Of a DNA stretch of 64,000 bases, positions 1-64,000 are shown in pieces. Every line of letters begins with the position of its first letter. The stretch's first letter is position 1. Source of the DNA: Gordonia pseudamarae (GTDB lineage: Bacteria; Actinomycetota; Actinomycetes; Mycobacteriales; Mycobacteriaceae); contig NZ_CP045809.1 in the NCBI RefSeq assembly GCF_025273675.1, positions 1,178,001 to 1,242,000 on the forward strand, read 5' to 3'. A program made the position numbers and the translations under genes. The notes beneath the pieces were generated by a model that was not told the origin of the DNA, did not search any database, and saw only the letters and a list, made by a program, of their open reading frames with translations.

Positions 1-1371
1 CTCGCCGGAGCGGAACCTGTCGAACAGGGCCTCGCGTTCCTTGTTGCGGGTGGAGCCCTGCACGACGGGGGCGCCGAGTTCGTGGCCGAGCTCTTCGAGC
101 TGGTCGATGTAGGCGCCGATGATCAGCGTCTGTGACCCCGGATGCCGGGCGAGGATCGCCTTGACGACGTTCACCTTGGAGTGGGCGGTCGAGCAGAGCT
201 TGTACTTGGTGTCGTTCTCGGCGACCGCGTACTGCAGGCGTTCCTCGTCGGTGAGGGTCACGCGCACCTCGACGCAGTCGGCTGGTGCGATCCAGCCCTG
301 GGCCTCGATGTCCTTCCACGGCGCGTCGTAGCGCTTGGGGCCGATGAGGCTGAACACGTCACCCTCACGGCCGTCCTCACGTACCAGGGTGGCGGTCAGT
401 CCGAGGCGCCGCCGCGACTGGAGATCGGCGGTCATCCGGAACACCGGAGCGGGCAGCAGGTGCACCTCGTCGTAGATGATCAGGCCCCAGTCGCGGGAGT
501 CGAACAGATCGAGATTCTTGTACTCGCCCTTCGATTTGCGGGTCATCACCTGGTAGGTGGCGATGGTGACCGGCCGGATCTCCTTGCGCTCGCCGGAGTA
601 TTCGCCGATCTCGTCCTCGGTGAGAGATGTGCGCGCCACGAGTTCGCGCTTCCACTGCCGGCCGGCGACGGTGTTGGTGACCAGGATCAATGTCGTGGCG
701 CCTGCCTTGGCCATCGCCGCCGCACCCACCATCGTCTTGCCGGCGCCGCACGGCAGCACCACCACGCCGGAGCCGCCCGCCCAGAACGAATCGGCGGCCA
801 GCTCCTGGTAGTCGCGCAGATGCCAGTCGCTCTGGTCCAGGGTGATGGCGTGCGCCTCACCGTCGACATACCCGGCGAGGTCCTCGGCGGGCCAGCCGAT
901 CTTGAGCAGCACCTGCTTGAGCCGCCCGCGTTCGGAAGGGTGCACGATGACGGTGTCCTCGTCGATCTGCGCGCCCAGCATCGGGGAGACCTTCTTGTTG
1001 CGCATCACCTCGAGCAACACCGCGCGATCCAGGCTCACCAGCGTCAGGCCGTGTGCGGGATTCTTGACCAACTGCAGCCGTCCGAACCGGCCCATGGTGT
1101 CGATGACGTCCATCAGCAGCGGCTGCGGCACCGCGTACCGTGAATACTTGACCAGCGCGTCGACGACCTGTTCGGCGTCGTGACCGGCCGCCCGCGCGTT
1201 CCACAACGCGAGCGGAGTCACCCGGTAGGTGTGCACATGTTCGGGTGCGCGTTCGAGTTCGGCGAACGGGGCGATCGCCGCCCGCGCCGCACCCGCGTCG
1301 GGGTGATCCACCTCGAGCAGCAGTGTCTTGTCGGATTGCACGATCAGGGGTCCATCGGTCACCCGATCCAT
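1..1371 (-). CDS. DNA repair helicase XPB (Rad25/ERCC3 family), 3' part beyond the window
   Basis: Superfamily 2 3'-5' DNA helicase related to eukaryotic XPB, with a proposed DNA repair role in actinobacteria. About 457 residues are visible. An N-terminal damage-recognition-like region is followed by helicase motif I (LPCGAGKT) and the DEVH box (IIYDEVHLLPAP). Motif III (LGLTATL) and the start of the second RecA domain (VVQGSTRNKEREALFDRF) come next. The last ~90 residues of a usual ~550 lie off the left edge. The sequence closely matches what I recall of M. tuberculosis Rv0861c. ATG at 1371 or GTG at 1362 are both possible starts; the GTG gives the N-terminus TDGPLIVQSDKT seen in mycobacterial homologues. 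The partner protein at 4467-6809 lies three genes away on the same strand. Confidence 0.95.
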   Translation of the reverse strand, partial: MDRVTDGPLIVQSDKTLLLEVDHPDAGAARAAIAPFAELERAPEHVHTYRVTPLALWNARAAGHDAEQVVDALVKYSRYAVPQPLLMDVIDTMGRFGRLQLVKNPAHGLTLVSLDRAVLLEVMRNKKVSPMLGAQIDEDTVIVHPSERGRLKQVLLKIGWPAEDLAGYVDGEAHAITLDQSDWHLRDYQELAADSFWAGGSGVVVLPCGAGKTMVGAAAMAKAGATTLILVTNTVAGRQWKRELVARTSLTEDEIGEYSGERKEIRPVTIATYQVMTRKSKGEYKNLDLFDSRDWGLIIYDEVHLLPAPVFRMTADLQSRRRLGLTATLVREDGREGDVFSLIGPKRYDAPWKDIEAQGWIAPADCVEVRVTLTDEERLQYAVAENDTKYKLCSTAHSKVNVVKAILARHPGSQTLIIGAYIDQLEELGHELGAPVVQGSTRNKEREALFDRFRSGE

Positions 1372-1474
1372 TGTCCAGATCGGCCGGCTACCCGGCCACC
1401 GGGGGCGTGCGCTCCGCTGTCAGGGTTACCTGGCCGGTGCGGTGTCCATGAAACGCTGGGCGTCGCAACGCCGG

Positions 1475-1516
1475 ACCCACCTCGCGTCCGCCGTGTCCGG
1501 TGGACGCGAGGTGGGT
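1475..1516 (-). terminator. Perfect 15-bp inverted repeat downstream of rtcB
   Basis: Arms at 1475-1489 and 1502-1516 are perfect reverse complements with a 12-nt spacer. They begin 3 nt beyond the rtcB stop codon and lie before the XPB gene. There is no U-tract, as is common for GC-rich actinobacterial terminators. Confidence 0.65.
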
Positions 1517-1519
1517 GTC

Positions 1520-2716
1520 TCAGCCCTTCACACACACCACCTGACGCAGGTGCGCGACAACCTCGACGAGGTCGGTCTGGGCGGCGATGACCTCGTCGAT
1601 GTCCTTGTAGGCCGCCGGTATCTCGTCGACGACACCGGGGTCCTTGCGGGACTCCACGCCCCGGGTCTGGGCGATCAGGTCGTCGGCGGTGAACAGCTTG
1701 CGTGCCTTGGACCGGCTCATCCTCCGGCCCGCACCGTGCGATGCGGAGAAGAACGACTGTTCGCTGCCCAGGCCCCGCACCACGTACGACCCGGTACCCA
1801 TCGACCCGGGGATCAGTCCCAGATCGCCCGCACCCGCCCGGATGGCGCCCTTGCGGGTCACCAGCAGTTCCAGGCCGTCGATCGTCTCGGTCGCCACATA
1901 GTTGTGGTGGCAACTGATCGGATCATCGAAACGTACCGTGCGGGTGGGGAAGCCGGCGCGTACCGCGTTGCAGACCAGGGTCAGCATCACCTGCCGGTTG
2001 CGGGCGGCGTACTCCTGCGCCCAGTCGAGGTCGTGCCGATAGGCGTCCATCTCCGGTGTCCCGGTGAGGAACACCGCCAGATCCCGGTCCGGCAGCGCGG
2101 CGTTGTGCGGCAGCTTCGCGGCGATCGACATATGCCGTTCGGCCAGTTCCTTGCCGATGTTGCGCGACCCGGAATGCAGCATGATCCACACCGCGTCCTC
2201 GTCATCGAGGCACACCTCGATGAAGTGATTGCCGCCGCCGAGGGTGCCGAGTTGCTTTCCGGCTCGCATATCGAGTTGCCGCACACCGTGATGGAGGTCG
2301 GTGAAGCGGCCCCAGAAGGCATCCCAGCCGCGGCCGACGCGCAGGGTTCGCACGTTCACCGGCCGCTCGTGGGAGCGGAAACCGACCGGCACGACGGCCT
2401 CGATCGCCGACCGGATGCCCGACAGGTCGTCGGGCAGATCGGCGGCGGTGAGATCGGTGCGCACCGCCGACATTCCGCAGCCGATGTCGACACCGACGGC
2501 CGCCGGGCACACGGCATCGCGCATCGCGATCACCGAACCGACGGTCGCGCCCTTGCCGACGTGGACATCGGGCATCACCCTAACCCCGTGGACCCATGGC
2601 AGATTCGACACGCGGCGGAGCTGATTGCGGGCATCGTGCTCGATCGACTCCTCGTCCGCCCAGAGCAGGGTGGACGCGGCGGCGCCGGACAGGGGGACCG
2701 GAAAGGTGGTACTCAT
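1520..2716 (-). CDS. rtcB: RtcB-family RNA ligase
   Basis: GTP-dependent RNA ligase that joins 2',3'-cyclic phosphate or 3'-phosphate ends to 5'-OH ends, acting in RNA repair. The protein has 398 residues, in the normal range for short bacterial RtcB. Family motifs are present in order: GVDIGCGM (metal-binding Cys80), GGGNHFIEV, HSGSR, CHHNY, GSMGTGSYVV and the SHGAGRRMSR segment that carries the guanylated histidine. Conserved metal and nucleotide motifs look intact, so the enzyme is probably active. The ATG start is at 2716. No archease (activator) gene is visible nearby. Its position between XPB and an ion antiporter is not an obvious functional operon. Confidence 0.95.
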   Translation of the reverse strand: MSTTFPVPLSGAAASTLLWADEESIEHDARNQLRRVSNLPWVHGVRVMPDVHVGKGATVGSVIAMRDAVCPAAVGVDIGCGMSAVRTDLTAADLPDDLSGIRSAIEAVVPVGFRSHERPVNVRTLRVGRGWDAFWGRFTDLHHGVRQLDMRAGKQLGTLGGGNHFIEVCLDDEDAVWIMLHSGSRNIGKELAERHMSIAAKLPHNAALPDRDLAVFLTGTPEMDAYRHDLDWAQEYAARNRQVMLTLVCNAVRAGFPTRTVRFDDPISCHHNYVATETIDGLELLVTRKGAIRAGAGDLGLIPGSMGTGSYVVRGLGSEQSFFSASHGAGRRMSRSKARKLFTADDLIAQTRGVESRKDPGVVDEIPAAYKDIDEVIAAQTDLVEVVAHLRQVVCVKG

Positions 2717-2868
2717 CGTTCTTCCTGGCGTGATGTGTGCGCCGCACTGTTGTGCGGCGTGCTCACGCTACGTGAACGATGTGGGTATCGTCGCCGTATT
2801 TTTCGCGTACCCGCCGCGTCCCCGCGCATGTGCGGCGCATCCTCGCGGTGGGTACGAACACCGCCGGC

Positions 2869-4254
2869 CTATCGGTGTGCCGACGGAAGATTCGTCGCTG
2901 CCGTGTCGGTGTGGGGTGACTCGGGGCGGTCGCCGCCGGTGTGGTCGGCAGGTGCGATCGGCGGCGAGCCCGGAGGGGCGGCGACGCGAGTCCGGGTGGC
3001 GGCGACGCGCTCGGCCTCCTCGCGTTCGGGGGTGTAGTACCGGCGGTAGATGGGCATCGCCATCGCGGTGGTGAGCACGGCGACCACCACCAGGACGGAG
3101 AACAGCCGCTGCTCGATGACCCCGAGGCTCAGCCCGATGTTGATGAAGATCAAGATCATCAGTCCGCGCGCATTCATCAGCGCGCTCAACGCCGTCGACT
3201 GTCCCCAGCTCCAGCCGTAGGCGCGGGCCACGCCCATCGAGGCGATGGTCTTGGAACCGAACGCGACGACCAGCATCAGCGCCAGCACCAGCAGAACACT
3301 GCCCGACAACGTGGTGAGGTCGGTGTTGAGGCCGGAGTAGGCGAAGAACACCGGCAGCATCAGGCAGCGCACGGTTTGCAGCAGCCGGTCCTTGAGCAGG
3401 TCGGCGAAGCCGGGCACCGACGGTAGGGTCATGCCCACCACGAAACCGCCGAACACCGAGTAGATCCCGATGTAGTCGGTGAACCAGCCCGCGCCGAGCA
3501 CGGTCAGCAGAAGCGCGCCGAACAGGCCGTCGCTGATCTCGTTGTCGGCGACGGCACGTTCCATCACCTTGCGGAAGATCAGCGGCAGCGCCCAGTAGCA
3601 GACAAGTGCGAAGGCGATTGCCGGGAGAACCGTCTCGATCACGCCCGATGCCGAGCCCTTGGTGGCGATACCGCTCAGTACGGCGAGCAGGCACCAGGCC
3701 AGGGCGTCGTCGATCGCCGCCGCCCTGGTGGCGACACCGCCGAACCTGGTGTGCATCATCCGCTGCTGCTGCAGAATGCGGGCGAGCATCGGGAACGCCG
3801 TCACCGTCAGTGAACCGCCGACGAACAGGATGAACACCCAGAAGCCGACATCGTCGGGTTTGTACTCGCCGGCGATGATCGCCGCCGCACCCGCGCCGAC
3901 CATCAGCGGGATGATGATTCCGGCGAGCGCCACCGCGATCGGGAAGGTGGCCTCCTTGCGGGATTCGGGCTCGTGTTCATGCTCGACGCCGACCACGAAC
4001 ATGTACAGGCTCAGGCCGACCATCGCGATGACGAAGAGCACCTCTTTGACCTCGGCGGTGAACAGATGCTCACCGGCGGCGGGCCACACCCAGCCGAGCA
4101 GGCTGGGCCCGAGAATCACACCGGCGGCCATCTCGCCGACCACCGCGGGCTGTCCGATCTTGGGCGCCAACCAGCCCAGGACCTGCGCGGCCAGGATGAT
4201 CACGAACCAGGCGGCCCCGACGTCGAGCAGGAGATCGAAAGTGGGCCCGGTCAT
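2869..4254 (-). CDS. CPA2-family cation:proton antiporter
   Basis: Integral membrane protein of 461 residues with about 12 hydrophobic segments. It belongs to the Na+/H+ exchanger superfamily (KefB/GerN-like CPA2 group). Supporting stretches include the N-terminal ILAAQVLGWLAPKIGQPAVVGEMAAGVILGP-type segment, the AAAIDDALAW motif with its adjacent acidic residues, and a late NARGLMILIFINIGL helix. The C-terminal ~40 residues are polar and Pro-rich with no RCK/TrkA domain, so regulation by nucleotide binding is unlikely. Ion specificity (Na+ or K+) cannot be read from sequence. An iron-box-like palindrome lies about 75 bp upstream of the ATG at 4254. Confidence 0.88.
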   Translation of the reverse strand: MTGPTFDLLLDVGAAWFVIILAAQVLGWLAPKIGQPAVVGEMAAGVILGPSLLGWVWPAAGEHLFTAEVKEVLFVIAMVGLSLYMFVVGVEHEHEPESRKEATFPIAVALAGIIIPLMVGAGAAAIIAGEYKPDDVGFWVFILFVGGSLTVTAFPMLARILQQQRMMHTRFGGVATRAAAIDDALAWCLLAVLSGIATKGSASGVIETVLPAIAFALVCYWALPLIFRKVMERAVADNEISDGLFGALLLTVLGAGWFTDYIGIYSVFGGFVVGMTLPSVPGFADLLKDRLLQTVRCLMLPVFFAYSGLNTDLTTLSGSVLLVLALMLVVAFGSKTIASMGVARAYGWSWGQSTALSALMNARGLMILIFINIGLSLGVIEQRLFSVLVVVAVLTTAMAMPIYRRYYTPEREEAERVAATRTRVAAPPGSPPIAPADHTGGDRPESPHTDTAATNLPSAHR

Positions 4255-4328
4255 CGCGTCGACCCGGAGGAGTAGGAGCGGTGGGGCGCGGCGAACATGA
4301 TGATGCTCCTGGAATCGACGAAATTTTG

Positions 4329-4347
4329 CTAGGCTAGCCTAGCCTAG
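4329..4347. promoter_or_regulatory. Iron-box-like palindrome (DtxR/IdeR type candidate)
   Basis: The 19-mer CTAGGCTAGCCTAGCCTAG matches the IdeR/DtxR consensus TTAGGTTAGGCTAACCTAA at 14 of 19 positions by eye and is embedded in overlapping CTAG/GGCT repeats. It lies between the antiporter start (4254, minus strand) and the stop codon of the helicase-associated gene (4467). It could control the antiporter. The low-complexity CTAGC repetition means part of the match could be fortuitous. Confidence 0.4.
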
Positions 4348-4422
4348 CCCAGTGATCGGGCCGTGAGTGCTCGCGAGTCGGGACAATCGCCGATATGGGT
4401 CGTGATGTGCATCACGCCCGCG

Positions 4423-4460
4423 AATATCCACCGGGAATATCCACCGGGAATATCCACCGG
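4423..4460. repeat. Tandem repeat, three units of 13 bp
   Basis: The unit AATATCCACCGGG occurs at 4423-4435, 4436-4448 and, lacking the last base, 4449-4460. It sits just outside the 3' end of the helicase-associated gene. Its role is unknown; it may be slippage-generated or a protein-binding cluster. Confidence 0.8.
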
Positions 4461-4466
4461 AGCGCA

Positions 4467-6809
4467 CTACGGATCGAGCAACTCCACGCTGGTCATCCGG
4501 TGCAACCAGAACTGCCTCCGCTCACCCGGACCGGCGCCGTCGCCACCGGATTCCTCGGCGAGCAACTGCCCCGCGTTGAGCGCCTTCGGGAACAGCACAT
4601 GGTTGCTCGCCGAACCGTTCCCGTCGACATAGCCGACGAGCAGCCTCCGATCGGCGCGCAGGGCGAGCTGGATGAGCGCGGTGGCCGACTCGCCGCCGTC
4701 GGTGGCGCGCACGGGCCGGCCGTCGGCACCACCGGATGCCGCCCGCCCTGCCCGGTCGCCGGCCCGCAGCCGGCTGATCACCTTGTGCAATTGGTCCTCG
4801 GTGGGTGCGGACCTGCGCGTCGGCGCCTGCCGCGACCGGCGGGACGCGCCGACCCGGCTGCCGACCTCCCGCAAGTCGACCAGCGTGCCCGACGAATCCT
4901 CGCCGGCCGGGGCGAACCCGGCGTCGCGCAGCGCCTCGATGACGTCCCTGACCTCGGCATGGGCCACCGCGACCGTCGGGGCCAGCGCACGCAACGCGAG
5001 CCGGCCGGCGACATCGCTGCGCAACACCGCCGCCAGCGTCGCCGGATCCTCGCACCGTACGAACGACGACGCCACGCCCACCCGCAGCCGGCCGTGCCGG
5101 CGGGCCACATCCTCGATCAGGTAGGTCAGCGACTGCGGGATCGGGGTACGGGAATGGGTGGTGAGCATGGTGATCAGTTCACTGCTGCTGCGGCCGGTGT
5201 CGAGGGCGCGGCGCACACTCGCCTCGGTGATCCGGTACACCGACGCCGCCCCACCGGATTCCAGTTCGGCGACGAGCTCGACCTGTTCGGCGAGTTCCGG
5301 GGTCATCGGCCCGGGCACCATCAGTGTCAGATCGGCCTGGGTGAGGAAGTGGTCGACGGGCTCGGGCAGCGCCTTGTGCATCGCCGCGACGAGGGTCGCC
5401 TCGTCCGCCGGTCGATCGGGGGCCAGCGCGGCGCGGCCGACCGCGGTCACGCAGCCGTGCGCCACCAGGCCCACCTCTCGCGCCTCACGCAGTGTTTCGG
5501 ACACCACCCGATGGGTCAGTCGCCGCATCTGCCGCGGGTACGACCACACCAGCACCTCGCACAACCCCGCCACGTCCCACGCCCGGGCCGGTCCGGCCAG
5601 CGCCAGGGTCTCCAGGACGATGCGGCGCTGGGCGGGTGCGTACGCGTCGAACAATTCGGCCGACAATGCCGCCTGCGCAGTGCCGTCCCGGTCGGGAGTA
5701 CCGATCTGCCACGGCCGCCGGGGCATGTCCAGCCACGCCGAGACCAGCACCGACCACTGCCGGTCCGGTCCCTGATGCAGCCAGGCGTCGGCCGAACCGG
5801 TGGGCGCGAAATACTGCTCGCCGGTGTCGCCTGACGGCGGCGGATCGGGCAGGCCCGCGTCGATCAGCCGGGCGTGCGAGAGCAGTTCGACGATCAGCCC
5901 GAGCCGCCGCACGTCGAGTTCGGCGGCCTTGGCGACGCGCCGCAGCTCCCGCACGCCCAGGGCGCCCGAGCGCAGGATCGCCGCCGGGGTGGCACCGAGA
6001 ACCCGTAGGACCGCGGTGGTGTGCCGGAGCAGTTCGATCGCCTCACCACCCGCGGCTGCCTCCACATCGGCGGAGGAGAAGCGCGAGTTGGCGGCAGTGG
6101 GCGTCGGGCGGCGCAGGTCGTCGGCGCGGATGGGTGCCTCACCGCGCAGCAACTGTCCCACCATCGGCGGCAGTTCGACGGTCTGCTCGTCGACCCGGGC
6201 CAGTAGGCCGAGCGCGATGAGCCGGGGGATGGGCCGCGCCGGGTCGGCGTCGTCGGCGGCGTCGCGGGTCCGGCCCAGCGCCGGGCCCCGCGAGAGGGTG
6301 CCGAGCAGCTCGGACTGGCTCTCGTCGACGCTGTCGAGGAGCCCACGGATGTCGTCGACGGAACGTCCGGCGAGCGGCCCGGTCAGCTGACGTGCCTTCC
6401 ACGGCAGCGCCGAGGGGGTGTGCGCGCCGATCATCAATCGTTTCGGGCCGCCCCACAACAGCGCCCGGCGGTGCAGCATGTCGATCCGCTCCAGGACGTC
6501 TGTACGGTCGGCCCGCCTGCCCAGCGCCTTGACCACCGCGGTCGCGGCGACCGGCGACACGGCGCGGGCGCCGGTGGTGGGAGTGGCCAGCGCGATGATC
6601 TGTTCGAGCACCGCCACCGCCAGGACGTCGAGATCCTCGCCGGCGAGGGTGATCGAGGCGGCCGACAGCGCACGCTGTCCGAGCACCCCCGAACCCTGCG
6701 GCGGGGGCGCCGCCAGATCCGGCCGGGCCACGAACAGTGCGACGAGCTCGTCGTCGGATCGGGTGGCCAGATCCTCGGCCAGACCGATGTGCTGATCGTC
6801 GGCACTCAT
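4467..6809 (-). CDS. Helicase-associated protein with XPB/Ssl2-like N-terminal domain (Rv0862c-like)
   Basis: Protein of 780 residues without helicase ATPase motifs, belonging to the actinobacterial family found next to XPB (Rv0862c in M. tuberculosis). The N-terminal half is helical and rich in winged-helix-like segments. The C-terminal half (roughly residues 440-780) resembles the helicase-associated XPB/Ssl2 N-terminal domain and ends in a WYL-like stretch ([17 protein letters not shown]). A Ser/Ala/Gly-rich linker near residue 700 is probably disordered. The inferred role is a DNA-binding partner of XPB; no enzymatic residues are recognised. The ATG start is at 6809, and the gene is divergent from the small gene at 6853. 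Confidence 0.85.
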
Positions 6810-6852
6810 TCGGCCGATTCTACTGACACGGCCTCGGGGGGCTCATGGCAGA

Positions 6853-7059
6853 ATGACCGTTGTGGCTCAGAACAAGCATGGCAAGAAGCAGTACATCGAC
6901 AACGGCTGGCCGATCGACGACGAGGGCGGCCACCAGCACGCCGTCTCCGAGTTTGCCGCGAGCGTGCCCGGCGCGCTCTCACCGTTCGGCGATGTGACGT
7001 TCCCGCTGCCCGCGGAAGAACTGTCGTTCGTGCAGTCGCACACCGTCGTCAACAGCTGA
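6853..7059 (+). CDS. Small conserved actinobacterial protein (Rv0863-like)
   Basis: Basic-start, acidic-end protein of 68 residues with no membrane segment or known catalytic motif. Its position between the XPB partner and moaC matches Rv0863 in M. tuberculosis, and that synteny is the main support. The central part [16 protein letters not shown] is the most distinctive stretch. ATG at 6853 is used; GTG at 6862 (VAQNKHGKK) is an alternative. The next gene, moaC, starts 11 bp after the stop, so the two are probably cotranscribed. Function is unknown. Confidence 0.75.
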
Positions 7060-7069
7060 CCCGGCGACG

Positions 7070-7567
7070 GTGAACGACCCCGGGCACATGCCCCGCCTGT
7101 CACATATCGACGGGTCGGGTACCGCCCGCATGGTCGACGTCGGCGACAAGGCGACAACGCGCCGGCGCGCGGTGGCCGGTGGCACGTTCCGCACCACCGC
7201 GGAGGTCATCTCCCTGCTCGTCGACGGCGAACTGCCCAAAGGCGATGTGCTGGCGACGGCCCGGATCGCCGGGATCATGGCCGCCAAGCGCACCGACTCG
7301 CTGATTCCGTTGTGCCATCAGCTGTCCCTGTCGTCCGTCGACGTCGAGTTCACCATCGACACCGACTGCATCGCGGTTACCGCGACGGTGTCGACGTCGG
7401 GGCAGACGGGGGTGGAGATGGAGGCGCTGACCGCGGTGGCGGTCGCCGGACTCACCCTGCACGACATGGTCAAAGCGGTCGACCGATCCGCCCGGATGGA
7501 CAACATTCGGCTTGTGTCGAAAACGGGGGGCAAGTCGGGGGACTGGTTCCGCGACGGCTCCTTGTAG
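7070..7567 (+). CDS. moaC: Cyclic pyranopterin monophosphate synthase MoaC
   Basis: Second enzyme of molybdenum cofactor synthesis. It converts the MoaA product (3',8-cyclo-7,8-dihydro-GTP) to cyclic pyranopterin monophosphate. The protein has 165 residues and shows the family signatures [60 protein letters not shown] and a C-terminal SKTGGKSG. The GTG start at 7070 is used; ATG at 7088 is possible. It leads a moaC-mog-moaE run on the plus strand. moaA and moaD lie on the other strand beyond rpfA. Confidence 0.95.
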
Positions 7568-7574
7568 GTATCCG

Positions 7575-8069
7575 ATGAGCGCACATACCGGACAGTCCCG
7601 CCGCCTCGCACACGTGGTGGTCGCCTCCACCCGCGCCAGCCAGGGCCGCTACCGCGACAAGACCGGACCCCTCATCGAGGAATGGCTCACCGAACGCGGC
7701 TTCGACGTGGTCGAACGCACGGTCGTCGCCGACGGCGAGCCCGTCGGCGGGGCGATCCGCACCGCGATCTTCGAGCAGGCCGATCTGGTGGTCACCACCG
7801 GGGGGACCGGCCTGTCACCCACCGACCGCACCCCCGAACAGACGCGTGCGCTGCTCGACGCCGAGATCCCCGGTCTCGCTGACGCCATCCGGGCCGCCGG
7901 GACGCCGCAGGTCCCCACGGCTATGCTCTCGCGCGCGGTCGCGGGTATCGCCGGCCGCACTCTGGTGGTGAACCTGCCCGGCTCGACCGGCGGGGTGCGC
8001 GACGGACTGGCTGTACTGGCCACCGTCCTGGACCACGCGCTCGACCAGATCGCCGGAGGCGACCATTGA
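7575..8069 (+). CDS. mog: Molybdopterin adenylyltransferase-like protein, MogA/MoaB family
   Basis: Protein of 164 residues from the MoCF-binding fold family, which adenylylates molybdopterin before metal insertion. The signature [30 protein letters not shown] and the later [13 protein letters not shown] segment are present. ATG at 7575 follows the moaC stop by 7 bp and gives the N-terminus [22 protein letters not shown]; the longer upstream reading overlaps moaC and is not favoured. The stop codon overlaps the TTG start of moaE (TTGA), indicating translational coupling. Confidence 0.93.
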
Positions 8070-8503
8070 TCCCGATCCGCACCGCGGTGTGTGAGGACCC
8101 CATCTGCCAGCGCGAACACGAGGACCACGTGACCGCGCTGTCCGGCGGTGCGGCCGGTGCGATCGTCGGATTCGGCGGCATCGTCCGCCACCACGACGGC
8201 GATCACGACGACGTGGTCGCGCTGTCGTATTCGGCGCACCCCAGCGCGCCGGGCGTCCTCGACCGGGTCGTCGCTGAGGTGACCGCCGGTGCGGGCGACG
8301 GCGTCCGGGCGGTGGCGGTGTCCCATCGCGTCGGAGACCTGGGTGTCGGCGACGTCGCCTTCGTGGTGGCCGTGGCCGCCGACCATCGGGGCGAGGCCTT
8401 CACGCTGTGCGCCGGGCTCGTCGACGAGGTGAAGGCGCGACTGCCGGTATGGAAGCATCAGCGCTTTGCCGACGGCACGGATGAATGGGTCGGCTCCGCC
8501 TGA
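8066..8503 (+). CDS. moaE: Molybdopterin synthase catalytic subunit MoaE
   Basis: Large subunit of molybdopterin synthase. With thiocarboxylated MoaD it inserts two sulfurs into cyclic pyranopterin monophosphate. The protein has 145 residues and the expected motifs: [47 protein letters not shown] and the C-terminal [22 protein letters not shown], which contains the catalytic lysine region. It starts at TTG 8066 inside the mog stop codon. It converges with rpfA and a 13-bp hairpin lies between the two. Confidence 0.95.
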
Positions 8504-8549
8504 CACGCACGCGAACAGGCAGCCCCGGGCATGAATTGCGGGGACAGCA

Positions 8550-8586
8550 AGGCCTCCGCACGGAGTGGATCTACGTGCGGAGGCCT
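8550..8586. terminator. Bidirectional terminator-like hairpin between moaE and rpfA
   Basis: Arms AGGCCTCCGCACG (8550-8562) and CGTGCGGAGGCCT (8574-8586) form a perfect 13-bp stem with an 11-nt loop between two convergent genes. Confidence 0.75.
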
Positions 8587-8608
8587 GTGAACGTGAACGC
8601 CGTGCGCC

Positions 8609-9250
8609 CTACTTGGGCAGCTGGTTCTCGTATTGGTTGAACAGGGCGATCTGCTCGGGGGTGAGTTCGAAGCCGGTCTTCTTGGCCGCGGCCCACATCT
8701 TGGTGAGATCGGGGTGCACGTTCAGCGACTGGAGGGCGTCGTCGAGGCGCTTTTCCACGTCGGTGGTGCTCTTGGCGAACGTATCGGTGATCTGCTTGAC
8801 CTGCTCGGGTGCCTCGGGGACCGTGATCTTGGGCGCGGCCGGCGTGATCGTGGTGGACTCCGGAGCGCTGCGCGGGGTGGGGCCGGACAGAACGGTTCCG
8901 CAGACCGGCCAGGCGCCGGGGCCCTGGCCGGCGAGCACACGCTCGGCGACGACGATCTGCTGCTCGCGGGTGGCTTGGTTGGCGGTCGGGGCGAACTGGC
9001 CGCCTCCGTAGCCGGACCAGGTGCTGGGGCTGAACTGCAGGCCGCCGTGGTAGCCGTTACCGGTATCGATGGACCAGTTGCCGGTGGACTCACACTGAGC
9101 CACCTGGTCCCACTCGGAATCGGTGGCGGCGTTGGCCGACCCGGTCCCCAGCAGGGCTGCTCCGCCGCCGAGGACGGCGCCGGTGAGGGCGACCTTGGCA
9201 ACTGTCCTGCTTGCGGTACTGTTTGTCTGCTTGCGATGACGTCCGGACAT
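8609..9250 (-). CDS. rpfA: Resuscitation-promoting factor (RpfA-like), transglycosylase domain
   Basis: Secreted muralytic enzyme thought to cleave peptidoglycan and promote exit from dormancy. The 213-residue precursor has a basic N-terminus and a signal peptide ending near SANA-AT. The Rpf domain follows: DSEWDQVAQCESTGNW carries the catalytic Glu, then GGLQFSPSTWSGYGGGQFAP, then EQQIVVAERVLAGQGPGAWPVCG with the paired cysteines. A ~90-residue C-terminal extension ends in a helical stretch. ATG at 9250 is favoured over an upstream in-frame ATG because MSGRHRK is the typical N-terminus and a purine-rich AGAGAGG lies upstream. Expression is probably controlled by the c-di-AMP riboswitch and the distal Crp-type site. 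Confidence 0.95.
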   Translation of the reverse strand: MSGRHRKQTNSTASRTVAKVALTGAVLGGGAALLGTGSANAATDSEWDQVAQCESTGNWSIDTGNGYHGGLQFSPSTWSGYGGGQFAPTANQATREQQIVVAERVLAGQGPGAWPVCGTVLSGPTPRSAPESTTITPAAPKITVPEAPEQVKQITDTFAKSTTDVEKRLDDALQSLNVHPDLTKMWAAAKKTGFELTPEQIALFNQYENQLPK

Positions 9251-9273
9251 AGGTCTGTAAATTCCTCTCTCCA

Positions 9274-9452
9274 CGCGCCTACGAAGTCAGCTGTCGGGTT
9301 CGAGCGAGAGGTTGCTCGGCCGGGTGTGGTGCACCCGGCTTGACCCCAAGGGCATCGGATCGCCGATGCCCGGTCTCGTGATGAGGGTGGGTCCCCCGTC
9401 CTCGCTCCTGAAGTGTCTTTTCACGTCCGGGGATGGAGCGAGGCTCGGCGCG
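9274..9452 (-). promoter_or_regulatory. ydaO/yuaA-type (c-di-AMP) riboswitch in the rpfA leader
   Basis: Read on the minus strand, the leader has the hallmark ydaO elements in order. A closing P1 stem CGCGCC/GGCGCG lies at 9447-9452 and 9274-9279. An inner 9-bp stem CCTCGCTCC/GGAGCGAGG follows. Then come GGGGGACCCA, CTTGGGGTCAAGCC, a variable hairpin GCCGGGTG..CACCCGGC, and the conserved 3' block with CTCGAACCCGACAGCTGAC and TTCGTAGGCG. The B. subtilis ydaO RNA has the same ordered blocks. The 3' edge is about 24 nt from the rpfA ATG. c-di-AMP riboswitches upstream of rpf genes are established in Actinobacteria, usually as off switches. Confidence 0.9.
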
Positions 9453-9687
9453 ACCGCCCGGACGTTATCGATTTGTTTCTTGGGGTGGATCGTTCGGAGG
9501 AACGAACGATTCGTAGACTACGGCTTTTACCGTCGGTAATCACCCTTGTCGGCAAAGTAATTTCATGCCGGATCAGGTGCCTTCGGGCGGGAAAAACGCG
9601 TCCGCCCTGCTCACGGCGTAATGGTTGACTTGTGGCCGTCTCGTTACCTGCCTGTTATGTGAGGAAGGTCACAGGGTGCTGGGTGGC
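9453..9687. other. rpfA promoter-proximal intergenic region
   Basis: Non-coding 235 bp between the riboswitch and the moaD stop codon. It is less GC-rich than its surroundings (9490-9570) and presumably holds the rpfA promoter. It contains the Crp-type palindrome listed separately. No other structure is recognised. Confidence 0.6.
9658..9673. promoter_or_regulatory. Perfect Crp-type palindrome upstream of rpfA
   Basis: TGTGAGGAAGGTCACA matches the Crp consensus TGTGA-N6-TCACA exactly. It lies about 205 bp upstream of the riboswitch 5' end and about 410 bp from the rpfA ATG, just past the moaD stop. rpfA is a reported target of the cAMP receptor protein Rv3676 in M. tuberculosis, so the same regulation is inferred here. 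Confidence 0.7.
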
Positions 9688-9936
9688 TCAGCCGCCGGCA
9701 AACGGCGGCAGCACATCGATCGTCGTGCACTCGCCGACCCGGGCGGTGCGATCGCAGAACGCGATCTCATCGCGCAGGTACGAGCAACGGTCCAGCACCC
9801 GGAGCAGCTCGGCATCGCCCTGGGCGAGCAGGGCCTCCAACTCGCCGAGCGTGATCGCCGGGTCGATGTCGGCGATCGCCGACTCGGTGCCCGCCGCCGC
9901 CCGTGCGGCCGCGAAGAACCGCACCGTCACCCGCAT
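9688..9936 (-). CDS. moaD: MoaD/ThiS-family sulfur carrier protein
   Basis: Small subunit of molybdopterin synthase. The 82-residue beta-grasp protein ends in PPFAGG, the C-terminal di-glycine that is adenylated and thiocarboxylated. ATG at 9936 (MRVTVRFFAAARAAAG) is typical. It begins 4 bp after the moaA stop on the same strand, so moaA-moaD are cotranscribed. Confidence 0.93.
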   Translation of the reverse strand: MRVTVRFFAAARAAAGTESAIADIDPAITLGELEALLAQGDAELLRVLDRCSYLRDEIAFCDRTARVGECTTIDVLPPFAGG

Positions 9937-9940
9937 CGCC

Positions 9941-11035
9941 TCAGCCGCCGATCGCCGACATCGGTCGCTCGGGCTGGTGGAAGTCCGGATCGTTGACGCC
10001 GTGGCCGCTCGCTTTGGCCCACGCGTTGCCCCGCCACGCGGCGGCGATCGCGGCGTCGACCTCACGTGCGGTACCGCCCCCGCGCAACACCGACCGCAGA
10101 TCGGTCTCGGTGTTCGCGAACAGGCAGTTGCGCACCATCCCGTCCGCCGTCAGTCGGGTGCGGTCGCAATCGCCGCAGAACGGCCGGGTGATCGAGGCGA
10201 TCACCCCGATCCGGGCCGGGCCGCCGTCGGCCGCCCGCCAACCCTCGACCACCCACGTGTCGGCCGGGGCACTGCCGCGTGGCCGCTCGTCGTCGAGCAG
10301 ACCGAACTCGCCGCGCAATGTACGCAGGATGTCGTCGGCGGTCACCATCTGCGACCTGTCCCAGCGGTGGCCGGCGTCGAGCGGCATCTGTTCGATGACC
10401 CGCAGCTGATAGCCGTGGATGAGGCAGAACCGGGCCAACTGCGGCAACCGCGCCAGGTCCGAGCGATCCGGGATGACCGCGTTGACCTTGATGGTGCCGA
10501 TTCCCGCCCGCCGGGCGGCGGCGAGTCCGCCGACGACGTCCGACAGCCGCGAGCGCCGGGTGACCTGGGCGAACCTGTCGGCGTCGACGGTGTCGAGCGA
10601 CACATTGATCCGGTCCAGGCCGGCTGCGACGAGGCCGTCGGCGCGGTGCCCGAGGCCGAGGCCGTTGGTGGTCAGTGTGATCTCCGGGCGCGGGCGCATC
10701 GCGGCGACACCGGAGACGATCGTTTCCAGGTCGCGGCGCAGCAGCGGCTCGCCCCCGGTGAAGCGGACACCGCGGACCCCGAGGTCGCGGACGGCGACGG
10801 TGATCACCCGGACGAACTCGTCGGCCGTGAGCACCGCGTCGCCGGGCAGCCAGTCGAGCCCGTCGGCGGGCATGCAGTACGTGCACCGCAGATTGCACCT
10901 GTCGGTCACCGACACGCGCAGGTCGCGCACCACCCGCCCGTACCTGTCGATCAGCCCCGCGCCGGTCACGTGCGCCGGTGCCGCGCTCACCGGGGGTCGG
11001 CGGCGCATCGGCAGTCCGAGCGGGGTGATGGACAT
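9941..11035 (-). CDS. moaA: GTP 3',8-cyclase MoaA (radical SAM)
   Basis: First enzyme of molybdenum cofactor synthesis, a radical SAM protein converting GTP to 3',8-cyclo-7,8-dihydro-GTP. The protein has 364 residues. The N-terminal cluster motif is CNLRCTYCMP. FTGGEPLLR follows, then the LTTNG and NVSLDTVDADRF segments. The C-terminal cluster cysteines lie in FCGDCDRTRLTADGMVRNCLF. The chain ends in SAIGG, retaining the C-terminal GG needed for activity. It is followed 4 bp later by moaD. Confidence 0.96.
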   Translation of the reverse strand: MSITPLGLPMRRRPPVSAAPAHVTGAGLIDRYGRVVRDLRVSVTDRCNLRCTYCMPADGLDWLPGDAVLTADEFVRVITVAVRDLGVRGVRFTGGEPLLRRDLETIVSGVAAMRPRPEITLTTNGLGLGHRADGLVAAGLDRINVSLDTVDADRFAQVTRRSRLSDVVGGLAAARRAGIGTIKVNAVIPDRSDLARLPQLARFCLIHGYQLRVIEQMPLDAGHRWDRSQMVTADDILRTLRGEFGLLDDERPRGSAPADTWVVEGWRAADGGPARIGVIASITRPFCGDCDRTRLTADGMVRNCLFANTETDLRSVLRGGGTAREVDAAIAAAWRGNAWAKASGHGVNDPDFHQPERPMSAIGG

Positions 11036-11044
11036 CGGGGCCCG

Positions 11045-11584
11045 CTAGGGCCCGGACGGCGCATCGACGGCCGCCCGCGAGACCAGAGTGCGGAAACCAC
11101 TGGCGTGGAAGACGAGCGGTTCGACCGCCGGGTCGGCGTCGAGCTGGTTGATTCGCAGCAGAACCAGCGTGTGATCGCCGGCCGGGATCTCGTTGTAGAG
11201 CGAGCATGACAGGCTCGCCGCCGCACCCGGCACGAACACCGCCCCGGCCTCGGTGTGCAACGGTTCGATCGCGGCGAAACGCAGGTGCGCCGGGCCGGCG
11301 AGCTGGCGGCACAGCGCCGACTGATCACCGGCGAACACGCTCACGCCCACCTCGGACACACCGCGCAGCCGTGGCCAGGTGGTGGAGGTGTTCTGCACGC
11401 ACAGCGAGACCAGCGGCGGTTCGAGCGACACGGTGGTGAATGCGCTCGCGGCCATGCCGACCAGTTCGTCGCCGATCCGGGCGCAGACGGCGACGACACC
11501 GGACGGGAAGCAACTGAACGCGCGCCGCAGGACATCGGAGTCGGCGGCGGGGGACAGGGTGGTCAGGTACGGGGTGTGTGTCAT
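11045..11584 (-). CDS. Flavin reductase-like split-barrel protein
   Basis: Protein of 179 residues of the flavin reductase / FMN-binding split-barrel family, which supplies reduced flavin to monooxygenases. Typical segments are FPSGVVAVCARIGDELVGMAASAFTTVSLEPPLVSLCVQ near the N-terminus and GDHTLVLLRI later. ATG at 11584 (MTHTPYLTTL) is preferred to an upstream in-frame ATG that lengthens the protein by 14 poorly conserved residues. It lies 9 bp upstream of moaA and may be in the same transcript. No partner monooxygenase is adjacent, so the physiological substrate is unknown. Confidence 0.85.
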   Translation of the reverse strand: MTHTPYLTTLSPAADSDVLRRAFSCFPSGVVAVCARIGDELVGMAASAFTTVSLEPPLVSLCVQNTSTTWPRLRGVSEVGVSVFAGDQSALCRQLAGPAHLRFAAIEPLHTEAGAVFVPGAAASLSCSLYNEIPAGDHTLVLLRINQLDADPAVEPLVFHASGFRTLVSRAAVDAPSGP

Positions 11585-11594
11585 GGCTCGATCC

Positions 11595-11822
11595 TCACCG
11601 AATCCCGCGCCCCGACCGCAATGCAAAAATCAGACCGAGTACAAACCCGATCGGCGCACACATCGTCAGCAGGTAGACGAATGTCGGCGCGGTGTCGCCG
11701 TCGGTGACGAGCGGCGTCACGAACAGGACGATGATCGCGACCAGCCCGACCACGAAGAATCCGATCGCGGCGATGAGTCCGGCCGGTGCGCGGGTGGTGC
11801 GCTCGCTGCCCTCACTGTGCAT
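11595..11822 (-). CDS. Small two-TM membrane protein (Rv0870c position)
   Basis: Protein of 75 residues with two hydrophobic helices (about residues 15-40 and 48-67) and a basic C-terminus RSGRGIR. No catalytic motif is seen. ATG at 11822 is preceded by TGGAGAT, a plausible ribosome binding site. It is 10 bp upstream of the flavin reductase gene. The equivalent position in M. tuberculosis also encodes a membrane protein, so conservation of place rather than function supports it. Confidence 0.7.
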   Translation of the reverse strand: MHSEGSERTTRAPAGLIAAIGFFVVGLVAIIVLFVTPLVTDGDTAPTFVYLLTMCAPIGFVLGLIFALRSGRGIR

Positions 11823-12041
11823 ATCTCCACGGTAGAACACCGGGCTAGCCCACGGAGAGCGCGCGGTACCCCGGGACAACGATATGGACGTGACGGCGGG
11901 TGTGCGCGCCCGCTAGACTGGGGACACCGATGCGCCCTGCTCGTCATCATGGAGTCGAATCTGTGATTGAGCGGGCGCATTTCAGTGTGTCCGAATTCCT
12001 CGGGCGCAGGTACGTTCCCGACACAGGTGAGGGTGAGCACA

Positions 12042-12467
12042 GTGCCTACCGGCAAGGTCAAATGGTACGACGCGGACAAGGGCTTCGGCTTCCTGTCGCA
12101 GGAGAGCGGCGAAGACGTCTACGTTCGCGCTGAGGCGCTCCCGGACGGGGTCGAGGCCCTCAAACCCGGGCAGAAGGTGGAGTTCGGGATGGCCGCGGGC
12201 CGCCGCGGTCCGCAGGCGCTGGCCGTCACCATTCTCGATCCCGCGCCCAGTGTCGCCCGCAACACCCGCGAGGCCGCCCGCAATCAGGCCCGCAAAGAGG
12301 CCAAGCGACACACCCCCGATGAACTGCACGGCATGGTCGCCGACCTGATCACCCTGCTGGAGGCCAAGGTACAGCCCGATCTGCGCAAGGGCCGGTACCC
12401 GGACCGCAAGACCGCGCAGCGCATCTCCGAGGTCGTGCGGGCCGTGGCCCGCGAACTCGAGGCCTGA
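12042..12467 (+). CDS. cspB: Cold-shock domain protein (CspB, Rv0871-like)
   Basis: Single-stranded nucleic acid binding protein of 141 residues. The N-terminal cold-shock domain (residues 1-66) carries the RNP motifs KGFGFLS and VYVRAEAL. A basic helical C-terminal extension of ~75 residues ([14 protein letters not shown]..) is characteristic of the mycobacterial CspB type and absent from CspA. The GTG start at 12042 is preceded by GAGGGTGA. It may act as an RNA chaperone in cold or stress adaptation. Confidence 0.93.
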
Positions 12468-12496
12468 TCCCGGACATCGGGTTCACTCCCGGATGA

Positions 12497-12536
12497 GAGG
12501 GGCCCGTCTGCAGCGGTCGCTGCCGGCGGGCCCCTC
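12497..12536 (+). terminator. Terminator hairpin after cspB
   Basis: Arms GAGGGGCCCG (12497-12506) and CGGGCCCCTC (12527-12536) enclose a further GCAGCG/CGCTGC stem. The hairpin begins about 30 bp after the cspB stop. The rest of the 216-bp gap to the next gene holds nothing recognisable. Confidence 0.7.
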
Positions 12537-12683
12537 GTCGCATCGGTTTTCTGTCGCATCGGTTCTCGGGCGTACCGTACGGGGTCTTCGTCGGTACCGG
12601 CTTTCCGGTACCCGTCTAAGGAGCTTCGCGCGAGCTCCGCCGGTTGTGTCGGCATACGTCGATTCGGTACGTCGACTATCGAC

Positions 12684-13259
12684 CTAGTCGGAGTGGTCGC
12701 TGCCCGCCTTGTCGGTTCCGGTCTTTTCCCGGGGCCGGGTGTCGGCGGCGATGATGGCGCGGGCCACCGGCACACCGTCGGCGTCCAGACGGATCGAGGG
12801 CAGCTGGATCTCGATCGTGGTGAGGATGTAGTCGGGCCGTGAGTGCAGCACCATCGTGTACGTGCTGCCCGAGGTGCGGATGCCGCCGTCGCGGGCCGAA
12901 CCGTGCGGGGTGAGGTATTCGGCGACGATGTTCCACGGGCGTTCGGCGATCGACGCCGGTACCGACAGCACCACCGATTCACCGACCTCGACCGGCACCC
13001 GCGGCACTTTCATGTCCTCCATGCGGGCCGGGGAGCAGTCGCTCAGGTCGACCGAACACCAGCGTGCCGGTTCGATGCGGGTCAGCGTGCCGCCGACGGC
13101 CAGTGCCACCTTCGGTGGGTGATCGTCCTCGTCGTGCCCGGCGAAACCGTCGGTGAGCAGGGCTACGGTGCCGCCGACCACCGACACGAAGGCCACGACC
13201 ACGACGACGAAGATCACCAGTGCTTTGCGTTCGCCGCTGCGCAGCTGTCCGAATGTCAC
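12684..13259 (-). CDS. DUF2771-like anchored extracytoplasmic protein
   Basis: Protein of 191 residues. An N-terminal cytoplasmic stub is followed by one membrane segment (about residues 14-35) and a ~150-residue extracytoplasmic domain with two cysteines close together (WCSVDLSDC). The position upstream of cspB and partnered with an MFS gene matches Rv0875c of M. tuberculosis, which I recall as DUF2771. Its start overlaps the stop of the MFS gene by 4 bp (ATGA), so the two are translationally coupled and may work together. Function is unknown. Confidence 0.8.
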   Translation of the reverse strand: MTFGQLRSGERKALVIFVVVVVAFVSVVGGTVALLTDGFAGHDEDDHPPKVALAVGGTLTRIEPARWCSVDLSDCSPARMEDMKVPRVPVEVGESVVLSVPASIAERPWNIVAEYLTPHGSARDGGIRTSGSTYTMVLHSRPDYILTTIEIQLPSIRLDADGVPVARAIIAADTRPREKTGTDKAGSDHSD

Positions 13260-15445
13260 GTCCGGGGTCGTCCTCTTCTGTCGGCCTGCGGGGGATAGGG
13301 GGTGTCGCCCGGTCGGGGCACCCGGTCCGTCGGTGCGGTGCGGGGTGCCTGTGGTCGGGCGGGGGGCTGTGTACCGGCCGTGGGCTGCGAGCCGGCCGGG
13401 GGCCGGTGAATGGCTCCGGTAGGTGCAGCATAGTCGGGGCGGTTACCGCCGAAACCGGGGATCAGGGTCGACCCGCGGGTGGTGAGGATGGTCTGCACCG
13501 TTCCGATCGTCATCACCCCGGCGACCACGCCGAAACCGATCGACAGGGTGGTGGGCAGCAGCACGCCGAGCGCGGCGCCCAGGACCCAGCCGAACTGCAG
13601 GACGGTCTCGGACCGCCCGAACGCGGAAGCGCGGGACTGTTCGGGCAGGCCGTCCTGGATCGTCGAGTCGAGGCAGACCTTGCCGATGGCGCTCATCCCG
13701 GAGGCCACCAGGCCCGCCGCGACCGCGCCGAACAGGTTGCCGAAGAGGGCGGCGAGCAGAGCGATGGCGCAGCACGAGGTGGTCGCGATGACGATGATGC
13801 GCGGTGGACTTCGCAGTTCGACGCGGGTGCCCAGACCGTTGCCCAGCGCGTTGCCGACGCCCGCCGCGGCGCCGACCGCACCGACCGCCGCCAGCTGCAT
13901 CAGACCGGACTGTTCGCCCTGGGCCTTGGCGTAGAAGGCGATGTAGAGCGTGAGGAATCCGGTGAGCACGCGAATGGTGGCGTTGCCCCACAGGCCGGCC
14001 ACCACCACCCGGCCGAGGGGCTGCCGGATGGTCTGGGCGATCGCGCCGGCCATCTGTCTGCCCCGTGCCGAGACGCTGTCGGCGCCGTGCGCGAAGCGGA
14101 CATCGTCGCGAGGAGGGGCGCTGGTGGCGGGTTCGCCGTGGTAGGAGAACGTCGTGGGCACCTCGCCCGTGGTCACCTCCACCCAGGCCGGGATACGCAT
14201 GCAGTACACGGCGCCGGTGACGCCCAGGATGCACAGGAACACCAACGCGCCGGGCTGGTGCATCGGCAGCGCCTTGGACAGCAGTATTTCGAAGACGGCG
14301 GCGACGGCGCCGCCGGCGATCGTGCCGAAGATCAGTCCGAAGGTGGTCAGCCGGGAGTTGACGCGGGGCAGGTCGATCGCGGGTGGCACCACGCGCGGGG
14401 TGACGGCCGATTTGAGTACGCCGAACGATTTGGACAACACCATCATGCCGAGCGCGCACGGGTACAGCACCCACGGGTCGTAGTGCAATTGGCCGGCGTC
14501 GGCGTTCCAGTCGCTGTTGGTGATGATCAGCACCGCCAGCAGGGCCCGCAGCCCGAAGGTGCCGGCCATCGCGATGCGCCGGCCGCGTTGCAGGCGGTCC
14601 AGGACGGGCCCGATCAGCGGTGCGATCACGGCGAACGGTGCGATGGTCAACGCCAGGTAGAGGGCGACGCTGATCTTGGACTCACCGGTGGCGGCGGCGA
14701 AGAACAGTGTGTTGGCCAGTGCGACGGCCATCGCGGCGTCGACCGCGAAGTTGGTGATCACCGGGATGGTGAGCGCGGTCATGCCCGAGCGGTCGGCGCC
14801 GTCGGCAGTGGCCGCCTGGTACACCTTGTCGGCGATCAGCTTGGAGAAGTACCGGCCACGCATCGCCGCGACCCGCGTGACCGTCAGCTTCGAGGGCGTC
14901 GCGGCCTGGGCGGCCCCGGGCGCCTGCCCTGAGTCGATCCGGTCGGGGTCGATCCGGTCGGTCGGGCGGCCGTCGGGGTGGGTGTCGTGGGTTCCGCCGT
15001 GGCGGGGGGTCAGCGGCGACAGGTGCGGATTGTGCGTAGGCGGCGGCAGATACGCCTGGTCGGCAGGTCCACGGCTCCCGCCGGTGCGCGTGGACCGGCG
15101 CGGGTCGCGCCGCACCGGCTCGTCATGGCGGCCGCCCGAGGCGTGGCGGTCGGTTGCGTGGCGGTCGGTTGTATGACGTTCGGATCCATGACGGTCGGAT
15201 CCATGACGGTCGGTTCCATGACGGTCGGGCGATGAGCCGTCGGGCGGATAGTTGACCGCGCCCGGATGCTCATCGAACGGCCTGGTCGGCGGCGTGGTCC
15301 GCGTCGGCGCCGGTTCGAACGAACCCGGGGGACGCGAGTCGGATGAACCCGGGGGACGCGAGGCGGTGCCACCCGACCCCGGGCCGCGCCGGGTCGGGCC
15401 CGACTCGTCGCGCCGGGGATGCAGCGGCCGGTTGCGTCGATTCAC
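13256..15445 (-). CDS. MFS transporter with long disordered N-terminus (Rv0876c-like)
   Basis: Protein of 729 residues. About 180 N-terminal residues are polar, Pro/Arg/Asp-rich and probably disordered. They include six pentapeptides of the form (D/E)RHxx at residues 74-103. About 12 membrane segments follow (residues ~215-665), starting after MRGRYFSKLIADKVYQAATADG and including the FLTLYIAFYAKAQ and AFGRSETVLQFGWVLGAALG stretches. The C-terminal ~65 residues are again disordered. It belongs to the major facilitator group found at Rv0876c; the substrate is unknown. The GTG at 15445 sets the start, but an internal start that removes part of the tail cannot be excluded. Coupled with the DUF2771 gene. 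Confidence 0.85.
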   Translation of the reverse strand: MNRRNRPLHPRRDESGPTRRGPGSGGTASRPPGSSDSRPPGSFEPAPTRTTPPTRPFDEHPGAVNYPPDGSSPDRHGTDRHGSDRHGSERHTTDRHATDRHASGGRHDEPVRRDPRRSTRTGGSRGPADQAYLPPPTHNPHLSPLTPRHGGTHDTHPDGRPTDRIDPDRIDSGQAPGAAQAATPSKLTVTRVAAMRGRYFSKLIADKVYQAATADGADRSGMTALTIPVITNFAVDAAMAVALANTLFFAAATGESKISVALYLALTIAPFAVIAPLIGPVLDRLQRGRRIAMAGTFGLRALLAVLIITNSDWNADAGQLHYDPWVLYPCALGMMVLSKSFGVLKSAVTPRVVPPAIDLPRVNSRLTTFGLIFGTIAGGAVAAVFEILLSKALPMHQPGALVFLCILGVTGAVYCMRIPAWVEVTTGEVPTTFSYHGEPATSAPPRDDVRFAHGADSVSARGRQMAGAIAQTIRQPLGRVVVAGLWGNATIRVLTGFLTLYIAFYAKAQGEQSGLMQLAAVGAVGAAAGVGNALGNGLGTRVELRSPPRIIVIATTSCCAIALLAALFGNLFGAVAAGLVASGMSAIGKVCLDSTIQDGLPEQSRASAFGRSETVLQFGWVLGAALGVLLPTTLSIGFGVVAGVMTIGTVQTILTTRGSTLIPGFGGNRPDYAAPTGAIHRPPAGSQPTAGTQPPARPQAPRTAPTDRVPRPGDTPYPPQADRRGRPRT
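15137..15226 (-). repeat. 15-bp coding repeat giving six (D/E)RHxx pentapeptides
   Basis: Tandem 15-bp units inside the MFS gene encode DRHGT, DRHGS, DRHGS, ERHTT, DRHAT and DRHAS (residues 74-103). Units near 15175-15225 are nearly identical (CGGATCCATGACGGT type) and older ones have diverged, consistent with replication slippage. Confidence 0.8.
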
Positions 15446-15569
15446 AGAGTCGATTGTTCCCTATCCGGCGACCGCTGTGGCGGAGCCGCACGGGTGATGT
15501 CGTCCGGCGCGGTAGCCGTGGGAGGGGCACAAGTGGAATACACACCCATCGGTATTGCACACTGGAACC

Positions 15570-16382
15570 GTGACTCTTCCAAGTAGTGGTGACCGGCTGC
15601 TCGATGCTGTTGCGCAGGCGCGGGAGGCGCTGGTCGATGACGGCGCACAGCCGGGCGCCCATCGGGGTGCCGTGGCCGAGGGCCCCTGGGCCGTCGCCCA
15701 CTACTTCGAGGCCGACCTGGTCGGCTACCGCGGGTGGCAGTGGTGCGTGGTCCTGGCCGGTGCGCCGGGCTCCGACGAGATCACCGTCAGCGAGATCGTC
15801 CTGCTCCCCGGCGGTGATTCGCTGCTGGCCCCGGCCTGGGTGCCGTGGAACGAGAGGGTCGTCGCCGGCGATCTGACGCCCGGCGATCTGCTGGGCGCCG
15901 AGCCCGACGACGTGCGGCTGGTGCCCGGTCAGGTCGACACCGGTGACGAGTTCCGCACCGAGAGCGAACAGACCGATCCCGACGACGTGGCGCAGGCCAT
16001 CGGCGAGTTGGGCCTCGGCCGGCGCAGGCTCTTGAGCCGTGAGGGCCGTGACGATGCGGCGCAGCGTTGGTACGACGGCGAGTTCGGCCCGACGGCGGCG
16101 ATGGCGCTGGCGGCCAAACACTCGTGCTGTTCGTGTGGTTTCTATGTTCCGCTCTCGGGCGCGTTGCGCGCGGGATTCGGGGCGTGCGCGAACGAGTACT
16201 CGGCCGACGGCCGAGTGGTGTCGGCCGAGTACGGATGCGGTGCGCACTCGGATGTGCCCGCGCCGCACGGTGGCGGATCGCCGGCGTTCGAGGCCTACGA
16301 CGACGGCGCGGTGGAGATCGTGTCCACCGCGGTGCGTCAGGCGGCCATCGAGCAGACGCCCGTCCGCGTTTCCGCGGAGTGA
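15570..16382 (+). CDS. DUF3027-family protein (Rv0877-like)
   Basis: Protein of 270 residues. The first two thirds carry an aromatic-rich domain (WAVAHYFEADLVGYRGWQWCVVLAG). Near residues 190-235 a cysteine-rich block HSCCSCGFYVPLSG..FGACANEYS..YGCGAHSD could bind metal. It matches the conserved actinobacterial DUF3027 family at the Rv0877 position. GTG at 15570 is chosen; a TTG five codons upstream is possible. Its stop overlaps the GTG of the GHKL ATPase gene (GTGA), which points to coordinated production. Biochemical function is unknown. Confidence 0.85.
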   Translation: MTLPSSGDRLLDAVAQAREALVDDGAQPGAHRGAVAEGPWAVAHYFEADLVGYRGWQWCVVLAGAPGSDEITVSEIVLLPGGDSLLAPAWVPWNERVVAGDLTPGDLLGAEPDDVRLVPGQVDTGDEFRTESEQTDPDDVAQAIGELGLGRRRLLSREGRDDAAQRWYDGEFGPTAAMALAAKHSCCSCGFYVPLSGALRAGFGACANEYSADGRVVSAEYGCGAHSDVPAPHGGGSPAFEAYDDGAVEIVSTAVRQAAIEQTPVRVSAE

Positions 16383-19300
16383 CCTCCGGCCTGGATCCCT
16401 TTGCCACCGCAGGGCTGCGAGCGGCGATAGCCGAGTCGTGGCGGTTGTCGCAGACGCGGCTGCTGGAGGACTGCGCCGCCGAGTCGGACCTGGTGTCGGT
16501 GGGCTATCGGGACCGGCTGTTCACCGAGCTCGCCGCCAACGGCGCCGATGCCGCCGCGGCGGCGGGGGTGCCCGGTACCGTGGCGGTCTGGGTGACGGGC
16601 CGCGAATTACATGTGGCCAACACCGGTGCGCCGCTGAGCGCGGCGGGGGTGCGTTCGCTGACCGCACTGCGGGTGTCGGCCAAGGCCGGGCACCGGCCCG
16701 GCGCAAGGGACATCGGCGCAAGGGACATCGGCGCAAGGGACATCGGCGCAGCGGCGACGGACGCGGCGGACATCGGCCCAGTGGAGGCCGGCGTAGGGGG
16801 AGACGATGAGACTCCGCCGGCCGTCGGCCGGTTCGGGGTCGGATTCACCGCCACCGCCACGATCGCCGACACCGTCGAGATCCGGTCTCGCTCGGGTTCG
16901 GTGTTGTTCGACCGCGCACGCACCTGGGCTGAGATCGAGACGATCGGCGTGGCCGGCGCGCTGACGGCCCGGCAGGTGCCGTTACTGCGACTGGTGTGGG
17001 AGTCATCGCGGGGCCCGGCCGACGGTTTCGACACCGAGATCGTGCTCACGGTCCGGGCCGGCATCGACCTGGACGGGTTGCTCGTCGGCATGATCGCGGA
17101 AGCGCCCGATCTGCTGCTCGAACTTACGGCCCTGTCCGAGATCGATATTGCGGGAACACGATTCGTCATCCACAGACGCCCGCACCCGGAGGTGCCCGAT
17201 GTCGGGACGGCGATCGTACGCGGGGGCGGCGCGGGTGAACGCGCCTGGCTGGTCGCTCATGGGCGCTCCGCGTCGTGGCTGGTCGAGACCGACGCCACCG
17301 GCGCGCCCGTCGTCGCCGGGTCCGATGTGCTGCGGGCGCCGACGCCCACCGACATCGAATTGTCGTTGCCGGCACGCTGTATCACCACCTTGGCGTTGAC
17401 CCCCGATCGTCGCCGTGTGCACCCCGATGCCGACCTGTCGGGCGTGGCCGACGGTTATCTGTCGCTGATGCTGGCATTGGCCCCGGCGTCGCGACCGGCA
17501 CTGATTCCACGAATAGGTCTGGCGCGCAACGACATTGATGCCGCAATCACCGCCGCGGTACTGGCGGAGGTCACGGACGGCCGGTGGCTGCCCACCGTCG
17601 CCGACGGCGATGTGGTGCCCGGACGGGCCGTGCTCTTCGCCGATCTGACCGCACCGCTCGCCGATGCGCTCGGCGATCTCGTCGGCGGCCTTGTCTGCGT
17701 GGAGGTCTCGTCGCCGACCTGGCTGCCGGTCCTGCGGGCGGTGGGTGTGGACGAGATCGGCCTGGCCGGGATCGCTGACCGTCTCGCGGGTGCCGACCGG
17801 CCGCCGCGGTGGTGGTGGAAGCTCTACGATGCGTTGTCGCCGTTGGTGTTCGGACCGATCGAGGTGGAGGCGCTCGGCGCGTTGCCCGTACCCCGGACCG
17901 ACGGCCGACTCAACTTCGGTGCGCGGGGCCTGCTCATCCCCCGGATACCGGGTACCCGGGCCTGCTGGATCACCGGGCCGGACCCGGAGGTGGTGCATCC
18001 GCTGCTCGAACGTCTTGGTGCGCAGGTCATCTCCACCGAGGAGGTGATCGCGTTGCCGGAATTGCGGGCCGCTGTCGTGGCCCGCGCCGACGACCCGTAC
18101 GCCGGTGATCCGCACGAGGGCGACCCGTACGAGGGTGATGCCGTCGGCGCCGACACCGCGACCCTCGTGCAGGACGTGCTGAGTCTGCTCGCCGCCGATC
18201 CGGACATGGCCGTCCCCGAATGGCTGTCGGTTCTCCCGCTGCCGGACGAGGACGGCGAATGGGTGTGCGCCGACGAACTGCTGCTGCCCGGCAGTCCGCT
18301 CGCACAGGTCCTCGACGACCAATCCCCTTTCGGCACGGTCGATCCGGCGTTCGTGGCCGAGCACGGTGTGGCGACGCTGCGTCGGCTGGGAGCGGGCTGG
18401 GGCTTCCTCACGGTCGTCGACGACATGCCGGTGGCCGCCGACCACGACCTGCCCGACGAGGAACTCTGGTGGGACACCCGCCCCGAGCCGCCGCGGACGC
18501 TGCGGGCGGTCCGTGACCTCGATCTGGTGGACCCCGACCGCTGGCCGGCCGCGCTGAGCCTGCTGGCCACCGACGAACGCACCGCGCCGCTGATCGCCGA
18601 CCGGGACGGCTACACCGCATGGTGGTTGCGTCGGCACGCCCGCATCGGCGGTCGCCGGCTGGGCGACTACCGGGCTCCCGACGACCCGCGGCTGGCCGGG
18701 GTGCTCGATCCGCTGGAGCATCCGCACGCCGATCTCCTGGCACCCGCCCTGGGCGGGATCGTCGAATCGGTGCGCGACGCTCAGCTCGTGCTCGACCGGC
18801 TCGCCGACCCGGACCGGGTGATCAGTCCCGGTGCGGCGGTGCGCGCCCACGGTGCGCTCGTGGCGGCCTGCGTGGCCGGCACCGTCACCGTCGACGACCT
18901 CGCCGTCCCGGAGGCGGTACGGCGGATGGACGGGTCGGCCGGCCGCCGTGCGGTGGTGTTGGACCGTCCGTGGCTGGTCGGGGTGATCGCGCCGTCGGAG
19001 GCGGTGATCGCCGGTCTGCCGGTGGACCCCGGGGCCGCCGCGCTGCTCGCGGACATCCTGGATGTGGGTCTGGCCTCGGAGCAGGTACGAATGGAGGTCG
19101 TCGACGAGGGGACCGCCGCCACCTGGGACGACGCCGTGGCCGTGGCCTTCGCCGCCGACGGCGGCCATGAACCAGGGCACGGTGAGGTACGGGTGCACGA
19201 TAGGCTGCGGGTACGTGGCACCGGTGAGGTGCGTGAGGTGCGCTGGTGGGTCGACGACCGCGGCATCACGCACCTGAACGCGGACCGGACCGCGCGGTGA
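16379..19300 (+). CDS. Large GHKL-type ATPase, sacsin/Hsp90-like N-terminal domain
   Basis: Protein of 973 residues. The N-terminus has a Bergerat ATP-binding fold. The N-box is E50-LAA-N54-GA-D57, a degenerate G1 motif NTG (81-83) has Asn in place of the usual Asp, and the G2 motif GRFGVGF spans 150-156. This arrangement is seen in sacsin-type and Hsp90-like proteins. The ~750-residue remainder has no recognised domain and no membrane segment. A repeated ARDIG motif (residues ~109-124) sits in a linker between the ATP motifs. The GTG start at 16379 overlaps the DUF3027 stop, and the 3' end overlaps the PAP2 start. A chaperone-like or ATP-gated role is inference; the G1 substitution raises doubt about ATP hydrolysis. 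Confidence 0.85.
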   Translation: MTSGLDPFATAGLRAAIAESWRLSQTRLLEDCAAESDLVSVGYRDRLFTELAANGADAAAAAGVPGTVAVWVTGRELHVANTGAPLSAAGVRSLTALRVSAKAGHRPGARDIGARDIGARDIGAAATDAADIGPVEAGVGGDDETPPAVGRFGVGFTATATIADTVEIRSRSGSVLFDRARTWAEIETIGVAGALTARQVPLLRLVWESSRGPADGFDTEIVLTVRAGIDLDGLLVGMIAEAPDLLLELTALSEIDIAGTRFVIHRRPHPEVPDVGTAIVRGGGAGERAWLVAHGRSASWLVETDATGAPVVAGSDVLRAPTPTDIELSLPARCITTLALTPDRRRVHPDADLSGVADGYLSLMLALAPASRPALIPRIGLARNDIDAAITAAVLAEVTDGRWLPTVADGDVVPGRAVLFADLTAPLADALGDLVGGLVCVEVSSPTWLPVLRAVGVDEIGLAGIADRLAGADRPPRWWWKLYDALSPLVFGPIEVEALGALPVPRTDGRLNFGARGLLIPRIPGTRACWITGPDPEVVHPLLERLGAQVISTEEVIALPELRAAVVARADDPYAGDPHEGDPYEGDAVGADTATLVQDVLSLLAADPDMAVPEWLSVLPLPDEDGEWVCADELLLPGSPLAQVLDDQSPFGTVDPAFVAEHGVATLRRLGAGWGFLTVVDDMPVAADHDLPDEELWWDTRPEPPRTLRAVRDLDLVDPDRWPAALSLLATDERTAPLIADRDGYTAWWLRRHARIGGRRLGDYRAPDDPRLAGVLDPLEHPHADLLAPALGGIVESVRDAQLVLDRLADPDRVISPGAAVRAHGALVAACVAGTVTVDDLAVPEAVRRMDGSAGRRAVVLDRPWLVGVIAPSEAVIAGLPVDPGAAALLADILDVGLASEQVRMEVVDEGTAATWDDAVAVAFAADGGHEPGHGEVRVHDRLRVRGTGEVREVRWWVDDRGITHLNADRTAR
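16700..16750 (+). repeat. 15-bp tandem repeat in the GHKL ATPase gene
   Basis: GGCGCAAGGGACATC is repeated three times, followed by a diverged copy. It encodes GARDI units in a loop between the N-box and the G2 motif of the ATPase. Confidence 0.8.
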
Positions 19301-19875
19301 CCTCGATGACGATCGACCACGAGATCACCAACTGGGTGGTCGACCACCGCACCGGCTTCGGCGACCGGATCGTGCCTCTGATCACCCATCTGGGGTCCAC
19401 ACCGGTGCTCACCGCGGTGGCCGTCGCCGTCACCGTCCTCGCGCTGATGCGCGGCCGGCCGGTGGAGGCGGTGATGATGGGCGGAGGGTCCGCTGTCGGC
19501 CTGGGTCTGATGATCGCCCTCAAACACACCTTCGGCCGGCAGCGCCCGCCCGATGTGACCAAACTGGTCGCCATCGACAGTTTCTCGTTCCCGTCGGGGC
19601 ATTCGATGATGAGCGCGGTGGTCTACGGCCTGGCGGCGTTCGCGCTGGTACCGGTGTGGGCGTGGCTGCGCGGTCACCTCGCGGTGCTGTGGCTGGTGCC
19701 GGCGCTGGTGCTGGTGATCGGCGCCACCCGCGTCTACCTCGGGGTGCACTGGGCCACCGACGTGGTCGCCGGATGGCTGCTCGGCACGTTATGGGTGCTG
19801 GTGTGCGTGGCGGTGGCGCGTTCGGTGGGTCGCCGCCGCGCCCGCGGGCCGGTCGATCAGTTCAGGCCGACCTGA
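19297..19875 (+). CDS. PAP2-family membrane phosphatase
   Basis: Phosphatidic acid phosphatase type 2 family protein of 192 residues with five to six hydrophobic segments. The three catalytic signatures are present: KHTFGRQRP, SFPSGHSMMSA and TRVYLGVHWATDVVAG. The likely substrate is a lipid phosphate or polyprenyl pyrophosphate outside the membrane. The GTG start at 19297 overlaps the ATPase stop; ATG at 19306 is an alternative. The 3' end overlaps the convergent DUF2530 gene by 19 bp. Confidence 0.9.
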   Translation: MTSMTIDHEITNWVVDHRTGFGDRIVPLITHLGSTPVLTAVAVAVTVLALMRGRPVEAVMMGGGSAVGLGLMIALKHTFGRQRPPDVTKLVAIDSFSFPSGHSMMSAVVYGLAAFALVPVWAWLRGHLAVLWLVPALVLVIGATRVYLGVHWATDVVAGWLLGTLWVLVCVAVARSVGRRRARGPVDQFRPT

Positions 19876-20372
19876 GCGCCCTTGGCGCCGCGTCGCACCG
19901 CTCCACGCTGCACCAGCACGATGACGGTGCCGAGCGCCCCCACCGCCAGCCCCACCCAGCACACGGTCAACGCGCGGTCGGGGCCCACCCCGGTGACGGC
20001 CACCACGACGGTCGCCACGAGCCAGGCCGCCATACCCGCGACGATCACCGGCCCGGGTGCGCGCAGCGCGGCGGGCAGTTCCGGGATGCGAGGGTTCGGT
20101 TGGGCCGGCTCCGTCTCGACGACTGAGTGAGTGGGGAGCTTGCGACCCCGAGGGAGGGAGGAAGACGGGGCCTCGGGGGCCGACCGGGGCCCGACCATCG
20201 GATTCTGAGGGTTCGGTTGGCCCGGCTCCGTCTGGACGACTGAGTGAGTGGGGAGCTTGCGACCCCGAGGGAGGGAGGAAGACGGAGCCTCGGGGGCCGA
20301 CCGGGGCCCGACCATCGGATTCGGGGTGCTCCCGGACTCGGTGAACTCCGGGGACTGGGATGCGTCGGACAT
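19857..20372 (-). CDS. DUF2530-like two-TM protein with an in-frame duplicated repeat
   Basis: Protein of 171 residues. The C-terminal ~65 residues hold two hydrophobic helices (APGPVIVAGMAAWLVATVVV and ALTVCWVGLAVGALGTVIVL) and a basic tail, matching the DUF2530 family at the Rv0879c position. Between the short N-terminus and this core lie two near-identical 39-residue units (NPMVGPRSAPEAPSSSLPRG.. and its copy), encoded by a 117-bp direct repeat. The ATG at 20372 follows a TCCGACGCATCC-type context and is favoured over an in-frame upstream ATG inside the divergent permease gene. The usual family member lacks the insert, so it is likely a recent repeat invasion. Confidence 0.8.
   Translation of the reverse strand: MSDASQSPEFTESGSTPNPMVGPRSAPEAPSSSLPRGRKLPTHSVVQTEPGQPNPQNPMVGPRSAPEAPSSSLPRGRKLPTHSVVETEPAQPNPRIPELPAALRAPGPVIVAGMAAWLVATVVVAVTGVGPDRALTVCWVGLAVGALGTVIVLVQRGAVRRGAKGAQVGLN
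20091..20324. repeat. Direct repeat, two units of 117 bp inside the DUF2530 gene
   Basis: Units at 20091-20207 and 20208-20324 differ at only a few bases. Each contains GACTGAGTGAGTGGGGAGCT followed by GACCCCGAGGGAGGGAGGAA. The length is a multiple of three, so the frame is kept. Such sequence is probably a dispersed intergenic repeat that has been captured as coding sequence. Confidence 0.9.
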
Positions 20373-20394
20373 ACGATCAGGGTAGCTTTCTGCT

Positions 20395-21912
20395 GTGGCC
20401 GAACCATCCGTACACGATGACTCCGGGCAAGATCCCTCTGGGCCAGATCCCTCTGGGCCAGATCTTTCCGGGCAAGTCCGGTCGGGGACCGGAGCGCTCA
20501 ACCGCTATTTCAAGATCAGCGAACGGGGCTCGACGCTGAGCCGCGAAGTGCGCGGCGGTCTGGTCACCTTCTTCACGATGGCCTACATCGTGGTGCTCAA
20601 CCCGATCATCCTGGGCGGTGAGCACAACACCGACGCCGACGGCCACTTCCTGCAACTCGATCAGGTCGCCGCGGTCACCGCGCTGGTCGCCGGTGTGATG
20701 TCGATTCTGTTCGGGGTTATCGCGAACTATCCGTTCGCACTCGCCGCCGGGCTCGGGATCAACAGTCTGCTGGCGGTGACGATCGCGCCGCAGATGTCGT
20801 GGCCGGCGGCGATGGGGCTGGTGGTCATCGACGGCATCATCATCGTGGTGCTGGCGGCCACGGGCTTTCGCACCGCGGTGTTCAATGCGGTACCCGCCGA
20901 ACTCAAGGCCGCGATCGCGGCGGGCATCGGCTGCTTCATCGCATTTGTCGGATTGGTGGATGCCGGATTCGTTCATCGAATTCCCGACGCCGCCAATACC
21001 ACGGTCCCGGTGCAATTGGGCGCAGAGGGAAATTCCATCTCGACGGTGCCGACGCTCATCTTTGTTGTCGGTGTGCTGCTGATGGCGGCTCTGGTGGTGT
21101 GGCGCGTTCCCGGCGGACTCCTGCTCGGAATCGTCATCATGACAGTCGTCTCGGTCATTCTCGAGTCGATTTTCCATTTCGGGTCCGGCGCCACCGAGAA
21201 GGGCGGCTGGAGCCTGTCGGTGCCGGACCTGCCGGACGGTGTCGGCGGTCTGCCCGATCTGAGTCTGGTGGGCGAGGTTGACATTTTCGGGGCGTTCAGC
21301 CAGATCTCGGTGTTCGCCGCCTGTGTGCTGGTGTTTGCTCTGGTGCTGTCGAATTTCTTCGATGCGATGGGCACGATGACCGGGCTGGGACGGGAAGCCG
21401 GCGTGGCCGACAAGGACGGGAACCTGCCGGGCATCGGCCGCGCGCTGATCGTGGAGGGTTCGGGAGCGGTCATCGGCGGCGCGGCCTCGTCGTCGTCGAA
21501 TACGGTGTTCGTAGAGTCGGCCTCGGGCATCGCCGAGGGCGCGCGGACCGGCTTCGCCAACGTGGTCACCGGATTGCTGTTTCTGGCGGCGATGTTCCTG
21601 ACGCCGCTCTACAGCATTATTCCGCTGGAGGCGGTGGCGCCGTCTCTCGTCGTGGTGGGTGCGATGATGATTGCACAGGTACGCAATATCGACTTCACCC
21701 GTTTCGATATCGCGTTGCCGTCGTTTCTCACCATCGTCACGATGCCGTTCACCTATTCGATTGCCAATGGAATCGGGGTCGGGTTCATCAGCTGGGTGGT
21801 GCTCGCGGCCGCGTCGGGTAAGGCACGGACGGTGCACCCGTTGCTCTGGCTGGTCGCCGCGGTGTTCGTGCTTTACTTTGTACGCGAACCAATCTCAAAT
21901 CTGTTCGGTTAG
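20395..21912 (+). CDS. NCS2/AzgA-type purine permease
   Basis: Membrane transporter of 505 residues from the nucleobase:cation symporter-2 AzgA subfamily (hypoxanthine/adenine/guanine). An N-terminal low-complexity stretch (SGQDPSGPDPSGPDLSG) precedes ~13 membrane segments. Signatures include FFTMAYIVVLNPIILGG, NYPFALAAGLGINSLLAVTI, FFDAMGTMTGLGREAG and the SSSNTVFVESASGIAEGARTGFANVVTG block characteristic of this subfamily. The GTG start is at 20395, 22 bp from the divergent DUF2530 start. It probably imports purines. Confidence 0.92.
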   Translation: MAEPSVHDDSGQDPSGPDPSGPDLSGQVRSGTGALNRYFKISERGSTLSREVRGGLVTFFTMAYIVVLNPIILGGEHNTDADGHFLQLDQVAAVTALVAGVMSILFGVIANYPFALAAGLGINSLLAVTIAPQMSWPAAMGLVVIDGIIIVVLAATGFRTAVFNAVPAELKAAIAAGIGCFIAFVGLVDAGFVHRIPDAANTTVPVQLGAEGNSISTVPTLIFVVGVLLMAALVVWRVPGGLLLGIVIMTVVSVILESIFHFGSGATEKGGWSLSVPDLPDGVGGLPDLSLVGEVDIFGAFSQISVFAACVLVFALVLSNFFDAMGTMTGLGREAGVADKDGNLPGIGRALIVEGSGAVIGGAASSSSNTVFVESASGIAEGARTGFANVVTGLLFLAAMFLTPLYSIIPLEAVAPSLVVVGAMMIAQVRNIDFTRFDIALPSFLTIVTMPFTYSIANGIGVGFISWVVLAAASGKARTVHPLLWLVAAVFVLYFVREPISNLFG

Positions 21913-22010
21913 CAATACCCCGTATGGGCTACAACTACGAGGCGTGCCGTAGGGTCATTGGTCCCATTTCCGGACTAGTGGTCGTCAGGGTCTGTTCTTT
22001 GATACTTTGC

Positions 22011-22025
22011 ATCGACATTGTCGAT
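22011..22025. promoter_or_regulatory. Inverted repeat just upstream of the marR-type gene, candidate operator
   Basis: ATCGACATTGTCGAT has 6-bp perfect arms around ATT and ends 6 bp before the GTG start. Placement suggests autorepression by the MarR protein; no other evidence is available. Confidence 0.45.
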
Positions 22026-22031
22026 TAGTCT

Positions 22032-22550
22032 GTGAGCGTGAACGAGAATTACGACGCAGACCGGTTGCCGGGCGACTTGTCTCTGGTGGTAGTCCGGCTG
22101 GCTCGTCGCCTGCGTGGCCGCCGGGGAACCAAGTCCGTTTCCCTGACTCAGCTGTCGGCGCTGAACACCCTGCACCACGAAGGCCCGATGACGCCGGGCG
22201 CGCTGGCCATGGCCGAGCGTGTCCAACCGCCGTCGATGACGAGGGTGATCGCCTCGCTCACCGAACTCGGTATGGTGCGACGCGAACCGCACCCCACCGA
22301 TGGGCGGCAGGCGATCGTGACGCTCGCCGAGCGTGGGATCGACGCGATCTCCGCGGAGCTGGCCGCCCGCGAGGAGTGGCTCAGCCGTCGGCTGGCCGAA
22401 CTCACCCCCGACGAGCGGGAGACCTTGGAGAAGGTCGTGGGCATCATGGACAAGATCATCCGCGGCGACGACGACGTCGACGAGATCGCCCCCGACTCGG
22501 CAATGGGTACCGTCGGCGGCCGCGGTTATCGCCTGACACGCACCGCCTGA
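22032..22550 (+). CDS. MarR-family transcriptional regulator (Rv0880-like)
   Basis: Protein of 172 residues with the winged-helix DNA-binding core: LTQLSALNTLHHEGPMTPGALAMAERVQPPSMTRVIASLTELGMVRREPHPTDGRQAIVTL is the recognition helix and wing. Flanking helices form the dimerisation region. The C-terminus GGRGYRLTRTA is a mycobacterial-type tail. GTG at 22032 or 22038 may start translation. Rv0880 occupies the same position in M. tuberculosis. Ligand and targets are unknown. The divergent or adjacent permease may be a target but that is inference. Confidence 0.92.
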   Translation: MSVNENYDADRLPGDLSLVVVRLARRLRGRRGTKSVSLTQLSALNTLHHEGPMTPGALAMAERVQPPSMTRVIASLTELGMVRREPHPTDGRQAIVTLAERGIDAISAELAAREEWLSRRLAELTPDERETLEKVVGIMDKIIRGDDDVDEIAPDSAMGTVGGRGYRLTRTA

Positions 22551-22598
22551 AACTGACACGCACCGCCCGAAACGCACCGGCTGACAGCCACCGGCCGA

Positions 22599-23867
22599 TC
22601 AGAAGTACGTACCCGCGAACGGAGCCCGGTCGGTGGCCCATGCCCGATCGAGTGCCGCGGTGATATCGGGTCCGGCCGTCCACAGCCTTCCGGCGGCCGC
22701 CGTCATCGATGGGGTGAAAGCCCCCAGGTAGAGCGATGCCAGAACTGAGATATCCAGACGCACAACGGGTTCGGCGCTGGATGCGGAGACCTGCGCCACG
22801 CCGTCGCTCACCTGCAGGCGGAATGTGCCGCCGCGGTCCCGGGACCGGTCCTCGACGTCGATCACCACGTCGAGGTCACCCCGGTAGCCGCGCATCGTGA
22901 GCGCGGCCGGAACGTCGAGGATCCGTAGCCACAGCTTGTCGTCGCGACCGGTGACGTCCACCGACCGCATGTCGGTCACCGCCAGCGGCAGCGGGTCGTC
23001 GGTGGGCACGTCCACACTCACGGTGGTCACCAGGTCGAGGTTGAGCAGGACCCGCCACAGCTCGCGATGTGCCTCGTCGGTGGTCGCGAAGAACTCGTCG
23101 ACCTCGGCGCGGGCGGCGTAGGCGCCGCTGTTCTCGGTGTTCTCGGGTTCGTCGATGGTCCGATAGTGCGCATAGCCGTCCCGGTGCAGCAGATAGTGCC
23201 CGGCCGATCGGTGCGGCGCGGACTCCGCATCATACCCGCGCACCAGGGTCCGCCAGTGTGGCTCGTCGCGGTGGACCGCGCCCGGTCGTGTTGATGTCCA
23301 CCGATCATGCAGAGCGGGTAGAATTTTCATCACATCCGCGGCTGCGGCGAAGGTGACCGTCGCGGCGCCGGATGAGTCTTGCTCGGCCCGCAGATGGGCT
23401 TTGTCGAGAGTGATCGTGTACTTGTCGGCGAGGCAGGCCGGGCCGAAGCCGAAGCGCTCGTAGATCGTCGCCTCCGTCGCGGTGAGAATCGCGAACGGAA
23501 AGTTCTCGGCCTCCCACTGATCGAACAGATCGCTCATCATCGCCCGCAGGACGCCCCGGCGACGATGGGTCGCGGCGACCGACACCCAGGACAGGCCCGC
23601 GGCCCGGGCGACGGGTGCGGGTGTGCCGGGCACCGTGATCCGCATCCGGTAGAAGGCCGCGACACCGGCCAGCGACTGGCCGGTGGTGATCCCCGGATCA
23701 CGGACCACCACCACATCGCCGTCGCCGAACATCGCCCGGGCCTTCGCCTGCTCGGCCGCGGGCGGCGGTCCCGGTTGCAGAAACGCCCGCGCGTCGTTGA
23801 CGAAGATGTCCGGCCAGTCGCTCTCGGTGGCCCGGTGGAGTTCCAAGCGAAATGCCGATGTGCTCAT
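22599..23867 (-). CDS. Eis-like GNAT acetyltransferase
   Basis: Protein of 422 residues with the Eis architecture: two GNAT domains and a sterol-carrier-like C-terminal domain. The N-terminal GNAT holds the acetyl-CoA loop VAATHRRRGVLRAMM and the ATIYERFGFGPA segment, whose Tyr matches the Eis catalytic tyrosine. The C-terminal residue is Phe (GTYF), as in Eis where the terminal carboxylate acts as base. Eis enzymes acetylate amines, including aminoglycosides and protein lysines; the natural substrate here is unknown. The ATG start at 23867 is divergent from the methyltransferase gene. Confidence 0.88.
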   Translation of the reverse strand: MSTSAFRLELHRATESDWPDIFVNDARAFLQPGPPPAAEQAKARAMFGDGDVVVVRDPGITTGQSLAGVAAFYRMRITVPGTPAPVARAAGLSWVSVAATHRRRGVLRAMMSDLFDQWEAENFPFAILTATEATIYERFGFGPACLADKYTITLDKAHLRAEQDSSGAATVTFAAAADVMKILPALHDRWTSTRPGAVHRDEPHWRTLVRGYDAESAPHRSAGHYLLHRDGYAHYRTIDEPENTENSGAYAARAEVDEFFATTDEAHRELWRVLLNLDLVTTVSVDVPTDDPLPLAVTDMRSVDVTGRDDKLWLRILDVPAALTMRGYRGDLDVVIDVEDRSRDRGGTFRLQVSDGVAQVSASSAEPVVRLDISVLASLYLGAFTPSMTAAAGRLWTAGPDITAALDRAWATDRAPFAGTYF

Positions 23868-23954
23868 CGCCCTACGATGTCACAGTACGTCAGGCCGTTT
23901 GGCAGACTTGGGCATGTGTCGACCCCAGAAGTAGCCCCCGAGGCGCCAGACCCC

Positions 23955-23995
23955 GAGGTGACAGGACCTGAAGTGACAGGACCTGAAGTGACAGG
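23955..23995. repeat. 15-bp tandem repeat upstream of the SpoU methyltransferase
   Basis: The unit GAGGTGACAGGACCT (second and third copies begin GAAGTG) occurs 2.7 times. If translated in the methyltransferase frame it would give PEVTG repeats. Its third-position GC is much lower than in the gene, which argues that it is leader rather than coding sequence. Confidence 0.75.
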
Positions 23996-24023
23996 GCGGG
24001 GGCCCGTCCATGAGGGACTGTCG

Positions 24024-24872
24024 GTGACCGTCATCGACGTCGATGACCCCGACGACGCGCGCGTGGACGACTTCCGTGACCTCAACTCGGTCGATCGCCG
24101 GCCCGATCTGCCCGCCTTACCCGGCGGACGCGTCGGCAAAGGCCTGGTCATCGCCGAGGGTGTGCTGGTGGCTCAGCGGATGATCGCATCCCGGTTCGCG
24201 CCGCACGCCTTCCTCGGCGTCGACAAGCGGCTCCGCGAACTGGCCGGCGATCTGCGCGGGACAGAACTCGCCGGTGTGCCCTTCTACCGCGCGAGCGCCG
24301 ACGTGATGGCCCAGGTCGTCGGGTTCCATCTGAACCGCGGGGTGCTTGCCGTGGCTCGCAGGCCACAGCGCCTCGCGCTGTCCGACGTGCTGGCCGGTGC
24401 GCGCACCGTCGCGGTCCTCGAAGGGGTCAACGACCACGAGAACATCGGCAGCATCTTCCGCAACGCGGCCGGGCTCGGTATCGACGCGGTGCTTTTTGGC
24501 GCAGGCTGCGCCGACCCGCTGTACCGGCGTTGCGTGCGGGTGTCGATGGGGCATGCGCTGCTGGTGCCTTCCGCCGCCTTCGACGATTGGCCGGACGGGC
24601 TGGATATATTGCACGACAACGGATTTCAGACAGTATCGCTGACGCCCGAAGTGTCGTCGCCGGCACTGGCGCAAGCGCTGACCGACCCGGTGACCGAGGC
24701 GCCGAGAGAGAAGGTCGCGTTCCTGGTGGGCGCGGAGGGGCCCGGACTGACCAGGGCGGTTATGCGGGCGAGCCATGTGCGCGCACGCATTCCGATGTCA
24801 CGCGGCACCGATTCGCTCAACGTGGCAACCGCCGCCGCGATCGCCTTCTACGAACGGGCGCGGACACTGTGA
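24024..24872 (+). CDS. SpoU-family tRNA/rRNA 2'-O-methyltransferase (Rv0881-like)
   Basis: SPOUT-fold RNA methyltransferase of 282 residues using S-adenosylmethionine. An N-terminal substrate-binding domain (LVIAEGVLVAQRMIAS) precedes the SpoU motifs: VAVLEGVNDHENIGSIFRNAAGLGIDAVLF, VAFLVGAEGPGLT and IPMSRGTDSLNVATAAAIAFYE, which form the knot. GTG at 24024 is chosen because GAGGGA lies 6 nt upstream and the product VTVIDVDDPDDARVDDFRDL matches the expected N-terminus. A longer reading from GTG 23916 would add 36 residues of PEVTG repeats. The specific RNA target is unknown. It overlaps the next gene by 4 bp. Confidence 0.92.
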   Translation: MTVIDVDDPDDARVDDFRDLNSVDRRPDLPALPGGRVGKGLVIAEGVLVAQRMIASRFAPHAFLGVDKRLRELAGDLRGTELAGVPFYRASADVMAQVVGFHLNRGVLAVARRPQRLALSDVLAGARTVAVLEGVNDHENIGSIFRNAAGLGIDAVLFGAGCADPLYRRCVRVSMGHALLVPSAAFDDWPDGLDILHDNGFQTVSLTPEVSSPALAQALTDPVTEAPREKVAFLVGAEGPGLTRAVMRASHVRARIPMSRGTDSLNVATAAAIAFYERARTL

Positions 24873-25162
24873 CCCCGCGCCCGCCGGGTCAGGCCGAGGC
24901 CACACCGTGGGGTCTGGGTGTGCTCGTCACCGTTGTGCTGGCCGTGTTCAGCGCATGCCTGCTGGTGGGGATCAACGACCTGCTCGGTGACATCCGATGG
25001 TGGCTCGGCTGGCTCGCAATGGCGATTGTCGCCTGCGGAATCGCCTGGACGCTATGGGATCTGCGGATGCTTCCGGTGTGGCGCTGGCTGGTGGGCGGTA
25101 GCTACGTCGGAATGCTGTCCGGGCTCGGATCCGGAGTGGTGCTCACCTTCATACCGCACTGA
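24869..25162 (+). CDS. Small membrane protein, DUF2537-like (Rv0882 position)
   Basis: Protein of 97 residues with three hydrophobic helices (GVLVTVVLAVFSACLLVG, WWLGWLAMAIVACGIAWTL and WLVGGSYVGMLSGLGSGVVL). The GTG at 24869 overlaps the methyltransferase stop (GTGA), so the two are coupled. No catalytic residues are visible. The mycobacterial counterpart at this place is also a short membrane protein. The repeat element described next begins at its stop codon. Confidence 0.75.
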   Translation: MTPRPPGQAEATPWGLGVLVTVVLAVFSACLLVGINDLLGDIRWWLGWLAMAIVACGIAWTLWDLRMLPVWRWLVGGSYVGMLSGLGSGVVLTFIPH

Positions 25163-25350
25163 ATATATGCGCCGGGCCTCGGTCTGTGGGCCCTCACATC
25201 CCCGTTCTTCCTCCGTCGTTCGCGCGGGCTCCTTCGTCGCCCGGCTCACTCCGTCGTCCAGAACGGGGCGGGCCCACACACCGAACCCGGCTGAATATAT
25301 GCGCCGGGCCTCGGTCTGTGGGCCCGCACATCCCCGTTCTTCCTCCGTCG
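25159..25350. repeat. 132-bp palindromic repeat element, 1.5 copies
   Basis: A full unit (25159-25290) and a partial one (25291-25350) share CTGAATATATGCGCCGGGCC and TCGGTCTGTGGGCCC. Within the full unit, TGTGGGCCC..CCCCGTTCT pairs with AGAACGGGG..GGGCCCACA, so the RNA or single strand would form a long hairpin. The second copy runs to within 7 bp of the DUF6928-like stop codon. No transposase is nearby; it resembles a dispersed REP/MITE-like element and may also serve as a terminator. Confidence 0.8.
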
Positions 25351-25357
25351 AACCCGT

Positions 25358-26191
25358 CTATAGCCCGAAGTACCGCCTGAGACGCCGAAGGAAGCGACCT
25401 TTCGGTTTTCCTTTGCCCGCCGGTGGAGTTGCCGGAGCCTCCGGGAACTGGTCGGGGGGCGCGGGTTGCGGCGTCGCCACGGTCCTGGCAACCATATGAT
25501 CGGCAGCGGTGACCACATGATCGGCAGCGGCGACGTAACCGGCGGGGTGCACCCGGAAACCCGTGACCGGGATGGTCGCCGGATCAGTGTCGGTATCGGC
25601 GAGGGGATGGGTGAACCGGAATCCGAGCCAGTCGCGGTTGGCTTGCTCGGCCAGCTCCTGCGGATGAAACGGCAGCGCCATCAGCTCCGGCTGCGCGCCC
25701 GGCGCGTAATAGATCGGGCACTCGCCCGCCCAGAACGGACGCTCGAAGACGAACGGAATGCCCTCGTCCTCGTAGATGGTCACCGGGTTGGCCGAGAATG
25801 CGCGGCGCAATGTGCCTGCCTCCCACCGTGCGAACGCGCCCAGCGCGGTGCCGGGATCGGTGTGCAGCAGTGTCACCACATGGCTGGTGCGGACCGCCAT
25901 GATCGTCTTGGTCAGGGTCGACGGCCGGGCGGTGACGAAGAGCGGACACACCACCACCGCCAGTCCGCCGTACGATCCGACATACACGATCGAATCAGGA
26001 TCGGAGTCGGCGTCGACGGCGGCAGTCGCGGTCGCCAGGTCGGTGTCGACGGCGGGAACGAGCACCTTGTCGCCGTAGATCGGCTGGATGAGTGTGCGGG
26101 CGTCATCGGGACTGTTGATGAGGCCTTCGCGGATGCGGACCGTGGCATCGGGTGTGTCGATGAACCAGACGGCTGTGGCGCGGGCGGACAC
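25358..26191 (-). CDS. Conserved actinobacterial protein, DUF6928-like
   Basis: Soluble protein of 277 residues. It begins with a short beta-rich motif (TAVWFIDTPDATVRIREGL) and carries GSYGGLAVVVCPLFV and SHVVTLLHTDPGTALGAFARWEAGTLRR blocks typical of the family I recall as DUF6928. A Pro/Lys/Arg-rich tail ends in RRLRRYFGL. No catalytic motif is recognised. GTG at 26191 lies 3 bp after the sepH stop on the same strand, so they are cotranscribed. This could tie it to cell division, but that is only contextual. Confidence 0.6.
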   Translation of the reverse strand: MSARATAVWFIDTPDATVRIREGLINSPDDARTLIQPIYGDKVLVPAVDTDLATATAAVDADSDPDSIVYVGSYGGLAVVVCPLFVTARPSTLTKTIMAVRTSHVVTLLHTDPGTALGAFARWEAGTLRRAFSANPVTIYEDEGIPFVFERPFWAGECPIYYAPGAQPELMALPFHPQELAEQANRDWLGFRFTHPLADTDTDPATIPVTGFRVHPAGYVAAADHVVTAADHMVARTVATPQPAPPDQFPEAPATPPAGKGKPKGRFLRRLRRYFGL

Positions 26192-26194
26192 GGG

Positions 26195-27319
26195 TCAGCT
26201 GTGCCCGTTGCCACGGACGCCGAGCAGGACGTCCTCCCAGGCGGGAACCGGCGGGGTGCGGGTTTTGCGTCGCGGCTTCACTTGTGCGTCGTCACCATGT
26301 TCATCGTGGGAGGCTTCCTCGTGGTCTCCGGTGCGGGGGATGCCAGGGGCGGTCGGCGTCTGCCCGTCAGGGCTCCGGTCGGCCACGGGGGCGTCGTCGG
26401 ACCGGCCGAGCGTGCGCCCGCGCGTGATCGGGGTGGGTGCGGCCGCACGCCGATCATCGGTGTCCGACTCGTCGCGGTACCCACTGTCCGACGGTTCGGT
26501 GCCGCTCGGCCCATAGCGCACGGTGACCGCCGGTGCCCCGGTCTCGCCGGCGTCGTACGTGTCCGCCTCGTACTCACCCGCGCCGTATTCGTTTGCGTCG
26601 GGCCGCGCAACCGGGAACCCGGTGGCGGATTCGGGAGTAGGACGCACCGGCTGGGCGTGATCGGCGACGGTGGCCGACACCAACTCCGGCGCGGCCGGTT
26701 GCTCGAACGCCACCGGCGCCAGCCTGCGCCTGGGCTCGATCAGCTCGGGGTGGGTGATCTCGTAGGCCAACTCGTCGAGTGGATCGGTGAGGCCACCGTG
26801 TGAGCCGGGCCGGTACCGCCAGTGCGCGTAGCAGTCGCTGTGCCCGACGACCCACATGAGCTGGATGACCCAGTCGCCGTCGTCGCCCTTCCACGCGTCC
26901 CAGTCGACTTCGGCGTGGTTGTCACCGAACGCGCCGAACGCTTCGGTGACCGTTTCGGCGAGGGTGTACGCCGACGGGCCGTCCTCACGCAGCGGGTGCG
27001 AGAGCGCCGCCAGCTCGGTGGCCCGCTGACGTTCGAGCAGTACCGGGTGTGCGAAACGTTCGATCCGCTCCATCGTCACACCCGCGATCGCAGCCACCTC
27101 GGCGACGCTCGCACCGCCCCGGATACGGGCCTGGATCTCTCGGGGCCGCAGCGAACTCTCCATCTCGATCTGGATCTGGCCCAGTCGCGAGATGTCGCCG
27201 CGCGCGGCGGCACGCAGTCGCTCGTCGGCGGCGATGACGAAACGTTCGGCGGTCTCAGGGTCCTGGCAGATGACACGCTTACCGTCGGTATCGACACCGA
27301 CGACGCGGAGTTCACGCAT
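26195..27319 (-). CDS. sepH: Septation protein SepH (DUF3071, Rv0883c-like)
   Basis: Actinobacterial cell-division protein that binds FtsZ and stimulates its assembly. The protein has 374 residues. The conserved N-terminal DUF3071 domain (MRELRVVGVDTDGKRVICQDPETAERFVI..) contains a helix-turn-helix-like segment (SVAEVAAIAGVTMERIERFAHP) important for FtsZ interaction. A long acidic disordered middle follows, and the C-terminus carries the conserved PAWEDVLLGVRG box. The ATG is at 27319. The 196-bp gap to serC shows no recognised element. Confidence 0.95.
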   Translation of the reverse strand: MRELRVVGVDTDGKRVICQDPETAERFVIAADERLRAAARGDISRLGQIQIEMESSLRPREIQARIRGGASVAEVAAIAGVTMERIERFAHPVLLERQRATELAALSHPLREDGPSAYTLAETVTEAFGAFGDNHAEVDWDAWKGDDGDWVIQLMWVVGHSDCYAHWRYRPGSHGGLTDPLDELAYEITHPELIEPRRRLAPVAFEQPAAPELVSATVADHAQPVRPTPESATGFPVARPDANEYGAGEYEADTYDAGETGAPAVTVRYGPSGTEPSDSGYRDESDTDDRRAAAPTPITRGRTLGRSDDAPVADRSPDGQTPTAPGIPRTGDHEEASHDEHGDDAQVKPRRKTRTPPVPAWEDVLLGVRGNGHS

Positions 27320-27515
27320 CTGCTCCTCCTCTGTGACCTAGAGTACGGGGACCTTGAGTACGGGCATCGGGCCCAAGCCTAGATCAGACCGGTGGTCCCG
27401 GTACCCGATGACACGCACAAACCCCCATTTGCGCACACACCCGAAGGCATGTGATGGCAGTGATAGGTGATGCTACAGGCACCGGGGTGCACCGGTGTCG
27501 GAGAATCCGTCGTCG

Positions 27516-28796
<1,281 letters not shown>

Positions 28797-29909
28797 TCAG
28801 CGGTCCGCCCAGCCGTCGACATCCTCGGGGCGCCGCGGGCCGGGGCCGGTGTAGACGGCGGCGGGGCGCACCAGTTTGCCGAGTTGTTTCTGTTCGAGAA
28901 TGTGTGCACACCACCCGGCGGTGCGTCCGCAGGTGAACATCGCGGGCATCATATGGGTGGGTACCTCGGCGAAGTCGAGGATGACCGCGGCCCAGAACTC
29001 GACGTTGGTCTCGATGGCACGGTCGGGGCGGCGTTCGCGGAGTTCGGTGAGCGCGGCCAGTTCGAGGGCGGCCGCCACCTCGTACCGGGGGACGCCGAGT
29101 TCGCGTGCGGTGCGGCGCAATACGCGGGCGCGGGGATCCTCGGCCCGGTACACCCGGTGCCCGAATCCCATCAGTTTCTCCTTGCGGTCGAGAATGCCTT
29201 TCACCAGTGTGCGGGCGTCACCGGTGCGTTCGACTTCCTCGATCATCGGCAGCACGCGGGCGGGCGCGCCGCCGTGCAGCGGCCCCGACATCGCACCGAT
29301 CGCCCCCGACAGCGACGCCGCGACATCGGCGCCGGTGGAGGCGATGACGCGCGCGGTGAACGTGGAGGCGTTGAGACCGTGCTCGGCGGCGCTGACCCAG
29401 TAGGCGTCGATGGCCGCGACATGCCTGGGGTCGGGTTCGCCCTGCCACCGCGTCATGAAGCGGGAGGTGACGGTGGGGCAGTCGTCGATGATGTGCTGCG
29501 GTACCGCAGGCTGATAGATGCCCCGCGCCGACTGCGCCACATACGAGAGCGCCATCACCGATGCGCGGGCCAGGTTGTCGCGGGCGGTGCCGTCGTCGAT
29601 GTCCAGGAGCGGGCGATATCCCCAGATCGGGGCCAGCATCGCCAACGCGGCCTGCACGTCGACCCGGACGTCGCCGGTGTGGATGGGCAGCGGGAACGGT
29701 TCGGCCGGCGGCAGCCCGTCACCGAAACGGCCGTCGACGAGCAATGCCCACACGTCGGAGAAGGTGACCTCGTTCTCCACCAGGTCCTCGATGTCGACGC
29801 CCCGGTACCGGAGATTGCCGCCGTCCTTGTCGGGTTCGGCGATGTCGGTGGTGAAGGCGACGACGCCTTCGAGTCCGGCGGAGAATCCCTCGGGGACGTA
29901 TCCGGGCAT
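28797..29909 (-). CDS. citA: Citrate synthase-type enzyme CitA (Rv0889c-like)
   Basis: Second citrate synthase homologue of 370 residues in the type II bacterial family. Catalytic regions include SGPLHGGAPARVLPMIEEV (His), KLMGFGHRVYRAEDPRARVL (His) and NVEFWAAVILDFAEVPTHMMPAMFTCGRTAGWCAHILEQ (Asp/Arg). It lies 135 bp upstream of serC on the same strand. M. tuberculosis also carries citA and gltA2 in this region. It may act as citrate or 2-methylcitrate synthase; substrate choice cannot be read here. Confidence 0.93.
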   Translation of the reverse strand: MPGYVPEGFSAGLEGVVAFTTDIAEPDKDGGNLRYRGVDIEDLVENEVTFSDVWALLVDGRFGDGLPPAEPFPLPIHTGDVRVDVQAALAMLAPIWGYRPLLDIDDGTARDNLARASVMALSYVAQSARGIYQPAVPQHIIDDCPTVTSRFMTRWQGEPDPRHVAAIDAYWVSAAEHGLNASTFTARVIASTGADVAASLSGAIGAMSGPLHGGAPARVLPMIEEVERTGDARTLVKGILDRKEKLMGFGHRVYRAEDPRARVLRRTARELGVPRYEVAAALELAALTELRERRPDRAIETNVEFWAAVILDFAEVPTHMMPAMFTCGRTAGWCAHILEQKQLGKLVRPAAVYTGPGPRRPEDVDGWADR

Positions 29910-30077
29910 CGGCCCTCACCTCTTCGCGTCGTTCTCGATCATCGACGCCTGCGCGCCGGGCCGCGGTGTGCGGGCCTGTCCTGTCCGCCGGGGCTGGGGC
30001 GGACGCTCACCTGACCAAGACTGTAGTCAGGTCCACCGCCCGGATGTTCGCGGACCGGCGGAGTAACCTGCCACTAC

Positions 30078-30824
30078 GTGAACGATGATCTTCCCGGCAC
30101 CCGCCGGTACCGTGTCGACCTGCCCAGCCTGCGGGCCGGGTACGGGAACATCCACCCGTCCACCGTCGGGGAAGGGGACCGGGCCGCCGGTGCCGACGGG
30201 GTCGGCGAGAACCTCGACCCGAGCTGGCTGCACGGAGATCCGCCGTGGCTCGAGCTGTTCGAGGTGTGGTTGCGCGAGGCGCTCGACGCGCGGATCGCCG
30301 AACCCAACGCGATGGTGCTCGGCACGGTCGACGCCGCAGGTCTGCCCGTCACCCGTACAGTGCTGTGCAAGGGCGCCGACGCCGACGGCATCACCTTCTT
30401 CACCAACTACGACTCGGACAAGGGCCGTGACCTGGCCGTCCATCCGTACGCGTCGGTCACCTTCCCGTGGATCGCGCTGGAGCGGCAGGTGCATGTCCGG
30501 GGCCCGGTGGTCAAGGTCAGTGCCGCCGAAACGGCCGAGTACTGGACGAAACGGCCCCGCGGATCGCAGTTGTCGGCGGCGGCGTCGGACCAGTCGCAGC
30601 CTATCGGCAGCCGCCTCGAACTGGAGGCCAAGGCCGCCGAGGTGGCCCACCGATTCGGCGGATTCGATTCGGGCCCAGCGGTTCCCGTGCCCGACAACTG
30701 GGGTGGCTACCGGATCACGCCGCAGGTCGTCGAGTTCTGGCAGGGCCGGGCCAACCGGTTGCACAACCGGGTCCGGCTGATCCTGGGTGAGGACGGCTGG
30801 CACGCGCGACGATTGCAGCCCTGA
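30078..30824 (+). CDS. pdxH: Pyridoxamine 5'-phosphate oxidase
   Basis: FMN-dependent oxidase making pyridoxal 5'-phosphate from PNP or PMP. The protein has 248 residues with an N-terminal extension rich in Gly/Asp. Family features are [36 protein letters not shown], the FMN-binding [16 protein letters not shown], and C-terminal [16 protein letters not shown] with the conserved substrate-contacting residues. The GTG at 30078 is divergent from citA. The MFS gene begins 2 bp after its stop. Enzymes such as SerC in this window use the cofactor. Confidence 0.95.
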
Positions 30825-30826
30825 GG

Positions 30827-32095
30827 GTGCCGGGGTTTCTGGCCGACACCGCACCGCTGCGGAATCCCGACTTCCGGCGGCTGTGGCTGGCGAATATCGT
30901 CACGGTGGTCGGCGCCCAGCTGACCATCGTCGCGGTACCCGCGCAGATCTACCTGATCACCGGTAGTTCGGCCTATGTCGGTCTGACGGGTGTGTTCGGT
31001 CTGGTTCCGCTGGTGGTGTTCGGTCTGTGGGGCGGCGCGCTCGCCGACGCGATGGACCGGCGGACACTGCTGGTGTGCACCACCGCCGGTCTCATCGGAT
31101 GCAGCGCGCTGTTCTGGGCGCAGGCCGCCACCGGCGTCGACAACGTGTGGGTGATCCTGTCACTGTTCGCGGTGCAGCAGGCGTTCTTCGCGGTCAACCA
31201 GCCGACCCGCACCGCGATCCTGCCCCGACTGTTGCCCGCGCGGGAGTTGCCCGCCGCGCTGAGTCTGTCGATGACGGTCACCCAGGCCGGTGCCATCGCG
31301 GGACCGCTGGTCGGTGGCGCACTGATCCCGGTGCTGGGTTTCCCGGCGCTGTATCTGCTGGACACCATGTTCCTGGTGCCTACCTTGTTCGCCGTGATCC
31401 GGTTGCCGTCGATGACGCCCGACGGCGACGCGCCCCGGACGGCGGGACTGCGGGCGGTGATCGACGGGCTGCGTTATCTGTCGCGGGAGAAGATCCTGCT
31501 CGCCTCGTTCGTCGTCGACCTGATCGCCATGATCCTGGGAATGCCGCGGGCGCTGTTCCCACAGATGGCGCACGAGAACTTCGGCGGGCCGCAGGAGGGC
31601 GGCTGGGCGTTCGCACTGCTGTTCATCGCCATCTCGGCGGGTGCGGTGCTGGGCGGGGTGTTCTCGGGTTGGGTGAGCCGGGTTCGGCGGCAGGGGCTGG
31701 CGGTGATCGTGTGCATCCTCATCTGGGGGGCCGCGGTCGCCGGTGCCGGGCTGGCGGTGGCGTTCGCCGGTGGTTCGGCGCTGCCGATATTGCCCGTGGT
31801 GCTGGTGCTGCTGATGGTCGGCGGCGCCGCGGACATGGCCTCGTCGGCGTTCCGGCAGTCGATCATGCTGGCCGCCGCCACCGACGAGGTGCGTGGACGG
31901 CTGCAGGGGGTGTTCATCGTGGTGGTGGCCGGTGGGCCACGAATCGCCGACGTCGCACACGGTGCGGCCGCGGCATCGGTGGGGGTTGCCTGGGCGACGT
32001 CGATGGGCGGCGTCGGCGTGATCCTCGCCACGCTCGTGGCGGCGGCGCTGATCCCGTCGTTCCTGCGCTACCGGGTGGGCGCGCGGGAGAACTGA
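30827..32095 (+). CDS. MFS transporter, EntS-like
   Basis: Membrane protein of 422 residues with 12 predicted helices. The N-terminus MPGFLADTAPLRNPDFRRLWLANIVTVVG and the GGALADAMDRRTLL motif (a loop 2-3 signature) match the MFS subfamily of multidrug and siderophore exporters. PTRTAILPRLLPARELPAALSL is a further hallmark. The GTG start lies 2 bp after the pdxH stop, so they are coupled, although no functional link is known. The exported substrate is unknown. Confidence 0.9.
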   Translation: MPGFLADTAPLRNPDFRRLWLANIVTVVGAQLTIVAVPAQIYLITGSSAYVGLTGVFGLVPLVVFGLWGGALADAMDRRTLLVCTTAGLIGCSALFWAQAATGVDNVWVILSLFAVQQAFFAVNQPTRTAILPRLLPARELPAALSLSMTVTQAGAIAGPLVGGALIPVLGFPALYLLDTMFLVPTLFAVIRLPSMTPDGDAPRTAGLRAVIDGLRYLSREKILLASFVVDLIAMILGMPRALFPQMAHENFGGPQEGGWAFALLFIAISAGAVLGGVFSGWVSRVRRQGLAVIVCILIWGAAVAGAGLAVAFAGGSALPILPVVLVLLMVGGAADMASSAFRQSIMLAAATDEVRGRLQGVFIVVVAGGPRIADVAHGAAAASVGVAWATSMGGVGVILATLVAAALIPSFLRYRVGAREN

Positions 32096-32129
32096 GCGCG
32101 GGAGGACTGGGCGCACCGACCGGCGGGGG

Positions 32130-33002
32130 TCAGCGGTCCCGGAACCGGATCAGCGAACCGGCCACCAACTGCGCGGCGGCGTCGAGTGAGCGCGCCGTCA
32201 GCACCCCGGCGACGGGGTAGCCGCCGGTCACCGGATGGTCGGCGAGGAAGATCACCGGGTTGCCGGTGGGTGGCACCTGTACCGCGCCGTGTGCGAGACC
32301 TTCGGACGCGAGTTCGCCGGCGTCGGAGCGGTGACGGGCGGGAGCCTCGGTGGCACCGGCGGGACGGGACAGCCGCACGCCGACCCGATTGCTGTCGGCG
32401 CCGACCTCCCACACCCCGGTGACCAGGCAGGCCGGTTCGGCCAGCAGATCGCGGCGTGGACCGTCGAACATGTCGAGGGTGATGACGCGGTCGCGTCGGG
32501 TGTCCACCGGAGCCAGGGCGACCGGCGGTAGATCCGCTTGCGGCGCACCGATGTCCAGCACATCGCCGGCCGCCAGCGGCGGCGGGCCGAGCCCGGACAG
32601 GATGTCGGTGGACCGTGAGCCGAGCACCGGTGGCACGTCGACTCCGCCCCGGATCGCCACGTAACTGCGGCAACCGCTCTCGGGGAAGCCGACGCTCAAC
32701 TCGGCGCCGGCGGGCAGTTCGATGCGGGCGCCGATGCCGACCGGCCGCCCGTTCGCGGTGACCTGCCCCACCGCGCCGGTCACCGCGGCCAGCAGACGCT
32801 GCGCGGCCCGCAGCCGCAGTCCGCCGAGTGTCACCTCTATCACCGCCGCCGATTCGGGGTTGCCCACCAGCCGATTCGCCAGGCGCAGAGCGCCGCGGTC
32901 GGCTCCGCCCGAGCGCGGCACTCCGAGATGGGCGTGGCCGCCCCGGCCCAGATCCTGCACGGTGGCGAGCGGGCCGGTGGCCAGGACGTGCGCCTGATTC
33001 AT
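32130..33002 (-). CDS. pxpC: 5-oxoprolinase subunit C / biotin-dependent carboxyltransferase family (PxpC/KipA)
   Basis: Protein of 290 residues in the cyclophilin-like KipA/PxpC family. Supporting stretches are TVQDLGRGGHAHLGVPRSGGADRGALRLANRLVGN and SNRVGVRLSRP followed by EGLAHGAVQVPPTGNPVIFLADHPVTGGYPVAGVL. With PxpB and PxpA it forms 5-oxoprolinase. Its ATG overlaps the pxpB stop by 4 bp. No pxpA (LamB/YcsF) gene is visible in the window, so the complex may be assembled from a distant gene. Confidence 0.92.
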   Translation of the reverse strand: MNQAHVLATGPLATVQDLGRGGHAHLGVPRSGGADRGALRLANRLVGNPESAAVIEVTLGGLRLRAAQRLLAAVTGAVGQVTANGRPVGIGARIELPAGAELSVGFPESGCRSYVAIRGGVDVPPVLGSRSTDILSGLGPPPLAAGDVLDIGAPQADLPPVALAPVDTRRDRVITLDMFDGPRRDLLAEPACLVTGVWEVGADSNRVGVRLSRPAGATEAPARHRSDAGELASEGLAHGAVQVPPTGNPVIFLADHPVTGGYPVAGVLTARSLDAAAQLVAGSLIRFRDR

Positions 33003-33664
33003 CCGTCCTCACCTTCGGTGACGAACCGGACCAAGGTGCCCGGCGTGAGCAGTGCGGGCTGTTCGGCACGATCGTCCCATAATCGGATATCGGTGTGTCC
33101 CAACAGGTACCATCCTCCCGGACTGGGTCCCGGGTAGACGGCGCTGTAGCCGGCGGCGATCGCCACCGACCCCGCCGGAACCCGGGGGCGCGACTCCGGG
33201 CGCCGTCCGACCCCGGCGAACGGATGCGATGAACCGGACGGCCCGGCGGGCGACAGATATCCGAAACCCGGTGCGAAACCCATGAACCGGACCTGCCACA
33301 GGGTGTGCCGGTGCAGGTCCGGTACCTCGTCGGGCGCCGTTCCGATGATCGCGGCCACCGCGGCCAGATCGGCACCGTCGTACACCACCGGTATCGACAC
33401 CGTCGGCGGATGCGTCGGCTGACCGGGCCCCGCCGCGGCCGCCCGCAGGGCGCGGCGCACCCCGAGCACGTCCACGCCGGCACCGGACTCGGCCTGCACC
33501 AGCAGGGTGTGCGCGCCGGGTACCAGATCGGTGATCGTGGGCAGCGCACCCGTGGCGCGGGCGTCGGTGAGCGTGCGCCACGCGTGGTCACCGGCCGCCG
33601 CCGGATCGTCGTCGGAACCGAAATCCAGCAGCAGCGCGTCGGGGCCGACGGGCAATACACGCAT
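32999..33664 (-). CDS. pxpB: 5-oxoprolinase subunit B (PxpB/KipI family)
   Basis: Protein of 221 residues, allophanate hydrolase subunit 1 / KipI family. VRFMGFAPGFGYLSP is the conserved core. SRPRVPAGSVAIAAGYSAVYPGPSPGGWYLLGHTDIRLWD is the C-terminal signature. ATG at 33664 (MRVLPVGPDALLLDF) is the natural start; a longer in-frame upstream reading is not family-like. It is translationally coupled to pxpC. It probably takes part in 5-oxoproline breakdown and feeds glutamate metabolism. Confidence 0.92.
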   Translation of the reverse strand: MRVLPVGPDALLLDFGSDDDPAAAGDHAWRTLTDARATGALPTITDLVPGAHTLLVQAESGAGVDVLGVRRALRAAAAGPGQPTHPPTVSIPVVYDGADLAAVAAIIGTAPDEVPDLHRHTLWQVRFMGFAPGFGYLSPAGPSGSSHPFAGVGRRPESRPRVPAGSVAIAAGYSAVYPGPSPGGWYLLGHTDIRLWDDRAEQPALLTPGTLVRFVTEGEDG

Positions 33665-33792
33665 ACCGCGAGCGTAGTGGGCGCGCGTCCGCGTCGCCCC
33701 ATACCTGCGCCGATCGCCGCCGCGCGACGGCAACTGGCACGATAAGCACAGGGTTGCTATGGGCACAGGGGCAGCGACGAAAGGGGCAGGGT

Positions 33793-34752
33793 GTGCGCGA
33801 GATCGTGGTGTGTGGTGAGGCGCTGGTCGACGTGGTGCAGTCGGCGGTGGTGACACCGTCGGCCTCGGTCGCCGAGACCGGCGCGCTGCCCTCGCTGGCA
33901 CCGGCGCTCGGCGGCGGACCGTTCAACGTGGCCGTCACCATCGGCAGACTCGGCGGAGCGGTGTCGTTCTGTTCGGTGGTCTCCACCGACGCCTACGGCG
34001 AGGCGATCATCACCGCCCTCGGCGCGGCGGGCGTCGACACGACGCCGGTGACGCGACGGCCCGAACCCACGTCGCTGGCGCTGGCCACCATCGGTCCGGA
34101 CGGGGCCGCGCAGTACACCTTCTACGTCGACGGCACCGCCGACCGGACGATGACCGATCCGGGTGAGCTGCCGCCGTCGGTGCGGGCGGTCTGCTTCGGA
34201 ACCCTGTCACTGGTCCTGGAGCCGGGTGCGTCGGCGTACGAGGCGCTCATGCACCGCGCCCACGCGCAGGGCCGGCTGGTGGTGCTCGACCCCAACATCA
34301 GGTCCGCGGTCATCGCCGACCCGGATGCCTACCGGCGGCGGTTCCGCTCGTGGTTGCCGTCGGTGGATGTGCTCAAGCTCTCCGACGAGGATCAGCGCTG
34401 GCTCGGCGAGGGCGGCGCGGGTTCGTCGGTGCCCGAGTGGCTCGCCGCAGGTGTCGGTGCTGTTGTCACCACCGCAGGTTCTGCCGGGATCACGGTCGCC
34501 ACCAGCGATTTCACCGCGCATGTCGACTCCTGTGCGGTGGCCGTCGCCGACACCATCGGTGCTGGTGACAGCGTGATGGGGGCTATCGTGCGGGCCTTGC
34601 AGCAGCGTGATGCGCTGTCGGCGGAGGCGCTTGCGGGACTCGAGGTTGACGACTGGCGGGAGGTCGCAGTATTCGCCGCGGAGGTCGCCGCCGTTACAGT
34701 TTCCAGGCCCGGAGCAGACCCTCCGTGGGCGAGCGAGCTGAGAACCGACTAG
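33793..34752 (+). CDS. PfkB-family carbohydrate kinase (fructokinase-like)
   Basis: Sugar kinase of 319 residues in the ribokinase/PfkB family. N-terminal VVCGEALVDVV and LGGGPFNVAVTIGRLG are the first PfkB signature. The DTIGAGDSVMGAIVRAL block is the second, with the catalytic Asp in the GAGD loop. The GTG at 33793 follows AAGGGGCAGG. The enzyme most resembles bacterial fructokinases, but substrate specificity is inferred only. It ends 62 bp before gltA. Confidence 0.9.
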   Translation: MREIVVCGEALVDVVQSAVVTPSASVAETGALPSLAPALGGGPFNVAVTIGRLGGAVSFCSVVSTDAYGEAIITALGAAGVDTTPVTRRPEPTSLALATIGPDGAAQYTFYVDGTADRTMTDPGELPPSVRAVCFGTLSLVLEPGASAYEALMHRAHAQGRLVVLDPNIRSAVIADPDAYRRRFRSWLPSVDVLKLSDEDQRWLGEGGAGSSVPEWLAAGVGAVVTTAGSAGITVATSDFTAHVDSCAVAVADTIGAGDSVMGAIVRALQQRDALSAEALAGLEVDDWREVAVFAAEVAAVTVSRPGADPPWASELRTD

Positions 34753-34814
34753 GTTGTACCCAATGGTCCTACCGGACCACAACAAAATTCACTTCAATGC
34801 AAGAAGGGGATCGC

Positions 34815-36131
34815 GTGTCCGCTGAAACAGTCCCAGCCGACCAGGCAACCGACACGGCCTCCATCACTTATCCAGGTGGACAGCTGCAACTCCCGATCCT
34901 CAAGGCGGCCGAGGGCAGCGATTCGATCGCGCTCGGCAAGTTGCTTTCCGAGACGGGACTGACAACTTTCGACGGCGGTTTCGTCAACACGGCGTCCACC
35001 AAGTCGGCCATCACCTATATCGACGGCGACGCGGGCATCCTGCGCTACCGCGGTATCCCGATCGACCAGTTGGCCGAGAAATCGACATTCATCGAGGTCA
35101 GCTATCTGCTGATCTATGGCGAGCTGCCCACGCCCGCCCAGCTCGATGACTTCACCACCAAGATCCAGCGGCACACCCTGCTGCACGAGGATCTCAAGCG
35201 GTTCTTCGACGGCTTCCCGCGTAACGCGCATCCGATGCCGGTGCTCTCCAGTGCGGTCAACGCGCTCAGCGCCTACTACCAGGATTCGCTGGACCCGAAG
35301 GATCCCGAGCAGGTCGAACTGTCGACGATCCGGTTGCTGGCCAAGCTGCCGACCATCGCGGCCTACGCGCACAAGAAGTCGGCCGGCCAGCCGTTCCTGT
35401 ACCCCGACAACTCGCTGTCGCTGGTGGAGAACTTCCTGCGCATGACATTCGGTTTCCCGGCCGAACCATACGAGGTCGATCCCAAGGTCGCCCAGGCACT
35501 CGATATGCTGTTCATCCTGCACGCCGACCACGAACAAAACTGTTCGACCTCCACGGTCCGGCTCGTCGGTTCCTCGCAGGCCAACCTGTTCACCTCTATC
35601 TCCGGTGGCATCAATGCGCTGTGGGGTCCGCTGCACGGCGGCGCCAACCAGGCGGTGCTGGAGATGCTGGAGGACATCAAGCGGTCCGGTGGCGACACCA
35701 AGGCCTTCATGAACAAGGTCAAGAACAAAGAAGACGGCGTGAAGCTGATGGGCTTCGGGCACCGGGTGTACAAGAACTACGACCCGCGCGCCGCGATCGT
35801 CAAGAAGACCGCCGACACCATTCTCCAATCCCTCGGCGTGCAGGACGACCTGCTCGACATCGCCAAGGGCCTGGAAGAGGTCGCGTTGAGCGACGACTAC
35901 TTCATCTCGCGCAAGCTGTACCCGAACGTCGATTTCTACACCGGTGTCATCTACCGGGCGATGGGCTTCCCGACCCGGATGTTCACCGTGCTCTTCGCGC
36001 TCGGCCGGCTGCCCGGCTGGATCGCGCACTGGCGCGAGATGCACGAGGACCCGACCACCAAGATCGGACGTCCGCGACAGTTGTACACCGGTTACACCGA
36101 ACGCGACTACGTAGACCTCAGCGCCCGCTAG
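34815..36131 (+). CDS. gltA: Citrate synthase (GltA type)
   Basis: Primary citrate synthase of the TCA cycle, 438 residues, hexameric type. Catalytic regions are HADHEQNCSTSTVRLVGSSQ (His), NALWGPLHGGANQAVLEML (His), LMGFGHRVYKNYDPRA (His/Arg) and YPNVDFYTGVIYRAMGFPT (Asp). The GTG start at 34815 has the strong ribosome binding site AAGAAGGGGA 4 nt upstream; the longer open frame to 34725 is not used. An 11-bp terminator hairpin follows. M. tuberculosis gltA2 occupies the same region. Confidence 0.97.
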   Translation: MSAETVPADQATDTASITYPGGQLQLPILKAAEGSDSIALGKLLSETGLTTFDGGFVNTASTKSAITYIDGDAGILRYRGIPIDQLAEKSTFIEVSYLLIYGELPTPAQLDDFTTKIQRHTLLHEDLKRFFDGFPRNAHPMPVLSSAVNALSAYYQDSLDPKDPEQVELSTIRLLAKLPTIAAYAHKKSAGQPFLYPDNSLSLVENFLRMTFGFPAEPYEVDPKVAQALDMLFILHADHEQNCSTSTVRLVGSSQANLFTSISGGINALWGPLHGGANQAVLEMLEDIKRSGGDTKAFMNKVKNKEDGVKLMGFGHRVYKNYDPRAAIVKKTADTILQSLGVQDDLLDIAKGLEEVALSDDYFISRKLYPNVDFYTGVIYRAMGFPTRMFTVLFALGRLPGWIAHWREMHEDPTTKIGRPRQLYTGYTERDYVDLSAR

Positions 36132-36139
36132 TCCCACGA

Positions 36140-36172
36140 CACCACGCGCCACCTCCGGCGCGTGGTGTTTTC
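36140..36172 (+). terminator. Rho-independent terminator of gltA
   Basis: Perfect 11-bp stem CACCACGCGCC / GGCGCGTGGTG (36140-36150 and 36157-36167) with a 6-nt loop followed by TTTTC, 8 bp after the gltA stop. Confidence 0.9.
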
Positions 36173-36226
36173 GCTGTACGGCCGGTGTGTTTTCCGGCCG
36201 GACAACGCAACTCAAAGGAGAGTTCC

Positions 36227-36586
36227 ATGAGCAAACCCGTCGTCGAGTTTCCCGAAGGCCCGGCCCCGGTCGAACTGCAGATCGTCGATCTGGTGGTCGG
36301 CGAGGGCGACGAGGCCAAGCCCGGCGGTGTCGTCGACGTCCATTACGTGGGTGTCGAGTACGAGACCGGCGAGGAGTTCGATTCGTCGTGGGATCGTGGC
36401 CAGTCGGCGAATTTCCCGCTGCCCCGGCTGATTCCGGGCTGGCAGGAAGGCATCCCCGGCATGAAGGTGGGCGGCCGTCGCCGGCTCACCGTGCCGCCGG
36501 CCCTGGCGTACGGTCCGGCGGGCGCCGGGCACCGGCTCTCGGGCAAGACGCTGATCTTTGTGATCGACCTGCTCGGCGTCGGCTGA
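36227..36586 (+). CDS. FKBP-type peptidyl-prolyl isomerase
   Basis: Cytosolic FK506-binding-type prolyl isomerase of 119 residues, a single FKBP domain. Key residues are VDVHYVGVEYETGEEFDSSWDRG, FPLPRLIPGWQEGIPGMKVGGRRRLTVPPALAYG and FVIDLLGVG. ATG at 36227 has an AAAGGAG ribosome binding site and is far better than the long overlapping frame that runs back into gltA. It aids protein folding. A terminator hairpin follows. Confidence 0.94.
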   Translation: MSKPVVEFPEGPAPVELQIVDLVVGEGDEAKPGGVVDVHYVGVEYETGEEFDSSWDRGQSANFPLPRLIPGWQEGIPGMKVGGRRRLTVPPALAYGPAGAGHRLSGKTLIFVIDLLGVG

Positions 36587-36606
36587 TCGGTCGCCGTCAC
36601 AGTCGT

Positions 36607-36641
36607 CGAGGGTCCGTGCGTGTGATGCGCACGGACCCTCG
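36607..36641. terminator. Bidirectional terminator-like hairpin
   Basis: Perfect 14-bp stem: CGAGGGTCCGTGCG (36607-36620) and CGCACGGACCCTCG (36628-36641) with a 7-nt loop, between the FKBP gene and the convergent oxidoreductase gene. Confidence 0.8.
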
Positions 36642-36718
36642 TCGTTCTGGGGCCCGGTGTAGTTCGGGGGACCCGGTGTTGTTCGTGCCGGTTCTCGCTT
36701 TCGGCCGGTCCGGTCGGG

Positions 36719-37825
36719 TCAGTTGCCGAGCAGATCCGCGACGTGAGCGGCGGCGGCCCGGCCGGCCCGGTTGGCGCCGATCGTCGAGGCGGACGGGCCG
36801 TAGCCGAGCAACTGCACATACGGATCGTCGGCGACGACCGTCGCCAGCCGCCCGGTCATCGTGATACCACCGCCGGGCGCCCGCAGCCGCAGGGGCGCGA
36901 GGTGATCGAGGGAGCTGCGGAATCCGGTGTTCCAGAAGATGGTGTCGACGGCCAGTTCCTCGTCGGGACCGTCCCCGCAGGCCCACAACACGCCTGTGTC
37001 GGTGATGGCGGTGAACATCGGCCGCCACGCCAGGATGCCGTCGGCGCGCGCGGCGGTGATCGACGGCGTGTTGCGCAGCCCGGTCACCGACACCACGGAG
37101 GTGGGTGGCAGTCCGGCGCGTACCCGTTGCTCCACCCTGGCCACGGCCGCACGGCCCTGGTCGGGGGTGAACGGCCCGTCGGTGAACGTCGGTTCGCGCC
37201 GTGAGCACCAGAACGTCCGGACACCGGGCGCATTGCGGGCGATCTCGATCAGCAACTGGATGGCCGAGATGCCTGCGCCCACCACGAGCACCCGCCGACC
37301 GGCGAACTCCTCGGGTCGCCGATAGTCGTGGGTGTGTAGTTGCCGTCCGCGAAAGGTGTCGATGCCGCTGATGTACGGCACGAACGGCCGATCCCAGGTT
37401 CCGGAGGCGTTGATGATCGTCGCCGCGGTCATGGTGGTGCCGTCGGCCGTCGTGATGCGGTAGCGGGGGCCCGAGGGGTCGCGATGGACCGCCCGGACCC
37501 CGACCGGTCGCCGGACGTGAAGCCCGAACCGGCTCTCGTAGTCGCCGAAGTATCTCGGGACCGAGCTCGCGGCGGGCAATTCGTCGCAGTCGGTGCCCAG
37601 GGCCTCCTGCAACCCGTACCCGGGGAGATCGTGTACCCGGTTGGCGGCCGCCAGAGTCAATGTGGGCCAGCGGAACTGCCACGCGCCGCCGGGTTCGGGG
37701 GCTTGGTCGAGCAGTTGGTAGTCTCCGCCGAGGCCGGTTCGGTGCAGGAAGTAGGCGGCCGACAACCCGGCCTGGCCACCACCGATGACCAGCACATCGG
37801 TGTGCTCGATCCTGTCGATACTCAT
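36719..37825 (-). CDS. FAD/NAD(P)-binding flavoprotein monooxygenase-like oxidoreductase (Rv0897c-like)
   Basis: Protein of 368 residues. The N-terminal FAD-binding Rossmann motif is VLVIGGGQAGLSAAYFLHRTG, and a second NAD(P)-binding motif is RVLVVGAGISAIQLLIEIAR near residue 170. IINASGTWDRPFVPYISG is typical of flavin-containing monooxygenases, and the TIFWNTGFRSSL/GANRAGRAAA segment completes the FAD fold. ATG at 37825 is chosen. The longer open frame to 38647 is antisense to the hydratase gene and is rejected. The substrate is unknown. Confidence 0.9.
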   Translation of the reverse strand: MSIDRIEHTDVLVIGGGQAGLSAAYFLHRTGLGGDYQLLDQAPEPGGAWQFRWPTLTLAAANRVHDLPGYGLQEALGTDCDELPAASSVPRYFGDYESRFGLHVRRPVGVRAVHRDPSGPRYRITTADGTTMTAATIINASGTWDRPFVPYISGIDTFRGRQLHTHDYRRPEEFAGRRVLVVGAGISAIQLLIEIARNAPGVRTFWCSRREPTFTDGPFTPDQGRAAVARVEQRVRAGLPPTSVVSVTGLRNTPSITAARADGILAWRPMFTAITDTGVLWACGDGPDEELAVDTIFWNTGFRSSLDHLAPLRLRAPGGGITMTGRLATVVADDPYVQLLGYGPSASTIGANRAGRAAAAHVADLLGN

Positions 37826-37891
37826 CCTCACCTGTGTACCCGACGCGACGTCGCCCGGCATGGTCGGCACCCTTCTCGGTAGGCTGCGTGC

Positions 37892-38620
37892 ATGATTCGT
37901 AGCAGCCGGACAGATGCCGTGGTGACCATCGAACTCAACCGTGCGGACAAGCGCAACGCGCTCAACGCGGACATGCTGTCGGGACTGTCCGAGGCGTTCG
38001 GTGAGGCGGTCGACGGCGGGGCGCGCGCCATCGTGCTCGCCGGTCGCGGCCCGGTGTTCAGCGCGGGTGCCGATCTGTCCGGACCGGTCTATGATCTGGG
38101 TTTCCTCGACAGCCTGATGGCATTGATGGAGAAGATCGAATCGGTGCCGGTGCCGGTGCTCGCGGCGGTCAACGGGGCGGCCATCGGCGCGGGACTGCAG
38201 TTGGCGATGGCCGCCGATCTGCGTGTCCTCACATCCGGCACCCAGGTGGCCATTCCCGCGGCCAAGCTCGGTGTGGCCGTGGATGAGTGGACAATCCGCC
38301 GGCTGGTCACGCTGGTGGGTGCCGGGCAGGCCCGCAACATCCTGCTGGGTTGTGAAACCCTGTCCGCCGAGCGTGGTCTGGAACTGGGCTTCACCAACCG
38401 CATCGGCGATCTGGCCGCCGCGCAGGCGTGGGCGGCGGAGATCTCGGAACTGGCCCCGCTCACCCTTGCGCACTACAAGCTGGTGCTCAACGCCGAGGCC
38501 CGCGAGGAGCCCGCCCCCGAACGCATCGCCGCGATGCAGCGGTGCTGGACCAGTGAGGACATGAAGGAGGCGCGGGCGGCCCGTGCCGCCAAGCGAAAGC
38601 CGGTCTTCCACGGGCGGTAG
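37892..38620 (+). CDS. Enoyl-CoA hydratase/isomerase family protein, EchA6-like
   Basis: Crotonase-fold protein of 242 residues with high similarity to mycobacterial EchA6 (Rv0905): VTIELNRADKRNALNADML, GPVFSAGADLSG, GAAIGAGLQLAMAADLRV and AAQAWAAEISELAPLTLAHYKLVLN. The usual catalytic Glu positions seem not to be conserved, in line with EchA6, which lacks hydratase activity and instead binds long acyl-CoA substrates for mycolic acid synthesis. Assignment is by similarity and synteny; a catalytic hydratase cannot be excluded. Confidence 0.88.
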   Translation: MIRSSRTDAVVTIELNRADKRNALNADMLSGLSEAFGEAVDGGARAIVLAGRGPVFSAGADLSGPVYDLGFLDSLMALMEKIESVPVPVLAAVNGAAIGAGLQLAMAADLRVLTSGTQVAIPAAKLGVAVDEWTIRRLVTLVGAGQARNILLGCETLSAERGLELGFTNRIGDLAAAQAWAAEISELAPLTLAHYKLVLNAEAREEPAPERIAAMQRCWTSEDMKEARAARAAKRKPVFHGR

Positions 38621-38855
38621 GCCCGGTACCGGTCGAGGGTGACCCACGTCTCGCTACTTGCTGATATGGATTGATTGTCAAGTCGCCGAAAGCTATTCAC
38701 TATCGTGCCGTTCACGTATGCGGTGCCGAATAAGATCGTTCGCCTTGGTACGGATGGGGTTTGTTCGGCTAGGCTGTCCAGGGTGTCTGACACATGATCA
38801 GACGACGGCGGGATCTATGCGGCGTGAATTGGCTTGGTGGGGGAGCGCACTCGAC
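38621..38855. other. AT-enriched intergenic region upstream of SBP-VWA paralog A
   Basis: The 38650-38770 stretch has noticeably lower GC than its surroundings (for example GCTGATATGGATTGATTGTC). It carries no gene and probably holds the promoter of the paralog A gene. No palindrome of regulatory type was identified. Confidence 0.5.
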
Positions 38856-40481
38856 ATGGCACGGCATATCAACGCGGGCGGCGGCACGGCTGCCGGATTC
38901 GGGCGGTTGCGTGCCCGGCGACGGGGCAGGGCGCTGATCGGGGTGGCACTGGTGGCCGTGCTGATCGGCGGTGTGCTGGTGTACCGTCACCTTGCCGACG
39001 GTTGCGGCGGTGAACGGACACAGATCTCGGTGATGACCGATGCCGCGGTGGCCGAGCCGCTGGGGCCGATCGCGGCGGCGGCATCGAAGAACTCCTGCTT
39101 CGACTACCGCATCGCCGCGGTCGCCAATGTCGACGTTCCGGGCAGGTTGAGTGCGCGCGACACCTCCGTGGACCTGTGGCTGGCGGATTCGCAGACCCGG
39201 GCCCGCCGGGTCACCGAACAGGTGCGCATCAAGACCGATCTGGTGGCGCCCTCGGTGGCCAGTTCGCCGGTGGTGGTGGTGGGCAGCATGCTGGGCAGTC
39301 CGAAGAGCTGGGTCGAGGTGATGAGCATGCCGAAACTACAGGTCGGCAATCCGATCGATACGTCGACGGGAGAAGCTCCGATCATCGGCGGGGTGGCATC
39401 GCTCGCGGCCGGAAAGATCTCGCAGTCCACATTCGTCCAGGCGATGACGATGATGGCGACGCAGCGACACAGCGTCGCGGTCGGCAAGGACAGCGACGAC
39501 GCCCGGTTCGCGCTCGCCAACACCTCCGACGTCCCCACCGTGGCCAGCGAACAGCAGTACCTGTCGTTCCTGCGCGGCAATCCCGGTTCGAGACTGATGG
39601 CCAAGGTTCCCGCCGAGGGCACGGTGATGCTGACCTACCCGCTGGTCAACACCGCTCAGCAGGCCCGCCGCGACCTCGCGGCCCGGGCGGGGCGGCGTCT
39701 GGTCGAGTCGGCCGAGTCCATTAGCGGCCGTAAAATCCTCAACGAGAAGGGTTTCCGTTCCGCGGACGGTACCGGGATCGGTTCGGCGGTCACGGTGCTC
39801 ACGTTCGACGACACCGCCGTGATCGACAAGGCATTGCAGAACTGGCAGATCTTCGCCATTCCGACGCGGATGCTCGAGGTGCTCGACACATCGGGTTCGA
39901 TGCGGACACGCACCGGAGGCGCCTCACGTGCGGAGTTGGTGGCCGAGGCGACCGTCGGGGGTCTGGAGCTGCTCGGCAACAGTGCGAAGGTCGGATTGTG
40001 GATCTTCGGCATCAACAAGGGCGGCAAGGGCAAGGACTGGAAAGAGGTCGCCCCGATCAGGCGCCTCGACGACAGGTCCGCAGGTTCCCGTCACCGGGCA
40101 CGCCTGGCCGCGTTGATCCGAAAGGCGATGTCCGACAAACTCGGCGGTGGCACCGGGCTGTACGACACCACGCTCGCCGCCTACAAGCGGATGGTGGACA
40201 CCTACGATCCGACCACCACCAACACCGTCGCCATCGTCACCGACGGCAAGAACGAGGACGCCGACAGCATCACCCTTGACGAACTCCTCAGTCAGCTCGC
40301 CTCCCTACAGGACCCGGGTCGGCCGGTGCGGATCGTCGCCATCGGGGTGTCCGATGAGGCCGACGAGTCGGCGCTCAGGAAGATCGGCGAGGTCACCGGC
40401 GGAACCAGCTACATCGCCCGCGAGCCCAAGGACATCAAGGGCATCTTCACCACAGAGGTGTCCAAGCTCGTGCAGGACTGA
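38856..40481 (+). CDS. SBP-VWA membrane protein, paralog A
   Basis: Protein of 541 residues, one of four paralogs in this window. One membrane segment (about residues 28-46) follows a basic N-terminus. A ~280-residue substrate-binding-like domain comes next, with a probable disulfide (GCGGERTQ..NSCFDY), the DLWLADSQTRARRV segment, GEAPIIGGV and SEQQYLSFLRGN. A VWA domain follows with a complete MIDAS: DTSGSM (Asp344), GGGTGLYDTTLAAY (metal Thr) and TDGKNEDADS (Asp). ATG 38856 gives MARH, which matches MGRH and MVRH starts in paralogs B and D; an earlier ATG at 38817 is possible. Function is unknown; the domain order suggests an extracytoplasmic ligand- or metal-dependent adhesion role. It lacks neighbours of the same type. 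Confidence 0.85.
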   Translation: MARHINAGGGTAAGFGRLRARRRGRALIGVALVAVLIGGVLVYRHLADGCGGERTQISVMTDAAVAEPLGPIAAAASKNSCFDYRIAAVANVDVPGRLSARDTSVDLWLADSQTRARRVTEQVRIKTDLVAPSVASSPVVVVGSMLGSPKSWVEVMSMPKLQVGNPIDTSTGEAPIIGGVASLAAGKISQSTFVQAMTMMATQRHSVAVGKDSDDARFALANTSDVPTVASEQQYLSFLRGNPGSRLMAKVPAEGTVMLTYPLVNTAQQARRDLAARAGRRLVESAESISGRKILNEKGFRSADGTGIGSAVTVLTFDDTAVIDKALQNWQIFAIPTRMLEVLDTSGSMRTRTGGASRAELVAEATVGGLELLGNSAKVGLWIFGINKGGKGKDWKEVAPIRRLDDRSAGSRHRARLAALIRKAMSDKLGGGTGLYDTTLAAYKRMVDTYDPTTTNTVAIVTDGKNEDADSITLDELLSQLASLQDPGRPVRIVAIGVSDEADESALRKIGEVTGGTSYIAREPKDIKGIFTTEVSKLVQD

Positions 40482-40516
40482 CTCGGTCAGGATCGAGGGG
40501 GCGGCGCCCCGGTGGA

Positions 40517-41593
40517 TCAGCGCCGGTGGATCGCGCCCGACATCGAATGCAGCGGCCGGCCGGTGGCGTGGGTGCGCTCGGCGATGATCTGCGCGGCGAT
40601 CGACACCGCGGCCTCTGCGGGGGTGTGGCCACCGAGATCAAGACCGACGGGTGAGCGCAGCGGAGCCAGTTCGGCATCGGTGAGTCCGGCCGCCCGCAGC
40701 CGCCGCAACCGGTCGTCGTGGGTGCGTCGCGACCCGAGCGCCCCGACGAAGCCCAGCGGGGTCCGGGCCCGCAGCGCGACGGTCAGCGCGGGTACGTCGA
40801 ACTTGGTGTCGTGCGTCATGACGCACACCGCGCACGACGCACCGACGGTGCCCGCATCGATCTCCCGGCGCAGATAGCGGTCGGGCCAGTCCACCACCAC
40901 CTCGTCGGCCGCCGGGAAGCGGGCGGCGGTGGCGAACACCGGGCGGGCGTCGACGACGATCACCCGCATCCCGAGCTGGGCGCCCAGGACCGTGAGCTCG
41001 CGAACGAAATCGTTGGCGCCCACCAGGATCAGCCGACGGGGTGGGGCGAAGACCTGCACCAGGGCGCGGGGCCGGACGGCGTCCTCACAGCCGTCGCCGC
41101 CGACGATCCCGGACCGCCCGGCCGACAGCAGATCGTCGATGTCACGGTCCAGGGCCCGCCACCCGTCCGAGGCGCCGGGATCACGCAGACTCCAGTGCGG
41201 TGTTCCCGACAGCGACGCGGTCAGGGCGACCGGGGCACCGGCGCGGATCCGTTCGCGCAGATCGCGCAGCAACGGCAGCCGGTCCGGGTTGACCCGCTCG
41301 ACGAACACCCCGATGGTGCCGCCACACACCAGGCCCACCCCGAAACCGCCGGAGTCATCGACGCCGAACTCCTCGAACATCGCCTCGCCGGTGCGCAGGA
41401 CCTGACCGGCGGATTCGACGACGGCGGCATCCACGCATCCCGACGACAACGATCCGATCACCGCACCCGAGGGGCCGACCAGCACCGCGGCACCCACGGC
41501 GCTCGGTACCGAACCCGTCGCGGACGCGATCCGCGCCAGCGCGACCGGGCCGACGGACAGGCCGGTGATGAGCTGGTCGAGCACGGTACGCAT
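40517..41593 (-). CDS. XdhC-family protein (orphan)
   Basis: Protein of 358 residues. The N-terminal XdhC domain has the conserved SSGCVDAAVVESAGQVLRTGEA block and LVCGGTIGVFVE. The C-terminal Rossmann domain carries RLILVGANDFVRELTVLGAQLGMRVIVVDARP. GFVGALGSRRTHDDRLRRLRAAGL is also typical. XdhC proteins bind molybdenum cofactor, sulfurate it and insert it into xanthine dehydrogenase-type enzymes. No xdhA/xdhB or coxL gene is present in the window, so the client enzyme is elsewhere. ATG at 41593 is chosen. Moco genes lie about 30 kb away. Confidence 0.9.
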   Translation of the reverse strand: MRTVLDQLITGLSVGPVALARIASATGSVPSAVGAAVLVGPSGAVIGSLSSGCVDAAVVESAGQVLRTGEAMFEEFGVDDSGGFGVGLVCGGTIGVFVERVNPDRLPLLRDLRERIRAGAPVALTASLSGTPHWSLRDPGASDGWRALDRDIDDLLSAGRSGIVGGDGCEDAVRPRALVQVFAPPRRLILVGANDFVRELTVLGAQLGMRVIVVDARPVFATAARFPAADEVVVDWPDRYLRREIDAGTVGASCAVCVMTHDTKFDVPALTVALRARTPLGFVGALGSRRTHDDRLRRLRAAGLTDAELAPLRSPVGLDLGGHTPAEAAVSIAAQIIAERTHATGRPLHSMSGAIHRR

Positions 41594-41670
41594 TGCACCA
41601 TTGTCGCCCCGGTGCACCGATCGCGCACTCCGTCACCCGCCCCGTCCGGGATGCTCCGGTGGGCCGTCGG

Positions 41671-42984
41671 TCAGCCCAGCACCCGCCGGAGATACTGGTT
41701 GGCGAAGACCCGGTCGGGGTCGTAGCGGTCGCGGATGGTGCCGAACTCGGCGAAACCGGGATAGGACCGGGCCAGGTGACCGGCGTCGCGGGTATGGAGC
41801 TTGCCCCAGTGCGGGCGGCCGTCATAGGAGACCATGATGGCCTCGAACGCGGCGAAGTAGGCGGCCGAGTCGGCCGGGTCGTCGCGGTGGTAGCGGTGCA
41901 CGGCGATATAGCCGCTGTCGCGGCCCGAGGCGGTCGACAAGAGCAGGTCGTCGGCACCTGCGGCCCGGACCTCGATCGGAAAGCTGACCCGGAAGCCCTT
42001 GCGGTCCACCATGTTCCTGATGTCCCGCAGGGCCTCGGGCACCGCCTCCAGCGGAATCGCGAACTCCGATTCGCCGAATCGCACGTTGCGTGCGGAGGTG
42101 AATACGCCGGTCGAGACATCGGTGAAGGTGCGGGCCGACAGTGCCCGCGAGCTCACCTGGTTGATCGGGCGCACCAGGCGCGGGGCCTTGGCGCCCACCT
42201 CGCACAGTACACCGAACAACTTGTTGCTCAGCAGCTCGTCGTCGATGTACCGGCGAACCCTGCCGGGGCCGGTGGCGGCGGTGTTCGCCGGCAGTCGGGT
42301 GTTGGTCTTGGTCAGTGTCCGGCTGGTGTGCGGAAACCAGTAGAACTCGTAGTGGTCCTGTGCGGCGACCTCATCAAGAAACGAGTCGAAGGTCTCGTCG
42401 GCATCCCGGGGGCGCTCGTCGGCGCGCAGGCAGAAAGCGTCGGCGCATTGCACCGTGACCTCGACGAGTACACCGAGTGCGCCGAGGCCGAGGGCCACCG
42501 CCCGCAGGTCGTCGCCGGCGGTGACGGTGGTGATCTCACCGGTGCCGGTGACGAGGGTGGCGCCGACGATCTGGGTGGCGATGCCGCCGAACCGCAATCC
42601 GGTGCCGTGGGTTCCGGTGGAGATGGCCCCGGATATGGTCTGCCGGTCGATGTCTCCGAGGTTGACCATCGCCAATCCGTGCGGCGCAAGCAGTTCGGGG
42701 ATCTCGTGGAGGCGGGTACCCGCGTACAGGGTGACCTGCTTGCGTTCGGTGTCCACGGCCGACAGTCCGCGCAGGTTGCTCAGGTCCAGCCGGATGTCGT
42801 CGGTGGCGGCGATGGCGGTGAAGCTGTGCCCGGCGCCGATCGGCTTCACGGTGGTGCCTGATTCCCTTGCCCGTGTGATGATCTGGGCGATCTGCCGAGC
42901 ATCGGACGGGGATTCGGTGCGGCTCGGGGCACACGAGACGGTGCGGCCCCAGTTGTGCCAACGGTGCCCGGTGGACTGATTCAC
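41671..42984 (-). CDS. D-arabinono-1,4-lactone oxidase / sugar-lactone oxidase family (FAD)
   Basis: Vanillyl-alcohol oxidase superfamily flavoprotein of 437 residues. The PP-type FAD-binding domain is visible at VKPIGAGHSFTAIAATDDIRLDLSNLRGLSAVD, NLGDIDRQTISGAISTGTHGTG and GLGALGVLVEVTVQC. The C-terminal ALO domain includes HWGKLH and the terminal DRYDPDRVFANQYLRRVLG. It oxidises a sugar lactone or alcohol, donor unknown. GTG 42984 overlaps the aldolase stop (GTGA). The operon with a PLP enzyme and a TetR regulator implies a dedicated catabolic step. Confidence 0.9.
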   Translation of the reverse strand: MNQSTGHRWHNWGRTVSCAPSRTESPSDARQIAQIITRARESGTTVKPIGAGHSFTAIAATDDIRLDLSNLRGLSAVDTERKQVTLYAGTRLHEIPELLAPHGLAMVNLGDIDRQTISGAISTGTHGTGLRFGGIATQIVGATLVTGTGEITTVTAGDDLRAVALGLGALGVLVEVTVQCADAFCLRADERPRDADETFDSFLDEVAAQDHYEFYWFPHTSRTLTKTNTRLPANTAATGPGRVRRYIDDELLSNKLFGVLCEVGAKAPRLVRPINQVSSRALSARTFTDVSTGVFTSARNVRFGESEFAIPLEAVPEALRDIRNMVDRKGFRVSFPIEVRAAGADDLLLSTASGRDSGYIAVHRYHRDDPADSAAYFAAFEAIMVSYDGRPHWGKLHTRDAGHLARSYPGFAEFGTIRDRYDPDRVFANQYLRRVLG

Positions 42985-44237
42985 AGAAAACACTTCCCTT
43001 CGCCGCGGTAGGTGGGCAGCCGGTCGACGACGCGGGCGGACCCGTCGCCGGCGCGGGCGAGCATCACCACCTCGTTGACCCTTTCGCTGATCTCTCCGGA
43101 TTTGGTGTGCCGGAACCATACCCGATCACCGACGGTGAGCCCGGCCGTGCCGCGCAGCGGTGTCTGTACCTCGCCGGCGGCCTCGGTGCCCACGTACCGC
43201 AGTCCGGCGGGCCACACCGGCAGCGGCAGCCGGTCGGCGCCGGGTGGACCGGACGCGATCCAGCCGCCGCCCGCACAGGTGGCGATGCCGGGCGCGGGCA
43301 GCCGCACCACGTCGAGCCCGAAGGCGACCGCCGGGGCGGGCCGGAAATGGGCGTACGAATCGAACAGGTGGCCACCGAAGAACCCGCTGCCCGCGGCGAT
43401 GTCGGTCACCGATGGATCGGTCGCGGTGACCTCCAGGGAGCCCGTACCGCCGCCGTTGACGAACTCGAGCTCGCAGATCGAGCCGATCGCCTCGATCGCC
43501 GCGCCGCGCCGTTCGATGAGCTCGGCCATCGATCGTCGCTGGAGCAGCCGCACCGCGGCGTTGGTGAGTGGTCTGCCCGCCGCGCCGTTGCCCATGCCGG
43601 CCACCTGCGCCTCGTAGGACATCACTCCTACGAGTGCGAAACCTCTTCTGCTGTCGATGTTCTCGGCGAGCGCTCGAGCCTGCTGGGGGCTGTGCACGGG
43701 TGAGCGGCGGACCCCGAGGTGTACGCGTCCGCCGCCGATCCTCAGCGAGGCGTCCAGGTCGATGGCCACCCGCACCTCGCCGCGTCCGCCGGGCGGTGTC
43801 ACCGCGTCGACCCGATCGAGGTGTTCGACGGAGTCCACGAGCAGGGTAACCCGGGAACGGGCGACATCGTCGGCGACGAGTGCGCGCAGCGCGTGCGGGC
43901 GTACCGAGGGATAGCCGAGCAGTACGTCGCTGACGTCGGATTTCGTTGCCAGCCATACGGCTTCGGCGACGTCGTAGGCAAGCACACCGGCGAATCCGGG
44001 GCGGCCGAGGATCTCCGAGATCACCGCGCGCACCCGGATCGACTTGGACGCCACCCGGATCGGCACGCCACCGGCACGGCGGCGCAGGTCGGCCACATTG
44101 TGTTCGAAGGCGGTCAGGTCCAGGACTGCCACGGGACTGTCGCAGCCCTCCTCGCGGACCGCGGCATCGATGCTCCGCCAGTACTCGTCGGGATCGGACC
44201 GCCACGGGGCGGTCGTCGGATCAGTCGTCGGCCACAT
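42981..44237 (-). CDS. PLP-dependent alanine racemase-fold enzyme, D-threonine aldolase/deaminase-like
   Basis: Protein of 418 residues of the fold type III PLP family. The N-terminal barrel has the Schiff-base lysine in RVASKSIRVRAV, then SDVLLGYPSVR and the LDASLRIGGGRVHLGVRRSPVHSPQQA block. The C-terminal metal-binding region includes HFRPAPAVAFGLDVVRLPAPGIATCAGGGWIAS. This resembles the amino acid deaminase/aldolase group. Reaction and substrate (for example a D-amino acid or 3-hydroxy amino acid) are unknown. Its ATG overlaps the TetR gene by 17 bp, and its stop overlaps the oxidase start. Confidence 0.82.
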   Translation of the reverse strand: MWPTTDPTTAPWRSDPDEYWRSIDAAVREEGCDSPVAVLDLTAFEHNVADLRRRAGGVPIRVASKSIRVRAVISEILGRPGFAGVLAYDVAEAVWLATKSDVSDVLLGYPSVRPHALRALVADDVARSRVTLLVDSVEHLDRVDAVTPPGGRGEVRVAIDLDASLRIGGGRVHLGVRRSPVHSPQQARALAENIDSRRGFALVGVMSYEAQVAGMGNGAAGRPLTNAAVRLLQRRSMAELIERRGAAIEAIGSICELEFVNGGGTGSLEVTATDPSVTDIAAGSGFFGGHLFDSYAHFRPAPAVAFGLDVVRLPAPGIATCAGGGWIASGPPGADRLPLPVWPAGLRYVGTEAAGEVQTPLRGTAGLTVGDRVWFRHTKSGEISERVNEVVMLARAGDGSARVVDRLPTYRGEGKCFL

Positions 44238-44841
44238 GAAACATCAGCAGTTCGATAGTGCTGTCAATGATGTTGCCGACGGCCTCCGCGTCGGCGGTGG
44301 CCAGATGGACCAGGGCGGCCGCGGTGGTGGTGCCCACGACAAACCGGCCGAGCGTGCGGGGAGGGGTCAGCCAGTGTACGCCCATGTTGTCGGCGGCCTC
44401 GACCAGCGACCGTTCGGCGATGGCGTACAGGTGATCGAACATCTCCTTGGCAGCATCGGCCAGCGGGGGATGGTTATGGGCGTACAAGGCGAGCGAGACG
44501 CATGCGCGCATCCGGCCCGGACCGGATTGGAGCACGCTGTGGAACACGCCCAGGTGCGTGCGCAGGCCCTCCTCGAGACCGGCGCGTCCGGTGACCCCGG
44601 CACCGCGACCGGGCACCATCGTGGACACCCAGTCGCTGATCTCCTCGGGCACGGTGGTGAGCATGACGCGCCGTAGCAGGTCGTCACGGCTCTCGAAGGC
44701 GTAGTGAAAACTTGCCAGCGGCATTCCGGCGTGTGAGCAGATGGTGCGGGTGGTGGCGCCCTCGGCACTGCGCTCGGCGATCACTTCGAATGCTGCCTCG
44801 ACCAGTGCCTTGCGGCGCTGTTCGACAGGCATGCGGGTCAT
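44221..44841 (-). CDS. TetR-family transcriptional regulator
   Basis: Protein of 206 residues. The N-terminal DNA-binding domain (RRKALVEAAFEVIAERSAEGATTRTICSHAGMPLASFHYAFESRDDLLRRVM) is the TetR helix-turn-helix. The remainder is a variable ligand-binding domain. ATG at 44841 is chosen; a second ATG lies at 44832. It leads an overlapping three-gene operon (regulator, PLP enzyme, lactone oxidase), so it probably autoregulates this operon. The ligand is unknown. Confidence 0.9.
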   Translation of the reverse strand: MTRMPVEQRRKALVEAAFEVIAERSAEGATTRTICSHAGMPLASFHYAFESRDDLLRRVMLTTVPEEISDWVSTMVPGRGAGVTGRAGLEEGLRTHLGVFHSVLQSGPGRMRACVSLALYAHNHPPLADAAKEMFDHLYAIAERSLVEAADNMGVHWLTPPRTLGRFVVGTTTAAALVHLATADAEAVGNIIDSTIELLMFHVADD

Positions 44842-44854
44842 GGATTCACTCTCG

Positions 44855-44871
44855 GAACACCGTGGTGGTTC
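44855..44871. promoter_or_regulatory. Imperfect palindrome upstream of the tetR-type gene, candidate operator
   Basis: GAACACCGTGGTGGTTC has two 7-8-nt arms with a single irregularity and lies 13 bp upstream of the TetR ATG. TetR-family autoregulation makes it a reasonable operator, but the arms are not perfect. Confidence 0.3.
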
Positions 44872-45018
44872 TCGGGCAAGGGCAGCTCTGTGTCGGTTGA
44901 CGACCTGCGTGATCCTACCAGCGGCCGAGGTGTCCGCGGTGGAGTCACCGGTGCGGTAATCACCGCGCCTGCGGGTCGAAGCCCGACACGGCCGGAACAC
45001 GCCGCTAATGTGGTCGGA

Positions 45019-46218
45019 GTGAGTCAGAGTCCCCCACGGAGCACCGTGTCGCAAGCCGCACGGCGAGCTGTGTCCTCGGCCGCCTCCGCCACCCGACAGG
45101 CCGCGGGCGGGGCCGCCACGAAGCTGGCGGGGACCGGCGTCCCGGTGGTCCGCGCGCTCGGTGCCGGCCGCGAGCAGATCCGGCCGCACGTTCAGGACTC
45201 GCCCCATCAGCGGGGCGGGCGTTTCACCAACATCGAACCGCCGAGCCCGCCGGTGGAGTCCGACGGGTCGTTGCTGCGCGACATGGTGCGCAGGCCGGGC
45301 AGGCCGCAGCGACCGGTGCGGGTCCTCACCCCCGCGTTCACCCTTCCCGGATTCGACGACGCCCGCGCCGACCTGGCCGCCACCTGGCTCGGACATGCGA
45401 CGGTCCTGGTCGAACTCGACGGCGTGCGGATCCTCACCGATCCCGTGCTGAGCAGACGTTGCTCACCGAGCGAACTGGTCGGCCCCGCACGGCTGCATCC
45501 GGCGCCGTCGACGGTCGCCGGGCTGCCCGTCGTCGACGTGGTGCTGATCAGCCACGATCACTACGATCACCTCGACTACGAGACCGTCGTCGAGATCGCG
45601 CTGACCCGCCCCGAGGTGCTGTTCGTGGCGCCGGTGGGCGTCGGGGCGCACCTGCAGGCGTGGGGGATCGCGCCCGAACGCATCCGGCAGGCCGACTGGG
45701 GCCAGGCGCTCACGCTGCCGGTGGCGGGGCGGTCGATCACCTTCACCTGCTGCCCTGCCCGGCACTTCTCTGGCCGGTTCCTCGACCGCAACCTCACCCA
45801 GTGGGCGAGCTGGGGTGTCCGGGGGCCCGCGCACAGCTTCTTCTTCTCCGGCGACAGCGGTTTCACCGAGCGGTTCGCCGAGACCGGGGCCACGGTGGGA
45901 CCGTTCGACCTGACACTTATCGCGATCGGCGCCTACGATCCGCTCTGGCCCGACATCCACCTGAACCCCGAGGAGGCGATCACGGTGCACCGGATGCTCT
46001 CGGGGTCCTCGGTGGGCGATGCGGTTATGATGCCGATCCATTGGGGCACATTCAATCTGGCACGGCACACCTGGTCGGACCCGGTGCGGCGACTGTTGCC
46101 CTCGGCGCAGTCGGAGGCCGCCGCGGTGCTCATCCCGCCACCCGGTGGCCGCATCGACCTGATCCACAGGTCGGGCGACGGACTACACGATCCGTCCTGG
46201 TGGGAGCGATCGGCGTGA
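45019..46218 (+). CDS. MBL-fold metallo-hydrolase (UlaG/NAPE-PLD-like)
   Basis: Metallo-beta-lactamase fold protein of 399 residues. A ~100-residue Pro/Ala-rich N-terminal region precedes the catalytic core. Metal ligands are [21 protein letters not shown] and the late MPIHWGTF. The [28 protein letters not shown] block is typical of the UlaG/NAPE-PLD group. GTG at 45019 is used (VSQSPPRS); a GTG at 45010 is an alternative. Phosphodiesterase or lactonase activity is plausible but not determined. The position matches the metallo-hydrolase Rv0906 near ctpE. Confidence 0.88.
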
Positions 46219-46255
46219 GCGTGCGGAATTCAGGAACAGCGGTGAGGCAACGGCG

Positions 46256-48739
46256 ATGACGCGGACCGACAAGATCGACATGTTTCCCGGCCTGTCGGCC
46301 GACGAGGTGGCGCAACGGGTGGCGGCCGGGAAGGTCAACGCCCTGCCGGACCGGTCCGGGCGCACCGTCGGCGAGATCGTCCGGGCCAACGTGTTCACCA
46401 GGATCAACGCGATCCTCGGTCTGCTGTTCGTGATCGTCGCGGTCACCGGGTCGTTCAAGAACGGGCTCTTCGCGCTGATCCTGGTGGCCAACAGCGGCAT
46501 CGGCATCTTCCAGGAGATCCGGGCCAAGAAGACCCTCGACGCCCTGGCAATCGTCGGGCAGACCCGCCCCATCGTGCGCCGCGACGGCGTCGCCGCCGAT
46601 CTGGCCCCAGACCAGGTGGTGCTCGACGACATCATCGAGATCGGCTCGGGCGACCAGGTCGTCGTCGACGGCGAGGTGGTGACGGCGGCGGCGCTGGAGG
46701 TCGACGAGTCGCTGCTGACCGGTGAGGCGGATCCGATCCACAAGCAGCCCGGCGATCAGATCCTGTCGGGCAGTTTCGTGGTGGCCGGTTCGGGGGCGTA
46801 TCGCGCCACGAAGGTCGGCGCCGATGCCTACGCCGCGCAGCTGGCGGCGGAGGCGTCCAAATTCACCTTGGTGTCCTCGGAACTGCGCGCCGGCATCGAC
46901 AAGATCCTGAAGGTGATCACCTGGCTGCTGATTCCGGCCGGTGTGCTCACCATCGTCAACCAATTGTTCATCAGCGACAACGGTCTCAAGCGGGCGCTGC
47001 TCGGGATGGTCGCGGCCCTGGTGCCGATGGTTCCCGAGGGTCTGGTGCTGATGACCACCATCGCCTTCGCGGTGGGTGTGGTGCGCCTGGGCGCGCGCAA
47101 GTGCCTGGTGAACGAGTTGCCCGCGATCGAGGGGCTGGCCCGGGTGAACGTGGTGTGCGCCGACAAGACGGGCACCCTGACCGAGAACGGTATGCGCCTG
47201 GGCGAGGTCCGCGCGGTGGACGGCAGCGGTGCGGACTTCGCCGATGTCCTGGCCGCGCTCGCCGCGCACGATCCGCGACCCAACGCCAGCGTCGCCGCGA
47301 TCGGTGAGGCATACCCGGATGCACCGGACTGGTCGACCACCGCGATCGCCCCGTTCACCTCGGCCAAGAAGTGGAGCGGTATGTCGTTCGCCGACGCCGG
47401 CGGCTGCCGGGGCAACTGGCTGCTCGGTGCCCCGGACGTGTTGCTCGACCCGGACACCGACATCGCCCGCACCGCGACACAGATCGGCGAGACGGGGCTG
47501 CGGGTGCTGCTGCTCGGCGCCACCGACGTGCCCGTGGACACCGATGTCCCGGCCGGTCCGGCCGGTGTCGTGCCCGGCACGCTGATCCCGCGCGCGCTGG
47601 TGGTGCTCGAACAGCGGGTGCGCCCCGACGCCCGCGAGACGCTCGAGTACTTCGCCGATCAGAACGTGTCGGTGAAGGTGATCTCCGGTGACAACGCACG
47701 TTCGGTCGGCGCAGTCGCGGCCTCGCTGGGGCTCGGCTCGGTGGACACCTCCGTCGATGCCCGTACCCTGCCCGACGACCAGGACGCGCTCGCCGACGTG
47801 GTGGAGGACGGCGTCACCTTCGGCCGGGTGCGCCCGGATCAGAAGCGGGCGATGGTCAAGGCACTGCAGAGCCGCGGCGACACCGTCGCGATGACCGGTG
47901 ACGGCGTCAACGACGTGCTGGCGCTCAAGGACGCGGACATCGGCGTGGCGATGGGTTCGGGCAGTTCGGCATCGCGGTCGGTGGCGCAGATCGTGTTGCT
48001 GGACAACAAGTTCGCCACCTTGCCCTATGTCGTGGGCGAGGGCCGGCGGGTCATCGGCAATATCGAGCGGGTCTCCAACCTGTTCCTCACCAAGACCGTG
48101 TACGCGGTGCTGCTGGCCATCTTCATCGGGGTGGGCGGCGTGGTGGGCTGGATGTTCGATGTCGACTCGATCAGCTACCCGTTCCAGCCGATCCACATGA
48201 CCATCTCCAACTGGTTCACGATCGGGGTGCCGGCGTTCGTCCTGTCGCTGGCACCCAACAACGAGCGCGCCCGAACCGGCTTCGTGCGCCGGGTGCTCAG
48301 TCAGGCGGTGCCCAACGGCATCATCATCGGTCTGTGCACGTTCGTCACCTTCCTGATCGTCAATCCGGGCGGCATGGGTCCGCAGCTGGGCGCCGAGGAT
48401 TCGGTCGACCTGACACCCGATCAGACGCAGGCGGCCACGGCCACCCTGCTGACGTTGATCGCGGTCGCCTGGTACGTGCTGGCGGTGGTGGCGCGGCCGT
48501 ACAACTGGTGGAAGATCGTGCTGCTGGCGGTGTCGGCGGGCGCCTACGTGCTGATCTTCCTCGTCCCCTGGTCGCAGGACATGTTCCTGCTCGACGTGTC
48601 CGATCCGCAGAAGTTGGCGGTCGGCGCGGTGTCCGCGGCGGTGGGCATCTGCTGCGTGGAAGTTGTGCAGCGTGTGCTGGCGGCCCGCGCGGCACCCGGG
48701 CCGCAGGTGCCGACGACCCACTCCGATGCCCTACTCTGA
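46256..48739 (+). CDS. ctpE: P-type ATPase, CtpE-like cation transporter
   Basis: HAD-superfamily P-type ATPase of 827 residues, most like Rv0908 CtpE, reported as a Ca2+ uptake pump. Motifs are the LTGEAD actuator signature, the phosphorylation site [12 protein letters not shown], the nucleotide-binding [12 protein letters not shown], the [12 protein letters not shown] hinge, and membrane helices before and after, including [10 protein letters not shown]. The N-terminus has no metal-binding domain, unlike copper pumps. It is preceded by the MBL gene and followed by the Rv0909/Rv0910-like genes, as in M. tuberculosis. Confidence 0.93.
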
Positions 48740-48797
48740 TGCAGTATCACCATCCTCGGCGTGACAGCGTCGACGGACCTCACCACAGGAGAAGACG

Positions 48798-49031
48798 ATG
48801 GATCTCGGCGGTCTCGTGAACAAGGCCAAGCAGGCGCTCAAGAAGAACCCCGATCTGATCGAGAAGGGCGGCGACGCCGTCGACAAGGCCACCAAGGGCA
48901 AGTACGTCGGCCAGGTGGACAAGGCGCAGGACGCGGTGCGCAAGGCGGTCGGCGCACAGGACAAGGGTGCTGAGAACAAGGGTGCCGACAACAAGGGTGC
49001 CGACAACAAGGGTGCCGACAACAAGGGTTAG
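48798..49031 (+). CDS. Antitoxin-like small protein (Rv0909-like)
   Basis: Basic helical protein of 77 residues (MDLGGLVNKAKQALKKNPDLIEKGGDAVDKATKGKYVGQVDKAQ..). It matches the Rv0909 family annotated as an antitoxin by position. The C-terminus carries four 5-residue units (GAENK, GADNK, GADNK, GADNK) encoded by a 15-bp repeat. The AGGAGA ribosome binding site precedes the ATG at 48798. The predicted partner is the SRPBCC protein 212 bp downstream. Toxin-antitoxin function is established only for the mycobacterial pair and is inferred here. Confidence 0.7.
   Translation: MDLGGLVNKAKQALKKNPDLIEKGGDAVDKATKGKYVGQVDKAQDAVRKAVGAQDKGAENKGADNKGADNKGADNKG
48966..49026 (+). repeat. 15-bp coding repeat at the 3' end of the antitoxin-like gene
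   Basis: The AACAAGGGTGCCGAC unit (first copy GAGAACAAG) is repeated about four times and produces Gly-Ala-Asp-Asn-Lys pentapeptides up to the stop codon. Confidence 0.85.
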
Positions 49032-49243
49032 CGCGAGGGATCAGGGCGCGGCAGGTGCGGCCGAATCGGTGGCCGCAGGCGTGATCAGGACCGTATTCGG
49101 TTCCAGGCCACATGTGTTCGTTGGTGCCGGGGCGGTGCCGGACCGCGCTCACATTATTCGGGATCGAGAAGAATGTATCGAATTTCTCGAATATTACTCC
49201 CTGGTAGCAAGGATTTGTGCTGTGGGCGCTAGGCTGCTCAACC
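49032..49243. other. Intergenic spacer between the Rv0909- and Rv0910-like genes
   Basis: 212 bp with no gene. The right half (49140-49220) is AT-rich with ATCGAATTTCTCGAATATTA, giving an unusual break in a GC-rich region. It probably contains a separate promoter for the SRPBCC gene. Confidence 0.5.
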
Positions 49244-49684
49244 ATGGCAAAGGCAAGTAACTCGATCAGCCTCGACATATCGGTGGACGAGGCGTGGGCA
49301 GCCGCATCGGATCTGGCGCGCTTCGACGAGTGGCTGATTCTGCACGACGGCTGGCGCGGCGACGTGCCCGGCGAGTTGAGCGAGAAGCTCAAGGTCACCT
49401 CCGTGGTGTCGGTCAAGGGTGCCCGGATCAGATTCGACTGGGTCATCGATCGGTACCGCCCGCCGGTCGAGATCCGGCTGTCCGGAAAGGGTAAGGGCGG
49501 CATCAAGGCGACGCTCGACCTGGCCATCACGGCATCGGGCACCGGTTCGACGGTGACACTCGGGATCGACCTGGGCGGCTTGCCGCTGATCGGACCGGCC
49601 GGAAAGGCCGCGGCGAAGGCGGTCGAGGGGGATCTCGCGGTTTCTCTGCAGAAGTTCCGGCAGGTCTTCGCCTCGGAACAGTGA
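49244..49684 (+). CDS. SRPBCC-fold protein (Rv0910-like)
   Basis: Protein of 146 residues of the START/SRPBCC (Bet v 1-like) hydrophobic ligand-binding fold. It starts MAKASNSISLDISVDEAWAAASDLARFDEWL and has a C-terminal long helix. The same fold is annotated as toxin Rv0910 beside Rv0909 in M. tuberculosis. ATG at 49244 is used. It could be a small-molecule binding protein; a toxin role is inferred from neighbourhood only. A second SRPBCC gene lies at 58519. Confidence 0.82.
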   Translation: MAKASNSISLDISVDEAWAAASDLARFDEWLILHDGWRGDVPGELSEKLKVTSVVSVKGARIRFDWVIDRYRPPVEIRLSGKGKGGIKATLDLAITASGTGSTVTLGIDLGGLPLIGPAGKAAAKAVEGDLAVSLQKFRQVFASEQ

Positions 49685-49918
49685 TCCGGCCACGCGCTGC
49701 TCATCCGGTGCGGTAATCAGGCAGCGCGCAGTGTGGTAGTCAGGCAGCGCGGTATTCGTACCACGCGGTGGCAAGAACAGTGCGGTTGACGAACGGCGGC
49801 GACGGCGCGAGATCGCCCGCCCTGCGGGTACGCGCTCATGACGGTGCGGGGACCGTCGGTTGGCCGACCGATCGGCAGACCAGGAGCAACGGGTCTGCGA
49901 GAGGTGGAAACGAACACA
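49685..49918. other. Intergenic region upstream of the SBP-VWA array
   Basis: Gene-free 234 bp with an imperfect direct repeat: CGGTAATCAGGCAGCGCG (49711-49728) and TGGTAGTCAGGCAGCGCG (49734-49751). It presumably holds the array promoter. Nothing else is recognised. Confidence 0.5.
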
Positions 49919-51595
49919 ATGGGACGACATAACGACGACATGGGCGCGACCAGCGGGAGATTGCCCGCAGCCCGTGGCCGCGACGCCGACCTCGACGGCG
50001 CCGACGGTTTCGGTTTCGACAAGCAGCGTGGTTCGCGCCGCCGCTGGGTGTGGGGAGCGCTCGCCGTCGCGCTGGTGGCGATGCTGGTGGGCAGCTCCTT
50101 CGTCTGGCGCTCGGCAGCCGATTCGTGCGGTGACCATTCAGTCACCGTGGCCGCCGACCCGGCGATCGCCGAGGTGATGACCGAGATCGGCAAGCGGGCG
50201 AGCGCGGACTCCTGCTATACGTTCGCGGTGGAGTCGGTGGCGGGCAAGGACATTCCCGCCCGGCTGGCCGACGGCGACAGGTCTCCCGACCTATGGGTCG
50301 CCGACTCCGCGTATCAGACGAGCCGGGTCGGTGCGCAGGTTCGCCGCACCCTGGCCGAGGTGTCGCCGTCGGTCGCATCCTCGCCCGCGGTGATCGTGGG
50401 TCGATCGGTCGCCGACTACGACAGCTGGGTCGATGTGATCGGCCGTTCGGACCTGCGGGTGAGCAGTCCCATCGACTCGGCCACCGGCAACGCGCCGATC
50501 ATCGGCGCCGTGGCGGGTGCGGAGAAGGGCAAGATCGCCCCCGCCAAGCTCGCCGAGGCGATGAGTGCGATGGCGGTGGCACAGAACAATGTGCGCAAGT
50601 CCGACGAGACTGATCAGGAACGACTCCAGCTGGCCAACACGTCGAGCGTACTGGCGGTGACCACCGAGCAGCAGTACCTGAACTTCGTGCGCGTGAACAC
50701 CGGATCGCAACTGACCGCCAAGACCCCGGCCGACGGCACCGTGCTGCTGGAGTACCCGCTGGTGAACAGCGCGAGCGAGGCCCGACGTGCCGATGCGGCC
50801 GGGGCCGGCAAGGCGCTGGCCGCTGCCGCTGCTTCCGACGAGGGTCGAGATCTGTTGGGCAACGCGGGATTCCGCAATCCCGACGGCTCGGGGATCGGTG
50901 ACAAGGTGACCGAACTGACGATTGCCGACCCCAAGGGCCTGGACAAGGCGATGAACCAGTGGCAGGTTCTGGCGGTACCGATGCGAACGCTCGTCGTCCT
51001 CGACGGCTCGGGTTCGATGCAGGCGACCATCGGTGACTCGACCCGTGCCAAGGTCCTCATCGAAGGGGCGTTGGAGGGTCTGCGCCTGTTTCCCAACAAT
51101 GCGCAGGTCGGTTCCTGGCTGTTCGGCATCGACAAGGGCGGTCCGGGCATCGACTGGGACCAGCTGGCCCCCATCAAACGCCTGGACAGTCCCGGTCATC
51201 GTGAGAAGCTCGTCTCGGTGACCAATGACGCGCTGACCAACCGGCTCGGCGGCGGTACCGGTCTGTACGACACGGCACTCGCCGCGTATACAAAGGTGCA
51301 GGATTCCTACGATCCCAGCTACTCCAACAGCGTCATCCTGATGACCGACGGCACCAACGAGGACGAGGACAGCATCACCCTCGAGCAGTTGCTCGCCGAG
51401 CTCAAGCGGCGCCAGGATCCGGCCCGCCCGGTGCTGCTGGTCACCATGGGTATCTCCGACGACGCCGATACCACCGCGCTCAAACAGATCGCGAATGTCA
51501 CCGGAGCGACCACGCACGTCGAGCGCAGCGTCGATGATGTCAAGGGAGTGTTCTACGAGGCGATCGCCGCCCGTCTCGCGGCCGCCGGCCGGTGA
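49919..51595 (+). CDS. SBP-VWA membrane protein, paralog B
   Basis: Protein of 558 residues with the same layout as paralog A. The N-terminal tail of ~45 residues includes GDxD-rich stretches. A membrane helix follows (WGALAVALVAMLVGSSFVW), then the extracellular substrate-binding-like domain (SCGDHSVT..DSCYTF, DLWVADSAYQTSRVG, NAPIIGAV, TEQQYLNFVRVN) and the VWA domain with DGSGSM (Asp362), GGGTGLYDTALAAY and TDGTNEDEDS. The MIDAS starts DGSGSM rather than DTSGSM but keeps the metal residues. It starts at ATG 49919 (MGRHNDD). Paralog C begins 51 bp later, suggesting one transcript. Confidence 0.85.
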   Translation: MGRHNDDMGATSGRLPAARGRDADLDGADGFGFDKQRGSRRRWVWGALAVALVAMLVGSSFVWRSAADSCGDHSVTVAADPAIAEVMTEIGKRASADSCYTFAVESVAGKDIPARLADGDRSPDLWVADSAYQTSRVGAQVRRTLAEVSPSVASSPAVIVGRSVADYDSWVDVIGRSDLRVSSPIDSATGNAPIIGAVAGAEKGKIAPAKLAEAMSAMAVAQNNVRKSDETDQERLQLANTSSVLAVTTEQQYLNFVRVNTGSQLTAKTPADGTVLLEYPLVNSASEARRADAAGAGKALAAAAASDEGRDLLGNAGFRNPDGSGIGDKVTELTIADPKGLDKAMNQWQVLAVPMRTLVVLDGSGSMQATIGDSTRAKVLIEGALEGLRLFPNNAQVGSWLFGIDKGGPGIDWDQLAPIKRLDSPGHREKLVSVTNDALTNRLGGGTGLYDTALAAYTKVQDSYDPSYSNSVILMTDGTNEDEDSITLEQLLAELKRRQDPARPVLLVTMGISDDADTTALKQIANVTGATTHVERSVDDVKGVFYEAIAARLAAAGR

Positions 51596-51646
51596 ACGTT
51601 CGGACTTCGGTCGCGGCGGCGATCGGGAAGAAGGGTGGCACCGATC

Positions 51647-53272
51647 ATGAGTCGATCCGATGAGTTCGGATTCGCGGAGGAGGGCGGCGGCCGGCGTCGT
51701 GTCCTGCAGATAGTGCTGGCCGCGATACTGGTGGTCACGGGCGTCGCCGGCGTGCTGGTGTGGCGTGGACAGTCCGGCGGCTGCGGTGACCGTACGCCGG
51801 TGACGGTCGCCGCCGACCCCACGATTGTCGGGACTGTCCGTTCGCTGGCGGAGATCGCCGAGGACGACGGCTGCTTCGACTATCAGGTCGACGAGGTCGC
51901 CGGAGCCGACGTGCCGGGCAGGCTGACCAGCGGCGACGACAAGTCGCCGCAACTGTGGGTCGCCGACTCGCAGACCCAGGCGCGGCGGGTCAGCACACAG
52001 GTGCGCAAGACCCCCGACTACGTCACCGAATCGCTGGCTTCCACGCCGACGGTGGTGGCCGGTACCACGATCGGCCCCCTCGCCTCGTGGGTCGATGTGA
52101 TGAAGCTGCCGGACCTGAGGATGGGCAGCCCGATGGAGACCTCCACCGGGGACGCGCCGATCATCGGCGCGCTGGCCGAGGTGAAGGCGGGCAGGGCCAA
52201 GTCCAGCGAACTGATCCAGGCGCTGTCGGTCCTGGCGATCCAGCAGAACAACGCCCGGCCGGCCAACGACAGCGAGGCGACCCGGCTGAATCTGGCCAAC
52301 GTCGAGGGCATCCCGGTGGTCACCACCGAGCAGCAGTTCTCCCAGTTCCAGCGTCGGCACCCCGATTCGGCGCTGACCTCGAAGATCCCCCGGGACGGCA
52401 CGGTCATGCTCGACTATCCGCTGCTCAACACCGCGGGCCGGGGCAGCAAGGCCGCGGCGGCCGATGCGGGCGAGGAACTGGTGGCGGCGGCATCGTCGGA
52501 GCGAGGTCGCGCGGTGCTGCACGGTGCCTCCTTCCGCAACCCGGACGGCAGCGGGTTCAGTGACAAAGTGACAGTGCTCGACAGCGGCGATGCCGAAATG
52601 GTGGACAAGACGCTGCGGCAGTGGCAGGTGCTCGGTATCCCGATCCGCACCCTGTTCATGATCGACACCTCCGGGTCCATGCGGGAGTCGGCGGGGTCCT
52701 CGACGCGGGCGCAGCTGCTGACCGAGGCGTCGATGCAGGGGCTAAAGCTGTTCCCCAACAATACGCAGGGCGGTGGCTGGATCTTCGGGATCAACAAGGG
52801 CGGCCCGGGGCAGGACTGGAAGGAACTGCTCCCGATCCGCCGGTTCGACGCCGCGTCGTCACGTGGAACCCACCGGGACGATTTTGTGGCCGAGGTCACC
52901 CGTGCGATGACCGAGGATCTCGGCGGTGGCACGGGGCTGTACGACAGCGTTCTCGCGGCGTACAAGTACGTCCAGGAGGGATACGACCCGACCTACTCCA
53001 ACAGCGTCATCGTGCTGACCGACGGCCGTAACGAGGACGCCGACAGTATCGGTCTCGACGAATTGCTGGCCACCCTCAAGGAACTCGCCGACCCGGCGCG
53101 ACCGGTACTGGTATTGACCATCGGGATCTCCGCCGACGCCGACGCCGATGCGCTGGAGCAGATCGCCGAGGCCACCGGGGGCAGCAGCTATATCGCCGAG
53201 ACCGCGGCCGATATCCAGTCGGTGTTCATCAACGCGATCGCGGCGCGGGTGCAGGCGGCCCGGCAGGGCTGA
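51647..53272 (+). CDS. SBP-VWA membrane protein, paralog C
   Basis: Protein of 541 residues. The short cytoplasmic start MSRSDEFGFAEEGGGRRR is followed by a membrane helix, then the substrate-binding-like domain (GGCGDRTP..DGCFDYQ, QLWVADSQTQARRV, DAPIIGALAEVKAG, TEQQFSQFQRRH) and the VWA domain with DTSGSM (Asp340), GGGTGLYDSVLAAYKYV and TDGRNEDADS. ATG 51647 follows GAAGAAGGG; an in-frame GTG at 51635 is an alternative. It sits between paralog B and a decayed fragment. Identity to B and D is visibly greater in the VWA half. Confidence 0.85.
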   Translation: MSRSDEFGFAEEGGGRRRVLQIVLAAILVVTGVAGVLVWRGQSGGCGDRTPVTVAADPTIVGTVRSLAEIAEDDGCFDYQVDEVAGADVPGRLTSGDDKSPQLWVADSQTQARRVSTQVRKTPDYVTESLASTPTVVAGTTIGPLASWVDVMKLPDLRMGSPMETSTGDAPIIGALAEVKAGRAKSSELIQALSVLAIQQNNARPANDSEATRLNLANVEGIPVVTTEQQFSQFQRRHPDSALTSKIPRDGTVMLDYPLLNTAGRGSKAAAADAGEELVAAASSERGRAVLHGASFRNPDGSGFSDKVTVLDSGDAEMVDKTLRQWQVLGIPIRTLFMIDTSGSMRESAGSSTRAQLLTEASMQGLKLFPNNTQGGGWIFGINKGGPGQDWKELLPIRRFDAASSRGTHRDDFVAEVTRAMTEDLGGGTGLYDSVLAAYKYVQEGYDPTYSNSVIVLTDGRNEDADSIGLDELLATLKELADPARPVLVLTIGISADADADALEQIAEATGGSSYIAETAADIQSVFINAIAARVQAARQG

Positions 53273-53275
53273 CCC

Positions 53276-53511
53276 GTGATGGGACTCGCACCCGGTGGGC
53301 AGGGCGCCGGTCCGGGTCCCCTCGACGTACCGCCGTGGCCACCAACCGGGGTGTGGGTGGCCACGGCGCTGGCTCTGGTCTGCGCGCTTGTCGGCGGTGT
53401 TCTTGTGTGGCACAACGTATCCGGTGGCCGTGGTGATCGTGGTGCCGTGGTGATCGTGGTGCGGTGACGGTCGTCGCCGAGGCCGGATCCGGCTCTTCGG
53501 AGCATTCCGGG
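53276..53511 (+). pseudogene. Remnant of a fifth SBP-VWA paralog (N-terminal fragment)
   Basis: A 63-residue reading frame starts MMGLAPGGQGAGPG, then TGVWVATALALVCALVGGVLVWHN, matching the membrane helix of paralogs B-D. It ends at GRGDRGAVVIVVR, where the family normally continues as CGGDRTDITVVADPTIA. The next frame carries TVVAEAGSGSS, which continues the pattern out of frame. The local GATCGTGGTGCCGTGGTGAT repetition suggests slippage caused the frameshift. The conserved cysteine is lost. It is probably nonfunctional. Confidence 0.7.
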
Positions 53512-53766
53512 TAGCCCGTTACTTCCTTGGTCGGAAAAAATATCGACGGTGGAGATTAAAGGCAATTGCGCAAATACTATATGAAATCTTGAATTGCGAA
53601 TGTCATCGGCAAGATGCATCGCGGCTTCTGGCTGATTCTCAGAATATCCACTACCATCCATTCCTGTCGGGGTTTCGAAAAGCCGAAGTAAGTGCGTCTT
53701 CTCGGGGTGTGGGTCATCGGAAGGTGGCTGCGCCTACTTCGGTGTGGAACAACGAGTGGGGAGACG
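53512..53766. other. AT-rich island before SBP-VWA paralog D
   Basis: About 255 bp with markedly lower GC (for example GGAAAAAATATCGACGGTGG and ACTATATGAAATCTTGAATT), unlike the ~67% GC around it. It follows the paralog remnant and ends in the ribosome binding site of paralog D. It holds a weak inverted repeat CCGAAGTA (53683-53690) / TACTTCGG (53735-53742). It may be a promoter region or scar of transferred DNA. Confidence 0.6.
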
Positions 53767-55455
53767 ATGGTGCGGCACGGCACTTCCGGTGGGCATGGGC
53801 ATGGCGGTTCGGCTGCGATATCGGGCGGATTCTCCATCAGCGAGTCCGAATCCGACGGCGACGCCGGGCGTGGTCGCGGCCGTCCGGGGATGTGGGTGCT
53901 CACCGCGCTTGCCCTGGTGGTGATCCTGATCAGTGGGGTCATCCTGTGGCGCAGCGTCGGGGGCAGCTGTGGTGGTGACCGCACCGATATCACGGTGGTG
54001 GCGGACCCGACCATCGCGCCGACACTGACCTCCCTGGCCGAGAAGGCATCGCAGGATTCGTGTTTCGACTACCGGGTCGACGCGCTCGCCGGTGGCGCCG
54101 TGCCCGAACTGCTCACCGGTACCGACAACGTCCCCGACCTGTGGGTGGCCGATTCGCAATACCGTGCTCGCCGGGTTGCCGCACAGGTCCGCCTCGGCTC
54201 CGGGGCGGTGACGCAGTCGCTGGCCACCTCCCCCGCGGTGGTGGTGAGCACGCGCAGCATCACCTTCGACACCTGGGTGGACGTGATGAAACTGGTCAAC
54301 CTGCGGATCGGCAACCCGGCATCGTCGACCCTGGCCGACGCTCCGATCATCGGCGCACTCGACGCCGCGGCATCGGGCAAGGTGAACGGTCGCTCGCTCC
54401 TGACGGCGATGGCGGAGATGGCCGCCCAGCGCAACAACGTGGCACCGCTGGAGGACACCGAACAGGCGCGATTGACGCTGGCCAATTCCTCCACCGTCCC
54501 GGTGGTCACGTCCGAACAGCAGTACCTGCAGTTCCTGCGGGGCAACGCGGGCTCCCGGCTCCTGGCCACCACACCCGCCGCGGGAACCGTGCTCGTCGAC
54601 TATCCGCTGGTCGTCGCGGGGGGTGAGAACCGTGACCGCGCCGAGAAGGCGGGCCAGACGCTGACGAACACGGCCCGCTCGGATGCCGGGCAGGAGATCC
54701 TCAACAGTGCCGGATTCCGCGATCCCGACGGCTCCGGGGTCGGCGACGCCGTCAAAACCCTGTCCGTGGAACCAGGCAAGCTCGACGCCGCACTCGATCA
54801 GTGGCACGATCTGAGCCTGCCCACCCGCACGATCATGGCCATCGACACCTCCGGTTCGATGGCCGCTGCGGCGGGCGACTCGACGCGGGCGGGACTGCTC
54901 ACCGAGGCCGTGACCAATGCCTTCACGCTGATCCCGCGCAACGGCGTGGTCGGCGTGTGGATCTTCGGGATCGACAAGGGCGGCCGCGGTACGGACTGGA
55001 AAGAAGTAGTGCCCTCCCGGCGCCTGGACGCCAAGGTGGGCAACCAGGTGCAGCGGGAGATGCTGGTCGCCGGGGTGCGGGAGGCGATGACCACCGAACT
55101 CGGCGGCGGAACCGGGCTGTACGACACGATCCTGGCCGGGTACAAGACTATGCTGGACACCTACGACCCCAACTACTCGAACACCTTCACGGTGCTCACC
55201 GACGGGCGCAACGAGGACTCGCAGAGCATGTCGCTGAGCGAACTGCTCAAGCAGCTCAAGGCGCTGGCAGATCCGGGCCGTCCGGTGCGGGTCATGGCGA
55301 TGGGCATCTCCCGGGACGCCGATGTCGCATCACTGACCGCGATCACCGACGTCACCGGCGGGGCGACCTTCGTGGCGACCGATCCGAGCAAGATCAGAAC
55401 CTTGTTCGAGGATGCGGCGCGGACGCGGCTGGCCTCCGCGGGCAGCACCAGATGA
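53767..55455 (+). CDS. SBP-VWA membrane protein, paralog D
   Basis: Protein of 562 residues. A ~42-residue Gly/His/Ser-rich N-terminus (MVRHGTSGGHGHGG) is followed by a membrane helix (MWVLTALALVVILISGVILW). The substrate-binding-like domain has SCGGDRTD..DSCFDYR, DLWVADSQYRARRVA, DAPIIGALDAAASGK and SEQQYLQFLRGN. The VWA domain has DTSGSM (Asp360), GGGTGLYDTILAGYKTMLDTYDPNYSN and TDGRNEDSQS. The ATG at 53767 is preceded by GGGGAG. It is separated from paralogs B-C by a remnant and an AT-rich island and probably has its own promoter. Confidence 0.86.
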   Translation: MVRHGTSGGHGHGGSAAISGGFSISESESDGDAGRGRGRPGMWVLTALALVVILISGVILWRSVGGSCGGDRTDITVVADPTIAPTLTSLAEKASQDSCFDYRVDALAGGAVPELLTGTDNVPDLWVADSQYRARRVAAQVRLGSGAVTQSLATSPAVVVSTRSITFDTWVDVMKLVNLRIGNPASSTLADAPIIGALDAAASGKVNGRSLLTAMAEMAAQRNNVAPLEDTEQARLTLANSSTVPVVTSEQQYLQFLRGNAGSRLLATTPAAGTVLVDYPLVVAGGENRDRAEKAGQTLTNTARSDAGQEILNSAGFRDPDGSGVGDAVKTLSVEPGKLDAALDQWHDLSLPTRTIMAIDTSGSMAAAAGDSTRAGLLTEAVTNAFTLIPRNGVVGVWIFGIDKGGRGTDWKEVVPSRRLDAKVGNQVQREMLVAGVREAMTTELGGGTGLYDTILAGYKTMLDTYDPNYSNTFTVLTDGRNEDSQSMSLSELLKQLKALADPGRPVRVMAMGISRDADVASLTAITDVTGGATFVATDPSKIRTLFEDAARTRLASAGSTR

Positions 55456-55545
55456 TCGCGCCGGATGTCCGTTTTCTGAGGATTTGCTGGTGATCCGGCC
55501 CCGTGGCGTGCAATCTTGCGGGGGTACACGGCACAATCTGGAGTC

Positions 55546-56004
55546 ATGACCTCTACGAGAGCGCCCGAGCGCGGGGCTGTGATGCGTGCGTCCGGACTGG
55601 CTGCGACCGTTGCGGTGGTCGGGCTGGCCGTCGGAGCCTGCGGTGACGACTCGGATTCGGCCGACACGACCACGACCACCAGCGCCGAGAACGTCGCCGT
55701 CTCCTACAAGGACGGCACCTACTCCGCCACCGGCCCGTACGTCACCCCCGGTGGCGAGCAGAACATCGGGGTGACGGTGACCCTCGCGGCCGGCACCGTC
55801 ACCGCCCTGGAACTCGACCGGAGCTACGCCAAGGGCACTTCGGCGTCGTTCCAGGAGAAGTTCGCGAGCGGTATCGACGAACTCGTGATCGGCAAGAGCA
55901 TCGATGAGCTCGACGACGTCAAAAAGGTCGCCGGTTCCTCGCTCACGTCGGGCGGATTCAAGAAGGCCATCGCCCAGATCAAGGAGGATGCCGCCGCCGG
56001 ATAG
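55546..56004 (+). CDS. FMN-binding domain lipoprotein
   Basis: Secreted lipoprotein of 152 residues. A signal peptide with lipobox LAVGAC (Cys32) is followed by a Thr/Ser-rich linker (residues 36-45), and the FMN-binding-domain core GTYSATGPYVTPGGEQNIGVTVTLAAGTVTALELD ends with GIDELVIGKSIDELDDVKKVAGSSLTSGGFKKAI. Covalent FMN would attach at the C-terminal Ser/Thr region. ATG 55546 follows TCTGGAG. It may act in an extracytoplasmic electron transfer. It lies 90 bp after paralog D. Confidence 0.85.
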   Translation: MTSTRAPERGAVMRASGLAATVAVVGLAVGACGDDSDSADTTTTTSAENVAVSYKDGTYSATGPYVTPGGEQNIGVTVTLAAGTVTALELDRSYAKGTSASFQEKFASGIDELVIGKSIDELDDVKKVAGSSLTSGGFKKAIAQIKEDAAAG

Positions 56005-56028
56005 CGTCCCACCACCGGCAACGCTACA

Positions 56029-56066
56029 GCGGCCGTACCACTCCGAGAGGGGGTTGGTGCGGCCGC
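56029..56066. terminator. Terminator-like hairpin between convergent genes
   Basis: Arms GCGGCCGTACCA (56029-56040) and TGGTGCGGCCGC (56055-56066) pair over 12 bp with one wobble and a 14-nt loop between the FMN lipoprotein and glutamine synthetase genes. Confidence 0.7.
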
Positions 56067-56091
56067 CGTCGCGTTTCGGCCGCCCTGCCGA

Positions 56092-58263
56092 TCAGAGGAT
56101 GGTCAGCATTTCATTGTAGGTGGGCAGCGGCCACATGTCGTCGGCCACGATGGATTCCATCTTGTCGGCGATGGCACGTGCCTCGGTCATCGCCGGGATC
56201 AGCGTGTCCAGGGCATATTTCGCCTCGGCCTCCACGTCGTCGCCGCCGAAGGCGCCGATCGCCTCCTCGATGGTGGCGAGTGCGCTGTTGAAGTCCTTGA
56301 CGTACTTGTTGAGGGTCAGCAGCATCGGCGTCTCGGTCTGGATGCCCGCGGCGAGCAGTTGGGCGGCGGTACCGGCGAGTTCACCCAGGTACCGGATCGC
56401 GGCGGGCAGAATCATCGTCTTGCCCACCTCCAGCGTTTCCTTGGCCTCCACCAGGATTGTCAGCGCGTACTGCTCGAGGACGACGTCCTTGCGCGCCTGC
56501 AGTTCCCGATTGCTGAGAATGCCGTAGTCCGACAACAGATCCTTGATCTCGGGCTTGTCGTACTGGGCGATGGCCTCGACCGTGGTTCGCAGATTGAGCA
56601 AACCACGCCCGGCGGCCTCGTCCTGCCATTCCTGTGAATAACCGTCGCCGTTGAACACGACCATGCCGTGTTCGACGATGATCTCTTCGAGGACCTTCTG
56701 CACGGCGTCGTGGAATGCGGTGCCCGCCTCGATCTCCCGCTCCAGGAAGGACGCGACGTGGTCGATGGATTCGGCCAGCATCGCGTTGATCGCGATCATC
56801 GGGTCGGCGATCGACTGGTTGGAGCCGGGTGCGCGGAACTCGAATCGGTTACCGGTGAACGCGAACGGGCTCGTCCGGTTGCGGTCACCGGCGTCGGCCT
56901 TGAGCGGCGGCAGGGTGTCCACGCCCAGTTCGAGAACGCCCGACTCCTTGCTGGCCTTGGCGCCGCCCTTGGCGATCTGGTCGAACACGTCCATCAACTG
57001 GTCGCCGAGGAAGATCGAGATGATGGCCGGCGGGGCCTCGTTGGCGCCGAGCCGGTGATCATTGGAGGCCGAGGCGATCGAGGCGCGCAGCAGCCCGCCG
57101 TACTTGTGTACGCCCCGGATGATGGCCGCACAGAACACCAGGAACTGCTCGTTGTCGTGCGGGGTGTCGCCGGGGTTGAGCAGGTTGCCCTGATTGTTGT
57201 TGCCGAGCGAGAAGTTGACGTGCTTGCCCGAACCATTGACCCCGGCGAACGGCTTCTCGTGCAGCAGCGCCACCATCCCGTAGCGTTCGGCGACCCGCTT
57301 CATCGTCGTCATCATGAGCTGCTGGTGATCGTGGGCGAGATTGGACTTCTCGAAGACCGGGGCGATCTCGAACTGCCCGGGGGCCACCTCGTTGTGCCGG
57401 GTCTTGGCCGGGATGCCCTGCTTGAACAGTTCCCTGTCGAATTCGATCATGAATGCCAGCACCCGCTCGGGGATGGCGCCGAAGTAGTGGTCGTCGAACT
57501 CCTGGCCCTTGGACGGTTTGGCGCCGAACAGGGTTCGATTGGCGACCGCCAGATCGGGACGGGCGTAGTAGAAGTGGCGGTCGATCAGGAAGTACTCCTG
57601 TTCGGCTCCGGCATAGGAGACCACGGTGTCCACGTCGGTGTGCCCGAACAGGGTGAGCAGGCGCATCGCCTGCTTGCTCATCGCCTGCTGACTGCGCAAC
57701 AGCGGTGTCTTCTTGTCGAGGGCCTCACCGGTCCACGAGATGAAGATCGTGGGGATGCACAGGGTGTTCCCGTTGGGGTTCTCCAGTATGTAGGCGGGGC
57801 TGGTGACATCCCAGCCGGTGTAGCCGCGGGCCTCGAAGGTGCCGCGCAGGCCACCGTTGGGGAAGCTCGACGCGTCGGGTTCGCCCTGTAGCAGCGTCTT
57901 GCCCTGGAACTCCGCGAGGGAGGCGCCGGTGCCGTCGGGTTCGAGGAAGGAGTCGTGCTTTTCCGCGGTGAACCCGGTGAGTGGGTAGAAGACGTGCGCG
58001 TAGTGCGAGGCGCCCTTCTCGATGGCCCAGTCCTTCATCGCCGATGCCACGAAGTCGGCGAGCGTCGGGTCGAGTGGTGCTCCGGTGTCGATGGTGGCCG
58101 CGACGGCCTTGTACACGTTCTTGGGCAGACGCGTCTTCATCACCGGCAGGGAGAAGACGTTGCGGCCGAAGGTGTCGGCGAGTGGTTCGGGGAAACCTGG
58201 CGCCGGGACCGAGTAGGTGGTGATGGCCTCGATGGCCTGACGACGCGATGTGCTGCCACTCAT
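56092..58263 (-). CDS. Type III glutamine synthetase (GlnN-like)
   Basis: Type III glutamine synthetase, 723 residues, forming glutamine from glutamate, ammonia and ATP. Signatures include [23 protein letters not shown], the metal and ATP sites [22 protein letters not shown] and [75 protein letters not shown], and a C-terminal helical region. The length fits GSIII, not the 450-residue GSI. ATG 58263 ([17 protein letters not shown]) is chosen. The longer frame to 58416 is not family-like. This is additional to the GSI enzymes typical of such genomes. Confidence 0.95.
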
Positions 58264-58518
58264 GGGAGCTCCCTTGGTGCGGTGGGTGATGCCGGAAGCT
58301 GACGCTATGGCGACCCCGTACCGTGGCCATTTCCTGAGTGTGACGCCCGTGAAAACATGCCGACCACCGCCACGGCGGCAAGTGGTGTATCTCATACCGG
58401 GAATCCGCGCCAACAATGCGGGGTGTGTCGGACCGCACAGTGGACTCAGTTACCATCGCAGGCACTTGTTTTTATCAAATGCGCTTGGTCTATCACATGC
58501 AGTGGAAAGGGCCCGACC

Positions 58519-58965
58519 GTGACGAAGGTACGCCACGAGGCGAAGACGCAGGTCCCGCGCGAACGGGTGTTCGCCTACGTCGACGACTATCGGAGTGTCC
58601 CGGACTGGATGTTCGGGGTCAGCAGGTTCGAACCGGTGACCGAGAAGACCTCCGGTGTGGGATCGGTCTTCGACGCCTCGATGAAGCTGGGTCCCAAGAC
58701 CCTGCACACCACGCTCAAGTGCACCGAGTGGGTGCGCGAGGAGAAGATCGTGCTGGAGTCCGTCGACGGTTTGGACGTCAGTTGCATCTGGTCGTTCGCC
58801 GGGTCGGCGGAGGAGACACGCGTGGTCGTCGAGGTCGACTATCGTCTGCCGGGGGGCCTCGCCGGACGTGCGCTGGGCGCGATCGTCGAACCGGCTATCG
58901 CCGGGGCGATCAAGCACACCGAGTCCGAGCTGATCAAGGGTCTGACCGCCGCCGGTGCCGCCTGA
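58519..58965 (+). CDS. SRPBCC-fold protein
   Basis: Hydrophobic-ligand-binding fold protein of 148 residues (TKVRHEAKTQVPRERVFAYVDDYRSVPDWMFGVSRFEPV..SCIWSFAGSAEETRVVVEVDYRLPGGLAGRALGAIVEPAI). It is related to the SRPBCC gene at 49244 in fold but not close in sequence. GTG at 58519 follows GGAAAGGG. It is convergent with the esterase gene, with 10 bp between the stops. The ligand is unknown. Confidence 0.85.
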   Translation: MTKVRHEAKTQVPRERVFAYVDDYRSVPDWMFGVSRFEPVTEKTSGVGSVFDASMKLGPKTLHTTLKCTEWVREEKIVLESVDGLDVSCIWSFAGSAEETRVVVEVDYRLPGGLAGRALGAIVEPAIAGAIKHTESELIKGLTAAGAA

Positions 58966-58975
58966 GGGCGGCCGG

Positions 58976-60124
58976 TCAGGTCTCCAGCAGTTGCCGGATG
59001 ATCATCGGGGCCACGCCCCTGGCCTCGGGCAGGGCCAGCGTCATCGCCCAGTTGTGGATGCCGCCCCGTCGCAGGTCGAACCAGATCTGTGATCCCGGCG
59101 TCGCCGCCGCCTTGCGGGACAGCGCGAAGGAATCGACATAGAGCAGATCCACCGAACCGCTGTAGACGAACGTCTGCGGCAGGCCGCGCAGGTCGCCGAA
59201 CAGTGGGCTGACCCGACGATCGCGGATGCTGAGATTGCCGGCCCAGAGCTGGGCGGTGGCCCGCATCCACGGAATGTTGAGCAGCGGATCGAAGTACGGG
59301 GTGGGGGCGGTATTGGACATGGTCAGGTCGAGCCAGGGCGAGGACAGCACCAGTGACGCGGGTACCGCCCGGTGCTGGGTCACCAACCGCTGGGTCGCGG
59401 CCAGCGCGAGGCCGGCCCCCGCGGAATCGGCGAGAACGCTGACGTTGGCCGCGCCGTAGGTGCTCATCTGTTCGGTGAAGAAATCGGCCATCATCGGCAC
59501 CGCACCGGCGGCATGGGCGGTCGGCGCGTTCGGATACAGCGGGACGACCACCGTGGCGCCGGTGGCACGGACCAGGTTGAGATAGTACGACCAGTGCATT
59601 GCCGTCGCGGGGAGCACGAATCCGCCGCCGTGGACGGCGATCACGGTCCGGTGCCGGTACCTGGTCGCGGCCTCGCTCGTGGGTGCGCCAGCATTGCGCT
59701 TGGGCGTGATCCGCCACACATTCCAGCCGCGGTAGTTGTCCACCTTCATGTCCGCGCCCGACACCTCGGTGGTCGGTGGCCGCTCCGGATCGGCGGCCTC
59801 GGGCTTGTCGGTCGGTACCGTGGGCTTCTTCATCAGCGGTGAGAACAATTGCAGGGCCGTGACGCCGGAACGGGTCAACGGCGAGACCGAGCCGGTGAAC
59901 TTCGGGTTCTCCGACGCCGGTTGCATGCCCGATTCGGGCGTGGGCGTCGACGTCGCCGCACCGGCTTCGGGCTGCTGGGGGGCTGCGATCGCCGGGGCCA
60001 CCGCCAGGGGTGCGCCGCTCAGGAAGATCGTCGCGCCGAGTGCCGCCGTCAGCATCCGTGCCGGACTCCGGCGCACGTCCGGTTTCCGGCGCGTGCCGGA
60101 ACGGGGCTGGTCGTCGGCGATCAC
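58976..60124 (-). CDS. Secreted alpha/beta-hydrolase, HSL family
   Basis: Esterase or lipase-like hydrolase of 382 residues. An Arg-rich N-terminus and signal peptide (SPARMLTAALGATIFLSGAP) precede a ~50-residue Pro/Thr/Glu-rich linker and the catalytic domain. The oxyanion motif is HGGGFVLP. The nucleophile elbow is ADSAGAG instead of the usual GDSAG. The acid is in the VYSGSVDLLYVDS region, and the base His is in RGGIHNWAM. GTG 60124 is used; ATG 60056 is an alternative. The open frame continues upstream antisense to the acyltransferase gene and is rejected. The substrate is likely a short acyl ester. Confidence 0.82.
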   Translation of the reverse strand: MIADDQPRSGTRRKPDVRRSPARMLTAALGATIFLSGAPLAVAPAIAAPQQPEAGAATSTPTPESGMQPASENPKFTGSVSPLTRSGVTALQLFSPLMKKPTVPTDKPEAADPERPPTTEVSGADMKVDNYRGWNVWRITPKRNAGAPTSEAATRYRHRTVIAVHGGGFVLPATAMHWSYYLNLVRATGATVVVPLYPNAPTAHAAGAVPMMADFFTEQMSTYGAANVSVLADSAGAGLALAATQRLVTQHRAVPASLVLSSPWLDLTMSNTAPTPYFDPLLNIPWMRATAQLWAGNLSIRDRRVSPLFGDLRGLPQTFVYSGSVDLLYVDSFALSRKAAATPGSQIWFDLRRGGIHNWAMTLALPEARGVAPMIIRQLLET

Positions 60125-60174
60125 TCCGTCGTGTATACCAGGAAATTCGAAACAGGAGGCGTCGATGACCGGAG

Positions 60175-61485
60175 TCAGTGATCGCCGACCGGGTCGGCGC
60201 GACCGCGCGCCAGGGCCTGGCGTACCCGGCGTTCCCCCGGCAGCGGGATTCGCGGCCGGGCGACGAGATATCGGCTGACCGGGGTGCGCAGCAGCAGATC
60301 GACGAGCAGCAGCGACAGCGCCAGTACCGTGATGATCAGCACGACCGCCCGGGCCACGGGCGCGCCGGGGAACCACTCGAACAGCTGGCGGAAGAACCCG
60401 GTGCGGGCCAGGATGTCGAGGATCAGTGGGTGCGCCGCGAACACCCCGAAGGCGCGCAGCGTGGCCCATGACACGAACCGCGCCCCGCTGCGTTTGCCGG
60501 TTCTGCGGCGATCGTCCCACAGCGTCGCGCCCAGCCACAGCAGGGCGAAACCGCACACCAGCCACGGCAGATGCGCCGGATTCCACGGGGTGTTGGCCTG
60601 CAGCGGCACGTGCCCGGGGGAGGTGGCCAGCCAGTACGCGGTCACGCTGAGCGCGGCCGAGCCCAGCCCGCAGGCCACGACCAGTCGCACGTGCGATCGC
60701 AGCCACGTCTCGACGGCTTCGTGGTGGTAGGCGGCGACGGCGCCGATCGTGATGAACAGCGCGTACATCGGCAGGGTCTTCCACAGGTGCAGGAAGATGT
60801 TCTGCCAGAACGGCGGGAGTGGGCGCGGCGTGTACTGATACAGCGCGAACATGCCGAACTGGACCACCGCGCCGCCCGCGATGACCCGCCACGGGTGGTC
60901 GGCGAACCGTTCGACGATCTTGCTGATGAGTGGGAAGAACAGATAGATCTGCATCGAGATCAGCAGAAAATACAGCTGGTACTTGCCGGTGCCGCTGATC
61001 AGATCCTCGCCCAGATCGGCGAACCAGGTGCCGGTGGAGGGGAACGGATTGTTCCTGATCACCAGGTGGTCGGTGATGGCGTAGATGATGGTCCACAGCA
61101 GATACGGCCACAGGATCAGGCCGAACCTGCGGCGCCAGAACTGCGTGGCGGTCATCGTCTTGCCGCGCATGCTCAGAACCAGCACGAACAGAGTGACCGC
61201 CACGAACCCGTAGCGGGTCAGATGCAGCAGCGTGCCCGCCAGATGCGACCCGCGGGTCACTTCCGGGCCGCTGTTGATGGCGTTGACGCTGTGCGCGACC
61301 ACCACGCCGGTGAATAGGGCTACCCGGACCAGGTCCGCGGTGTAGGCGCGCCCGACGCGGGCCGCGGCGCCGGCCTTGCGGTCGGGGCGGTCGTCCGGAG
61401 CCGGACTGATCGCGATGCTCTGGTCGGACGCGGTGGCCGGGCCGGACGCGGTGGGCTGGGTCTGCGGGGTGGGTTGCACGTGCAC
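60175..61485 (-). CDS. Acyltransferase-3-type integral membrane protein
   Basis: Membrane protein of 436 residues with about 10 hydrophobic helices. A ~45-residue Pro/Ala-rich tail precedes RAYTADLVRVALFTGVVVAHSVNAINSG, whose conserved histidine is typical of the OafA/NolL acyltransferase-3 family. Later helices include FWRRRFGLILWPYLLWTIIY and QLYFLLISMQIYLFFPLISKI. It probably O-acylates a cell-surface sugar or lipid. GTG 61485 starts it. It lies 50 bp upstream of the secreted hydrolase on the same strand, which might remodel the same envelope target. Confidence 0.85.
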   Translation of the reverse strand: MHVQPTPQTQPTASGPATASDQSIAISPAPDDRPDRKAGAAARVGRAYTADLVRVALFTGVVVAHSVNAINSGPEVTRGSHLAGTLLHLTRYGFVAVTLFVLVLSMRGKTMTATQFWRRRFGLILWPYLLWTIIYAITDHLVIRNNPFPSTGTWFADLGEDLISGTGKYQLYFLLISMQIYLFFPLISKIVERFADHPWRVIAGGAVVQFGMFALYQYTPRPLPPFWQNIFLHLWKTLPMYALFITIGAVAAYHHEAVETWLRSHVRLVVACGLGSAALSVTAYWLATSPGHVPLQANTPWNPAHLPWLVCGFALLWLGATLWDDRRRTGKRSGARFVSWATLRAFGVFAAHPLILDILARTGFFRQLFEWFPGAPVARAVVLIITVLALSLLLVDLLLRTPVSRYLVARPRIPLPGERRVRQALARGRADPVGDH

Positions 61486-61559
61486 CTTCGTGTTGCTTAC
61501 AGGTCGCAGTGCATGAGTTTACGTGCGTGCGGCGGGCTCCGTGGTCACCCGGTGGGGAT

Positions 61560-61913
61560 TCAGGACTTGACCAGGCGTGCGATCGCCGCGGAGGCCTCGC
61601 GCAGTTTCTCCTCGGCCTCCGGTCCGCCCCGGGTGGCCGCGCCGACCACGCAGTGGCGTAGGTGGTCGTCGAGCAGGGCCAACGCCACGCCCTCCAGTGC
61701 ACTGGTCAGGGCCGAGATCTGGGTGAGGATGTCGATGCAGTAGACGTCTTCGTCGACCATCCGGTGAATGCCCCGCGCCTGGCCTTCGATTCGTTTGAGC
61801 CGGGCCAGGTAGCGGCCTTTGTCGGCGATGTAGCCGTGTGCGGCGCCCGAATGGCAGGCGTCGGTACCGGGGTCCGGCGCGGGTGTGGCGGTGTCGGTGG
61901 GCGGGTCGGTCAT
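61560..61913 (-). CDS. csoR: CsoR-type copper-sensing repressor
   Basis: Cu(I)-responsive repressor of 117 residues. Core helices are RYLARLKRIEGQARGIHRMVDEDVYCIDILTQISALTSALEGVALALLDDHLRHCV. Cu(I) ligands Cys59, His84 and Cys88 fit the CsoR W-X-Y-Z fingerprint. An N-terminal Asp/Pro-rich tail holds Cys20 and His21. ATG 61913. It is divergent from copZ and its own promoter region carries two CsoR-type palindromes. On copper binding it would release copper-export genes. Confidence 0.93.
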   Translation of the reverse strand: MTDPPTDTATPAPDPGTDACHSGAAHGYIADKGRYLARLKRIEGQARGIHRMVDEDVYCIDILTQISALTSALEGVALALLDDHLRHCVVGAATRGGPEAEEKLREASAAIARLVKS

Positions 61914-61955
61914 GGCGGGACATCCTCGGTTCTGGGGGGATGAGACAGACCGCCA

Positions 61956-61974
61956 TCATAGCCCCCGGGGGTAT
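61956..61974. promoter_or_regulatory. CsoR-type operator near the csoR start
   Basis: CATAGCCCCCGGGGGTATG is a near-perfect inverted repeat with a C5/G5 core typical of CsoR operators, 43 bp upstream of the csoR ATG. Confidence 0.65.
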
Positions 61975-62001
61975 GGAATGCCGGTACGCGGGACACTTGC
62001 C

Positions 62002-62022
62002 GTATACCCCATGGGGGTATAC
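62002..62022. promoter_or_regulatory. CsoR-type operator upstream of copZ
   Basis: A 21-bp near-palindrome with GTATACCCC and GGGGTATAC ends and a central AT dinucleotide. It matches the TACCCC-N-GGGGTA consensus and lies 39 bp before the copZ ATG. The two sites probably control csoR and the copZ-copA operon. Confidence 0.7.
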
Positions 62023-62060
62023 GCTGAAGCCGTTCACGACGACTGGCGAGGAGATTCACG

Positions 62061-62282
62061 ATGACCGGTGCGACCACAAGCGAATACCAGGTGACAGGCA
62101 TGACCTGTGGCCACTGCGAAATGTCTGTCCGCGAGGAGGTCGGCGAGATCCCCGGTATCGACGCCATCGAGGTCAGCGCCGCCACCGGCCGGCTCGTGGT
62201 GACCGGCGACGGAACCGTCGATGACGCCGCGGTACTCGCGGCGGTCGACGAGGCGGGTTATTCGGCGGTGCGTATCCCATGA
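62061..62282 (+). CDS. copZ: CopZ-like copper chaperone
   Basis: Heavy-metal-associated (HMA) domain protein of 73 residues with the MxCxxC motif GMTCGHC (Cys16, Cys19). It carries Cu(I) to the ATPase. ATG 62061. It overlaps the next gene by 4 bp (ATGA). It is likely induced through CsoR. Confidence 0.94.
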   Translation: MTGATTSEYQVTGMTCGHCEMSVREEVGEIPGIDAIEVSAATGRLVVTGDGTVDDAAVLAAVDEAGYSAVRIP

Positions 62283-63199
62283 GCACCTGGCGGCGCCTGG
62301 CGTTGTTCGCCGGCGTGCTCGTCGCGGTCTTCGCGGTCGCGTTGGGCGTCGCGGCGGTGACGGTGCCCGACAGCGCCGTCGACTCGTGGCAGCAACGTGC
62401 CCGGGATTCCCATCAGGAGATGTCCGGCGGTCATGACTCCGGCGACGACCACGCCGCGGCGTACAACGGGGCGCCGGCCGAGATACTCGATGGGACCGTA
62501 CTGAGCCGCGACGGATACACGCTCGGGCCGGTGCGCGCGCCGTCGACGGTGGATCGGCCCGGCGAACTACGGTTCACCATCACCACCGCCGGCGGCGAGC
62601 CGGTTCGCGACTATGTCCGGACCCACGACAAGGACCTGCACCTGATCGTGGTCCGGTCCGACGGGAGCCATTTCCGCCACGTGCATCCGGTGTTCGACGC
62701 GTCTTCCGGCGAGTGGGCGTTGCCGTGGCGGTGGGAGGCCGCCGGCAGCTACCGGGTGTTCGCCGATTTCACGCCGGATACCGGCAGCGGTGTGGTGCTG
62801 GCCCGGACCGTGGACGTCGCCGGCGCGGTGACGCCGGTGCCGGTGTCACCGCGCACCGCCGATCACGTCGACGGTTTCGACGTCACGTTGACCGGGGTGC
62901 CCGCTGTCGGCCACGACACCCGGCTCGCGATCACCGTCACCCGCGCCGGAGCGCCGGTGACCGGTCTGCAGCCGTACCTGGGTGCGTTCGGTCATCTGGT
63001 GGCGTTGCGCGAGGGCGACCTCGCCTACCTGCATGTCCATCCCGAGGGTGCCGAACCCCAAGTCGGGCAGACCTCGGGCCCATGTGTCGACTTCAACACC
63101 CGGGCGCCGAGCGCCGGACGCTACCTACTGTATTTCGACTTCCAGGTCGACGGTGTCGTCCGGACAGCCACATTTGTCACCGACGCGGGCGTCGACTGA
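62279..63199 (+). CDS. Membrane-anchored, His-rich copper-associated protein
   Basis: Protein of 306 residues. An N-terminal signal or anchor helix (RRLALFAGVLVAVFAVALGVAAV) is followed by a His-rich segment (HQEMSGGHDSGDDH) and a domain repeated in part: HLIVVRSDGSHFRHVHP and HLVALREGDLAYLHVHPEG. These HxH motifs may bind copper outside the membrane. ATGA overlap with copZ and position before copA suggest a copper resistance role. I recall similar domains in actinobacterial copper operons, but no biochemical role is established. Confidence 0.75.
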   Translation: MSTWRRLALFAGVLVAVFAVALGVAAVTVPDSAVDSWQQRARDSHQEMSGGHDSGDDHAAAYNGAPAEILDGTVLSRDGYTLGPVRAPSTVDRPGELRFTITTAGGEPVRDYVRTHDKDLHLIVVRSDGSHFRHVHPVFDASSGEWALPWRWEAAGSYRVFADFTPDTGSGVVLARTVDVAGAVTPVPVSPRTADHVDGFDVTLTGVPAVGHDTRLAITVTRAGAPVTGLQPYLGAFGHLVALREGDLAYLHVHPEGAEPQVGQTSGPCVDFNTRAPSAGRYLLYFDFQVDGVVRTATFVTDAGVD

Positions 63200-63242
63200 G
63201 TCACCGACCCACCGATCGGTTCGGAAAAGAGAGGTCCTCGCG

Positions 63243-64000
63243 ATGAGTACCACCGCATCCACACAACCCGGCGCATCCACACAACCCGGCGCATCCACAC
63301 AACCCGGCGCATCCACACAACCCGGCACCGGGGCGAGCTATGACCTCGACATCACCGGGATGACGTGTGCCTCATGCGCCAATCGCATCGAACGCAAACT
63401 CAACAAGCTCGACGGCGTCGAGGCCACCGTCAACTACGCCACCGAGAAGGCGAAGGTGCGCGCGCCCGCCGACCTCGATCCCGACGTGCTGATCGGTACC
63501 GTCCGGGATGCCGGCTACGACGCGAGTCTGCCCGCACCGCGGTCGCCCGCGACCTCCGAGGAGGTCGCGGACCCGGCGGACAGGGAGCTGGAGTCGTTGC
63601 GGCACAGGCTCATCGGTGCTGTCGTGCTGACAGTGCCGGTGATCGCGATGGCGATGGTCCCGGCGTGGCAGTTCACCAACTGGCAGTGGGCCTCGCTGAC
63701 ATTGGCCGCGCCCGTGGTGATCTGGGGCGCCTGGCCGTTCCACCGGGCCGCGGCGATCAACCTGCGTCACGGCGAGGCCACCATGGACACGCTCATCTCG
63801 CTGGGCACGCTCGCCGCGTTCGGCTGGTCGCTGTACGCCCTGTTCTTCGGTGACGCGGGCGAACCCGGCATGACGCACGGCTTCGAGTTCTCGTTACAGC
63901 CGTCCGACGGGGCGTCGAACATCTATCTGGAGGCGGCCGCCGGGGTGACGATGTTCATCCTCGCCGGACGCTACTTCGAGAAGCGGTCCAAGAAGCAGGC
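63243..64000 (+). CDS. copA: Copper-translocating P-type ATPase CopA, 5' part
   Basis: First 252 residues of a copper exporter; the rest lies beyond the window. An N-terminal low-complexity tail of four ASTQPG repeats is followed by one HMA domain (Cys42 and Cys45 in GMTCASC). Hydrophobic segments start near residue 120 and AAAGVTMFILAGRYFEKRSKKQA ends the visible part. The ATG at 63243 is followed by the operon structure csoR / copZ / copA. The catalytic phosphorylation domain is not in the window, but the family match is clear. Confidence 0.93.
   Translation, partial: MSTTASTQPGASTQPGASTQPGASTQPGTGASYDLDITGMTCASCANRIERKLNKLDGVEATVNYATEKAKVRAPADLDPDVLIGTVRDAGYDASLPAPRSPATSEEVADPADRELESLRHRLIGAVVLTVPVIAMAMVPAWQFTNWQWASLTLAAPVVIWGAWPFHRAAAINLRHGEATMDTLISLGTLAAFGWSLYALFFGDAGEPGMTHGFEFSLQPSDGASNIYLEAAAGVTMFILAGRYFEKRSKKQ
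63255..63326 (+). repeat. Tandem repeat, four units of 18 bp in copA
   Basis: GCATCCACACAACCCGGC is repeated four times with no change and encodes ASTQPG four times at the N-terminus of CopA. Perfect identity indicates a recent slippage expansion. Confidence 0.9.

Follow-up and report, generated by a model that had tools for sequence, protein, structure and literature searches.

Organisation and architecture of the SBP-VWA copies

The window, the whole 64,000-nucleotide stretch analysed here, comes from Gordonia pseudamarae, a soil/sludge bacterium with several copies of a membrane protein in which a substrate-binding-protein-like (SBP) half is joined to a VWA half. Four copies, each comprising a membrane helix followed by the SBP and VWA halves, are encoded on the forward strand: copy A at 38856..40481 (open reading frame 38658-40481), copy B at 49919..51595 (49838-51595), copy C at 51647..53272 (51635-53272) and copy D at 53767..55455 (53692-55455). 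All four starts are those suggested by the family N-terminus, and that of copy B is the start given in the sequence-only reading. Copy A is flanked by enoyl-CoA hydratase and XdhC-family genes. A remnant (copy E; 53279..53506, forward strand), which keeps the membrane-helix region and a few residues from the beginning of the SBP half, was placed between C and D by sequence matches to D and to a Gordonia amarae gene. The sequence-only reading had described B, C, D and a decayed fifth copy in a row, with A 11 kb away. The layout and the intactness of the copies were correct; however, the start of A is 11.1 kb ahead of the start of B and the intervening gap is 9.4 kb. Furthermore, the genome has one more intact copy, the fifth, beyond the window (C1:739648-741162), and the remnant is therefore the sixth copy.

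The four window proteins are 44-50% identical, with B, C and D at 44-46% identity to A and at 47-50% to one another. Each has an N-terminal tail and a single strong hydrophobic helix, preceded by basic residues and followed by a cysteine pair; copy A has one extra marginal hydrophobic window beyond the main helix. The five MIDAS positions (D-x-S-x-S, T, D) are complete, and the cysteine pair is kept, in A, B, C, D and the 739-kb copy. Pfam SBP_bac_11 was above cut-off in A, B and D, with no report in C, and Pfam VWA (PF00092) passed in B and C, reached 23.4 bits against a cut-off of 23.8 in D and was not reported in A, which gave only weak VWA_2 and VWA_3 matches. Copies C and A still align end to end with the others, and the helix, paired cysteines, SBP-like half and VWA domain with a full MIDAS that had been read from the letters are present in all four. 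Judged by this order of helix, SBP_bac_11 half and VWA half, the window copies belong to the actinobacterial SBP-VWA family, named 'substrate-binding and VWA domain-containing protein' by NCBI.

Spread, radiation and decay of the family

The fusion was present in 122 of 249 genomes sampled across the order (E <= 1e-20), a survey in which per-genome copy counts are lower bounds, as five candidates were scored per genome. In this survey the family had no match in any genome of g23, presumably Mycobacterium. The earlier description of the system as undescribed thus applies to its function, since no functional paper on the fusion was found in the open-licence literature searched, but not to the fusion itself, which is widespread in actinobacteria and named in databases. 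Among 37 Gordonia genomes the gene is absent from six and occurs twice in one (G026); the same single-copy gene is found in 28, but not in this lineage. Five or more copies occur only in this genome (5 intact) and in G. amarae, which has 9 including one fragment (8 full).

In a 47-row tree with Williamsia outgroups, the expanded copies form one clade (support 100/97); an earlier tree without the Williamsia rows did not resolve them as a single clade. Near-duplicates (G001, G014, G019, G031 and G034) were omitted from the 47 rows, as were the three divergent copies from Gordonia, the third G193 copy, the L105 copy, whose gene call ran into a neighbouring gene, and nearly every row from beyond the family; P0007 stood for the short B fragment of G026. 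The Rhodococcus outgroup was not separated from the other rows by a single branch, and the order of branching among B, C and the D/E/A group was weakly supported (88/41). On this phylogeny, the extra copies are taken to have arisen in one lineage-specific radiation. Among the five genome copies, C comes closest to a Gordonia protein encoded in single copy (P0032, 62%).

The remnant matches the membrane-helix region of D at 53348-53506 (tblastn E 1.3e-4) and, at 53346-53417, the corresponding region of a gene in the G. amarae array (76% identity over 72 bp, E 5e-8). It contains a 17-bp tandem duplication at 53427-53460 plus an in-frame stop, and no match to the VWA half was found in it. Its G. 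amarae counterpart is a full-length gene at the same place (L021 13425-15308), in which the MIDAS Thr has been lost and departures from invariant sites fall mainly in the VWA half; the docking half of this copy appears to be eroding, with the binding half still conserved. Two distant genomes with an intact copy likewise have MIDAS-damaged paralogues, and locus L039 of G. amarae holds one internally deleted copy. The proposal of a family under duplication and loss is borne out by 0-9 copies per Gordonia genome, the one expanded clade, two remnants and one MIDAS-damaged copy.

An AT-rich spacer (53501..53714, unstranded) between the remnant and D has the lowest 180-bp G+C of the window (0.44). 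A repeated element was rejected as its source, given no second copy in this genome and no match in G. amarae (G033) or G026, and no match to plasmids was found. Of six comparisons with sister-locus stretches, only the one with the spacer ahead of the D gene of G. amarae beat all 200 shuffles, and by little (27 vs 25).

Decay of this kind could reflect neutral gene-family drift, in which the extra copies are largely redundant and heading for loss. The remnant here, the internal deletion and MIDAS damage in G. amarae and the presence of just two copies in G026 are all consistent with drift. However, B, C and D predate the split of this genome from G. amarae and are under purifying selection: dN/dS (NG86) against their G. 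amarae orthologues is 0.15-0.27 in the SBP and VWA halves and 0.31-0.43 in the tail and helix. Drift is an unlikely explanation. The same selection, overall purifying and not diversifying, bears on a second alternative, a cell-wall or surface adhesin whose VWA half binds matrix or wall polymer and whose copies diversify for surface variation. Adhesion is a common role of VWA MIDAS domains, and copy number differs strongly among close relatives, as would suit an adhesin; against this, Pfam recognised no wall anchor or adhesin repeat in A, B, C or D, and such a role is improbable.

The homologue search scored 8000 candidates and gave at least 101 matches, 63 of which were aligned with the window ectodomain (A2 alignment, 64 rows). 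The MIDAS was complete in 64 and both cysteines were present in 63 of 67 collected sequences, window copies included, and the five MIDAS positions were identical in 64/64 A2 rows. Columns conserved in at least 85% of A2 rows numbered 26/256 in the SBP half and 64/197 in the VWA half (Fisher p 6e-9). Among 13 expanded-clade copies, with the decaying copy left out, invariant columns numbered 40/256 and 49/197 (p 0.017). Thus, the SBP half is more variable than the VWA half, with a modest difference inside the expanded clade, and B and its orthologue are equally conserved in both halves (79.3 and 79.7%). Faster evolution of SBP halves as such may explain their greater variation. The sequence-only reading had suggested that there may be several ligands; the invariance of six SBP positions across the 64 rows (W153, P183, P211, E277, P307 and R346 of copy B) would argue for a single shared one.

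The ctpE-type cluster and the FMN_bind neighbour

Upstream of copy B, on the same strand, is a conserved ctpE-type cluster. It comprises genes for an MBL-fold protein (Lactamase_B_2; 44890..46218), a CtpE-like P-type ATPase (46256..48739; assigned by its VPEGL motif and gene order, with no NCBIfam equivalog passing), an MT0933-like antitoxin (48798..49031; Pfam PF14013, E 4.3e-13) and an Rv0910-family toxin (49217..49684; NCBIfam NF047960, 160 bits vs a cut-off of 100). Neighbour starts are approximate because genes were called with a simple G+C script. The 3' end of this MBL-CtpE-Rv0910-toxin cluster is the usual Gordonia site of the SBP-VWA gene, and copy B sits at this position. The gene was found in 32 Gordonia genomes or MAGs (31/37 plus UBA7599) and lies directly 3' of the Rv0910-type toxin of the ctpE-type cluster, on the same strand, in 28 of them, with CtpE itself seen in 27; in the remaining four, the upstream side is off the contig (G026) or the copy is divergent and located elsewhere (three). 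Copy A, the 739-kb copy and three full G. amarae copies lie away from the usual site. All nine Gordonia genomes without SBP-VWA at the site keep MBL, CtpE and the Rv0910-type toxin there, and the expansion is, as had been proposed, not explained by the conserved backbone of the region.

In Mycobacterium smegmatis, CtpE is a Ca2+ uptake pump, with a Ca2+-repressed operon that takes in two genes downstream of ctpE (PMC5615198). The mycobacterial operon described there contains an MBL protein, CtpE and two small downstream genes, as here; an SBP-VWA gene is absent from that description, unlike here. SBP-VWA could serve the CtpE calcium pump as an auxiliary subunit or sensor, its MIDAS and SBP halves acting on Ca2+ uptake or surface use, loosely like the alpha2delta subunit (VWA plus Cache domains) of animal Ca2+ channels, and both this operon and the 28/32 genes directly 3' of the toxin would suit such a role. 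It is nevertheless very unlikely, as several copies in this genome and G. amarae are away from the ctpE site and no g23 genome matched the family. An obligate CtpE partnership was rejected, because CtpE is kept in 9/9 Gordonia genomes whose site lacks the gene and because, in G224 and G271 (another genus of the family), MBL adjoins the antitoxin with no CtpE between and the SBP-VWA gene then follows.

Downstream, 60 bp after D, is a gene for an FMN_bind-like probable lipoprotein (55516..56004, forward strand; 18.6 bits vs a cut-off of 22), whose relative at L026 passes the cut-off (23.6 bits). An FMN_bind lipoprotein gene directly follows the SBP-VWA gene or array in 20/29 Gordonia loci, and genome-wide it occurs in 20/28 genomes with canonical SBP-VWA vs 1/9 without (Fisher p 0.002). 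Such an association would suit an alternative role as partner in an extracytoplasmic flavin electron-transfer chain, with the FMN_bind lipoprotein, the flavin transferase ApbE and a membrane protein resembling NqrB or a ferric reductase. In this genome the FMN_bind-like gene stays beside the array while an NqrB-like gene and a second FMN_bind-like gene lie elsewhere (G000:C1:1158716-1161539), which would also fit. However, eight genomes have SBP-VWA but no FMN_bind lipoprotein, and G035 shows the reverse. Two changes on the CtpE tree explain the absence of SBP-VWA, and independent pairs, too few to reach 0.05, gave a median sign-test p of 1; a statistically safe link was therefore rejected, the raw association having no support once the tree is allowed for. 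Moreover, FMN_bind, ApbE and NqrB had no match at E <= 1e-10 in 40 loci outside the genus, and the flavin-chain role is quite unlikely. No neighbour was common to most of these 40 loci; the commonest cluster (resembling ABC ATPases by eye) occurred in 7/40 across four families, and other recurring neighbours were confined within one family each. Neither CtpE nor the FMN_bind lipoprotein is an obligate partner.

Proposed function and relation to known systems

Searches against solved structures with a single sequence or four rows gave nothing useful, and the 64-row A2 profile succeeded. Its SBP half matched the molybdate-binding protein ModA (4xxu, E 1.4e-11; 1amf, E 1.3e-10) and the sulfate-binding lipoprotein 6ddn (E 7.3e-7); solved VWA chains matched weakly (best E 2.6e-4). 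A table in PMC8895017 gives ModA Ser12 and Ser39 as ligand contacts. With the columns assigned by eye from the printed alignment, these positions hold Ser in 12/64 and 11/64 rows, respectively, and copy B has Ala109 and Gly136 there; binding of molybdate as ModA does it was rejected, as the ligand serines are mostly not kept. Neither ModB/ModC genes nor an adjacent MoxR AAA+ ATPase was found among the 11 window genes around the array and the three L026 genes scanned. A link to TelA and toxic anions was considered as well. This candidate was set aside, passages of PMC2875224 containing nothing on the fusion, as was a known anti-phage defence protein, for which PADLOC gave only a weak TerY match in A (E 0.0057).

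The leading interpretation, to which we give roughly an even chance, is that an extracytoplasmic binding protein of two domains, anchored in the membrane, has radiated within this lineage and uses its MIDAS to dock a partner. The helix would put both halves outside the membrane, where the SBP half would bind a small ligand, probably not molybdate in the ModA manner, and the VWA half would use a divalent metal to grip an acidic group on a partner, either a protein or a wall polymer. Ligand binding may then alter this grip, and duplication would add further SBP halves and cytoplasmic tails while the metal-docking half stays more constant. A bolder version, which we regard as a long shot, is a ligand-gated docking system whose paralogues share the metal-docking half but take different ligands, the MIDAS-damaged ones being decoys or ligand-only receptors; such a system could adjust how Ca2+ is used at the mycolic-acid envelope, next to CtpE.

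The function of the fusion could be sought in the natural series that this lineage provides, with relatives carrying 0, 1, 2, 5 and 8 full copies, intact orthologues under purifying selection, and a copy with eroding docking and a conserved binding half. New here are the Gordonia copy-number survey with its single radiation, the full-length G. amarae counterpart of the remnant, and the usual site without an obligate partner.

Among known systems, ModA proteins (SBP_bac_11; 1amf, 4xxu) are the solved proteins closest in sequence to the SBP half; unlike ModA, SBP-VWA is helix-anchored and VWA-fused, with no ABC permease among the neighbours scanned. MIDAS-bearing VWA domains (PF00092, PF13519) likewise have a complete D-x-S-x-S, T and D, whereas that of SBP-VWA is placed after an SBP half and probably lies outside the membrane. 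The alpha2delta subunits of animal Ca2+ channels also combine an extracytoplasmic VWA-MIDAS with a ligand-binding domain; however, they carry Cache domains instead of SBP, SBP-VWA adjoins CtpE, which also occurs without it, and the likeness is one of analogy and not kinship. The window proteins are members of the NCBI-named family, with the same domain order and similar length; that family has one copy in 28/37 Gordonia genomes, whereas here it forms a tandem array with dispersed copies and a remnant.

Architecture of the intact copies

Four intact SBP-VWA paralogues are encoded on the forward strand of the window, namely copy A (38658-40481), copy B (49838-51595), copy C (51635-53272) and copy D (53692-55455), with pairwise identities of 44-50%. 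In each, an N-terminal tail and a single strong hydrophobic helix precede a pair of cysteines and the SBP half, and the VWA half that follows keeps all five MIDAS positions (D-x-S-x-S, T, D). In Pfam scans, SBP_bac_11 is supported for A, B and D. VWA passes in B and C, falls just short of its cut-off in D and is represented in A by weak related models only; where Pfam is silent, domains were assigned because the paralogues align with each other. The sequence-only reading had described an array of such proteins with a decayed copy, which was right and somewhat understated: all four carry the helix, cysteine pair, SBP half and full-MIDAS VWA half, a remnant is present, and a fifth intact copy lies beyond the window.

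A 64-row profile was built from the window ectodomain and 63 of 101 homologue-search hits. Its SBP half matched ModA proteins and a sulfate-binding lipoprotein, and its VWA half gave weak matches only (best E 2.6e-4). Ser12 and Ser39 appear as ligand contacts of ModA in a table of PMC8895017; serine occupied the facing columns, read by eye off the printed alignment, in 12/64 and 11/64 rows, respectively. Conservation is higher in the VWA half, where 64 of 197 columns are conserved at 85%, vs 26 of 256 in the SBP half.

Duplication, loss and decay

Among 37 Gordonia genomes, the gene is absent from six, single in 28, present twice in G026 (one copy cut by a contig end) and present five times in this genome (the fifth intact copy at C1:739648-741162), while Gordonia amarae possesses eight full copies and one fragment. 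Three copies of the latter genome, G033, are 97-100% identical to proteins recorded under G. amarae. In three of the 28 single-copy genomes the copy is divergent (~38% identity) and at another place. These genomes (L031, L034 and L035) lack the gene at the usual site, the 3' end of the MBL-CtpE-antitoxin-Rv0910-type toxin cluster. Tandem pairs were also found in G193 and G065, and thus the duplication tendency is not unique to this lineage.

The source species is close to G. amarae, and the copies used from these two species and G026 formed one clade (100/97) in a tree with Williamsia rows; a tree without these rows did not settle a single clade of expanded copies. B, C and D each pair with their own G. 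amarae orthologue, indicating that these lines are older than the species split. Copy A is the sister of the 739-kb copy (97/90), and the branching order among B, C and the remaining copies is weak. Against the G. amarae orthologues of B, C and D, dN/dS (NG86) was 0.15-0.27 across the two domain halves (SBP and VWA) but higher, 0.31-0.43, across the tail and helix.

The remnant, copy E, lies between C and D. Its stretch 53346-53417 shows 76% identity over 72 bp to L021 13720-13791, which codes for the membrane-helix region in the fourth gene of the G. amarae array; D as a tblastn query also matched 53348-53506 (E 1.3e-4). It carries a 17-bp tandem duplication (53427-53460) followed by an in-frame stop, and no match to the VWA half was found. 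The DNA behind it reaches the window's G+C minimum (0.44 over 180 bp). This DNA is not repeated elsewhere in the genome, and searches of G. amarae, G026 and the plasmid collection gave no match. AT-rich spacers occur within both arrays (window 53501-53714, 0.44 G+C at lowest; L021:11345-11539, 0.43) and do not align with each other; they are possibly silencer-bound or promoter DNA.

The G. amarae gene matching the remnant (L021:13425-15308) has Arg at the MIDAS Thr and departs at 15 of the 92 columns that do not vary among the 13 further clade copies examined, compared with 0-6 of 92-98 columns for other clade copies judged likewise. These departures fall mostly in the VWA half (13/49; SBP 2/40), so in G. 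amarae the putative docking half is eroding and the putative binding half is kept. One copy therefore decays in two ways, by VWA erosion in G. amarae and with the helix end alone left in this genome. In a G. amarae fragment (L039:3763-4197), a further kind of decayed copy, an internal deletion has fused the helix end and SBP start to the closing stretch of the VWA half. The MIDAS is incomplete in 3/67 sequences in all. Two distant genomes (G037, G042) hold MIDAS-incomplete copies (L058:7981-9681, L076:7538-9331), each alongside an intact copy. Copy numbers from 0 to eight full plus a fragment, one expanded clade, the remnant and the decaying copies bear out the earlier suggestion of duplication and loss.

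Genomic setting

The gene lies directly 3' of the Rv0910-type toxin gene in 28 of 32 Gordonia genomes or MAGs having SBP-VWA; the remaining four are G026, whose contig does not cover the upstream side, and the three divergent copies elsewhere. CtpE was seen in 27/28 toxin-adjacent loci, the G015 stretch ending before it. According to PMC5615198, Ca2+ represses the ctpE operon of mycobacteria, which is built on a similar backbone. Where SBP-VWA is missing from this site in Gordonia, the backbone is retained (nine of nine genomes). In another genus of the family (L106 of G271, L105 of G224), MBL, antitoxin and SBP-VWA are consecutive, with no CtpE between.

An FMN_bind lipoprotein gene follows SBP-VWA in 20/29 loci, and genome-wide it occurs in 20/28 genomes with the canonical SBP-VWA gene vs 1/9 without; this co-occurrence was rejected as a safe link, its significance being gone once the tree was allowed for. 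The setting is read as an inherited position, not proof of partnership. Approximately 16 kb before the window (C1:1158716-1161539), an NqrB-like gene is accompanied by a second FMN_bind-like gene, and the gene between the two looks like ApbE; another FMN_bind-like gene of this genome remains beside the array.

Putative mechanism

No functional study of the SBP-VWA fusion was found in a literature search of open-licence papers. The earlier label of an undescribed surface system was overstated, and the several ligands suggested alongside it are hypothetical. Judged from its sequence, the protein is most likely a small-ligand receptor on the extracytoplasmic side, docking a partner via a MIDAS metal. 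Charge and cysteines point to a topology in which the helix places both halves outside the membrane. The SBP half would take a putative small ligand, the VWA half would hold a presumed partner by way of the MIDAS metal, and ligand binding may gate this docking. A comparison can be drawn, by analogy, with the alpha2delta subunit.
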